From Gallionella sp. (GTDB lineage Bacteria; Pseudomonadota; Gammaproteobacteria; Burkholderiales; Gallionellaceae): a stretch of DNA of 39,772 nt. A program made the position numbers and the translations under genes. This document shows, one piece after another, positions 1 to 39,772 of the stretch (its first letter is position 1; each line of letters starts with the position of its first letter). The notes beneath the pieces are model-generated. The model made no database searches. It worked only from the letters and a program-made list of their open reading frames with translations, and had not been told where the DNA came from. Location: positions 1 to 39,772 of the forward strand of contig JANXXX010000062.1 in the NCBI GenBank assembly GCA_025350405.1, read 5' to 3'.

Positions 1-11
1 TAGAAGATTCT

Positions 12-1583
12 GTGTTGGCTGCTTCAAAAACGGACGCGATGTGGTGGACAGGCTGCGTCATTATGTCTTGGGTTACTGTCGTATTGTGGTTGCGATTTGG
101 CACGCAACTGCTGGAAGTGCTCATAAAGAACATTACACGCACTTCCCGTCTTGAACGGAACAAGAAAACCGATATTCGGTACATTGATAAATTCCTACCC
201 GATGATAAGCAACGTTTCGATCCGTTGAAATTTATTGACTACAACAAAGGTTATTTTGTTGGATTGTCCGAGGAAGACCGGCCTATCTATATCAAGCAAA
301 GCGATTGGGAAACTTCTCACATTCTGCTAACCGGACGCACCAGAAGCGGGAAAGGTGTGGCGGCACAAATCATCGGTACACAGTCTATCCAACGGAAGGA
401 ACTGTTCGTGGTGCTCGATCCGAAATGTGATAACTGGATGCCACACATATTCAAAAAAGCTTGTGAGGAGGCGGGGCAACCGTATGTGTTTCTTGACCTG
501 CGCCAGACTGCCCATCCCCAGATCAATATGTTCGAAGGATGCACCGAAGAAGTAATTGAAAATATGCTGATTGCTGCATTCGGTATTGCACCGAAAGGCG
601 ATAAAGCAGATGCCTATCGGACGATTGATCGCAAAGCGGCACGACAGGCTGCACGTTATATTGCTAGTCACCCTGGTGCTACAGCCAGAGAGGTGTTAGA
701 TGCATTAGGTTCGACCTGGCGTGAACCCGATGAGGGCTCCAAGCTGTCGGCGTTGATCTTTGCAGAATTGATGTCGGAAATGGCAGAGCTGCGTTCGGTA
801 AATCGCAAGAGTGGCGGTATTAATTTTGATGATCTTGTACGTACTGGAGGATGCCTTTACGTCGTCGGTGACATGATCAACACGCGCATCATCACGATGC
901 AACGGATGATCCTAATCCGCTTAATGATGATGGCTAAGAACCGCGAACAAACCGATGACATGCGCATCATTCGTGTATTTGCTGATGAGTTTCGTGTCCA
1001 CATTTCACGTCCCTTCATCGTGGGGCTGGGTGCTTCAGCAGGATGGAAATTGCTTTGTCTTTTGGCCTTTCAGTCGTTCGAAGATTTGCGCGATTGCCCG
1101 GCTGATTTGGATGCCGATATGGTTAAAGGTTCAGTTATTGAAAACTGTGCTTTGCAACTTTCTAACCGCATTAAAGATGCCGCAACCGCAGAAGTTCTAG
1201 CCGCTGCAACTGGGACCATCCAAGTTGACGACGAAACCCGTCCGGTTGATAAAAATATTGCAATGAGTGAGACGGTTGGGAATGATCGTCGCATTAGTCA
1301 GGCCGAAAGGTACTACATGGATGTGAACATGATCACTAGTTTGCCAGTGCCCGACATCAAGAGAAATATCATCGGGTGTGGCGTGCTGGTTGGTGCATCA
1401 AAGCTGGCCCAGTTCTGCTTCACAAGTCCAATCATAGTAAAGCGTGGCAAGTCTGCTATCACGCCGACCACACTGCCGCCAGTACCCGATGCCTCCGATA
1501 AAACACTGCAAGACAAACTGGCTGATCTGGAAGTGTTAGACGAACCATCGGCAGTCGGGACTGGTTTGCCAAAAGCTAATTAG
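12..1583 (+). CDS. Type IV coupling protein (TraD/VirD4-like ATPase), 5' part probably outside window
   Basis: This is a conjugation coupling ATPase that would link the relaxosome to a type IV secretion channel at the inner membrane. One hydrophobic segment is visible near the N-terminus (about residues 10-35), followed by a cytoplasmic ATPase domain. It has a Walker A motif GRTRSGKG near residue 108 and a Walker B-like VFADEF near residue 322. The TraM-recognition style core continues to about residue 470, and the last 40 residues are polar and Pro-rich. The first start codon in the window is a GTG at 12, but the frame is open to the window edge. Coupling proteins usually have two N-terminal membrane segments, so the real start is probably upstream. 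It indicates an integrative conjugative element or integrated plasmid to the left. Family assignment is confident; the exact subtype is not resolved. Confidence 0.85.
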   Translation: MLAASKTDAMWWTGCVIMSWVTVVLWLRFGTQLLEVLIKNITRTSRLERNKKTDIRYIDKFLPDDKQRFDPLKFIDYNKGYFVGLSEEDRPIYIKQSDWETSHILLTGRTRSGKGVAAQIIGTQSIQRKELFVVLDPKCDNWMPHIFKKACEEAGQPYVFLDLRQTAHPQINMFEGCTEEVIENMLIAAFGIAPKGDKADAYRTIDRKAARQAARYIASHPGATAREVLDALGSTWREPDEGSKLSALIFAELMSEMAELRSVNRKSGGINFDDLVRTGGCLYVVGDMINTRIITMQRMILIRLMMMAKNREQTDDMRIIRVFADEFRVHISRPFIVGLGASAGWKLLCLLAFQSFEDLRDCPADLDADMVKGSVIENCALQLSNRIKDAATAEVLAAATGTIQVDDETRPVDKNIAMSETVGNDRRISQAERYYMDVNMITSLPVPDIKRNIIGCGVLVGASKLAQFCFTSPIIVKRGKSAITPTTLPPVPDASDKTLQDKLADLEVLDEPSAVGTGLPKAN

Positions 1584-1610
1584 GAAATTTACTAGCCATA
1601 CGGATAGAAA

Positions 1611-1642
1611 CGGTCGATGCTTCGGCGTCACCGGCTTTCGAC
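1611..1642. other. Imperfect inverted repeat after the coupling-protein gene
   Basis: GGTCGA and TCGACC flank a shorter CGG/CCG pair, which could form a hairpin 28 bp after the coupling-protein stop. There is no clean T-run on either strand, so a terminator role is only possible. The stretch 1584-1682 otherwise holds no gene I can support. Confidence 0.3.
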
Positions 1643-1682
1643 CAAACTGAAATTTTCTAGGAAGCAGACCTACAACGTTGAG

Positions 1683-2219
1683 TTATGCGTCTGGGGTAGC
1701 GGCCAATAGTGCATGTTCTAGATCGCCGTTGTTTTCGATGACCTTTGCCCGAACGTATTGGCAATACTCAGCAGGGAGGTTGTGCTCCAGAAGGCCATTG
1801 AAGATATGGCGGACGTAAGCCAGTGAAGTCTTTAAGTCGGCTTTCCGATCCTTCACGAGGTAGGTGGTAGCACGGACTGTCGACCCGTCATTGGTAATGA
1901 GGTCAATCATGGCGCGGACGTAGTTCGTGCCTTCACCTTCAATCGCGTCCAGGGATCTTCTGTTCCGTTGTTTTGCCGTGTCTCGACCGAGCAGGAAGTC
2001 AGGAACGTCATACACGACGCCGTAAATGTTTCTGCCTGATTTGCCAGGGACAAGATCAGCTGCCGCGCAGTTGTTGGACTTGCTCCACACCGTAAACATC
2101 AGATCAAATGGTTCAACAGTTTTGGCGACCCAAATTGGTTTGGCGTCGCCACGAAGGCGATCTTCGCCGTTGAGTCGCGCAACCGACATATTGGAACCGT
2201 ATTGGAACACTAGGGCCAT
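1683..2219 (-). CDS. Gamma-glutamylcyclotransferase-like (AIG2/GGCT fold) protein in a gene cassette
   Basis: A 178-residue protein with the GGCT-fold signature YGSNM at residues 8-12 and a glutamate-rich IEGEGTNY segment at about residue 93, where family enzymes carry the catalytic glutamate. Proteins of this fold cyclise gamma-glutamyl amines to 5-oxoproline or act on related amide substrates; the substrate here is unknown. The stop codon TAA lies inside GCATAAC, a 7-bp inverse core of the type that begins an attC site. The gene starts 26 bp after the complementary GTTATGC core at 2251-2245, which is typical cassette packing. No clear Shine-Dalgarno sequence precedes the ATG, also common in cassettes. 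Base composition is more balanced than in the ubiquitin-like operon downstream. Fold assignment is fairly sure; cellular role is open. Confidence 0.75.
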   Translation of the reverse strand: MALVFQYGSNMSVARLNGEDRLRGDAKPIWVAKTVEPFDLMFTVWSKSNNCAAADLVPGKSGRNIYGVVYDVPDFLLGRDTAKQRNRRSLDAIEGEGTNYVRAMIDLITNDGSTVRATTYLVKDRKADLKTSLAYVRHIFNGLLEHNLPAEYCQYVRAKVIENNGDLEHALLAATPDA

Positions 2220-2244
2220 GGTGGTGGTAGCGGTCAGTTAAGGC

Positions 2245-2342
2245 GCATAACGTGCTAGGTGAGAGGCCGCCGGAGTTGCTAAGCTGCGCCGGGGGTCGAG
2301 AAGCGCAGCTTCTCGGCGCCCCACTCGACTGGCGGGTTAGCT
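2245..2342 (-). repeat. attC-like recombination site (integron cassette junction)
   Basis: Read on the minus strand the site begins with AGCTAAC and ends with GTTATGC. It is an imperfect palindrome of 98 bp. The outer arms directly next to the cores (2252-2266 and 2321-2335) match as inverted repeats at 9 of 15 positions. Inside is a perfect hairpin, GAGAAGC (2298-2304) with GCTTCTC (2308-2314). The cores are one base off the RYYYAAC/GTTRRRY consensus. The first bases of the downstream cassette (TTATGC) are complementary to the GCATAA at that cassette's own end, as expected if it once circularised through its attC. Confidence 0.65.
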
Positions 2343-2343
2343 G

Positions 2344-2712
2344 TCACAGCGCATAGACCATGCTGTGGTTTCCAGGAATAAGCGACCTAGCCTCAAGCGC
2401 TGTGAGCGGAGATGTATGAGGCAGATGTTGATGAAGGACGAAAGCGTGGTGGATTGGTAAATTAATACTAACTGGAGGCTGCAACCTCAGCTCAGCGATG
2501 AGCGCATCGAAGGTCGGTCCGTTCACAGTTGGCACCAACAGGATGGGAGCGGAGGGCGGGAAAAGAATTTGGAACTGGGTTGAAAAGGCGGTGGTCAAGT
2601 TGCTGGCCTGCCGTTGGGCACTAGGCTGATTTGGCGCTTGAATATAGAGCGGGACGCGCAGGGAGACAACATTGGGGGTGAGCGCGTGGATCATGAAGAA
2701 GTAGAGTGGCAT
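2344..2712 (-). CDS. Hypothetical protein of a putative gene cassette
   Basis: A 122-residue protein I do not recognise. It is rich in Pro, Leu and Thr, has no obvious membrane segment or signal peptide, and shows no catalytic motif. Its stop codon is immediately followed by CAGCTAAC, the inverse core of the attC-like site. Its ATG lies 16 bp after a GTTAGTT box (2735-2729) that nearly complements that inverse core. Start, stop and both flanks therefore fit a second cassette. This positional evidence is the main reason to accept the gene, because codon use alone would not be convincing. Cassette genes are often orphan families. Confidence 0.5.
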   Translation of the reverse strand: MPLYFFMIHALTPNVVSLRVPLYIQAPNQPSAQRQASNLTTAFSTQFQILFPPSAPILLVPTVNGPTFDALIAELRLQPPVSINLPIHHAFVLHQHLPHTSPLTALEARSLIPGNHSMVYAL

Positions 2713-2907
2713 GGTGCGTCCTCGTGAAAACTAACAGTAAAAATAAAGAAGCACGCATATTTCATTAAAGTTTCCAGCAGAATTTGGAGTGGTAAGTTCC
2801 GCAACTGGGACACTCCAGTCCACTGCGCATCGTACAACACCTCACCAAATCCGTCATTCATCCGTGTACCAATAACATAGTCAATACTCATTGTTCATAA
2901 TGCCTGC

Positions 2908-2947
2908 CGCAAACGTCTTGCCTGCGACACCACGTCTAAACGCGGCC
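2908..2947. repeat. Imperfect direct repeat, copy 1
   Basis: CGCAAACGTC, nine variable bases, then ACACCACGT and a TAAA-GCG tail. The second copy is at 3122-3159 with the same two blocks separated by eight bases. The copies are 214 bp apart. Function unknown; recombinase or Rep binding are possible. Confidence 0.6.
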
Positions 2948-3121
2948 AAAGCGCCGTCATGCCCTCGTTCCACTTCCTCCGTCTTCATCCATTTCGCCTA
3001 CCGCACATTCGCAACGCCCCGCTCCGCTAGGCTCCACTCTGCGACCGCTCAAAGCATTCAGCGATGGTCGTGAGGCTTCGTCGTGGCTCTTCAAACAACA
3101 CGGCCACATACGCCGAAGCGG

Positions 3122-3159
3122 CGCAAACGTCGTGTAGTCACACCACGTTAAAGCGCGCC
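3122..3159. repeat. Imperfect direct repeat, copy 2
   Basis: CGCAAACGTC (3122-3131) and ACACCACGT (3140-3148), followed by TAAAGCGCGCC. It matches copy 1 at 2908-2947 in the 10-bp and 9-bp blocks exactly. The intervening 170 bp are not similar to other parts of the window that I can see. Confidence 0.6.
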
Positions 3160-3529
3160 TAACCCCACCGTCCTGCTGCGCAGCACGGCCAACACCTAAA
3201 GCCCTGAACTACTGACTTCATCGTTTTTTAATTCGTTTCTAAAACCGTTCGCTGTTCACCATTTCAAATCTGGTCCGTGGCCATTCCGTCATATCGCCTG
3301 GCCGTGAGGAGATCGCTGGCTCGTAGGCGCACCACTCATGCCAGCCATCGAGGGCACAGTAAGGCTGTGCCACTGCGTGCGCTCCATCATCCGGTTCCTC
3401 CTCCGTCGGACTGCGGCCTCGGTTGGGCCTCTCGTCTGTCATGCCTGCTGCAACTCGCCAACCCATGCTCACCCCATCCCGGTTTAGGGCGAGCGATACG
3501 ACGGCATGACCACTACAAAGGAGAAGCAA

Positions 3530-4042
3530 ATGCGCGAACAACCAACCAACGAAACGACAAACAAAACCGCTTGCAGCAGCGAGCTCCACAACAGCATCAC
3601 TCAAACCAAACCACGAGGGCAAACCATGAACACAATTGAATTTCCATACACCCGCAAAGACGCAGGTATTGCACTGCACAAATTGCATGGTTTTATTGGC
3701 ACTGCACAACTCAGCGTTATTGGCGAGTTGGGTTACAGCGAGGAACGGCGATACATATTCAGTAAGCTTGTAGTGCTGGCAAAGATCGTAGAAAACATGC
3801 CAACCACCTACCAGACCGAGGGACAAGGGGAACAAGCGGTGGCGTACCTGCACTACTTTACGCAAGGCTGTGACTGGTACATCTCCGAGCGTGACTGTGA
3901 GATCGAACAACTACAAGCGTTTGGCAAGGCTGACTTGGGCATGGGATACCCAGAGCTTGGCTATATCTCCATCGTGGAATTGCTGGAATGCGGCGCCGAG
4001 TTAGACCTGCACTGGCAGCCACGCATGCTGTCTGAAATCTGA
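3530..4042 (+). CDS. Plasmid/ICE-type protein with DUF2958-like C-terminus
   Basis: A 170-residue hydrophilic protein. AAGGAG at 3518-3523 sits six bases before the ATG at 3530, so I choose that start over the ATG at 3506; a further in-frame ATG at 3626 begins the well-structured part. The C-terminal third contains a DLGMGYPELGYIS block followed by an ELDLHW block, which resembles DUF2958, a family of unknown function carried by plasmids and integrative elements. No enzymatic motif is apparent. It is followed after 103 bp, including a strong inverted repeat, by another small gene on the same strand. The context supports element-borne accessory DNA. Gene reality is likely; the family match is by eye. 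Confidence 0.65.
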   Translation: MREQPTNETTNKTACSSELHNSITQTKPRGQTMNTIEFPYTRKDAGIALHKLHGFIGTAQLSVIGELGYSEERRYIFSKLVVLAKIVENMPTTYQTEGQGEQAVAYLHYFTQGCDWYISERDCEIEQLQAFGKADLGMGYPELGYISIVELLECGAELDLHWQPRMLSEI

Positions 4043-4058
4043 TTTCGCGCACCCCTCC

Positions 4059-4092
4059 CTGTTATCAGGTGGTGTGAATCATCTGATAACAG
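4059..4092. repeat. Perfect 10-bp inverted repeat and second small hairpin
   Basis: CTGTTATCAG (4059-4068) and CTGATAACAG (4083-4092) are exact inverse copies around a 14-base loop. A second short hairpin, CGGAC-TT-GTCCG, follows within 35 bp. There is no T-run, so an operator or an RNA leader structure for the gene at 4146 is more likely than a terminator. Confidence 0.55.
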
Positions 4093-4145
4093 CAGTACCA
4101 AGTACCGGCGGACTTGTCCGGTGGAATTTATAGAGGGGAAACGAA

Positions 4146-4358
4146 ATGCAACAGATATACGCAAAAATCAAAAAAAGCAGCAAATACTATTATCAAAACA
4201 AAACCGCAATAGAAAACGGTATGGGCTTCCCGTTCAAAGTGCATATCCATATCTCGACTGATTATCCTGTATGGGGAGGGCCGGGCAGCTATTACAGGTT
4301 GAGTGACGTGAACCTGTACGTTATCGACAAAAAAGGTAATGAACTGAAAATCTCTTAG
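4146..4358 (+). CDS. Small hypothetical protein, 70 residues
   Basis: A short basic, tyrosine-rich protein (several Lys and seven Tyr in 70 residues) with no recognised domain, signal peptide or membrane segment. GAGGGG lies six to eleven bases before the ATG, a good ribosome site. A strong GC hairpin follows the stop codon by about 15 bp. This bracketing by a ribosome site and a hairpin is the main support for a real gene. It may form a transcription unit with the preceding gene, since only inverted repeats lie between them. Function not assignable. Confidence 0.6.
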   Translation: MQQIYAKIKKSSKYYYQNKTAIENGMGFPFKVHIHISTDYPVWGGPGSYYRLSDVNLYVIDKKGNELKIS

Positions 4359-4372
4359 TGCATCGATACAAA

Positions 4373-4392
4373 ACGGGGCGGCTCCGCCCCGT
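4373..4392 (+). terminator. GC-rich hairpin, probable terminator
   Basis: ACGGGGCGG and CCGCCCCGT form a perfect 9-bp stem with a CT loop 15 bp after the stop of the gene at 4146. Only two T follow (TTGC), so termination strength is uncertain. Confidence 0.6.
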
Positions 4393-4577
4393 TGCTTACA
4401 AATAAATGGAGTGTTGTCTACTCTTTGATTGGCCGAGCAAATGGCAGCGGGAATGATGTAAGGAAAATAAGTATTGTTGAAGCATTATGGGTTCAGCTAA
4501 CAATCAAAACTATTGCGCAATAACAATGTACAGTGGCATTATCTTTCCTAATCAGCTTAAAAAAATTGCCAAACGCT

Positions 4578-6029
4578 ATGTACAAATGGATACAGCTCAA
4601 CACTAGTGCCGATTTGAAACAACTTGAACAGTGCATTTCTGTCGAATATTCCCCGAAGCTTGTTAGTCAGCGCCTTGTCGGAGGTATCTCCGACGCTGTT
4701 AAATCGGTACTCATTGAAGATAATTACGTCGATAAGGATTATCGCAGTACTTATTACAATTTCTATACAAAAAAGGGACAGAAATATCGTGCTGATTGCG
4801 TACGCCTTCATTTTTTCGATCAGACTGTTTCATTCGAAGAGAAAGGTCTGAAATTAAGTTGGGAGGGCGAGCGGCTTGATGATCATTATTTTGGATACAT
4901 GATTCTTCGGCCAACAGGGATTGCGACAATTGGGCGTAGTATCTTGTCACCAGATGTAAGAAGTGGAGCTAAAGGATACATTATCGCTGCAGAACACAAG
5001 GTGCATCTGCTTGGCTATAAGTTATTAGTACGGGGTTTTCCGTCAATGGATCAACATATCGATATTTCGGTGTGTGCACATGCAGCGTGTTGGTCGATCC
5101 TTCGCCACTACAGCGAAAAATTCAACATTTATCGCGAATTTCATACACACGATATTACTTTGATGGCACAGCAGTTCAACCCTGGTGGGCTTGTGCCGTC
5201 AAAGGGGCTAGAGGTTTCCCACGCCGAGCGTGTTTTTCTGGAAGCGGGTACCTTTCCATTGCATGTTGCCAGAAATGGCCCCAAGGATGATTCATTTTAC
5301 CGGCAACTAAACGCATATGTGGAGTCTGGTTTTCCATTGTTTGCAGCAATGCATCACAGACGCCATGCAATTGCTGTTATGGGGTACGAGTGGCGCCCGC
5401 CAGTTAATACTGGGACTCTAGGAATGCGATACTCATGGAATGAGGTGAAATCACTCGTAGTTGTTGATGACAGTGACCTCCCATACCGTTCAATTCCAGT
5501 CAGCGGAGGGCCGTCATATTCGGCGGCGGACATTGATGCGTTTATTGTTCCACTTCCTGAAAAAGTATATTATCCTGCTGATGCTATAGATCTAATGGTG
5601 CCAAAGCTGTTTATTCTTAATGCGCTCATTGAGTTGCCGCATCAAGACGAAACGATTGTTCGGTATTTCATTGTGACAGGTTCTGGATTTCGAAGTTTCG
5701 TTCGTGGTAGGGAATCTGAATTTGATCCAAAACTAGTTGAAGAAATAATGCAACTTCCACTTGCACAATTCGTGTGGATTGTGGAATTGGCGACAGAAAA
5801 TCAATGGAGTAAAGGTTACGTCGCGGCACGTGCAGTAATAGACGCTACCGCAAGCTTGCGTGAAGAAACACCTTTTTGGCTGATTCATAACCGTAAACGC
5901 GCCCTTATTTTTAAACGCCGCGTGGTTGGAGACGGTATAGCTGAACTTGATGTGATCCAGCTTTCGGGAATGGAAAATACAGCATTAACACGTATGGATC
6001 AAAATTTGCGGCCTATTCAAGTCAAGTAA
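4578..6029 (+). CDS. Papain-fold (C39/C1-like) cysteine peptidase-domain protein
   Basis: A 483-residue protein from the ATG at 4578; a GTG at 4533 would add 15 residues and neither start has a clear ribosome site. No signal peptide is seen, so it should be cytoplasmic. The middle part shows a papain-like triad: a cysteine directly before tryptophan in CAHAACW (Cys171), a histidine in RRHAIAVMGY (His263), and acidic residues in VVVDDSD (about 297-300). The order and local sequence resemble C39 and papain peptidases. The flanking domains (residues 1-150 and 320-483) are not recognised. A 59-residue gene follows after 55 bp, and a ubiquitin-like operon lies beyond a divergent regulator. It could process or sense a protein of that system, or be an independent defence effector. 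The peptidase fold is likely; activity and target are inferred. Confidence 0.6.
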   Translation: MYKWIQLNTSADLKQLEQCISVEYSPKLVSQRLVGGISDAVKSVLIEDNYVDKDYRSTYYNFYTKKGQKYRADCVRLHFFDQTVSFEEKGLKLSWEGERLDDHYFGYMILRPTGIATIGRSILSPDVRSGAKGYIIAAEHKVHLLGYKLLVRGFPSMDQHIDISVCAHAACWSILRHYSEKFNIYREFHTHDITLMAQQFNPGGLVPSKGLEVSHAERVFLEAGTFPLHVARNGPKDDSFYRQLNAYVESGFPLFAAMHHRRHAIAVMGYEWRPPVNTGTLGMRYSWNEVKSLVVVDDSDLPYRSIPVSGGPSYSAADIDAFIVPLPEKVYYPADAIDLMVPKLFILNALIELPHQDETIVRYFIVTGSGFRSFVRGRESEFDPKLVEEIMQLPLAQFVWIVELATENQWSKGYVAARAVIDATASLREETPFWLIHNRKRALIFKRRVVGDGIAELDVIQLSGMENTALTRMDQNLRPIQVK

Positions 6030-6084
6030 TTTTCGAACTGGTAATGCAGTGTTGTAGCAATCAATTTATATAAGCGGGGGACGG

Positions 6085-6264
6085 ATGACTAAAAAGGAAA
6101 AGGTTGCTGTCAAGCCAATTGATAGCCAGCCGCCAGTTGACTTAAAGGCGCTCGAGGATTTTAGGAATGCAATGACAAATGAAGTTATCCCTGAGATTGT
6201 TCGCGTCGTCGAAGAACGGCGATTAGGAGCAGCCCAGAGTCGACATTGGCAATTGAAGTGTTAG
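6085..6264 (+). CDS. Small charged protein, 59 residues, ending in Cys
   Basis: An ATG at 6085 follows a GGGGG stretch by a few bases and opens a 59-codon frame ending at 6264. The protein has a Lys-rich N-terminus, a Pro-rich linker (about 11-18), an amphipathic helical stretch (about 20-47) with many Glu and Arg, and a short tail with the C-terminal residues QLKC. No family is recognised. It lies 55 bp after the papain-fold gene on the same strand and is closed by a good terminator hairpin, so the two are probably co-transcribed partners. It may be a regulatory or binding subunit, or a substrate of the peptidase. Too small to be certain. Confidence 0.5.
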   Translation: MTKKEKVAVKPIDSQPPVDLKALEDFRNAMTNEVIPEIVRVVEERRLGAAQSRHWQLKC

Positions 6265-6268
6265 AAGG

Positions 6269-6300
6269 CATGCGCCATGGCGGCGCATGATGGTTTTATT
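6269..6300 (+). terminator. Rho-independent terminator of the papain-fold/small-protein unit
   Basis: CATGCGCC (6269-6276) and GGCGCATG (6282-6289) form a perfect 8-bp stem with a five-base loop, followed by GGTTTTATTTG. It separates this unit from the convergent XRE gene, whose stop codon lies in the T-rich tail. Confidence 0.7.
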
Positions 6301-6682
6301 TGTTTGCCCCTTTGCGTAATTGCTCATAGGCGGCACGGACTATTGCTTCCATTGCCTCTGCCGCTTGTGTGCCAAGATTAGGGTCAGATCTGAGTAACGT
6401 TGATAATTGTGCCATTGGCTCAGGCCGCAGAGCCTTATATGGGGCATTCACAAAATCAGAGGGATTTAATCCTGCCCACGCTGAAAGAGCTGCTAAGCTG
6501 GCGGCATCGGGCTTGCGGCCTTGTGCCATTCTAGTAAGTGTTGATGTGCTCACTCTTGTTTCGGCTGCAACTTGCTTCCAGTTTTTTGAGCGACCTACGA
6601 CCGTGGCTTCTAAGGCACGATAAAAAGCGGCACCATCAAAACCTTTGTCTTCCTTCAAAATTGCATCATTTCTAATTGCCAT
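6296..6682 (-). CDS. XRE-type helix-turn-helix transcriptional regulator
   Basis: A 128-residue protein. Residues about 36-70 read as a lambda-repressor-like helix-turn-helix (WKQVAAETRVSTSTLTRM followed by GRKPDAASLAALSAW). The C-terminal half is helical and may serve dimerisation. No peptidase or ligand domain is visible. It is transcribed divergently from the ubiquitin-like operon, and the 112-bp gap between their start codons holds overlapping promoters and several palindromes. It is therefore the obvious candidate to control itself and the operon. The ATG at 6682 is preceded by AAGGTAGG. Function as DNA-binding regulator is likely; repression rather than activation is inferred from the operator placed between the -35 and -10 boxes. 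Confidence 0.75.
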   Translation of the reverse strand: MAIRNDAILKEDKGFDGAAFYRALEATVVGRSKNWKQVAAETRVSTSTLTRMAQGRKPDAASLAALSAWAGLNPSDFVNAPYKALRPEPMAQLSTLLRSDPNLGTQAAEAMEAIVRAAYEQLRKGANK

Positions 6683-6691
6683 TTGCCTACC

Positions 6692-6720
6692 TTATAAAAT
6701 TGCTAAATAGGGATTGACAA
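6692..6720 (-). promoter_or_regulatory. Putative promoter of the XRE gene
   Basis: On the minus strand TTGTCA (6720-6715) and TTATAA (6697-6692) are spaced by 17 bp. The -35 box overlaps that of the opposite promoter. The start point would fall close to the ATG at 6682, so the mRNA would have a very short or no leader. Confidence 0.5.
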
Positions 6721-6783
6721 CCTAACTAGGTATTTCTATACTATCCCATAAATTGCAGTTTAGCAATTTCTAACCTAAATAGG
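6697..6783. promoter_or_regulatory. Operator candidates between the XRE gene and the Ubl operon
   Basis: CCTAACTAGG (6721-6730, within the promoter spacer) and CCTAAATAGG (6774-6783, touching the ribosome site) are near-identical short palindromes; CTAAATAGG recurs at 6703-6711. An outer pair, AAATTGCTAAA (6697-6707) and TTTAGCAATTT (6759-6769), is an exact inverted repeat enclosing the whole promoter. These are likely XRE-protein binding sites and would let the regulator block both promoters. Confidence 0.6.
6714..6742 (+). promoter_or_regulatory. Strong sigma-70 promoter of the ubiquitin-like operon
   Basis: TTGACA (6714-6719) is a consensus -35 box, and TATACT (6737-6742) lies after an ideal 17-bp spacer. 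The spacer itself carries a palindrome, ACCTA-AC-TAGGT. Confidence 0.75.
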
Positions 6784-6794
6784 AAGGAAATATT

Positions 6795-7085
6795 ATGGAA
6801 TCGCAAAAAAATGAAGAGACTCTTCTAAAGGAGCAGGCTGCCAAAGGGCACGAGCACATAGTTACTGTGTTTGTTAACGAACAGCCAGTTAAATTGGACA
6901 AAGGTATTGCTACTGGCGCAGTCATCAAGAGTGCAGCAATTGCTCAGGGTGTACTTATTCAGCAGAGTTTTGTTTTGCAAGAAGAGCTCCCGAATGGAAC
7001 TAGTAAAATTATTGGAGATAACGATCCAGTAAATTTACATGAGCATTTGCGCTTTACAGCTATTGCACCTGACGACAATTCTTAA
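6795..7085 (+). CDS. Ubiquitin-like protein (Multi-ubiquitin family, single domain)
   Basis: A 96-residue protein with a charged N-terminal tail (about 1-20) and one beta-grasp domain beginning ITVFVN-like (HIVTVFVNEQPVKLDKG at about 20-36) and ending LRFTAIAP. This matches the bacterial multi-ubiquitin family, which is encoded next to E1-, E2- and JAB-like proteins. Most relatives carry several tandem domains; here there is one. The C-terminus is DDNS, with no di-glycine, so conventional activation would need another terminal residue or prior trimming by the JAB domain encoded downstream. AGGAAGG lies seven bases before the ATG. It is the first gene of a three-gene operon and presumably the modifier that is conjugated. 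Fold assigned by pattern, not by alignment. Confidence 0.75.
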   Translation: MESQKNEETLLKEQAAKGHEHIVTVFVNEQPVKLDKGIATGAVIKSAAIAQGVLIQQSFVLQEELPNGTSKIIGDNDPVNLHEHLRFTAIAPDDNS

Positions 7086-7097
7086 TAGGCATGTGCC

Positions 7098-7484
7098 ATG
7101 AAAATCGAGGTTTCAGCCGCCATTGAAGAATTGAAGCGTCAATTCAACAGTTCATTTTTCATCGTGAGCGAAGACGGTCAGGGTGGTGCAAGAATTGTGA
7201 TTGAGAATGTATCTATTGGAACAAAATTTAAGCCTGAAACAACATGGGTTGGCTTTCAGATTCCAGCTCTATATCCCTATGCTGACATATACCCTGTTTT
7301 TATTAGCGCCGATATTGCGCGTGCAGACGGTGTACCTTTTACAGCACCAATAACACCTGGCCACCAATTTGAGGGGCGGTCAGCTTTACAAGTTTCGCGA
7401 CGGAATGGTTCTGCCCAATCAGGGCTGCAAAAAGCGACAGCCAAGATATTAAAGATATTGGATTTTCTGGAAAAACTGCCATGA
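7098..7484 (+). CDS. E2-like (prokaryotic E2 family E-type) protein without cysteine
   Basis: A 128-residue protein with the hallmark block TTWVGFQIPALYPYADIYP (about residues 48-66) and a conserved-looking ALQVSRRN motif (about 96-103), typical of the UBC-fold proteins found in bacterial ubiquitin-like operons. In a classical E2 the catalytic cysteine would follow the YP.adiyP strand region. This protein contains no cysteine at all, so it cannot form a thioester; a Ser or His near the SRR motif is a possible substitute. It follows the Ubl gene by 12 bp and overlaps the JAB-E1 gene by four bases (ATGA), so production is coupled. Role: likely carrier or adaptor in Ubl transfer, inferred from family and operon. 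Confidence 0.7.
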   Translation: MKIEVSAAIEELKRQFNSSFFIVSEDGQGGARIVIENVSIGTKFKPETTWVGFQIPALYPYADIYPVFISADIARADGVPFTAPITPGHQFEGRSALQVSRRNGSAQSGLQKATAKILKILDFLEKLP

Positions 7485-8869
7485 CAAAGAAGTGCAATAT
7501 TCGCTTTTCTCGTGAACTATACGACAAAATAATGAATCATCTGTTTCCTGGGGACAAAGATGAGCATGGTGCGGTCCTTCTCGCGGGATTATCTGAGACC
7601 AATGACCTGACTACCCTGTTAGTACGGGAGGTACACTTAGCGCAAGAGGGCACCGACTATGCCAAGGGAAAGGTCGGGTATCGAGCACTTACACCAAAAT
7701 TTATTCATCAGCTCATTACCCGCGCACGAGATGAACGACTTGTATATCTTGCGGTGCATAACCACGGCAGTGATTTGGAAGTGGAATTCAGTAAGGTCGA
7801 TTTCGAATCTCATCAGCGTGGATATCCAGCTTTGTTGCAAATAGCTCGAGGAATGCCTGTCGGTGCACTTGTTTTTGGTCGGCGGTCAATTCAGGCAGAT
7901 ATATGGTTTCCAAACGGTACACGATTAGATCTAGATAGTGCTGTGATTGTAGGAAATACTATTCAGCGTTTAACTCCTTCTCCTAAAAAAAAACATCTTG
8001 GTACGCCTGAAACATATGATCGTCAAATAAAAATGTTTGGAAAAATCGGACAAGCAGATATTGCGGGTTGTCGTGTTGGAATTATCGGACTCGGAGGCAT
8101 TGGTAGCCTTGTTGCAGAATATCTCGCGCGACTTGGAGTGGGAAAATTTTGTCTTGTGGATGATGACTGTGTTGAAATTTCCAATCTATCACGCATTGTC
8201 GGGGCGACCATGACAGATGCTATTGGAGAAATAACCAAGGTGGAAGTAGCGCGACGTACAATTCTGCAGGCTAATAACAATGCAGAGATTGAGATCGTCG
8301 TCGACGATTTTGCTAAAGAATCTGTAGCAAAAAGAATTATTGATTGTGATTATTTATTTCTTGCTGCAGATTCAATGCGAGCTAGATTAGTTTTTAATGC
8401 TGTTGTCCACCAGTACCTCATTCCTGGAGTTCAGCTTGGCTCAAAAATTCGCTCGGACACTGCTTCAGGAGTAATTTTAGACGTGATGAGCGCAAATCGA
8501 CCTGTACGCCCTGGAAAAGGTTGCCTGTGGTGTAATCAACTCATTGACCCGACCCTGCTTGCGAAAGAGGCAAAAACTGATGAGGAACGAAAAACCCAGG
8601 CTTATGGTGTAGAAGAGGCAAACCCTAGTGTCATTAGTTTGAACGCTATTTCCGCAGCACATGCGGTTAATGATTTCCTACTGGACTACCTTGGGCTTCG
8701 TTCAGATGATGGGTTGCTTTACTATGAACATTTCCATCATTTAAAGAGCGTACCGAACGCGCGTAACATTGTCCAGCCACGTCAGGACGCAGAGTGCCCT
8801 GAGTGTTCAAATACAAGCCATCGATATGGACGCGGTGATTTGGCGAGACTACCCTGCATTGAAGGTTAG
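7481..8869 (+). CDS. JAB metalloprotease - E1-like (ThiF) adenylyltransferase fusion
   Basis: A 462-residue two-domain protein. Residues 1-155 form a JAB/JAMM isopeptidase with the zinc set Glu28, His93-x-His95 and Ser104-x-x-Asp107. Residues about 175-445 form an E1/MoeB-type domain with the nucleotide motif GLGGIGS (203-209), the DDDCVEISNLSR segment (227-238) and a zinc pair GCLWC and CPEC. The usual catalytic cysteine loop of Uba4/MoeB enzymes, just before the final helices, reads QAYGVEEANPSV here and has no cysteine. The protein could thus both trim the Ubl and adenylate it. The gene overlaps the E2-like gene by ATGA and is the last of the operon. Domain calls are confident; thioester-free chemistry is inferred. 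Confidence 0.85.
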   Translation: MTKKCNIRFSRELYDKIMNHLFPGDKDEHGAVLLAGLSETNDLTTLLVREVHLAQEGTDYAKGKVGYRALTPKFIHQLITRARDERLVYLAVHNHGSDLEVEFSKVDFESHQRGYPALLQIARGMPVGALVFGRRSIQADIWFPNGTRLDLDSAVIVGNTIQRLTPSPKKKHLGTPETYDRQIKMFGKIGQADIAGCRVGIIGLGGIGSLVAEYLARLGVGKFCLVDDDCVEISNLSRIVGATMTDAIGEITKVEVARRTILQANNNAEIEIVVDDFAKESVAKRIIDCDYLFLAADSMRARLVFNAVVHQYLIPGVQLGSKIRSDTASGVILDVMSANRPVRPGKGCLWCNQLIDPTLLAKEAKTDEERKTQAYGVEEANPSVISLNAISAAHAVNDFLLDYLGLRSDDGLLYYEHFHHLKSVPNARNIVQPRQDAECPECSNTSHRYGRGDLARLPCIEG

Positions 8870-9019
8870 TTTAATTGTGAACGACCTATACAGAACACTC
8901 TGAATGCACAAATTAGGATGGTACAGTCAGTCCGAGCGGACATACTTGCACCTTGATATAATGCTACGCAAACAGAGAAAAATTCTTGAGCGGCTAAAGC
9001 AGGACAACCAAAAGCGTTT

Positions 9020-9041
9020 GTTGGTATATATGTTGGTATAT
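9020..9041. repeat. Tandem GTTGGTATAT boxes, probable element end
   Basis: GTTGGTATAT occurs at 9020-9029 and 9032-9041, 12 bp apart. Paired TTGGTATA boxes are common near attachment sites of islands carried by tyrosine recombinases, where they act as arm-type sites. The boxes lie where accessory DNA gives way to miaB. No recombinase gene and no tRNA are visible here; the other end must be outside the window. The remainder of 8870-9070 contains no gene I can support. Confidence 0.45.
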
Positions 9042-9070
9042 TTATAAGCTAGTTATACGAAAAGTAAGAT

Positions 9071-10486
9071 ATGGTGCGGCATACAGCCAATGATTCAATT
9101 GCACCTATCCCACCAAACAATCGGTGCCATAGCGTGCTCCCAAGTTTGCCAAAGAAATTCCATATCAAAACTTTCGGCTGCCAGATGAACGAGTATGACT
9201 CGGACAAGATGGCGGATGTGTTGCGCGCCTGCGCGGGCATGGAGCAGACTGGCAAACCTGAAGATGCAGATATCATTCTGTTTAACACCTGCTCGATACG
9301 CGAGAAGGCGGAAGAGAAAGTGTTCTCCGACCTGGGGCGGGTGCGTCCGCTCAAACTGGCCAATCCCGATCTGCTGATAGCGGTAGGAGGTTGCGTGGCG
9401 AGTCAGGAGGGCGCGGCCATCTTGAAGCGCGCGCCGTATGTCGATATCGTGTTCGGCCCGCAGACGCTGCATCGCTTGCCGCAATTGCTGGAGGCGCGCC
9501 GTGCAACGGGACGCCCGCAAGTGGACATCAGTTTTCCCGAGATCGAAAAATTCGATCATCTGCCCGCACCCCAAACAGTTTCCGGCACAGCCTACGTGTC
9601 CATCATGGAAGGCTGCAGCAAATATTGTACGTTCTGCGTTGTGCCCTATACGCGCGGCGAAGAAGTCTCGCGTCCGCTGGCGGATGTGCTGCATGATGTG
9701 CAGCAGTTGGTCGCGCAGGGTGTGAAAGAAGTCACGCTGCTCGGGCAGAATGTGAATGCATATCGCGGCGCGGGCGATGATGGCGACACGGTGGATTTCG
9801 CTTACTTGCTGCAAGCTATCGCGGCGCTGGAGGGCATCGCCCGCGTGCGTTATACGACTTCGCACCCCAAGGATATGACGCAACGGCTGATCGATGTGTA
9901 TGCGACCACCCCCAAGCTGGTCAGCCATTTGCATCTGCCGGTGCAATCCGGCTCGGATCGTATATTGGCGGCGATGAAGCGCGGCCATACCGTGCTGGAA
10001 TACAAATCCATCATCCGCCGGGTGCGCGCGGCGCGCCCCACTATTTGCATCACCTCTGATTTTATCGTCGGCTTTCCCGGCGAGACCGAGCAGGATTTTG
10101 AAGCGACCATGAAGTTGATCGAAGAGGTGGGCTTCGATAATAGCTTCAGTTACCTGTACAGCCCGCGCCCCGGCACGCCCGCTGCCGAGATGCGAGACGA
10201 TACGCCACATGAAGTGAAGGCTGCGCGCCTGAAGCGTTTGCAGGATCGCATTGCCGAGCAGGAGGATGCGGTAGCACAGGCGATGCTAGGCACGACGCAA
10301 CGCGCGTTGGTCGAGGGCGTGTCGAAAAAAGATGTTCTGGAATTGGCCGCGCGCACCGACAACAATCGCGTGGTGAATTTTCGCGGCGCAGCGAGCCTGA
10401 TCGGCAGCTTCGTCGAGGTGAAGATCACCGAGGTGGTGCGCCACACATTACGCGGCGAACTGGCGATGGTTGCACATGAAGGGTAA
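9071..10486 (+). CDS. miaB: tRNA-2-methylthio-N6-dimethylallyladenosine synthase MiaB
   Basis: A radical-SAM methylthiotransferase that adds a methylthio group to i6A37 in tRNAs. An N-terminal UPF0004 domain carries cysteines in [17 protein letters not shown] and GGCVAS. The radical-SAM motif CSKYCTFC is at about residues 182-189, and a TRAM domain ends the protein. Full length is 471 residues from the ATG at 9071, but family members normally begin a few residues before [12 protein letters not shown]. The first 25 residues are thus unusual; TTG 9146 or GTG 9134 would give a standard N-terminus, though neither has a good ribosome site. The upstream region belongs to the putative mobile element, so the native start or promoter may have been replaced. 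The 3' end overlaps ybeY. Confidence 0.95.
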
Positions 10487-10928
10487 GCTTTCGCAGCATA
10501 AGCTTTCCTTGGTGGTGCAGTATGCCAGTGTCAGGCGGGATTTGCCGACCCGCGCACAATTCCGTCGCTGGATAAAAGCGGCACTGCAACGAGAGCTAAG
10601 CATTACTTTGCGCATTGTCGATGAAGCGGATGGACGCGAGTTGAACAAAAATTATCGCGGCAAAGATTACGCTACCAACGTGCTGACTTTTGTTTACGAC
10701 GATGTTGAGCCATTAACGGGTGATGTGGTGATCTGTGCGCCGGTGGTGGTGCATGAGGCAGCCGCACAACACAAGAATTCGTTGGCGCATTATGCGCACC
10801 TCACTTTGCATGCGGCATTGCATTTGCAAGGGTATCAGCACGAGAATGCCGCCGATGCCGCCGCGATGGAAGCATTGGAAACCGCACTAATGCTAAAATT
10901 GCGCTACCCCGATCCCTATCGAACATGA
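10476..10928 (+). CDS. ybeY: Endoribonuclease YbeY (rRNA maturation factor)
   Basis: A zinc-dependent endoribonuclease needed for 16S rRNA 3'-end maturation and ribosome quality control. It has 150 residues from the ATG at 10476, overlapping the end of miaB by 11 bases. The zinc-binding signature [11 protein letters not shown] (His-x3-His-x5-His) is at about residues 108-118 of the protein, and the preceding NVLTF block is typical. Asp of the usual GYDH is replaced by Gln in GYQH, a minor variation. In many proteobacteria phoH lies between miaB and ybeY; here the two genes overlap and phoH is missing. Translational coupling with miaB is likely. Confidence 0.92.
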
Positions 10929-10940
10929 CACACTTACGCA

Positions 10941-11780
10941 ATGGACTCACCCGGAAACAATAAACCCAGTCTGTTGGAACGTCTTTCCACGATGTTGCTG
11001 CGTGAGCCGGAAGACCGCGAGCAACTGGTCGGTTTGTTGCATTCCGCATACGAACGCAACCTGCTGGATGCCGATGCGCTGTCCATGATGGAAGGCGTGA
11101 TGCAGGTGTCCGAGCGGCAGGTGCGCGAAATCATGATTCCGCGTGCGCAAATGGATGTCATCGACATCAGCGAGCTGCCGGAAAAGTTCATACCTTTCGT
11201 CATCGAAACCGCACACTCGCGTTTCCCGGTGGTGGACGGCGACAAGGACAACATCATCGGCATTCTGCTGGCGAAAGATTTGTTGCGCTATTACGCCGGG
11301 GAGGAATTCAATGTGCGCGACATGTTGCGTCCTGCCGTATTTGTGCCGGAAGCCAAACGCCTTAACGTGTTGCTGCGCGACTTTCGCAGCAATCGCAACC
11401 ATATTGCGCTGGTGGTGAACGAGTATGGCGGGGTGTCCGGCATGGTGACCATTGAAGATGTGCTGGAACAAATCGTTGGTGACATCGAAGATGAATACGA
11501 CTTTGACGATGACGAAGACAACATCATCGCCGAAGCTGCGGGGCGGTATCGCGTCAAAGCCGACACCGAGATCGCCGATTTTAATGCCGCGCTCGGCACG
11601 GAATTCAGCGACGAAGAATGCGACACGGTAGGGGGGCTGGTGCTTAAAGCTGCCGGCCAGCTGCCAAAGCGCGGCGATCACTTTCACATCGGCGATTTGA
11701 TGTTCACCGTGCTGCGGGCGGATAGCCGCAGGCTATATTCGATGCTGGTCGAATGGAAAAAATCTGCGAAAATTTTATAG
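10941..11780 (+). CDS. corC: CorC/HlyC-family CBS-domain protein
   Basis: A 279-residue cytoplasmic protein with two CBS domains (about residues 65-185, including MIPRAQMDVID and VVNEYGGVSGMVTIEDVLEQIVGDIEDE) and a C-terminal transporter-associated CorC_HlyC domain (about 200-275). Homologues influence magnesium and cobalt efflux and bind adenine nucleotides through the CBS pair. There is no membrane domain, as in E. coli CorC (YbeX). It follows ybeY by 12 bp, matching the conserved ybeY-corC arrangement, in which lnt normally comes next. Here lnt lies 5 kb further on, separated by unrelated genes. Symbol by synteny and domain layout. Confidence 0.9.
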   Translation: MDSPGNNKPSLLERLSTMLLREPEDREQLVGLLHSAYERNLLDADALSMMEGVMQVSERQVREIMIPRAQMDVIDISELPEKFIPFVIETAHSRFPVVDGDKDNIIGILLAKDLLRYYAGEEFNVRDMLRPAVFVPEAKRLNVLLRDFRSNRNHIALVVNEYGGVSGMVTIEDVLEQIVGDIEDEYDFDDDEDNIIAEAAGRYRVKADTEIADFNAALGTEFSDEECDTVGGLVLKAAGQLPKRGDHFHIGDLMFTVLRADSRRLYSMLVEWKKSAKIL

Positions 11781-11945
11781 CGGACCTCTGTTTATTAAGG
11801 TGGTCAGAGTAGGGAGATTGGTATATTGTTCTTCATACAGGGGTGGAATTAGCTGAAGCCGGAGAAATTGGGCGGCGGCAAACCAAATGTCTCAAAGCAG
11901 GATAAAAGCACATCAGAATCCAGGCCAATCCAGCAAGGGGAAAGC

Positions 11946-13145
11946 ATGTTTGATGAGTTTGATCGTGAGGTTTTTGCCAGCGGCCAGCAGATCTTCAAGT
12001 TGGGAGACATAGGCGATTGCGCTTATCTTATTGAAGAGGGTGTGGTCGAGATTTTGGATATACAGCTGGGCGGCGAACACCGGATTGGATTGGTGGGCAA
12101 AGGTGAATTGTTTGGCGAGGTGTCCTTAATCGATTACCAGCCTCGCACGGCAACGGTAAGGGCAATTGAGAGAACAGTGCTGGTGCCTATTCCGCGCAAG
12201 CTGATAGAAGGACTGCTGGAAAAAAGTGACCCGGTTTTGCGCCATTTGTTGCTGGTCATTCTGGAGCGATTCCGGAATAGGAGCGATGGATCTGCGTTAG
12301 CAGAGACAAGTTCAATAGTTCCGCTGGAACAATCCCAGCGCCGCAGTATTGTGAAGGGCGAGGCGACGCAAAAATTATCGCTTGCGCATGGAATGAAGCG
12401 CGCTCTAGCGCGCGAAGAATTCCAGCTATATTATCAACCGATTTGCAGTCTTGCAGATGGGCGTGTGGCCGGATTTGAAGCGCTGATCCGGTGGCACCAT
12501 CCGACTGATGGAGTAATGCCGCCCAAAGATTTTCTGTGGATCGCAGAGCAGACGGGCTTTATACATGAAATTTGCCTTTGGACGCTGGGGCGCGCATGTA
12601 GAGATTGGGCGACACTAAGGAAATTCACGGATTATGGGGCGCCATTCATCAGTGTAAATTTGTCGGCAGCTCAGTTAAGCAACGAGAGGTTGGTGGAAGA
12701 TGTGCAATCCATTATCGTGAGCCAGAATATGAATGCCGCAGAGCTCAAGCTGGAATTGACAGAAACGGTCATGGTCGAGCACCCGGAAGCTGCGCTGAAG
12801 GTCATGCAAAGGTTGATTGGATTGGGATGCAGTCTTGCGCTAGATGATTATGGCGCGGGCCATTCCGGACTGAGGCATTTGCAGCGTTATCCGCTCAGCA
12901 CTCTCAAGATCGACGGTGCTTTCGTTGAGCCAATTCTGCAATCCGCACAGAGCATGGAAATCGTGCGCTCTACAGTCGCATTGGCGCACTCGCTGGGCAT
13001 GAGTGTGGTCGCCGAAAATGTCGAGGCCGAAGGTGTGAGCGCAAAGCTTCAGGAGATGAGATGCGACTTTGGCCAGGGCTGGTATTTTGGCAGCGCCGCC
13101 ACGTTGCAGGAGTTGGCACTGCGTTACGCAAAGCCCAATGGCTAG
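11946..13145 (+). CDS. Cyclic-nucleotide-binding domain plus EAL c-di-GMP phosphodiesterase
   Basis: A 399-residue soluble signalling protein. Residues about 10-130 form a cNMP-binding (CRP-like) sensor domain with the GELFGEVSLID and PRTATVRA blocks. Residues about 155-395 form an EAL domain. Metal and catalytic residues look intact: the EAL motif (FEALIRW), Asn in SVNLSA, Glu in ELTET, the Asp pair in LDDYGAG, Lys and Asp in LKID, Glu in VVAENVEAEG and Gln in GQGWYF. It should therefore degrade c-di-GMP under control of an N-terminal ligand, which is not predictable. AAGGGG five bases before the ATG at 11946 decides the start over a TTG 78 bases upstream. It stands alone and runs convergently into the pseudouridine synthase gene. 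Confidence 0.88.
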   Translation: MFDEFDREVFASGQQIFKLGDIGDCAYLIEEGVVEILDIQLGGEHRIGLVGKGELFGEVSLIDYQPRTATVRAIERTVLVPIPRKLIEGLLEKSDPVLRHLLLVILERFRNRSDGSALAETSSIVPLEQSQRRSIVKGEATQKLSLAHGMKRALAREEFQLYYQPICSLADGRVAGFEALIRWHHPTDGVMPPKDFLWIAEQTGFIHEICLWTLGRACRDWATLRKFTDYGAPFISVNLSAAQLSNERLVEDVQSIIVSQNMNAAELKLELTETVMVEHPEAALKVMQRLIGLGCSLALDDYGAGHSGLRHLQRYPLSTLKIDGAFVEPILQSAQSMEIVRSTVALAHSLGMSVVAENVEAEGVSAKLQEMRCDFGQGWYFGSAATLQELALRYAKPNG

Positions 13146-13166
13146 CCGGTTTAAAACTGTTCGGCT

Positions 13167-13898
13167 TTAGAATTGCTCTTCTGGACCCAGATACCGCCAC
13201 TGCCCCACCGGCAAATTACCCAGTTTCACCTTGCCAATGCGGATTCGTTTCAGCCCCGTCACGCTCAGCCCGACCAGTTCGCACATGCGGCGGATCTGCC
13301 GCTTCTTCCCTTCGCGTAGTATGAAACGCAACTGGTCTTCGTTCTGCCAAGTCACCTTGGCAGGCTTGAGATACTCGCCGTCCAGCTTCAGGCCCTGGTT
13401 GAGCAGCGCCAGTCCGCTGTCCCCCAGTTTTCCTTGCACGCGTACCAGATATTCCTTTTCCACTTGGGAGTCATCGCCTATCAGTTGCTTGGCGATGCGG
13501 CCATCTTGGGTGAGTACCAGCAGCCCCTGCGAGTCAATATCCAGGCGGCCTGCCGGGGCGAGCCCTAGCAACTGGCTGCGATGGAAACGCAGCGGAGATT
13601 GATCTTCCGCCCAGCGCGTTGTGCTATCCAGCAGCGTGACCGCCGGTTTGTGATTGTGTTCAGCCTGCCCGGACACGTAACCGATGGGCTTGTTGAGCAG
13701 AATGGTCACACGCTGCTGCTGGGTGTTTTGCGCGGTGGCGCGCAATTTCACTTGCTGGGTGGGATAGACCTTGCTGCCCAGCTCACTGACGATTTCGCCA
13801 TCGACTTCCACCCAGCCTTTTTCGATATAGCTATCCGCCTCGCGGCGGGAACACAGGCCGAGCTCTGACATGCGTTTGGACAGGCGGATTTTTTCCAT
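13167..13898 (-). CDS. RluF/RsuA-family pseudouridine synthase
   Basis: A 243-residue rRNA-modifying enzyme. It has an N-terminal S4 RNA-binding domain (about 4-50, with LCSRREADSYIEKG) and a pseudouridine synthase domain with the catalytic aspartate in GRLDIDSQGLL (about residue 105) and the REGKKRQIRRMCE block near the C-terminus. This belongs to the RsuA/RluB/E/F group, and the S4 region and motif spacing resemble RluF most. The start ATG at 13898 agrees with family length; upstream in-frame codons would add an unlikely tail. It converges with the EAL gene with 21 bp between the stop codons. Exact target uridine is not determined. Confidence 0.85.
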   Translation of the reverse strand: MEKIRLSKRMSELGLCSRREADSYIEKGWVEVDGEIVSELGSKVYPTQQVKLRATAQNTQQQRVTILLNKPIGYVSGQAEHNHKPAVTLLDSTTRWAEDQSPLRFHRSQLLGLAPAGRLDIDSQGLLVLTQDGRIAKQLIGDDSQVEKEYLVRVQGKLGDSGLALLNQGLKLDGEYLKPAKVTWQNEDQLRFILREGKKRQIRRMCELVGLSVTGLKRIRIGKVKLGNLPVGQWRYLGPEEQF

Positions 13899-14023
13899 GA
13901 GAATCTTGTGCTGGCAATTGTGCAGGTTGAGATTTAAGCACAAAGCGGCGTGCTAAGAGAAAGAAAATCGGTGATGGAAAGTTCGGGCTCAAGCAATGCT
14001 ACAAGACATCTGAAAGGTTGTGA

Positions 14024-15496
14024 TCAGTTGGCTGTATAAGTTTGTAGTTTATCGGTGAAAAAAATCATGTTGGAAGAAGAAAGCATAACCTCAACCGCGG
14101 TTCCGGTGGTGGGGGATAAATAGTATGTAAGGGTTTGTGTAGGCATTGTATTTGGAATAGCTACATTTACCTGAAGACAATCAGTAAAAATTCCGGCCGG
14201 TACGGTTCGCGTGACATTAAAAGCGGCGACGGTTGCATTTAATGCGCTTTGGCCTGTCATCGCAGGTAGCCAAACAAAGGGAGTTCCCACTGAGAAAGTT
14301 TCAGGTAGCTCCGTAGTTATTGTGCCAGTACTGTCGTTTTTAGATACCCACGCTTTTGTTGTTGCATCAATTTGATCATGGATTGTTGTTGTGACGGTAT
14401 TCCAGCTAAATATTTCGGAAGAAGCTGCTACACCATTAGTGTAGTCAGTAATGGTGCGCGTATAGGTCTGTGTCGAAGATAGCCCTGATGTTGTTCTGAG
14501 CCATGTCCATACATTGCCTGCCACTTTTTTGGTGAAGTACTGGGCAGCTAAGCCAACTGGAACAGTAAAACCTATAGCTGATGTGGCCGTCTGGCCCCCT
14601 ACTGCCACCGTGATCGTACCGGTGGTTGCCGCAGGTGGAACTGTTACGACAAGTTGTGTGGGTGTGGCGCTGGTCACGTTGGCTGGAACGCCATTGAAGT
14701 TGACGGTGTTGTTGGCTGCGCTTGAATTGAAATTAGTCCCTGTAATGACCACGGCAGTACCTGCCGCGCCAGAGGTTGGGGTAAATTGCGCTACAGTTAA
14801 AATGCTGCTGCCACTTGGCGTGCCAGCATATGCTGCGGGTAGGGCGGCGTTAAGGCTAATGGCTGCGGTAGATGAAAAGCCTGAGGATGCAGAGTTCAGC
14901 AATGTTGGGTAACTGACGCCAGTGTTTGCCATGGCTGTTTGCAATGCAGCCAGCATATCGTCACTGGGGTTGCCGGGGGATGCTGCAAATGTAGCGGTGA
15001 TAGGATTAATATTGCTGAGCGGCGGAAGCCCGTTCAGCGCTGTGCGCAGATTAATGAGCGCCTTGTTGACCGCATCGTTGCTGGCGATAGACGAGAGCGC
15101 TGCACTTGTCAGTCCGGCGAACCATGTATCGGGAGTCGCTGTGCTAGCCAGATTGGCCACTGTTAGATCGGTCAGCGGAGTGATGTTCGCGGTGTCCAGG
15201 CTTGGGGCGATGGAATGATAGGGCGTGGTGTTTTGTGCGCCGTTGATTGTGCCGCCGCTTATTTCAACCGCACAAGGCGGAGTTGCTCCAGAAAGGGTGG
15301 CTTTCCATGTGCCATCGCCGATCGTTGTGCTTTGGAACGGGCCACCCCCTGCACACTTGACTTGGACAATACCGTTGACGATCGGGTGGCCCACCGCGGC
15401 TACGCCACCCAAGGTGCTGGGTGCTGCAGTCGAACTCACGCTGCCTCCGCCGCAGCCGGGCAAAACGCTAACCGCTGATAGCGATAGCGCTAACAT
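14024..15496 (-). CDS. Secreted lipoprotein with IPT/TIG domain
   Basis: An approximately 490-residue surface or periplasmic lipoprotein. A hydrophobic segment is followed by the lipobox LPGC at about residues 12-15 from the ATG, giving an acylated Cys in CGGG. A Thr/Ala/Ser-rich region follows, then one IPT/TIG immunoglobulin-like domain (about 240-312, TPTSGAAGTAVVITGTNF to IGFTV) and a C-terminal domain of unknown type with many Thr. The ATG at 15496 leaves no basic residues before the hydrophobic core. Six codons upstream an ATT at 15514-15512, preceded by GGAG at the right distance, would add IKTKFY and complete a standard signal peptide, so translation may start there. It is followed on the chromosome by a barrel gene of the same strand. 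Function unknown. Confidence 0.75.
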   Translation of the reverse strand: MLALSLSAVSVLPGCGGGSVSSTAAPSTLGGVAAVGHPIVNGIVQVKCAGGGPFQSTTIGDGTWKATLSGATPPCAVEISGGTINGAQNTTPYHSIAPSLDTANITPLTDLTVANLASTATPDTWFAGLTSAALSSIASNDAVNKALINLRTALNGLPPLSNINPITATFAASPGNPSDDMLAALQTAMANTGVSYPTLLNSASSGFSSTAAISLNAALPAAYAGTPSGSSILTVAQFTPTSGAAGTAVVITGTNFNSSAANNTVNFNGVPANVTSATPTQLVVTVPPAATTGTITVAVGGQTATSAIGFTVPVGLAAQYFTKKVAGNVWTWLRTTSGLSSTQTYTRTITDYTNGVAASSEIFSWNTVTTTIHDQIDATTKAWVSKNDSTGTITTELPETFSVGTPFVWLPAMTGQSALNATVAAFNVTRTVPAGIFTDCLQVNVAIPNTMPTQTLTYYLSPTTGTAVEVMLSSSNMIFFTDKLQTYTAN

Positions 15497-15712
15497 GTAA
15501 AACTTGGTTTTAATTATATTCTCCCTAGTGAAACTTGAGATTAATTGCGTGGCACCGGCGAGAAAGTTGCGACTTCTTCTAAGGGCTGTACGATATTAAC
15601 CAAGCCCATAATATTACATATTGGCGAGGGGAATCAATTTTAGCGTTGCAGCATGCGAAAGCGGATGTGGTAGACCATCAGCAGGCGGCAACAGGTGCTG
15701 GTGATGGCTGCA

Positions 15713-16711
15713 TTAGTAGCTGTGGCTGATCCCCACGGCGAACGACCATGGTGCAGTCAATTGGCCGGTCGTGCCAGATGGTGCCGCCGGATCGGAGTTG
15801 GCATATTGCAGCAGAGCGATTTGCACAAAGCTATATAAGTTGGTTTTCGGTGCAACTATGAAGCTCAGGCCGGGGCTGATGTTCAGGCTATGCCCACCGG
15901 AGGCGGGGTTTGCATTCAGCCCGGTGTCGCGGTTTTTGAATTGTGTATTCAGTTGCAGCAAACCGGTGAGTGTGGGTGCAAATGCGTAGTGCGCGCCCAG
16001 ATCCAGATTCAGCGAATTGCCTGGACGAAAATCGTCGCGCGTGCTCATGGCAGATTGTAGCTGCCCACTGATGAACCAGCCCCAGGGAGAATCTTCAATA
16101 TCACTATGGTAGTACGTGCCCAGCAACACATCGGTGCTGCCCGTGCCAGGTTGGCTGGAACGTTCCAGCGCATAGGGCGTGCTTGGGCTGGCCGGATCAG
16201 GTGGTGTCATGGTCTTGTCGATTGCGCCGGTGGGCAGCTTGATACCGATACTCATGCCGCTGCCGGCATGATGTTCGGCAGAATCGAATTTATATTTTGC
16301 AAGCACGCGCACATCGCCCAGCCCGGTAAATTTTGCCTGTTGAACGAATGGGCTCGGAACTGAGGAATCAAAAGTATGCGTATGGTCACGCATTATCAGG
16401 GGTAGGTCCAACGCAACATTCCATTGCTGGTCGACAGCGTAATCCAAATCCAGATTCAACAATTGATTGATGGTGCGCAGGTTTTCAATCTCGGTATTCG
16501 ATCCGGTGGGCTGGGCGGAGGCAATTTTTGAGGAGCCGCTGCGCAGGGTGTTCGCGTTGGCATACGAATAGCGCAGATCGACACGCAAGCTATCATCATT
16601 CACCAGTCCTTGCGTATCCCAATGGGTATTCACGGAGCAGAACGACGAGCCGCAAGAAGCATACGCGTTGGCAGTACCGAGTAGTGCAATGAGTAGCAGT
16701 TTTGTTTTCAT
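15713..16711 (-). CDS. Outer-membrane beta-barrel protein
   Basis: A 332-residue exported protein. The signal peptide spans residues 1-18 (MKTKLLLIALLGTANAYA, cleavage after AYA), followed by two cysteines. The mature part alternates polar and hydrophobic residues in many predicted strands (VDLRYSYA, WNVALDLPL, VRVLAKYKF, WGWFISGQLQ) and ends in the aromatic residue Y, typical of barrels inserted by BAM. It resembles the broad 'transporter/MetA-pathway' outer-membrane family, with a GIKLPTGA block common in it. Substrate unknown. It lies 217 bp from the TIG lipoprotein gene on the same strand, transcribed first, so the two could be functionally linked. It is divergent from lnt. Confidence 0.75.
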   Translation of the reverse strand: MKTKLLLIALLGTANAYASCGSSFCSVNTHWDTQGLVNDDSLRVDLRYSYANANTLRSGSSKIASAQPTGSNTEIENLRTINQLLNLDLDYAVDQQWNVALDLPLIMRDHTHTFDSSVPSPFVQQAKFTGLGDVRVLAKYKFDSAEHHAGSGMSIGIKLPTGAIDKTMTPPDPASPSTPYALERSSQPGTGSTDVLLGTYYHSDIEDSPWGWFISGQLQSAMSTRDDFRPGNSLNLDLGAHYAFAPTLTGLLQLNTQFKNRDTGLNANPASGGHSLNISPGLSFIVAPKTNLYSFVQIALLQYANSDPAAPSGTTGQLTAPWSFAVGISHSY

Positions 16712-16887
16712 TTGGATAGTCGCTGATTAAAACTCCGAGTGACCATCATATCAAAATTAGGCTGGCTGGACATGCGGCATATTGTCGCACTGTGCCGGCG
16801 TAACACGATTTCGTGTGGTTGGCGGCATAGGCAACGAATCGGTTATGCTGGGCGTGTTTTGCATCGCATTGGGTAGTGGATTTCCGT

Positions 16888-18408
16888 ATGGGTTTATTGA
16901 AGAACGATTATGGCTGGGCATTGCTTGCCGGATTGAGCTGCGTGTTCGGCTTTGCACCTTTTGGAATTTTTCCGATTCCGTTGTTGGCGCTCGCTGTTTT
17001 GTTTACGCTTTGGCAGCGTGCAGTCACCCCACGCAAAGCAGCGGGGTTGGGCTTCGCTTTCGGTTTGGGTTTGTTCAGCGCGGGCATCGGCGGGATTTAT
17101 ATCGCCATGCATGTGTACGGCGACATGCCGTTGCTGCTTGCGCTGCTGGCGACGCTGCTGTTTTCGGCCTTTTGGGCACTTATCCCTGCCCTGGCTGGCT
17201 ATGCGCAAGCGCTCATCCCTGTGGCAGGTGCGCTACAAATTACGTTGGCGATGCCCGCCATATGGGCGCTGCTCGAGTGGTTTCGCGGCCTGCTGGTGAC
17301 GGGCTTCCCCTGGCTGGTTTTGGGTTATGCGCATAGCGATAGTCCGTTGGCGGGTTACGCGCCGCTACTGGGGGTGTATGGCGTATCGTTGGCTGCGGCA
17401 ATCAGCACGGGCCTGCTTGTGTTTTTGTGGCAGGCACGCTGGAGCAAGCAGGGTAAGCTGGCGCTGGTGACGCTGCTGATAATATGGGGTGCAGGCGCAC
17501 TGTTACGTTCGATTGCATGGACCCAGCCGTATGGCGAGCCATTCACCGTGGCATTAATACAGGGCAACATCGCGCAGAATTTAAAATTCAATGAAGATGC
17601 CTTGGTGGGTACGCTGGAAACCTATCGCCGTTTGGTTTTGCAAAATGAGGCGCGCCTCACGGTGCTGCCAGAAACCGCTCTGCCCTTGCTGCGGCATGAG
17701 GTGCCGCCAGCTCTGGTTGAGCAATTGCGCAATCATGTGCGACAAAGCGGCGGCGACGTGCTGATTGGCTCTTTTGAGCGTGATCATGGCAGCTACTACA
17801 ACAGCGTATTCACGCTGGGTGTGGCTGATGAGCAGCATTATCGCAAGCAACATCTGGTGCCGTTCGGAGAATTCATTCCACTGCGTCCATTGTTGGGCTG
17901 GTTCATCAACGGGGTGCTCAACATCCCGATGGGTGATCTGGCGCGCGGCGATGCACAGCAGGCACCGCTTGACGTCGCCGGTCAGCGTGTGGCGGTGAAC
18001 ATTTGCTACGAAGATGTGTTTGGTGAAGAAATCATCCGCGCTTTGCCGCAAGCCACGCTGTTGCTAAATGTAACCAACGATGCCTGGTACGGCGACTCAC
18101 CTATAGCCGCGCAGCACAACCAGATCGCCCAACTACGTGCCCTGGAAAGTGGACGCATGATGTTGCGCGCCACCAATACCGGCGTCACTTCCATCATCGG
18201 CGCGGATGGCAAGGTATTGCAGCAATTGCCGCAATATGTCGAGGCGGTGCTGCTCGGTATGGCGCAAGGCTATGCGGGCTCCACGCCCTATGTGCGCTGG
18301 GGCAATGCGGCGGTGTTGCTGTTGATTGCGCTGCTGCTGGCGGGAGTATGGTCATATGGAAAGCGGGTTGCGGGTCAAAAAGTTTTGAATAAAATACCAA
18401 AGTCATGA
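16888..18408 (+). CDS. lnt: Apolipoprotein N-acyltransferase
   Basis: An inner-membrane enzyme that transfers the third acyl chain onto the N-terminal Cys of lipoproteins, needed for Lol sorting. It has 506 residues from the ATG at 16888; the GTG at 16876 would add four. About six membrane segments span residues 10-210, and a nitrilase-type periplasmic domain spans about 218-465. The catalytic triad is visible: Glu262 (VLPETALP), Lys320 (YRKQHLVPFGEF) and Cys373 (NICYEDVFG). A final membrane segment lies near 480-500. It is normally adjacent to corC; here 5.1 kb of other genes intervene. No neighbour on the same strand is close. Confidence 0.95.
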   Translation: MGLLKNDYGWALLAGLSCVFGFAPFGIFPIPLLALAVLFTLWQRAVTPRKAAGLGFAFGLGLFSAGIGGIYIAMHVYGDMPLLLALLATLLFSAFWALIPALAGYAQALIPVAGALQITLAMPAIWALLEWFRGLLVTGFPWLVLGYAHSDSPLAGYAPLLGVYGVSLAAAISTGLLVFLWQARWSKQGKLALVTLLIIWGAGALLRSIAWTQPYGEPFTVALIQGNIAQNLKFNEDALVGTLETYRRLVLQNEARLTVLPETALPLLRHEVPPALVEQLRNHVRQSGGDVLIGSFERDHGSYYNSVFTLGVADEQHYRKQHLVPFGEFIPLRPLLGWFINGVLNIPMGDLARGDAQQAPLDVAGQRVAVNICYEDVFGEEIIRALPQATLLLNVTNDAWYGDSPIAAQHNQIAQLRALESGRMMLRATNTGVTSIIGADGKVLQQLPQYVEAVLLGMAQGYAGSTPYVRWGNAAVLLLIALLLAGVWSYGKRVAGQKVLNKIPKS

Positions 18409-18691
18409 AAAGCCGGGCTATGCCGGGATACCAGAGAACGAACAAAACGGATCGTGGCGTCATGGCCAGCGGCTTGCAAGCTTGGCTGAATGGCTGGAAC
18501 CAAACTTTTACGCCACGTTGATTTCGTGTTACGCTTTGATAATATAGCCGTGGCAGCTGCGTTACGGATAGGGTCGTTGTGCTGTTGGCTGGTGACCCTG
18601 ATTTTGAAACCACGGCGCACCATGGTCAAAAAACCGTTGCTGGCAAAAGAGCAGCCAGCGGCAATACGTAAATTTAAAGGGGTGTAAACAA
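18409..18691. other. Intergenic region before the ccmI-like gene
   Basis: No convincing gene. A 65-codon frame (18490-18687) ends just before the next start but shows no family features. A possible sigma-70 promoter is TTGATT (18518-18523), 16 bp, TAATAT (18540-18545), which would leave a leader of about 140 bases for the downstream gene. Confidence 0.4.
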
Positions 18692-19783
18692 GTGAATACT
18701 TTTTGGTTGATGGGCGCAGGCTTGATTGTCGTGATTGCCGTTGCATTGTTGTTCGGATTGTTGCCATGGCTGCGAAAAAAGCAAAGAGGAACACTGCATG
18801 AGCCACAAGGTGTGATGGCAGTACTTACCGGGAGTCAGGCATCGCTGATCGTGGGCGGCATAGCCATTTCCTTGGTTGCGGTTGCCCTGTATTTGGCTTG
18901 GACCAAACCGGTCACGCCTACTGCTTCCTCGATCGCGCAAAATGTCCCTATGTCGCCTGAGCATGTCGAAATGATCAAGGCGCTGTCCGCGCGCCTGGCG
19001 CAGGATCCGAATGACGGCAAAGGTTGGGCGATGCTGGCAAGATCCTATGCTGTGTTGGGCCGTTATAACGAGGCATTGCCGGCCTATGAAAAGGCGGCCA
19101 ATTTGATACAAAACGACCCGGTCTTGCTGGTCGATTATGCCGACGTATTGGCGGCAGTGAATGGTAAAAACTTGCAAGGCAAGCCGTTGGAGTTAATTCA
19201 GCGCGCTCTCATGATCGATCCCGCCAACATCAAGGGGCTGAATTTGATCGGTACGGCTTCCTTTCAGGCCGGGAATTACACCCACGCGGTGAGTTATTGG
19301 GAAAAGCTGTTGAAGTTGTTGCCTCCAGATTCGCCTAACGCGAAACAAATAAGTGCCAACATTGCCAATGCGCGCGCTCGTGAATCAGGCCAGCCGCAGC
19401 CATTGCCAACCCAAGGCGGCGCGCAATCGACAACAAGCGGTGCGCAGATTGCAGGGATGGTGAGCCTGAGTCCGGCGTTGGCAGGAAAAGTGGCGCCGAC
19501 CGACACGGTGTTTGTGTTTGCCAAGGCAGCGTCCGGGCCGCCCATGCCTATCGTTGTGATTCGCGCTCAAGTGAAAGATTTGCCGCAAAAATTTGTGCTT
19601 AACGATTCGATGGCGATGATGCCGACAATGAAGTTGTCGAACTTTCAAGAAGTAGTGGTTGGCGCGAAGATTTCCAAGTCAGGCAATGCTACGCCACAAA
19701 GCGGCGACTTAAAGGGCGAAGTCCCATCGGTAAAAGTAGGCACTGACAATGTGCAACTGGTGATCGACAAAATCGTTCCATAG
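18692..19783 (+). CDS. ccmI: CcmI/CycH-like cytochrome c biogenesis TPR protein
   Basis: A 363-residue membrane protein. Two membrane segments (about 4-26 and 48-70) are followed by TPR repeats (about 92-225, WAMLARSYAVLGRYNEALPAYEKAA) and a C-terminal periplasmic domain (about 248-363) with VAPTDTVFVFAKAASGPPMP and VVGAKISKSGNA, the typical CcmI C-terminal module. CcmI chaperones apocytochrome c and delivers it to the CcmF/H haem ligase. The start is GTG at 18692, with AAGGGG about 12 bases upstream. Other ccm genes usually lie immediately upstream; none are here, so the gene is displaced or the remaining system is elsewhere. Symbol by domain arrangement. Confidence 0.8.
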   Translation: MNTFWLMGAGLIVVIAVALLFGLLPWLRKKQRGTLHEPQGVMAVLTGSQASLIVGGIAISLVAVALYLAWTKPVTPTASSIAQNVPMSPEHVEMIKALSARLAQDPNDGKGWAMLARSYAVLGRYNEALPAYEKAANLIQNDPVLLVDYADVLAAVNGKNLQGKPLELIQRALMIDPANIKGLNLIGTASFQAGNYTHAVSYWEKLLKLLPPDSPNAKQISANIANARARESGQPQPLPTQGGAQSTTSGAQIAGMVSLSPALAGKVAPTDTVFVFAKAASGPPMPIVVIRAQVKDLPQKFVLNDSMAMMPTMKLSNFQEVVVGAKISKSGNATPQSGDLKGEVPSVKVGTDNVQLVIDKIVP

Positions 19784-20236
19784 CTTGAGTTAATGAACCC
19801 GTGCTGTGAACCGGGTCGTTTCCACCACGGCGCTTAAGCTGAAAGGCTCAGCTTGGGGCGGTTCAGCAAGAGCGTGGATGGTGGTCACTTGGTGTTTTTG
19901 CACGGTTATCGACAAGGATGCGAATGCGACACAGGAATCTTTGACCCGAAACAGCGTCATATATCCCAACTCATGTGGCTGCCCTGACATTATTGAAGTG
20001 CAGAATGTGTGGGTCTTCCGGGATGCTTCTGTTTACAACCGATGGCAATAGCGCGCAGGACTATGGCGAAATGGGGCTGGAGCAAGGCCGCCAGGCTTCA
20101 GCTGTTACGGGGTGTTTATCAGGGCGGGCACGGCAGCAGCATACAACCCGCCGCCAAGGGCGGAATAATCATGATTTGGAGACAGATTGCGGCGTACAAT
20201 TAAAACCATGAATATATTCTCTTTGGAGAGGTGGTA
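19784..20236. other. 453-bp gap before the sensor kinase gene
   Basis: Frames here (19806-20051 and 19975-20211 plus, 19790-19990 minus) overlap each other and lack recognisable features, so none is called. A weak hairpin ACCCG/CGGGT (19797-19816) followed by CGTTT may terminate the ccmI transcript. Another short hairpin is AAGCTGA/TCAGCTT near 19835-19855. A decayed gene is possible. Confidence 0.35.
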
Positions 20237-21778
20237 ATGAACCTCGCGATGCCAAAGGTCGCCGTGCAGCCGCGCATTGATAAAGTGGTTGCTCCATCGC
20301 AGGCGGTGGGCTCGACTATCTCGGAAGTGCCTCTGAGGGTCAAGGGATTTCTGGCGTTCGCCGCCGTCGTAATCTATGCGGTGCTTCTTACCACTTATAC
20401 TTTTAACAAAAAGGCAGAGTTGGTAGACGAGTTCGAGCACCTGCAGAATCTCTATAAAGTTGAAGATGGTCTCAGGCAAGTGGATGCGACCGCATTTCAC
20501 ATTGTCATGGCCGTTTTCATGAACTCGAAGGCAGATGACCAGAACGTGGTGATACAGCGCTTCCTGGAGAATCTTGAATTACTCAAGAGAAAAAATGCCG
20601 AGTTGACGATGCACTACCCAGTTGCCGGCGTGAATCTTTCCGGAGTTGAGCAAGCCGTTGCGCGAGCCGTTGCACATCCATCTGCAGAGGGATTGGCCGC
20701 GATGAATTCTGAATTGCTTAAGGTCAAGATCGAGATTACCCAACATATCGAAGAATCTGTGCGGGAACAACAAGCGACGGCAGAGAGTTTCCACATGCTA
20801 TGGGATTCGGCGGCACTCGCCTCGCTGCTGTTCGGATTGATCGGCCTGTTATTATTGGGTGCAATCATCGGGTTGTTTTTCACGCGGCTCACTAACGATT
20901 TACACACCCTGAAAGCCAGGGCGCTGGGCATTATCAAAGGGGAGCGCAACGCACAAGCTCCGGTGACCCGCAACGACGAGGTGGGTGAGTTGATGCAGGC
21001 GGTGAACCAAATGGCCAGCGCCCTGGACGAACGGGAAAAAGAACTGGTAATTGCACGCCAGAAATTTTTCCATCACGAGAAAATGGCGGCGGTGGGCGCA
21101 CTGGCTGCCGGTGTGGCGCATGAAATCGGCAATCCCATCGCGGCCATGTCTGGTGTGTTGCAAGAAATGGTTGCCGAACAAAAGGCGGGGCGGCGTCAAA
21201 TGAAGGCGGGCAGCAAGCTGGATGTGCTGCAAACTCAAATCCAACGTCTTTCTGCGATTACCCGGGAAATATCCGGGTTTGCCGCTCCCCAGCCGATGGA
21301 ACGGCAACTGCTGGATCTGAATGGGCTGGTGCGGACGACTGCCGGCCTGATGGGCTATGACAAGAGGATGAACCGGGTGAGCCTGCGCCTCGATTTGGAC
21401 AGCCAGTTGCCGGCAATTTTCGGCGTGGCCGACCAGCTCACACAGGTGATCATGAACTTGCTGATCAACGCGGCCGACGCGTTGAGCTCAAGAGATGAGA
21501 GCACAAGGGAAATCGTTCTGCGTAGCGAGTTATCTGGCGACAATGTGTGCTTTACCGTAATAGACAATGGTGGCGGCATGGACCAGGAAACGCTCAACCG
21601 CGCATTCGAAGCCTTTTTTACCACCAAAAAAGGCAAAGGTACCGGCTTGGGCTTGTCACTTTGCTATTCCATCATAACCGGACACGGCGGCACGATAGAG
21701 ATCGAATCGACTCCCAGTGAAGGAACGCGGGTGCAGGTAATCCTTCCGCTGCCCGCTGATAACGAGGGTGACGCATAA
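20237..21778 (+). CDS. Membrane sensor histidine kinase
   Basis: A 513-residue kinase of a two-component system. Two membrane segments (about 37-55 and 195-217) enclose a periplasmic helical sensor region of about 140 residues. A HAMP linker (about 218-265), a HisKA domain with the phosphoacceptor His295 in AHEIGNP and a HATPase domain follow. The ATPase boxes are visible as NLLINAADAL (N), DNGGGMD (G1) and GKGTGLGLSL (G2). GGAG lies close upstream of the ATG at 20237, which I prefer to the GTG at 20231. The stop overlaps the start of the response-regulator gene by one base (TAATG), so the pair is co-translated. HEIGNP and the NtrC-type partner indicate an NtrB-like kinase; the signal is unknown. 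Confidence 0.9.
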   Translation: MNLAMPKVAVQPRIDKVVAPSQAVGSTISEVPLRVKGFLAFAAVVIYAVLLTTYTFNKKAELVDEFEHLQNLYKVEDGLRQVDATAFHIVMAVFMNSKADDQNVVIQRFLENLELLKRKNAELTMHYPVAGVNLSGVEQAVARAVAHPSAEGLAAMNSELLKVKIEITQHIEESVREQQATAESFHMLWDSAALASLLFGLIGLLLLGAIIGLFFTRLTNDLHTLKARALGIIKGERNAQAPVTRNDEVGELMQAVNQMASALDEREKELVIARQKFFHHEKMAAVGALAAGVAHEIGNPIAAMSGVLQEMVAEQKAGRRQMKAGSKLDVLQTQIQRLSAITREISGFAAPQPMERQLLDLNGLVRTTAGLMGYDKRMNRVSLRLDLDSQLPAIFGVADQLTQVIMNLLINAADALSSRDESTREIVLRSELSGDNVCFTVIDNGGGMDQETLNRAFEAFFTTKKGKGTGLGLSLCYSIITGHGGTIEIESTPSEGTRVQVILPLPADNEGDA

Positions 21779-23199
21779 TGACAGCGCTGCAACTACTGGT
21801 CGTAGACGACGAGCCGGCCATTCGCCAGGTGGTGTCGGCCACATTACGCAAGGCGGGCCATTCCGTGGAGCAGGCCGCTGACGGAGAAGCGGCCATGGCC
21901 AGACTTGCACAGGGGGATATAGATATCGTCCTGTGCGACATCAAGATGCCCGGTTTGAGCGGCATTGAGCTGTTGCGTCAAGTGCGTGCCAGCGGCATCG
22001 ATACGGCTTTTATTATGATGACTGCTTTCGCCTCGGTGGATACAGCGATCGAAGCCATCAAGGCAGGTGCGGCCGATTACATGATCAAGCCGCTTAACAA
22101 CGATGAGCTTTTGCACCGCTTGACCAAGGTCGGTGACCTGCGCGGGCTGCGTGCGGAAAATCGGGTGCTGCGCAGGCTGGTATTGGCCGTCAACTCGGAG
22201 GTGTTCGGTTTTAACTCTCCTGCCATGCGCGAAATGGAACATATGGCGGCCAAGGTGGCGCGCACCAATAGTACGGTACTTATCACCGGCGAGAGCGGCA
22301 CCGGCAAGGGAGTGGTTGCGCGCCTGATCCATCAACAAAGCCCGCGCGCCGACGGCCCTTTCATCCCTGTTAATTGCGGCGCCATTCCTGAAAATCTGGT
22401 GGAAAGCGAGTTCTTCGGCCACACCAAGGGTGCATTCACCGGCGCGGATAAGGTCAGGAAAGGCCTGTTTCTGGAAGCGGACGGGGGGACCATTTTCTTG
22501 GACGAAATAGGTGAGCTACCTCTTGGACTACAGGTGAAGCTACTGCACGTGATCGAGCAACGGGAGGTGCGCGCAGTGGGCAGCGAACAATCGCGCCCGG
22601 TGGATGTACGTATCGTGGCCGCCACCAACCGCGACTTGAGCGAAATGGTCTCGCAGGGAAAGTTTCGCGAAGACCTCTTCTTTCGCCTGACGGTCTTTCA
22701 TATTCACGTGCCGCCGTTGCGAGATCGACGCCAAGATCTCTCCGCCCTCATCAGGTTTCTGCTGCAGCGCAACACGCGGCGCATGGGCAGCAACGGACCC
22801 AAAGTCACGCTGGATCCGGGCGTAGAGGAGATTTTGGTGAACTATGATTGGCCGGGAAATGTGCGTGAGCTGGAGAATGTCATCGACCGCGCACTTATTT
22901 TGGCAGACAGCGGCCGTATCACAATTGCCGATCTGCCGCCGCAAATCACCAAGGTCAGTAATCAATCATCACCCGCGGTTCATGATCTGCAACTTTCGGG
23001 CACCTTGCGCGAGCAAGTTAGAAAATTTGAAGCAGCGCTTATTTATAAAACGATAGAAGAGAGTGACGGGGATCGCCGCATCGCTGCGCAGAAACTTAAC
23101 ATCGGTTTGTCCAGCCTGTACCGGAAATTGGAGGAACTCGATGAGCAAGCGCCGCAACCTGAAGACAGCCATTCACGCGACGAAGTCCGGCAGGAATGA
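21778..23199 (+). CDS. NtrC-family sigma-54-dependent response regulator
   Basis: A 473-residue transcription activator. The receiver domain (1-120) has the phosphorylation site Asp54 (LCDIKMP) and acidic pair Asp10-Asp11. The AAA+ sigma-54 interaction domain (about 145-380) has Walker A GESGTGKG, the GAFTGA loop that contacts sigma-54, and Walker B GTIFLDEIGEL. A C-terminal Fis-type helix-turn-helix (about 415-460) includes RRIAAQKLNIGLSSLYRKL. It forms a pair with the kinase immediately upstream. Its targets, promoters with -24/-12 elements, are not visible around it, and the operon's own promoter has no clear sigma-54 site. It ends 103 bp from the convergent glnS. Confidence 0.92.
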   Translation: MTALQLLVVDDEPAIRQVVSATLRKAGHSVEQAADGEAAMARLAQGDIDIVLCDIKMPGLSGIELLRQVRASGIDTAFIMMTAFASVDTAIEAIKAGAADYMIKPLNNDELLHRLTKVGDLRGLRAENRVLRRLVLAVNSEVFGFNSPAMREMEHMAAKVARTNSTVLITGESGTGKGVVARLIHQQSPRADGPFIPVNCGAIPENLVESEFFGHTKGAFTGADKVRKGLFLEADGGTIFLDEIGELPLGLQVKLLHVIEQREVRAVGSEQSRPVDVRIVAATNRDLSEMVSQGKFREDLFFRLTVFHIHVPPLRDRRQDLSALIRFLLQRNTRRMGSNGPKVTLDPGVEEILVNYDWPGNVRELENVIDRALILADSGRITIADLPPQITKVSNQSSPAVHDLQLSGTLREQVRKFEAALIYKTIEESDGDRRIAAQKLNIGLSSLYRKLEELDEQAPQPEDSHSRDEVRQE

Positions 23200-23302
23200 C
23201 GACGTTACACCAGGCCGTCAATACGTGTGCGACTTGTGTACTAACTTGTGTCCGGGTTCGAGCGAATTGAACTCGGCATAGCTGCGGCTTAACGGCAGGT
23301 CA

Positions 23303-24976
23303 TTATCCCTGCTCTTTTGCCCAGTGGTCTTTAAGCGTGACGGTGCGATTGAAGACAGGCTTTCCGGGGCGGTGGTCGCGACGGTCGGTACAGAAATAGC
23401 CAAGCCGCTCGAACTGGTAGCGGGTTTCCGGTATGGCATCCTTCACGCAGGCTTCCACCCAGCCTCGTGTTGTGACAAGAGAATCGGGATTGAGGTAAGT
23501 GCAAAAGTCGATGGTTTTATCCGCGTCCGGTTCCGGCACGGTGAACAGCCGGTCATACAAACGGATCTCGGCAGGCAGTGCGTGTGTGCAGGACAACCAG
23601 TGGATCACGCCCTTAACCTTGCGCCCTACCGGATTCTTTCCCAGTGTTTCAGCGTCTATTGAACAGCGCAACTCGATCACGTTGCCAGCTGCATCCTTGA
23701 TAACCTCATCGCAGCGCATGATGTAGGAATAACGCAACCGCACTTCGCCCCCTACGGTAAGACGTTGCCAACCCGCTGGCGGGGACTCGCTGAAGTCATC
23801 CGCCTCGATCCAGATATCCTTGTTGAACGGCACGAGCCGTGCTCCGAATTCCGGGTGCTGCGGATGAAAGCCTGCTTCGCGCGACTCGGTTTGACCTGCC
23901 ACAAAATTTGTTATCACTACTTTTAACGGATTGACGATCGCCATCACGCGCGGCGCACGAGCTTCGAGATCCTCGCGAATAGCGGATTCCAGCACGGCCA
24001 TGTCCACGGTGTTGTCGCTCTTGGAAATACCGATACGTTTGGCGAATTCTCGTATGCCTTCCGGCGTGTAGCCGCGTCGCCTCATGCCCTGAATCGTCGG
24101 CATACGCGGATCATCCCAGCCGCTCACATGCTTCTCATTGACCAATTGCAACAACTTGCGCTTGCTGGTGATGGTGTAATGCAACTCCAGCCGCGAAAAC
24201 TCATATTGGCGCGGATGACAGGGGATGGTGATATTGTCCAGCACCCAGTCGTACAGCGGGCGATGATCCTCAAATTCCAGCGTGCACAGCGAATGCGTGA
24301 TGCCTTCCAGCGCGTCGGAAATGCAATGGGTGTAATCGTACATCGGATAGATGCACCACTTGTCGCCGGTGCGAATATGATGCACGCGACGGATGCGGTA
24401 AATCGCCGGATCGCGCATATTGATGTTGCCACTGGCCATGTCAATCTTCGCACGCAACACGCGGCTGCCGTCGGCAAATTCTCCGCCACGCATGCGTGCG
24501 AACAGACCCAGATTCTCCGCCACGCTGCGTTCGCGATACGGGCTGTTCTTGCCCGCGCGCGTCAACGTGCCACGATACTCGCGCATCTGTTCGGGCGTGA
24601 GATCGTCCACATACGCCAATCCCTTCTGGATCAACTCGACCGCGTATTGATACAGCTGCTCGAAATAATCCGAGGCCCAGCGCACCTCGCCGTCCCACTG
24701 AAAACCCAGCCAGCGCACATCGTCCTGGATGGATTGCGCATATTCCTCGCTTTCCTTTTCCGGGTTGGTGTCATCAAAGCGCAGGTTGCACTTGCCTTGA
24801 TAATCCTGCGCCAAACCGAAATTCAGGCAAATGGATTTGGCGTGGCCGACATGCAAGTAACCATTGGGTTCGGGCGGAAAGCGCGTGACGATGCTGCGGT
24901 GTTTGCCACTGGCCAGATCAGCATCGATAATTGTACGGATGAAGTTGGAGATGACGGGTAGTGGCGCGCTGCTCAT
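23303..24976 (-). CDS. glnS: Glutaminyl-tRNA synthetase
   Basis: A 557-residue class I aminoacyl-tRNA synthetase that charges tRNA-Gln. The N-terminal Rossmann domain carries the HIGH-type motif as [14 protein letters not shown] (about 34-47), and a KMSKS-type motif appears as [11 protein letters not shown] (about 267-277). The two C-terminal beta-barrel domains include the anticodon-binding part ([20 protein letters not shown]). Length agrees with bacterial GlnRS. It is transcribed alone, divergent from the envelope TPR gene. Having GlnRS means direct glutaminylation, typical of beta- and gammaproteobacteria. Confidence 0.97.
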
Positions 24977-25188
24977 GTTGGGTTATTCCCGATGCTATGT
25001 AAGGTTAACGATTCAGGGCGGGGATTTTACCCGAAAACCGAGTCGCCTCTGATAGACGTAAATTGGGCAGACATAAACTGTGAAAATGTGCGGGTTATTT
25101 GGTAGAATCCGTCGCGATTCAAATAATTCCGCGCGTCCGAAACGACTCGTGCGCGCTTGCAACACGTCATTCTGGAACTGAAACAACG

Positions 25189-26202
25189 ATGAATATACTT
25201 TTCTGTTTTAACCGCCATGCACTGCTGTTCGCCGGGGCCTTGCTGATGTGTGCCAGCCTCGGTGCGCATGCCGACGACATTGAAGATGCCAATAAGCTGT
25301 TTAAACAAGGCCAGCACGGCCAGGCGTTGGACAAGGTAAATGGCTATCTCGCCAACAAGCCGAAAGACGCGCAAGCGCGATTTCTTAAGGGGCTGATTCT
25401 CACCGAACAAGGCAAGACCGCAGATGCCACCAAAATATTTTCGGCTTTGACCGATGACTATCCGGAATTGCCCGAGCCGTATAACAATCTTGCCGTGCTA
25501 TATGCCAGCCAGGGTCAATACGACAAAGCCAAGCAGTTGCTGGAACGAGCGATAAGTACCCACCCCAGTTATGCTACCGCGCACGAGAACCTTGGTGACA
25601 TCTACGCCAAGATGGCCAGCCAGGCATATGATCGCGCTTTGCAACTGGATCATGGCAACACGACGACACAGACCAAGCTGGCAATGATACAAAATCTGTT
25701 TGCAGACGGCTCGCGCAATAATGAGTCCACTGCACGCAACACCCCGGCACCGTTCAAAGCCGAAGAACCTGCACCAACAATTATTGCCAGCGCGAAGCAT
25801 GCGCAGACAGTGCCTGCTGTAATGGCAAGCAAAACGGACTCTAACACTCCCCTCAAAAAAGACGGCAACAAGGAGGCTTTGGCCGCAGTCAAGGCTTGGG
25901 CCGCCGCGTGGTCGGCCAAGAATGCCGATAAGTACCTGTCATTTTATGCGGATGATTTTAAAACCCCGGGCGGTGAAACTCGCGCAACTTGGGAAGCCGC
26001 GCGAAGAGAGCGCATCAGCAAGCCAAAAAGCATCCAGATCAGCCTCGGCAATATGACTATGCAATCAATCGACGGGGATCATGCTGCGGTGAAGTTCCGC
26101 CAGACGTATCGTGCCAGCCACCTGAAAACTTCCGGCAATAAAACCTTGCTGATGGTGAGATCCGGTGACAAATGGCTGATTCAGGAAGAGCGCTCCAAGT
26201 AA
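25189..26202 (+). CDS. Secreted TPR protein with NTF2/SnoaL-like C-terminal domain
   Basis: A 337-residue exported protein. A signal peptide spans about 1-26 from the ATG at 25189 (hydrophobic, ending AHA-DD). It is followed by three to four TPR repeats (about 28-165; for example PYNNLAVLYASQGQYDKAKQLLERAI), a low-complexity linker (165-235) and a C-terminal domain (about 235-337) beginning VKAWAAAWSAKNADKYLSFY. That C-terminal domain resembles NTF2/SnoaL-like cone folds and is clearly related to the C-terminal domain of the next gene's product. An upstream in-frame ATG at 25099 would precede the signal peptide by 30 residues and is unlikely. It probably binds partners in the periplasm in connection with cell-wall crosslinking. 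The gap to the next gene is two bases. Confidence 0.75.
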   Translation: MNILFCFNRHALLFAGALLMCASLGAHADDIEDANKLFKQGQHGQALDKVNGYLANKPKDAQARFLKGLILTEQGKTADATKIFSALTDDYPELPEPYNNLAVLYASQGQYDKAKQLLERAISTHPSYATAHENLGDIYAKMASQAYDRALQLDHGNTTTQTKLAMIQNLFADGSRNNESTARNTPAPFKAEEPAPTIIASAKHAQTVPAVMASKTDSNTPLKKDGNKEALAAVKAWAAAWSAKNADKYLSFYADDFKTPGGETRATWEAARRERISKPKSIQISLGNMTMQSIDGDHAAVKFRQTYRASHLKTSGNKTLLMVRSGDKWLIQEERSK

Positions 26203-26204
26203 CC

Positions 26205-27374
26205 ATGCTGAAACCGGCACTGATTTTCTCGTTGCTATGCAACTTGTCGCCAAGCATAGTGCATGCTGAACCGGATTCGTCCGGTACCGAAGCGCGGTTG
26301 GTGAAGAGCCTGCAAGCCATCAATAACAATCGCCTCGACATCGCGCTCAACGAGGTGGACGATTTGCTGCGCGTCAACCCAAATTTCAAACTGGCACAAT
26401 TAGTCAAAGGCGATTTGCTGATGGCGCATGCCGGCGTGATCGATAATTTCGGCAGCGCGGCAAAAGCCCCAAAAGACAAGATTGAAGACCTGCGCGACGA
26501 GGCGCGAGTGCGTCTGCAGCGCGTATTATCACAATCGGATACCAGGCTCAGGCCGCGCTTCTTATGGCAAATGGATGCCCAGCAGAAGTACGCTTTGGTA
26601 GTCGATACCAGTCGCTCCACACTATTCGTTTATGAAAACGTGGATGGCGAACCGCGCTATGTCACGGACTTCTACGTCACGATAGGCAAGCTCGGCACCG
26701 AAAAATTTTCCTCAGGTGATCAGCGCACCCCGATAGGCGTGTATTTCGTAAAAACAGAAGTACCCAAAAAACAGCTTGCCGATATGTATGGCGACGGTGC
26801 TTACCCGCTCAGCTATCCGAACGAATGGGATCGCAGAAACAACCGTGCCGGCAGCGGGATCTGGCTGCACGGCACACCCAGCGGCACTTATAGCCGTCCA
26901 CCGCGCGCCAGCAACGGCTGCGTGGTATTGGCAAATGACGACCTGAACAGGCTCGCTCCCTATCTGCACGTCGGTGTCACTCCAGTCATCATCGCCAACC
27001 AGATGGACTGGGGCAACGAGCAAGATCAGCTCGAGCGTGCAAGCCTGCTGCAAGAAATCGAGCAATGGCGCCAAGATTGGGCCAGCCTCGACACCGATGC
27101 TTACCTCAAACATTACGCGCGCAATTTCTCCAGCAACAACATGGATTACTCAACATGGGCGAAACAAAAGCAGGAGGTGAATGGATCGAAGACGTGGATC
27201 AAGGTCAGCCTGTCGAATGTCAGCCTCTTCACCTACCCGGAACAGCCCAATATGGTGGTGGTCAATTTCGAACAGGATTACGGCAGCAGCAACCTGTCCA
27301 ACCGCATGAAGAAGCGTCAATACTGGATCAAGCAAAACAATCACTGGCAAATTATTTACGAAGGAGCCGCATAA
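26205..27374 (+). CDS. L,D-transpeptidase (YkuD domain) with C-terminal NTF2-like domain
   Basis: A 389-residue exported enzyme. A signal peptide spans about 1-21 (cleavage near VHA-EP). Next come a TPR-like helical region (30-115), the YkuD catalytic domain (about 130-265) and a C-terminal domain homologous to that of the preceding protein (about 280-389). The catalytic set is His222 (WLHGTP) and Cys239 (SNGCVVL). Such enzymes form 3-3 crosslinks in peptidoglycan or attach proteins to it. The start ATG at 26205 lies two bases after the previous stop. Two codons separate its C-terminus from the next gene's ATG at 27376, so the three genes form one operon. The layout resembles the YafK/YnhG-like group found in proteobacteria. 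Activity likely; in vivo substrate unknown. Confidence 0.85.
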
Positions 27375-27375
27375 C

Positions 27376-27987
27376 ATGAAACATCTATCTTCCGCACTGT
27401 TTGCACTGCTGCTGTGCTGCACGATGCAATCTTCCCATTCTGCAACCCAGGATAACAAAACAACCCCGGACAACAAATCAATACAGGACAACAAAACCAT
27501 GGTCAAACTGCACACCAACAAAGGCATTATCACCCTGCAACTGGACGCTGAAAAGGCTCCCAACACCGTCAAGAATTTCCTCGAGTACGTGAACAGCGGT
27601 TTTTACAGCAACACTATCTTTCATCGCGTGATCAGCAACTTCATGATCCAGGGCGGCGGTTTTGAACCCGGCATGAAACAAAAGAAAGCCAATGCTCCGA
27701 TCAAGAACGAAGCGGCAAACGGATTGAAGAATGACAACTACACCATCGCGATGGCGCGTACCGGTGACCCGCATTCAGCTACCGGGCAGTTCTTTATCAA
27801 CGTCAAGAATAATAATTTTCTCAACTATCCCGGACAGGATGGCTGGGGCTACTGCGTGTTCGGCAAAGTGGTGGAAGGCAAAGAAGTCGTTGATGCGATA
27901 CGTGATGTGAAAACGGCCACCCGCTCCGGTTTTCAGGATGTGCCGCTGGAGGATGTCATCATCACCAGCGCAGAAGTTGTTAAGTAA
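27376..27987 (+). CDS. Exported cyclophilin-type peptidyl-prolyl cis-trans isomerase
   Basis: A 203-residue protein. A signal peptide (1-22) is joined by a short linker carrying three DNK repeats to a full PpiB-like cyclophilin starting at about residue 42 ([11 protein letters not shown]). The domain shows [13 protein letters not shown] (residues about 77-89), the active-site Arg in FHR, and GQFFINV. It catalyses proline isomerisation, here predicted in the periplasm or outer membrane. The native cytoplasmic start Met is retained inside, suggesting that a secretory leader was added to a cytosolic-type enzyme. It follows the L,D-transpeptidase gene directly and precedes lpxH; E. coli has ppiB next to lpxH, so the order is conserved. 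A strong terminator follows. Confidence 0.9.
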
Positions 27988-27994
27988 TCCAAAC

Positions 27995-28019
27995 AACGGC
28001 GCATCCAGCGCCGTTTTTT
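27995..28019 (+). terminator. Rho-independent terminator after the cyclophilin gene
   Basis: AACGGCGC (27995-28002), loop ATCCA, GCGCCGTT (28008-28015) and a six-T run ending at 28019. The next base begins the ATG of lpxH, so the terminator occupies the entire leader of that gene. Confidence 0.85.
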
Positions 28020-28742
28020 ATGCCCAACACCCTGTTCATCTCCGATCTGCATCTCAGTTTGGACCATCTGCACAGCATGGCGGCTTTCCAACGCTTCAGC
28101 GTCATGCTCGCACCGCAGGCCGAAGCGCTGTATATCCTCGGAGACCTGTTTGAATACTGGGCGGGTGACGATGATCGGCACGATCCGTTTCACGCTCGGG
28201 TAGTCAACGCTCTGCATGGCCTGGCAGCGCATGGCGTTAAAATCTATTTGATGCACGGCAACCGCGACCTGCTGATGGGCGATGCGCTTGCCCAAGCTGC
28301 CGGGGCAACCTTGCTGGACGACCCGACCCTGCTCGACCTATATGGCACGCCGACGCTAATTTCCCACGGCGACAAACTATGCACCGATGATGTCGAGTAC
28401 CAGAAATTTCGCGCGCAGGTACATGACGCAACGTTCCAGAAAAACTTCCTTGCCCAGCCGCTCGTGGCACGCAAGGCCTACATAGAACAACTGCGCGAGC
28501 ACAGCACTGCTGCCAAGCAGAGCAAAGACAGTGCAATCATGGACGTCAACAACGATGCAGTTGCTGCGCTGCTGCGCGAACATCGCTATCCGCGCCTGAT
28601 CCACGGCCACACCCACCGCCCCAAACGCCATGAGCATGTGGTGGATGGGCATAGATGCGAACGCTGGGTGCTAAGCGACTGGGATCAACAAGTCTCTGCA
28701 TTGCGCTGCGATGAGCAGGGATGCAGGACGATCAGTTTTTGA
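28020..28742 (+). CDS. lpxH: UDP-2,3-diacylglucosamine diphosphatase
   Basis: A 240-residue metallophosphoesterase of lipid A synthesis that hydrolyses UDP-diacylglucosamine to lipid X and UMP at the inner membrane surface. Metal-binding motifs are SDLHL (about 8-12), GDLFEYWAGDD (about 41-51), HGNRD (about 79-83) and HGHTHRP (about 197-203). The SDLHL motif lies only seven residues from the first Met, so the start is fixed at 28020. This start follows the T-run of a terminator with no Shine-Dalgarno sequence. Expression must therefore use read-through, coupling or a leaderless message. The 3' end overlaps the convergent nuclease gene by 11 bp. Confidence 0.93.
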   Translation: MPNTLFISDLHLSLDHLHSMAAFQRFSVMLAPQAEALYILGDLFEYWAGDDDRHDPFHARVVNALHGLAAHGVKIYLMHGNRDLLMGDALAQAAGATLLDDPTLLDLYGTPTLISHGDKLCTDDVEYQKFRAQVHDATFQKNFLAQPLVARKAYIEQLREHSTAAKQSKDSAIMDVNNDAVAALLREHRYPRLIHGHTHRPKRHEHVVDGHRCERWVLSDWDQQVSALRCDEQGCRTISF

Positions 28743-29454
28743 TTTTTGTCTGCGGTGCGCACAAATTTTCGCACGGCGTGCCGTCGCCATCGCCGTCCAG
28801 CGCTTTAACGCCGCACCGTGCCAGGTAGAACCTGGCCTCTTCGCATGAGGACATCTCGGAACAATGCTTTTTGCTGCCGCAGCTAGGGTCATGCAAAGCC
28901 GTTTTGGCATGAGTGGCAGCAGATGAAGCGGTTGCATTGGTCTGGGCAGAAACAGTGCTGGGGTGTTGCTTGCGCCACTCCCAGGGCGGGGTTGGGTTGC
29001 TCTGCGCCCACAAGCCGCGCGGTACCTGCATAGCCTCGTGCTGCAAAGCGATCAAAGCCTTGTTGCTGTGGAAGTTGGAATATTCCCACGCCAAGCCGCG
29101 GCGGATCTGCTCGGCATTCACATCCAGCCCATCCAGGCTGAGGTGAGCGACCAGTCGCCCGTATTGATCGACTGCCTGGCTGACCACCTTCACTTGTTTG
29201 CCCAACACCATACCGGACAACGATAGTTTGGAAGTTTCACCGAAAGTCTGCGCTTTTTCCGGCGCGTCGATTTCGGCCAAACGGATTTTGACCAGTCCAC
29301 TCGCGCGCTTGATTAATACCGTGTCGCCGTCCAGCACGGCAATCACCTTGGCGGTAAATTCCTGTCCTGAGCCTGGTCGAAGGGCCTCGCCGTGCGCCCA
29401 TCCACTCGCACACAGCAGCGCTGCACAAACCAGTCGTGCGACAAGGTAGTTCAT
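28732..29454 (-). CDS. Exported thermonuclease-like protein with excalibur domain
   Basis: A 240-residue protein. A signal peptide (about 1-22, cleavage near AHG) is followed by a staphylococcal-nuclease domain (about 30-155) with VLDGDTVLI, RLAEIDAPE and YGRLVAHL. A Ser/Thr/Ala-rich linker leads to a C-terminal excalibur calcium-binding motif (about 205-232, LDGDGDGTPCE with flanking Cys pairs). It is probably an extracellular or periplasmic DNase/RNase. The ATG at 29454 overlaps the pgpA stop by four bases (ATGA), making it the last gene of the long minus-strand cluster. A copy of a common palindromic-repeat sequence is embedded just after the signal peptide (29364-29385). Nuclease fold is sure; target inferred. 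Confidence 0.88.
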   Translation of the reverse strand: MNYLVARLVCAALLCASGWAHGEALRPGSGQEFTAKVIAVLDGDTVLIKRASGLVKIRLAEIDAPEKAQTFGETSKLSLSGMVLGKQVKVVSQAVDQYGRLVAHLSLDGLDVNAEQIRRGLAWEYSNFHSNKALIALQHEAMQVPRGLWAQSNPTPPWEWRKQHPSTVSAQTNATASSAATHAKTALHDPSCGSKKHCSEMSSCEEARFYLARCGVKALDGDGDGTPCENLCAPQTKIKN

Positions 29455-29966
29455 ATCAGGACGCTCCTGACCAAGGCCATGCACAGCAAGGTATAACCGG
29501 CAGCCAGCAAATCGTCGAACATCACGCCGAGACCACCGTGCCAGTTACTGTCGAAGTATCGTATCGGTGGCGGTTTGTAGATATCGAAAAAACGGAACAG
29601 CACAAAGGCTAGCAAATACCAATACCAGCCGGGCGGGGTAAAAAATAATACCAGCAGGAAAGACACGATCTCGTCCCACACGATGCCGCCGTAATCGGCT
29701 ACGCCCAAAGCCTTGCCGGTCATGTTGCACACCTGTACACCGAGAGCGAACGCCAGAATCAAAAACAGCATGAACATCTCGTTCGACAGCAGCGGCGCGA
29801 TCAGACTATACAACGGGAACGCGGCCAAAGTGCCGAACGTGCCGGGCGCTTTGCGCGCCAGACCGCTGCCGAAACCGAAGGAAATAAAATGCGCGGGATG
29901 GCTGAGCAAAAATCGCCAGCCGGGTTGAACTAATAATTCCTGGGGCAATTCATCGGAAATGGTCAT
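29451..29966 (-). CDS. pgpA: Phosphatidylglycerophosphatase A
   Basis: A 171-residue inner-membrane enzyme that dephosphorylates phosphatidylglycerol phosphate to phosphatidylglycerol. The cytoplasmic-side motif [15 protein letters not shown] (about 34-48) and the [12 protein letters not shown] block (about 92-103) with [11 protein letters not shown] (about 126-136) are characteristic. There are about four membrane segments. The start ATG at 29966 lies inside the 3' end of thiL (17-bp overlap); an upstream frame start would give an unlikely N-terminus. It overlaps the nuclease gene by four bases. The nusB-thiL-pgpA order is conserved in proteobacteria. Confidence 0.95.
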
Positions 29967-30903
29967 AGCCGCTGTTTTCCAGTTTGAGTGGTTTACCAGT
30001 CGCATCGTGCACGATACAGCCCTGCCCTGCAACTATTTCCCCGACACAGGTCAACGGCAGGTCGAGTTTTGCACTGATGCGCAACACCTCGGCATGGCGC
30101 GCGGCAGGTGCGGTAAAACATAATTCATAGTCGTCGCCACCGGCCAGTACACATTGAATGCCCAGCGGTTGACCGAGATTTTTACTGGCTGACAATGAGA
30201 CCGGCAATCTCATCAGATCGATATGTGCGCCCACTTCAGAAGCATCGAGTATATGGCCGAGATCGGCAAGCAGGCCATCGGAAATATCGATCGCGCAATT
30301 GGCCAGCCCGCGCAGGGCCAAACCCAGCGCAACGCGCGGCTGCGGCTGAAGCAATGCCTGTGCGCAAAGCGCAAATTCAGCGTCGGACAACACAGTACGT
30401 CCTTGCAGATGTGCCAAGGCCAGCGCAGCATCGCCCAATCGACCTGACACCCAGAGTTCATCGCCCACTTGTGCGCCGCTGCGCAGCAAGGCCCCGCCTT
30501 GTGGAATCTCGCCCATGATCGTCACGCACATATTCAGCGGTCCGCGTGTCGTGTCCCCGCCGATGAGTTCCACGCCATGCTGATCGGCCAATGCAAAAAA
30601 TCCCGCGCTGAATTTTTCTAGCCAGGCTTCATCTGCATTCGGCAGCGAGATCGCCAGTGTCGCCCAGCGTGGTACCGCGCCCATCGCCGCCATGTCGGAC
30701 AGGTTCACAGCCAGCGTCTTGTGGCCCAACAGGAAAGGATCGGCGTCCGGCAAAAAATGCGTGCCGCTCACCAGCATGTCGGTGGATACCGCCAACTCCA
30801 TGCCGGGTGATATGCGCAGCAATGCAGCATCATCGCCCACACCCAGCTCAGCGCCCGGTGTGGCGCGAGTAAAGTAGCGGCGAATCAGGTCGAATTCTGT
30901 CAT
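29950..30903 (-). CDS. thiL: Thiamine-monophosphate kinase
   Basis: A 317-residue cytoplasmic enzyme that phosphorylates thiamine monophosphate to thiamine diphosphate, the active cofactor. Motifs of the PurM/AIR-synthase-like fold are present: GVGDDAALL (about 22-30), the DML-SGTHF segment near 42-50, [13 protein letters not shown] (about 63-75), GGDTTRG (about 114-120) and ISDGLLADL (about 209-217). Length is normal. It follows nusB by 15 bp and overlaps pgpA at its end. No thiamine riboswitch is visible, consistent with expression as part of the housekeeping cluster. Confidence 0.96.
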
Positions 30904-30918
30904 GCGGAGCTATCCGCT

Positions 30919-31392
30919 CTAAGAGGCGTGCTTTGAGAATTCCGGCGCGCGCAATTGTGGCGCAAGTTTATCGAGCACGCCGTTGACGAATTTATGGCCG
31001 TCGGTTCCGCCAAAGGTCTTGGTGAGTTCAACAGCTTCGTTGATGACGACTTTGTAGGGCACTTCGATGTGCTGCGCCAATTCAAACGTACCCAGCAGCA
31101 GCACCGCAAATTCCACCGGGCTGAGTTCGGCTAGCGGCCGGTCGAGGTGCGGGGAAATCAATGCCTCGATGTCGGCATGCTGACTCAATGCACCGCGCAG
31201 CAATTTTGAAAACAATTCCTTGTCGTAACGGCCCAGGTTTTTTTCTGCATGTATCTGCTTTTCAATTTTGCTTTCATCACCTGCCGTGATGCGCCATTGA
31301 TAGATGCCCTGCAGGGCAAGTTCGCGGGCGCGATGGCGCGGGCTTTTGTTCGGGGCTTTTTTAACTTCGCCGGTGCTATCGTCTTTACTCAT
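30919..31392 (-). CDS. nusB: Transcription antitermination factor NusB
   Basis: A 157-residue all-helical RNA-binding protein that joins NusE, NusA and NusG at boxA in rRNA leader transcripts. The N-terminal Arg/Lys-rich region (PRHRARELALQGIYQWR, about 18-34) and the C-terminal block YKVVINEAVELTKTFGG (about 110-126) are diagnostic. The ATG at 31392 begins two bases after the ribH stop; a GTG at 31398 would overlap it. NusB follows ribH in many proteobacteria, matching here. The first 17 residues are a charged extension. Confidence 0.96.
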   Translation of the reverse strand: MSKDDSTGEVKKAPNKSPRHRARELALQGIYQWRITAGDESKIEKQIHAEKNLGRYDKELFSKLLRGALSQHADIEALISPHLDRPLAELSPVEFAVLLLGTFELAQHIEVPYKVVINEAVELTKTFGGTDGHKFVNGVLDKLAPQLRAPEFSKHAS

Positions 31393-31394
31393 AC

Positions 31395-31847
31395 TCACGT
31401 CAAGCCTCGCAGCAAGTTGACCATCTCGATCGCCACCAGCGCGGCCTCGCCGCCTTTGACGTGCATGCGTTCTATCGCCTGCTCGTCGGTATCGGTGGTC
31501 AGTATCGCATTGGCGACGGGTATGCCGGTATGCAGTTGCACCTCACCTACGCAGCGTGCCGATTCGTTGGCCACCACCTCGAAATGATAAGTATCGCCGC
31601 GTATCACCGCGCCCAGCGCGATCAGCGCGTCGAACTTGCCGCTCTGCGCCATGCGTTGCAGCACCAGCGGGATTTCCAGTGCACCCGGCACGGTTGCAAG
31701 CATGATGTCATCGTCACGCACGCCCTGTTTAACCAATTGCGCCCGGCATGCGCCCAACAAACCTTCGCATACCTCGGTATTGAAGCGGCTTTGCACGATG
31801 CCGATACGCAGGTCGCGTCCATTAATGTTTTTTTCGATTTCTTTCAT
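31395..31847 (-). CDS. ribH: 6,7-dimethyl-8-ribityllumazine synthase
   Basis: A 150-residue enzyme of riboflavin synthesis, condensing the ArP pyrimidine with dihydroxybutanone phosphate; the family assembles as pentamers or icosahedra. Visible motifs are SRFN near residue 20, VPGALEIP (about 55-62), [16 protein letters not shown] (about 78-93, with the catalytic His) and [13 protein letters not shown] (about 110-122). AGGGG precedes the ATG at 31847; the longer open frame upstream overlaps ribBA and is not used. It sits between ribBA and nusB. Confidence 0.96.
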
Positions 31848-31884
31848 GTCAACCCCTGTAATTTTTACAATCCGGAAATTCCTA

Positions 31885-32985
31885 TTATCTGGATTCGTGA
31901 CTGGCGTAGCCGACCACTTCCAAACCAAAACCGGCCATGCTTGGCATCTTGTGCGGTGTGGCCAGCAAGCGCATCTTGCCGACATTCAGATCGCGCAATA
32001 TCTGCGCGCCGGTACCGTAACTGCGCGGATCCCATTGTGCAGTCTGCTGGCTTGCCGCATCCAGTGCGGCACGCGCGCGCAAGTCCTGCGAGGATTCGCC
32101 GCGATGCAGCAACACCAGCACGCCCGTCGCTGACTGGCTGATTTTGCGCAGGGCCTCATGCACACTGGTGGAATGAGCGTGATCGGTCTGCTCCAGAAAA
32201 TCCAGCACCGAGAGCGGCTCATGTACGCGCACCAGGGTTTCGGCAGCATGGCGTATCTCGCCTTTCACCAGAGCTAGATGGGTGCGCTGCGTGGTCTTGT
32301 CCACGTAGGTCACCAGATCGAATTCGCCATAAGCGGTCTGTACCTTGCGCTTCGCTACGCGCTCGACCAGCCTTTCGTGCTGGCTGCGGTGTTCGATAAG
32401 ATCGGCGATCGTGCCGATCTTGAGTCCATGCTGTTTGGCATACACGATCAGATCGGGCAGGCGCGCCATCTCGCCGTCCTCCTTGAGGATTTCGCAGATC
32501 ACCGAGGCCGGGGTCAGCCCCGCCAACTGTGCCAGATCGCAACCCGCCTCGGTGTGGCCTGCGCGCACCAGCACGCCGCCGTTCTGCGCGCGCAACGGGA
32601 AGATGTGGCCGGGCTGCACGATGTCGGACGGCTTGGCGTTTTTGTTGGCAGCGACCTGTATGGTGCGCGACCGGTCAGCCGCCGAGATGCCAGTGGTCAC
32701 CCCGCTCGCCGCCTCAATCGACAATGTAAAGTTCGTCGCCAGCGGCAAGCCGTTTTCGCGCACCATCAGCGGCAGGTCAATCTGCTTGCAATGCGCCTCG
32801 GTCAGCGTCAGGCAAATCAAACCGCGGCCATGCTTGGCCATGAAGTTGATCTTTTCCGGCGTGACGAATTCGGCGGCGAATACCAGATCGCCCTCGTTCT
32901 CGCGGTCTTCTTCATCGACCAGCACCACCATGCGTCCGGCGCGTATCTCTGCGATGATTTCCTGTACGGGTGCTATTCCGGTCAT
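31885..32985 (-). CDS. ribBA: Bifunctional-type RibBA with degenerate GTP cyclohydrolase II half
   Basis: A 366-residue protein. The N-terminal part (about 1-205) is 3,4-dihydroxy-2-butanone 4-phosphate synthase, with [17 protein letters not shown] (about 23-39), AADRSRTI and [13 protein letters not shown], and should be active. The C-terminal part (about 206-366) has the GTP cyclohydrolase II fold, but the zinc-binding cysteine cluster expected after VRVH is absent ([18 protein letters not shown]). That half probably has no cyclohydrolase activity, as known for many betaproteobacteria. A separate ribA or folE2-type enzyme should then exist elsewhere. It overlaps ribE by four bases (ATGA). 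Confidence 0.93.
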
Positions 32986-33575
32986 TGGGTTCCTTGCATC
33001 ATTCGTTCCACATAGCGCGCGATCAAATCCACTTCGAGATTGATGCGGCTGCCCGCGCGTAAATTTTTCAGGTTGGTCATCTGCAAGGTGTGCGGGATCA
33101 GGTTCACACTGAATTCGCTGCCACTTACTTGATTAACGGTCAGGCTGACGCCGTTGATCGTGATCGAACCTTTCACCGCGATGAACTTCGCCAACGCCTG
33201 CGGTGCGCGCACCACCAGCTTCCAGCTTTCGCCCAGATCGGTGAATGCGACAACCTCACCCACGCCGTCCACATGACCGCTGACCAGATGTCCGCCCAGC
33301 CGGTCGGCCAAGCGCAGCGCCTTTTCCAGATTCACCGGCGCATTGGTCGCATCCAGACCCACGGTGCAGTTCAGCGTTTCGCGTGACACATCGACGGAGA
33401 AACTTTTACCCTCGATCTGCACCGCAGTCAGGCACACGCCATTCACCGCGATGCTGTCGCCGAGCTGCACGTCGCTCAAATCCAGCGCGCTGGTCGCGAT
33501 CGCCAGCCGCAACCCGCCGTCGCGGTCGTTCGCTTCAATAATGCGCCCGACATCTGCAATGATTCCGCTAAACAT
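32982..33575 (-). CDS. ribE: Riboflavin synthase (alpha chain)
   Basis: A 197-residue enzyme that converts two molecules of dimethylribityllumazine into riboflavin and the pyrimidine precursor. It has two tandem lumazine-binding barrels: MFSGIIADVG with DSIAVNGVCLTA (about 1-90) and the second repeat with GSITINGVSLTV (about 91-190). Length is normal. It overlaps ribD by eight bases and ribBA by four, so the three genes are translationally coupled. Named ribE here; called ribC in some nomenclatures. Confidence 0.95.
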   Translation of the reverse strand: MFSGIIADVGRIIEANDRDGGLRLAIATSALDLSDVQLGDSIAVNGVCLTAVQIEGKSFSVDVSRETLNCTVGLDATNAPVNLEKALRLADRLGGHLVSGHVDGVGEVVAFTDLGESWKLVVRAPQALAKFIAVKGSITINGVSLTVNQVSGSEFSVNLIPHTLQMTNLKNLRAGSRINLEVDLIARYVERMMQGTQ

Positions 33576-34659
33576 TTTCCATCTTCACCGTGATGCGCAG
33601 ATCATTTCCGACCTGCCGCACATCTTGCCACTTGAGATTGATACGCTGATCCAGGCTCGTCAGCTCGCCCAGTTGCGCCATGCCGCGCGCCATATCGCCC
33701 AGCAGCTGCGGCGCGACATACAGCAGCAATTCATCCACCAGCCTGGCACGCAGCAATGCGCCGTTGAGGATGCTGCCCGCTTCAACCAATACTTCGTTGC
33801 AACCACGCCGCGCCAGATCGTGCAGCATCGCGTGCAAATCCACTTGCCCGTTGCCATCCTGCAGCACACTTACAGTTACACCTGCATTTTCCAGTGCAGC
33901 AATTTTTTGCTGATCGCGCGCTGCCGTATAAATCAGCACATTCTTGCCCGGCAATACCCGCGCCGTTAGCGGCATGCGCAGCTTGCTATCCAGCACCACA
34001 CGCAGAGGCTGTCTCCCGGTTTCGATATCGCGCACATTCAACCGTGCGTCGTCCGCCAGCACGGTACCGATGCCGGTCAGCACCGCACAGGAACGCGCGC
34101 GCCAATGTTGCACATCCAACCGTGCCGCTTCGCCGGTGATCCATATGCTTTTGCCATTGCTCAGTGCGGTGCGCCCATCCAGGCTCATCGCGATCTTGCC
34201 GCGCAGCCAGGGGGTGCCGCGCGTCATGCGCGCAAAAAATCCGATGTTCAGTTCGCGCGCCGCCGCTTCCATCAATCCACATTCAACATCAATACCCGCA
34301 GCGCGCAATTTCGCGATGCCCTGTCCGGCAACTTGCAGATTCGGGTCTTGCACCGCAGTTACCACCCGCGCGACTCCGGCAGCGATCAGCGCATCCGCGC
34401 ACGGCGGTGTTTTGCCGTGATGACTGCAGGGCTCCAGCGTCACATAAGCGGTTGCGCCGCGCGCCTTGTCTCCGGCATCGCGCAAAGCGAGAACCTCAGC
34501 ATGCGGCTCACCGGCACGTTGATGCCAGCCTTCGCCAACCACGACGCCATCGTGCACCAGCACACAACCGACGCGCGGGTTTGGGCTGGTGGTGTACAAG
34601 CCGCGCTCCGCCAAGTGTAGTGCCTGGGCCATCCACACGCTGTCTTGAGGCGAGTACAT
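33568..34659 (-). CDS. ribD: Bifunctional riboflavin deaminase/reductase RibD
   Basis: A 363-residue enzyme for the second and third steps of riboflavin synthesis. An N-terminal zinc-dependent deaminase (about 5-145) has HAEVLAL and PCSHHGKTPPC zinc ligands and active-site Glu. The C-terminal NADPH-dependent reductase (about 150-363) has RGKIAMSLDGRTAL and LVEAGSILNGALL. The start ATG at 34659 is one base after the nrdR stop (TGACATG); the frame upstream overlaps nrdR. No FMN riboswitch is seen before it, since nrdR directly abuts. Confidence 0.95.
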   Translation of the reverse strand: MYSPQDSVWMAQALHLAERGLYTTSPNPRVGCVLVHDGVVVGEGWHQRAGEPHAEVLALRDAGDKARGATAYVTLEPCSHHGKTPPCADALIAAGVARVVTAVQDPNLQVAGQGIAKLRAAGIDVECGLMEAAARELNIGFFARMTRGTPWLRGKIAMSLDGRTALSNGKSIWITGEAARLDVQHWRARSCAVLTGIGTVLADDARLNVRDIETGRQPLRVVLDSKLRMPLTARVLPGKNVLIYTAARDQQKIAALENAGVTVSVLQDGNGQVDLHAMLHDLARRGCNEVLVEAGSILNGALLRARLVDELLLYVAPQLLGDMARGMAQLGELTSLDQRINLKWQDVRQVGNDLRITVKMENV

Positions 34660-34660
34660 G

Positions 34661-35155
34661 TCAGGCCTTTTTTTTGCCGCTGCGATCGATGACCCTGCGC
34701 GGAGGAGCCTTGCGCACCGCTTCGACTGCCTCGGTGAAATCGCCCACGTCCTGAAAACTTTTATACACCGAAGCAAAACGGATATAGGCGACCTTGTCGA
34801 GCCTGAGCAATTCTTTCATCACCATCTCGCCGACCTGGCGCGAGCCGATTTCGCGCTCGCCCAAGGCATGAAGTTTCTGCGTGACATTGTCTATCGCCGC
34901 TTCCACCAGCTCTGCCGGAACCGGACGTTTGTGCAATGCGCGCTTGAAGCTGGTGCGCAACTTTTCCTCGTCGAATTCGCTGCGCACCCCGTTTTGCTTG
35001 ACCACCTGTGGCATGCGTAACTCAACCATTTCGTAAGTGGTGAAACGTTTGTCGCAGGCCAGGCAGCGACGGCGGCGGCGTATATTGTCGCCATCCTCGC
35101 TTTCGCGAGTGTCAACCACCTGGGTTTTTTCGCCTTTGCAGAATGGACATTTCAT
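34661..35155 (-). CDS. nrdR: Transcriptional repressor NrdR
   Basis: A 164-residue zinc-finger/ATP-cone regulator that represses ribonucleotide reductase genes in response to dATP/ATP. The N-terminal zinc ribbon is CPFCKG with CLACDKRF (about 3-39), followed by the ATP-cone (about 48-140, with [19 protein letters not shown]). The tail is basic. It starts 78 bp after glyA and precedes ribD; the glyA-nrdR-ribD order is common in betaproteobacteria. The intervening 78 bp contain imperfect inverted GTTGGAAG/CTTCC segments. Confidence 0.96.
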
Positions 35156-35233
35156 AATTGAGCTGTTAGTTGGAAGACGTGAGTTGGCAGTTAATACAAA
35201 ACCAACTTCCGGCTTGCGTCTAATAACTTACGT

Positions 35234-36481
<1,248 letters not shown>

Positions 36482-36938
36482 GACGGCAATTCCTAAAATA
36501 ATCAATGCGGGAAATTCACGAATTCTACCATGTTGCCCAACATGCAGGGTTCGGCAAAAACGCGGATACTGCCGCATTGCCTAGGCGCGAGCCGTGTGGC
36601 AGGAATGCTTCCTCGATATTTACCGCAAAGGTGATTCCGCGGTTATTCAATTTAGCCATGACCTACCCGGAAGCCTGTTGTGTTAGCGACGCTCAGGCAT
36701 AGCGCCTAATCCGCTCGAAGCTATGGCTGGAACTAGCAGCGACAAGATTGAGTTTTAGCCGCGCTAAAATTCTTTAGGCCGTGTAAACTGAGAAGAGAGC
36801 CATTGATTGAGGAACTCAGTCGTTGCAGCTTGGTTCTCCACCCACGGCTACTGCACTGAGAGCCTGTGCCATTGAGAGTTTAAGCGCACTAACATTTCAC
36901 AAATGCTGAGTTTTTTCGGGTAATTTTTAGGGTGTTTG
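36482..36938. other. 457-bp divergent intergenic region (glyA / cheR)
   Basis: No gene supported; a 65-codon frame at 36505-36702 is opposite the glyA leader and featureless. It contains a perfect palindrome TTTTAGC-CGC-GCTAAAA (36753-36769) followed by TTCTTTAGG, and should hold the glyA and cheR promoters, which I could not pinpoint. Confidence 0.5.
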
Positions 36939-37856
36939 ATGATCACGGACAATAAATTCGGTGTCGGACGAGATCGAGAATTTGTATTCACTGAGCAAGA
37001 TTTCGAGCGGGTGTGCCGGCTGATTTATGAACATGCCGGTATTTCGCTTAAGCGCTCCAAGCAAGATATGGTGTATAGCCGCTTGGCGCGCCGTTTGCGG
37101 GCGAATGGAATCGATAATTTCCGGGATTATCTGGCGTTGCTGGAAAGTGGTAATGAGGATGAATGGGAGGCCTTCGTTAACTCGCTCACCACCAACCTGA
37201 CTTCGTTCTTTCGGGAGCCCCATCATTTTCCGATTCTGGCGGAACACATTGCCAAACAAAAAGAAAATCATAACGTTGCCCTGTGGTGTTCGGCGGCCTC
37301 AACGGGTGAAGAGCCTTACTCGATGGCGATGACGATAGTGGACATGTTTGGCAGTTTTACGCCACCCGTTTCCATTGTCGCCACCGATGTGGATACCAAT
37401 GTACTCGCCAAAGCAGAGGCGGGTGTTTATCCGATAGAGAGCATAGAAAAACTTTCCGATGGCGTTGTGAAGCGATTCTTTCTCAAGGGGACGGGGGTGA
37501 AATCAGGTTTTGTGCGGGTGAGACCGGAATTGCGCGCGATGATTTCTTTCCGGCAATTAAACTTGCTCAGTGAAAACTGGCAGATACGCAGTCCGCTGGA
37601 TGCGATTTTTTGTCGCAATGTGATGATCTACTTCGATAAGGAAACGCAACTTAAAATCTTGCAGAAATTCGAGCCGTTATTGCAGCCGGATGGACTGCTT
37701 TTTGCCGGACATTCGGAAAGTTTCTATAATGCCTCACACTTGTTCAAGTTGCGCAGCAAAACGGTGTATGAACTGGTCAATCCCAAATCTTATGGACAGC
37801 GTCAAGCCCAATTTAATAATGCTATCAGTAAAACAGAAAGGGAGCGTTCGCCATGA
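36939..37856 (+). CDS. cheR: Chemotaxis protein methyltransferase CheR
   Basis: A 305-residue enzyme that methylates glutamates of chemoreceptors using S-adenosylmethionine, part of adaptation. The N-terminal helical domain (about 15-90, with LTTNLTSFFRE) is followed by the SAM-binding domain: WCSAASTGEEPYSMAM (about 109-124), ATDVDTNVL and FCRNVMIYFD (about 220-229). The C-terminus lacks a pentapeptide-binding extension that I can recognise. The ATG at 36939 is preferred over the adjacent TTG. Its stop overlaps the cheD start (ATGA), so cheR and cheD are coupled. Confidence 0.95.
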   Translation: MITDNKFGVGRDREFVFTEQDFERVCRLIYEHAGISLKRSKQDMVYSRLARRLRANGIDNFRDYLALLESGNEDEWEAFVNSLTTNLTSFFREPHHFPILAEHIAKQKENHNVALWCSAASTGEEPYSMAMTIVDMFGSFTPPVSIVATDVDTNVLAKAEAGVYPIESIEKLSDGVVKRFFLKGTGVKSGFVRVRPELRAMISFRQLNLLSENWQIRSPLDAIFCRNVMIYFDKETQLKILQKFEPLLQPDGLLFAGHSESFYNASHLFKLRSKTVYELVNPKSYGQRQAQFNNAISKTERERSP

Positions 37857-38467
37857 CTAAGCATGGGTACGAAGAGCACCTTTCGCCGCACTTGTATTTT
37901 GATCGTGAACATAAATCAGAAGCGGCCAAGATATTGCCCGGCGAGTATTACGCAACGGGGCGGAACATGGTTTTGGTCACCGTGCTGGGCTCTTGCGTTT
38001 GCGCCTGCATACGCGACCGGGTGAGCGGAATTGGCGGCATGAATCATTTCATGTTGCCCGAAAGCGGCCAGGATAGGGGTAACCCGCTGGGCGACTCGGC
38101 ACGCTATGGCATTTACGCCATGGAAATATTGATCAACCAATTGCTTAAGATGGGCGCGAAGCGCGGTAATTTTGAGGCAAAAGTTTTTGGCGGCGGCGCG
38201 GTGTTGCGAGGATTTACCGTTGCCAACGTTGGCGAGCGGAACGCGCAGTTTGTGTTGCAGTTTCTCAAGACCGAAGGAATAGCCGTCGCGGCGCAGGATC
38301 TGCTCGATATTTACCCGCGAAAAGTGTATTACTTCCCCAATAGCGGCTTGGTCAGGGTGAAGAGGTTGAGGCAGGTGCAAAACGATACGATAGTCAGTCG
38401 CGAAGCAGAATACAACACACGTTTGCGTAATGCCAAGCTGGAAGGGGATGTGGAGTTGTTTGGTTGA
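37853..38467 (+). CDS. cheD: Chemoreceptor glutamine deamidase CheD
   Basis: A 204-residue enzyme that deamidates glutamines in chemoreceptors and may modulate CheC-type phosphatases. The catalytic triad residues lie in VTVLGSCVCACIRD (Thr and Cys, about 43-56) and GGMNHFMLPE (His, about 62-71); the FGGGAVLRG block (about 117-125) is also typical. The C-terminal extension (about 165-204) is basic and not conserved. It lies between cheR and cheB, the usual order in betaproteobacteria. Confidence 0.95.
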   Translation: MTKHGYEEHLSPHLYFDREHKSEAAKILPGEYYATGRNMVLVTVLGSCVCACIRDRVSGIGGMNHFMLPESGQDRGNPLGDSARYGIYAMEILINQLLKMGAKRGNFEAKVFGGGAVLRGFTVANVGERNAQFVLQFLKTEGIAVAAQDLLDIYPRKVYYFPNSGLVRVKRLRQVQNDTIVSREAEYNTRLRNAKLEGDVELFG

Positions 38468-38525
38468 TGAAGCGTAAGGGGATGCGGTTGTGCGCAAGCA
38501 GATTGTCTAAATTAAATTAAAGAAC

Positions 38526-39599
38526 ATGAAAAGTCGAAAGATCAAAGTGCTGGTGATTGATGATTCCGCGTTGATTCGCGGAGTGCTGAAGGAAATTATC
38601 GATCGCGAAAAAGATATGGAGTGCGTGGGTGCGGCGCCTGATCCGCTGGTGGCACGCGAGATGATCAAGGCGCTCAATCCGGATGTGTTGACGCTGGATG
38701 TGGAAATGCCCAGGATGGACGGACTGGATTTTTTGGAGCGTTTGATGCGCTTGCGCCCGATGCCGGTGCTGATGGTTTCCACGCTGACGGAACGCGGTTC
38801 CGATATTACTTTCCGCGCGCTGGAATTGGGCGCGGTGGATTTTATTGCCAAGCCGAAATTGGATATTGCGCGGGGTATGGAGGAGTATGCCATTGAGATC
38901 ACCGACAAGATCCGTGCAACCGCACAGGCGCGTGTGCGTAAATCAGTCGCTGGACTGCCGCTACATGAAAAATTTTCTGCGGATGCAATTCTGCCTAGTG
39001 TCGCGGGACGATTTTCTTCCACCGAGAAATTGATAGTCATGGGTGCTTCAACCGGGGGAACCGAGGCGATCAAGGAAATCCTGATGAAACTGCCTGCGGA
39101 TGCGCCGGGTGTTCTGGTGACCCAGCACATGCCGGAGCATTTCACCAAGTCGTTTGCAGACCGGCTGGACAGCCTGTGCAAGATTTCGGTGAAGGAAGCG
39201 GAACATAACGAACGGATTCTGCCGGGCTATGCCTATATTGCGCCGGGGGATTCACACTTGCTGATCAAACGTAGTGGCGCGCGTTATATCGCTGAGCTGA
39301 ATCAGGGGGAGTTGGTGAATCGCCATCGTCCGTCGGTTGACGTGCTATTTCGTTCGGCAGCCAATGTTGCCGGAGCCAACTCACTGGGAATCATTCTCAC
39401 CGGCATGGGGAAAGACGGTGTGCAAGGCATGCTGGAAATGAAGCGGGCCGGTTCCCACACTATTGCACAGGATGAAGCGAGCTGTGTGGTTTTTGGCATG
39501 CCCAAAGAGGCGATTGCGGCGGGGGCCGCTTGTGAGGTGCTGCCGTTACAGAATATTGCGCGCCGTACTCTGGAATACCTTGCATTGCAAAGCGCCTAG
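38526..39599 (+). CDS. cheB: Chemotaxis response regulator methylesterase CheB
   Basis: A 357-residue protein. An N-terminal receiver domain (1-125) has the phosphorylation site Asp58 ([12 protein letters not shown]). A linker of about 40 residues precedes the C-terminal methylesterase (about 165-355), with the catalytic Ser in [11 protein letters not shown], His in TQHMPEHFT and Asp in [11 protein letters not shown]. It removes methyl groups from receptors and is activated by CheA. The ATG at 38526 starts 58 bp after cheD. Length and motifs are normal. Confidence 0.96.
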
Positions 39600-39675
39600 C
39601 TTAAGCGGATTGTGGTAAGGCTAAAATTTTGGGTAATTAGGGCGTTTCGTAACCAGTGTATCCTTGGAGATACTT

Positions 39676-39772
39676 ATGGTTACAAGCGTTCATACAGTAT
39701 TTGGTTGTGCGACCAACTTTTTGAATGGTCGAAAGTGCATTTTTTGTGGCTCTTTTAAGACCGTAAAGACAG
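39676..39772 (+). CDS. Partial unidentified small protein, continues past window
   Basis: An ATG at 39676 is preceded by GGAG six bases upstream and opens a frame that runs off the window edge. The first 32 residues include a Cys pair CIFC (about 21-24), suggesting a small zinc site. It lies 76 bp after cheB on the same strand. Too short to identify; the reading frame could also be accidental. Confidence 0.4.
   Translation, partial: MVTSVHTVFGCATNFLNGRKCIFCGSFKTVKT

Follow-up and report, generated by a model that had tools for sequence, protein, structure and literature searches.

A Bub-like operon in Gallionella accessory DNA, from a clade with a serine-ended ubiquitin-like protein

Operons that combine a ubiquitin-like protein (Ubl), an E2-like protein and a JAB-E1 fusion are already known as operon type 6e (2006) and as Bub (2025-26). 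The Bub prototype is Citrobacter BubA-BubB-BubCD, followed in the homologous loci examined by a DUF6527 gene. A total of 544 Bub operons is cited in PMC13373217. A Bub protease exists, and that it is the DUF6527 protein is our guess; no solved structure of DUF6527 was found. Ye et al. reportedly describe oxyester chemistry in Bub. In the part of Iyer et al. (2006; PMC1779556) that was available, operon type 6e 'polyUbl' resembles the operon described here in having one to three Ubl repeats, an inactive-looking E2/RWD protein and a JAB-E1 fusion. It also has a Zn-finger-like metal-binding protein (e.g. sll6052, PMC1779556), which we take to be the DUF6527 gene and which was not found here.

The operon and its genomic setting

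The DNA analysed, referred to as the window, is a contig of 39,772 nucleotides from Gallionella sp. (JANXXX010000062.1). The reading frames of the Ubl, E2-like and JAB-E1 genes are open at the coordinates of Table 1 and lie tightly packed on the plus strand. An earlier note, made from the sequence, had read their products as a single beta-grasp protein, a UBC-fold-like protein and a JAB-E1 fusion, and all three readings are borne out. The Ubl scores 32.7 bits against Multi_ubiq (PF14452; Pfam cut-off 24.5) and the third product matches ThiF (4.6e-35, Pfam). Of the other profile comparisons that the note had suggested, Prok-E2_E (PF14462) fell just short, at 23.8 bits for the E2 with a Pfam cut-off of 25, and the Pfam JAB model gave no match to the fusion at E ≤ 1. 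Among solved structures, BubCD (9ea4; 7.8e-31) is the best match to the E1; it aligns over residues 9-407, and the JAMM residues are invariant in seven E1s. An AlphaFold2 model of the E2 (pLDDT 93.3) has BubB as its only Foldseek match with E ≤ 0.001 and as its best VIA-align match (Z 12.4; next 9.2). Searches of solved structures with the single E2 sequence gave no relevant match, and BubB was reached by the 76-row E2 profile at E 0.37, a weak sequence link, so the connection of the E2 to BubB rests on the model. For the Ubl, the best match of the single sequence to solved structures was an unrelated potassium-uptake protein (E 0.049), and that of its profile (A2) was a multi-ubiquitin protein (E 0.04). 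BubB and BubCD are thus the nearest solved relatives, in agreement with the supposed kinship to Bub.

Table 1. Features of the window
Feature	Position	Strand	Details
TraD-like gene	12-1583		at contig start; Pfam T4SS-DNA_transf 35 bits (cut-off 20.1); SXT_TraD 85.6 bits (cut-off 366)
C39-like (papain-fold) cysteine peptidase	4533-6029	+	498 aa; Q174, C181, H278, D312 invariant in 25 homologues
Small helical protein, partner gene of the peptidase	6085-6264	+	59 aa; helicity read from sequence
Terminator-like stem-loop	6269-6289	+	follows the peptidase/small-protein unit; consensus only, 1 found vs 3.2 expected by shuffling
XRE/Cro-type regulator, divergent	6296-6682	-	128 aa; none of the HTH models reaches its cut-off
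Candidate operators, three CCTAAnTAGG-like sites around the promoter	6702-6711, 6721-6730, 6774-6783		7 matches (≤1 mismatch) in the whole window vs 3.1 expected
Sigma-70-like promoter for the Ubl operon	6714-6742	+	TTGACA-17-TATACT; 11 of 12; consensus only
Ubl gene	6795-7085	+	96 aa, single beta-grasp; C-terminus -APDDNS; last four codons 7071-7082
E2-like gene	7098-7484	+	128 aa, UBC-fold, without Cys; Ser100 codon 7395-7397
JAB (JAMM)-E1 (ThiF) fusion gene	7481-8869	+	462 aa; ThiF match at residues 179-430
Junction of accessory DNA and core chromosome, miaB side	8870-9088		homology of 11 congener loci begins 9088-9162

The Ubl, E2 and JAB-E1 genes recur in the same order across relatives, so the arrangement is more than chance; the co-occurrence proposed as a check held, and neither of the refuting outcomes named in the note, failure of the folds or lack of co-occurrence, came about. 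At the window operon, neither NCBIfam nor PADLOC supplied a Ubl or E2 family name; PADLOC, a general defence library, overlooks such operons here, the Ubl and the E2 both going unmatched. We conclude that the window contains an intact, real Bub-like operon in accessory DNA. The operon abuts the edge of an island, because homology to congeners begins only at the miaB-side junction (Table 1) and the genes upstream of miaB in one congener (G022) are ordinary and core-like, their translations suggesting SPOR, CoaX and BirA; the accessory location first proposed is therefore upheld. The GC content is 0.43-0.46 at 4.0-9.0 kb, versus about 0.54-0.56 over the next 3 kb. Among 60 relatives (36 from the genus, 24 from the order), no full-length E1 fusion was found; their ThiF-domain matches span no more than 41 to 177 residues, and two genomes have none. 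A locus of the same genus (L118) has other accessory DNA upstream of miaB, including stretches 70-74% identical to positions 2906-3613 of the window and an ORF that reads as ArdC-like. The site upstream of miaB is possibly an insertion hotspot.

The earlier note had also placed a conjugation gene next to the operon, a statement that has to be withdrawn: the TraD-like gene is actually 5.2 kb away, and nothing else speaks for a role in conjugation. Around the relatives, 120 of 225 eligible ORFs (200-1300 aa) were drawn randomly, 29 were dropped by hand and 91 were scanned. Among the matches listed, PADLOC capP was found for 8 of the 91 and Peptidase_M78 for 7, beside single matches to BrxL and a type I methyltransferase and others to relaxase and integrase; of the 175 plasmids that gave a match, 71 are conjugative. 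The neighbourhood looks like that of defence systems, and a defence role is plausible. A viral origin of the Ubl operon was considered and rejected, as a scan of viral contigs with the E1 alignment (two peptide patterns, 18 stretches) found no relative; phage records gave partial ThiF-domain matches only, covering 34-39% of the query in seven records.

A serine-ended Ubl without a DUF6527 gene

The plasmid search matched 175 records, among which the 60 listed included relatives of 40-47% identity (H1-H9 and, with 64% of the query covered, H24), the others being mostly at 25-33%. A genome scan yielded 127 relatives. The best 80 of the 127 were combined with the window and seven plasmid loci; once a duplicate (L086) had been removed, 87 clade loci remained. 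By their taxon labels as given (many are MAGs), these span at least ten phyla: Pseudomonadota, Nitrospirota, Gemmatimonadota, Chloroflexota, Actinomycetota, Cyanobacteriota, Acidobacteriota, Verrucomicrobiota, Planctomycetota and Spirochaetota, plus others. An E1 tree was made by a quick method without the truncated L007 and L031, and the program warned of long outgroup branches; in this tree a branch with SH-aLRT 98 separates 85 clade rows from 15 others.

The Ubl gene is readable in 81 of the 87 loci; in five of the remaining six the locus ends within 400 bases of the E1 start, and the sixth, L050, had no match. Ser is the last residue in 80 of the 81 Ubls and the end is exactly -DDNS in 73. 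The remaining tails are HEDS (3), EDNS (2), DENS (1), DDHS (1) and, in L084, DDTS followed by two residues, so that Asn is penultimate in 76 of 81 (73 DDNS, 2 EDNS, 1 DENS). The L084 Ubl (5848-6597) is the only one that continues beyond the tail, through a possible sequencing error or as a true variant. Short and multi-domain Ubls both bear the tail, since 62 of the 81 are ≤175 aa and 19 are ≥200 aa. Chance or overlapping coding was ruled out as its source: the 73 DDNS genes encode the last Ser by TCN (55) or AGY (18), they use either Asp codon at each Asp site, and the distance from the gene end to the nearest E2 start ranges from -14 to +21. Because synonymous codons and gene gaps vary, the constraint on the tail acts on the protein.

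Among 15 further operons read, the Ubl is free in nine and fused to the E2 in six. All nine free Ubls contain Gly within the last ten residues, and three end in it; the tails are TTTEG, TTEGGA, PKANFG (twice), ATFGHGNH, ATFGGGV, SPGVR, TEGCGLGQELC and AEGGVV. Two solved BubA chains, aligned with a homologous BubA-BubB fusion, reach their last residue at its Gly230, just before BubB. A Gly-containing C-terminus, which the rows compared suggest as a defining trait of Bub, is absent from the window Ubl. Ser appears to replace Gly, because RFTAIAPDDNS and RFSAVPKANFG are, by eye, equally long from the last strand. To our knowledge, E1-activated Ubls all end in Gly when activated, and we know of no precedent for E1 activation of a C-terminal Ser.

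The second distinguishing trait concerns DUF6527. An HMM built from 11 DUF6527 proteins detects the gene in 15 of the 16 other loci fetched, namely the 11 that supplied these proteins and four where the gene was missing from the plasmid table; the exception is the haloarchaeal L130. At E ≤ 1 the HMM finds none in the 87 clade loci, window included, absence being less well judged on short contigs, and a narrower HMM likewise gave no match there. L130, on a Halanaeroarchaeum plasmid, is a distant archaeal operon with a very long branch, whose ThiF-family gene is alignable with the JAB-E1s. If DUF6527 were to process or deconjugate Gly-ended Ubls, which is a guess, its absence would fit a tail that is already mature. 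That the window simply holds a canonical Bub operon, ordinary or decaying, from which DUF6527 happened to be lost is hardly credible to us: gene order and folds do match Bub, but the window genes are all intact, and throughout the clade no DUF6527 gene was found and the tail is both new and nearly invariant, a pattern that contradicts this account. What appears to be new, as far as the searches go, is thus a clade with a changed Ubl terminus and without DUF6527. No description of a DDNS tail was found in the literature searched, the two most relevant papers being outside that search, and none was seen in the part of the account of operon type 6e that was available (PMC1779556). The -DDNS terminus and the absent DUF6527 gene had not been picked up in the earlier note, nor had the peptidase and the small protein upstream.

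Active-site residues and the proposed cascade

The E2 alignment comprises 76 of the 83 E2s found, seven short or over-extended rows being excluded. Ser100, Lys116, Pro60, Tyr65 and Pro66 are invariant in 76/76 rows, and no column contains Cys in more than 13 of them; only 36 of the 83 E2s are wholly without Cys, although that of the window has none. The Ser stands mostly in SRR or SRK in the clade, and other operons have the same Ser in WSRH or WFSWH. Among seven aligned E1s the only invariant Cys residues are two CxxC pairs, C348/C351 and C439/C442. Also invariant are H93, H95, S104 and D107 of the JAMM motif, E28, which we take as the candidate JAMM Glu (the JAMM role being assigned by comparison with AMSH), and N235, R238, K253 and D297, presumably the adenylation residues with counterparts in MoeB. 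The JAMM spacing is HxHx8S in 85 of the 87 clade loci and x9 in two. ThiF/MoeB-type E1s carry a crossover-loop Cys, and the region that we take to correspond holds Tyr375, invariant in the seven rows and eight residues ahead of a PSVI motif; a loose pattern for it is matched in 83 of 87 loci, the misses being the truncated L007 and L031, plus L085 and L093. A conserved catalytic Cys is retained by neither the E2 nor the E1.

On balance we lean toward reading the operon as a conjugation cassette of Bub type (operon type 6e) from a clade of its own, located in mobile DNA and perhaps serving defence. Its tag would come ready-made, with Ser at the C-terminus, and be handed over as an oxyester. The Ubl would be made already mature, Ser-ended where other Bub-like Ubls carry Gly, so that a processing protease, perhaps the DUF6527 protein, would be unneeded. 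The E1 half of the fusion would adenylate the terminal carboxylate of the Ubl, the acyl group would pass to Ser100 of the E2 as an oxyester and from there to a target, and the JAB half would take the Ubl off again. We put forward more tentatively, as possible but short of probable, the fuller proposal of a cascade that dispenses with both C-terminal Gly and catalytic Cys, in which activation of the Ser tail and Ser/Tyr oxyesters (Ser100, perhaps E1 Tyr375) would be joined by a papain-like peptidase module, with no maturation protease.

Two other chemistries were weighed against this cassette. E2s of this kind are taken as catalytically inactive and RWD-like in the available part of Iyer et al. 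(2006; PMC1779556). A non-catalytic, RWD-like scaffold, with the E1 giving the Ubl adenylate straight to a target or small molecule, nevertheless seems unlikely to us, as five residues invariant in 76/76 E2s exceed what a scaffold needs and the Ser is common to other Bub-like E2s. A chemistry like that of MccB or PaaA (microcin C, pantocin), in which the E1 domain would modify the Asn-Ser end of the Ubl and make no target linkage, is quite improbable. Both enzymes are among the solved E1-like relatives, the near-constant penultimate Asn would suit them and Cys is not required, but their scores (1e-8 for MccB, 2e-9 for PaaA) are far weaker than that of BubCD (8e-31), and the accompanying E2 and JAB are left unexplained.

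The divergent XRE gene proposed in the earlier note was confirmed (Table 1). Its product is 49.6% identical to the HTH protein of Synechocystis pSYSX and 45.2% to that of L001. It has no capH match at E ≤ 1; a homologue in L008, 49.6% identical to it, matches capH weakly (5.7e-4). In our preferred cassette, this repressor would bind between the divergent genes and silence the operon until stress. The promoter is the one match in a search of the AT-rich positions 6000-9100, where shuffles average 5.8. With ≤1 mismatch, CCTAAnTAGG occurs 7 times on both strands of the whole window versus 3.1 expected, a number reached in 5 of 100 shuffles. Similar sites, 1-2 per gap, occur in 5 of 34 other HTH-Ubl gaps; at least two sites are present in 2 of 35 gaps, and shuffled gaps with at least two average 0.01. 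A clade-wide conserved operator was rejected, as 6 of 35 gaps carry such sites; the candidate operator may be local to near relatives at most.

The upstream peptidase pair

The earlier note had called the operon minimal. The peptidase and small protein (4533-6264) recur with it in the window's subclade, so the module is larger than first stated. The peptidase has a Gln/Cys/His/Asp active site on a papain-like fold; it has no Pfam C39 match at E ≤ 1, and 6 of its 25 homologues match Peptidase_C39_2. It is present in 27 of the 87 clade loci, and homologues of the small protein in 17, always with the peptidase gene; in L019 (4152-5608) the gene is broken into two overlapping ORFs, possibly by frameshift or decay. 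Within the preferred reading, the pair would be a linked second module acting as effector, second deconjugase or repressor-cleaving protease.

One regulatory sub-hypothesis, compatible with the main reading, is that the peptidase stands in for ImmA/CapP, a signal leading it to cut the XRE repressor and so turn the Ubl operon on. The window operon has no ImmA/CapP-like ORF nearby, and an ImmA-like gene is present in 38 of the 87 clade loci, its distribution being 1/27 peptidase loci versus 37/60 others (Fisher p 1e-7); the XRE family is present in 27/27 and 30/60, respectively. Peptidase presence tracks the E1 tree, however, with two changes only (22 of 85 rows being left unjudged). The test therefore treats related loci as though they were independent, and it scores short contigs as lacking the genes. 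The family also occurs free of the operon in 19 other genomes of 398, and we regard the substitution as rather doubtful.

We give close to an even chance to another view, in which the peptidase and its partner are a self-contained defence module, of protease-inhibitor or toxin-antitoxin-like type, that is associated with Ubl operons merely as a passenger. The peptidase occurs, each time with a small ORF beside it, on a phage-like IMG/VR contig (L131, 1438-3116), on a Shewanella plasmid near a TrlF-type ATPase, on a Hymenobacter plasmid adjoining a caspase-family gene, and on a Pseudomonas plasmid (L134, 4226-11019) behind a canonical Bub operon with DUF6527, where the homologue has 726 aa; the peptidase is therefore not limited to the DDNS clade. 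Nevertheless, two subclades that extend over several phyla retain the peptidase in 17/17 and 10/11 of their judgeable loci, more than mere proximity would suggest. Exclusivity of the peptidase to Ubl operons was rejected: a phylum sample of 398 genomes has the family in 20, the window's included, and the E2 profile in 4 (one weak), and 0 of 10 operon-free loci have XRE or Ubl HMM matches within three ORFs of it. The L131 peptidase is 69% identical to that of the window, and the pair adjoins apparent phage portal/head genes with no Ubl operon within 9.9 kb. Members of about 500-750 aa lie directly 3' of a 61-86 aa ORF in 4 of 10 genomic loci (L173, L174, L177, L179), and the same order is seen in both distant viral-contig loci (L132, L133). 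A small ORF with a C39-like peptidase looks like a widespread undescribed gene pair.

Comparison with known systems

A Ser-ended clade across phyla makes the Gly requirement of E1 chemistry directly testable. It also lets one ask how a cascade can operate without conserved catalytic Cys, and why it is exactly the loci with a ready-made tail that lack DUF6527. The operon probably tags proteins (or itself) by unusual, now testable chemistry, and a -DDNS end, the E2 Ser and no DUF6527 provide a sequence signature for finding others.

A third operon form is found on plasmids of Mesorhizobium, Bradyrhizobium, Deinococcus and Rhizobium (L119-L122), with PKANFG or ATFG near the Ubl end, WFSWH in the E2 of three loci (the L122 E2 was not read), a JAB-E1 gene, a phosphotransferase-annotated gene and a DUF6527 gene.

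In CBASS Cap2/Cap3, as described in the part of PMC10097602 available, E1-E2 chemistry and a JAB protease likewise act together in phage defence. CBASS differs in its fused E1-E2, the absence of a Ubl gene and its thioester, and gave only weak PDB matches to the window E1. The anti-phage BilABCD system similarly unites Ubl, E2, JAB and E1 in a single operon, but its JAB and E1 genes are separate, whereas the window has them fused and its E2 is without Cys; according to the part of PMC11354881 available, BilA has a C-terminal Gly, and BilB and BilD use Cys. The operon agrees most fully with Bub, sharing a Multi_ubiq Ubl, a UBC-fold E2 with the same Ser and a JAB-E1 fusion in the same order, as well as XRE and often ImmA/CapP-like regulators and a location on plasmids or islands. 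Unlike Bub, the clade has a -DDNS Ubl end, no DUF6527, SRR in place of SRH/SWH in the E2, a JAMM spacing of HxHx8S versus x7 in 10 of the 15 other rows, and a C39-like peptidase nearby.
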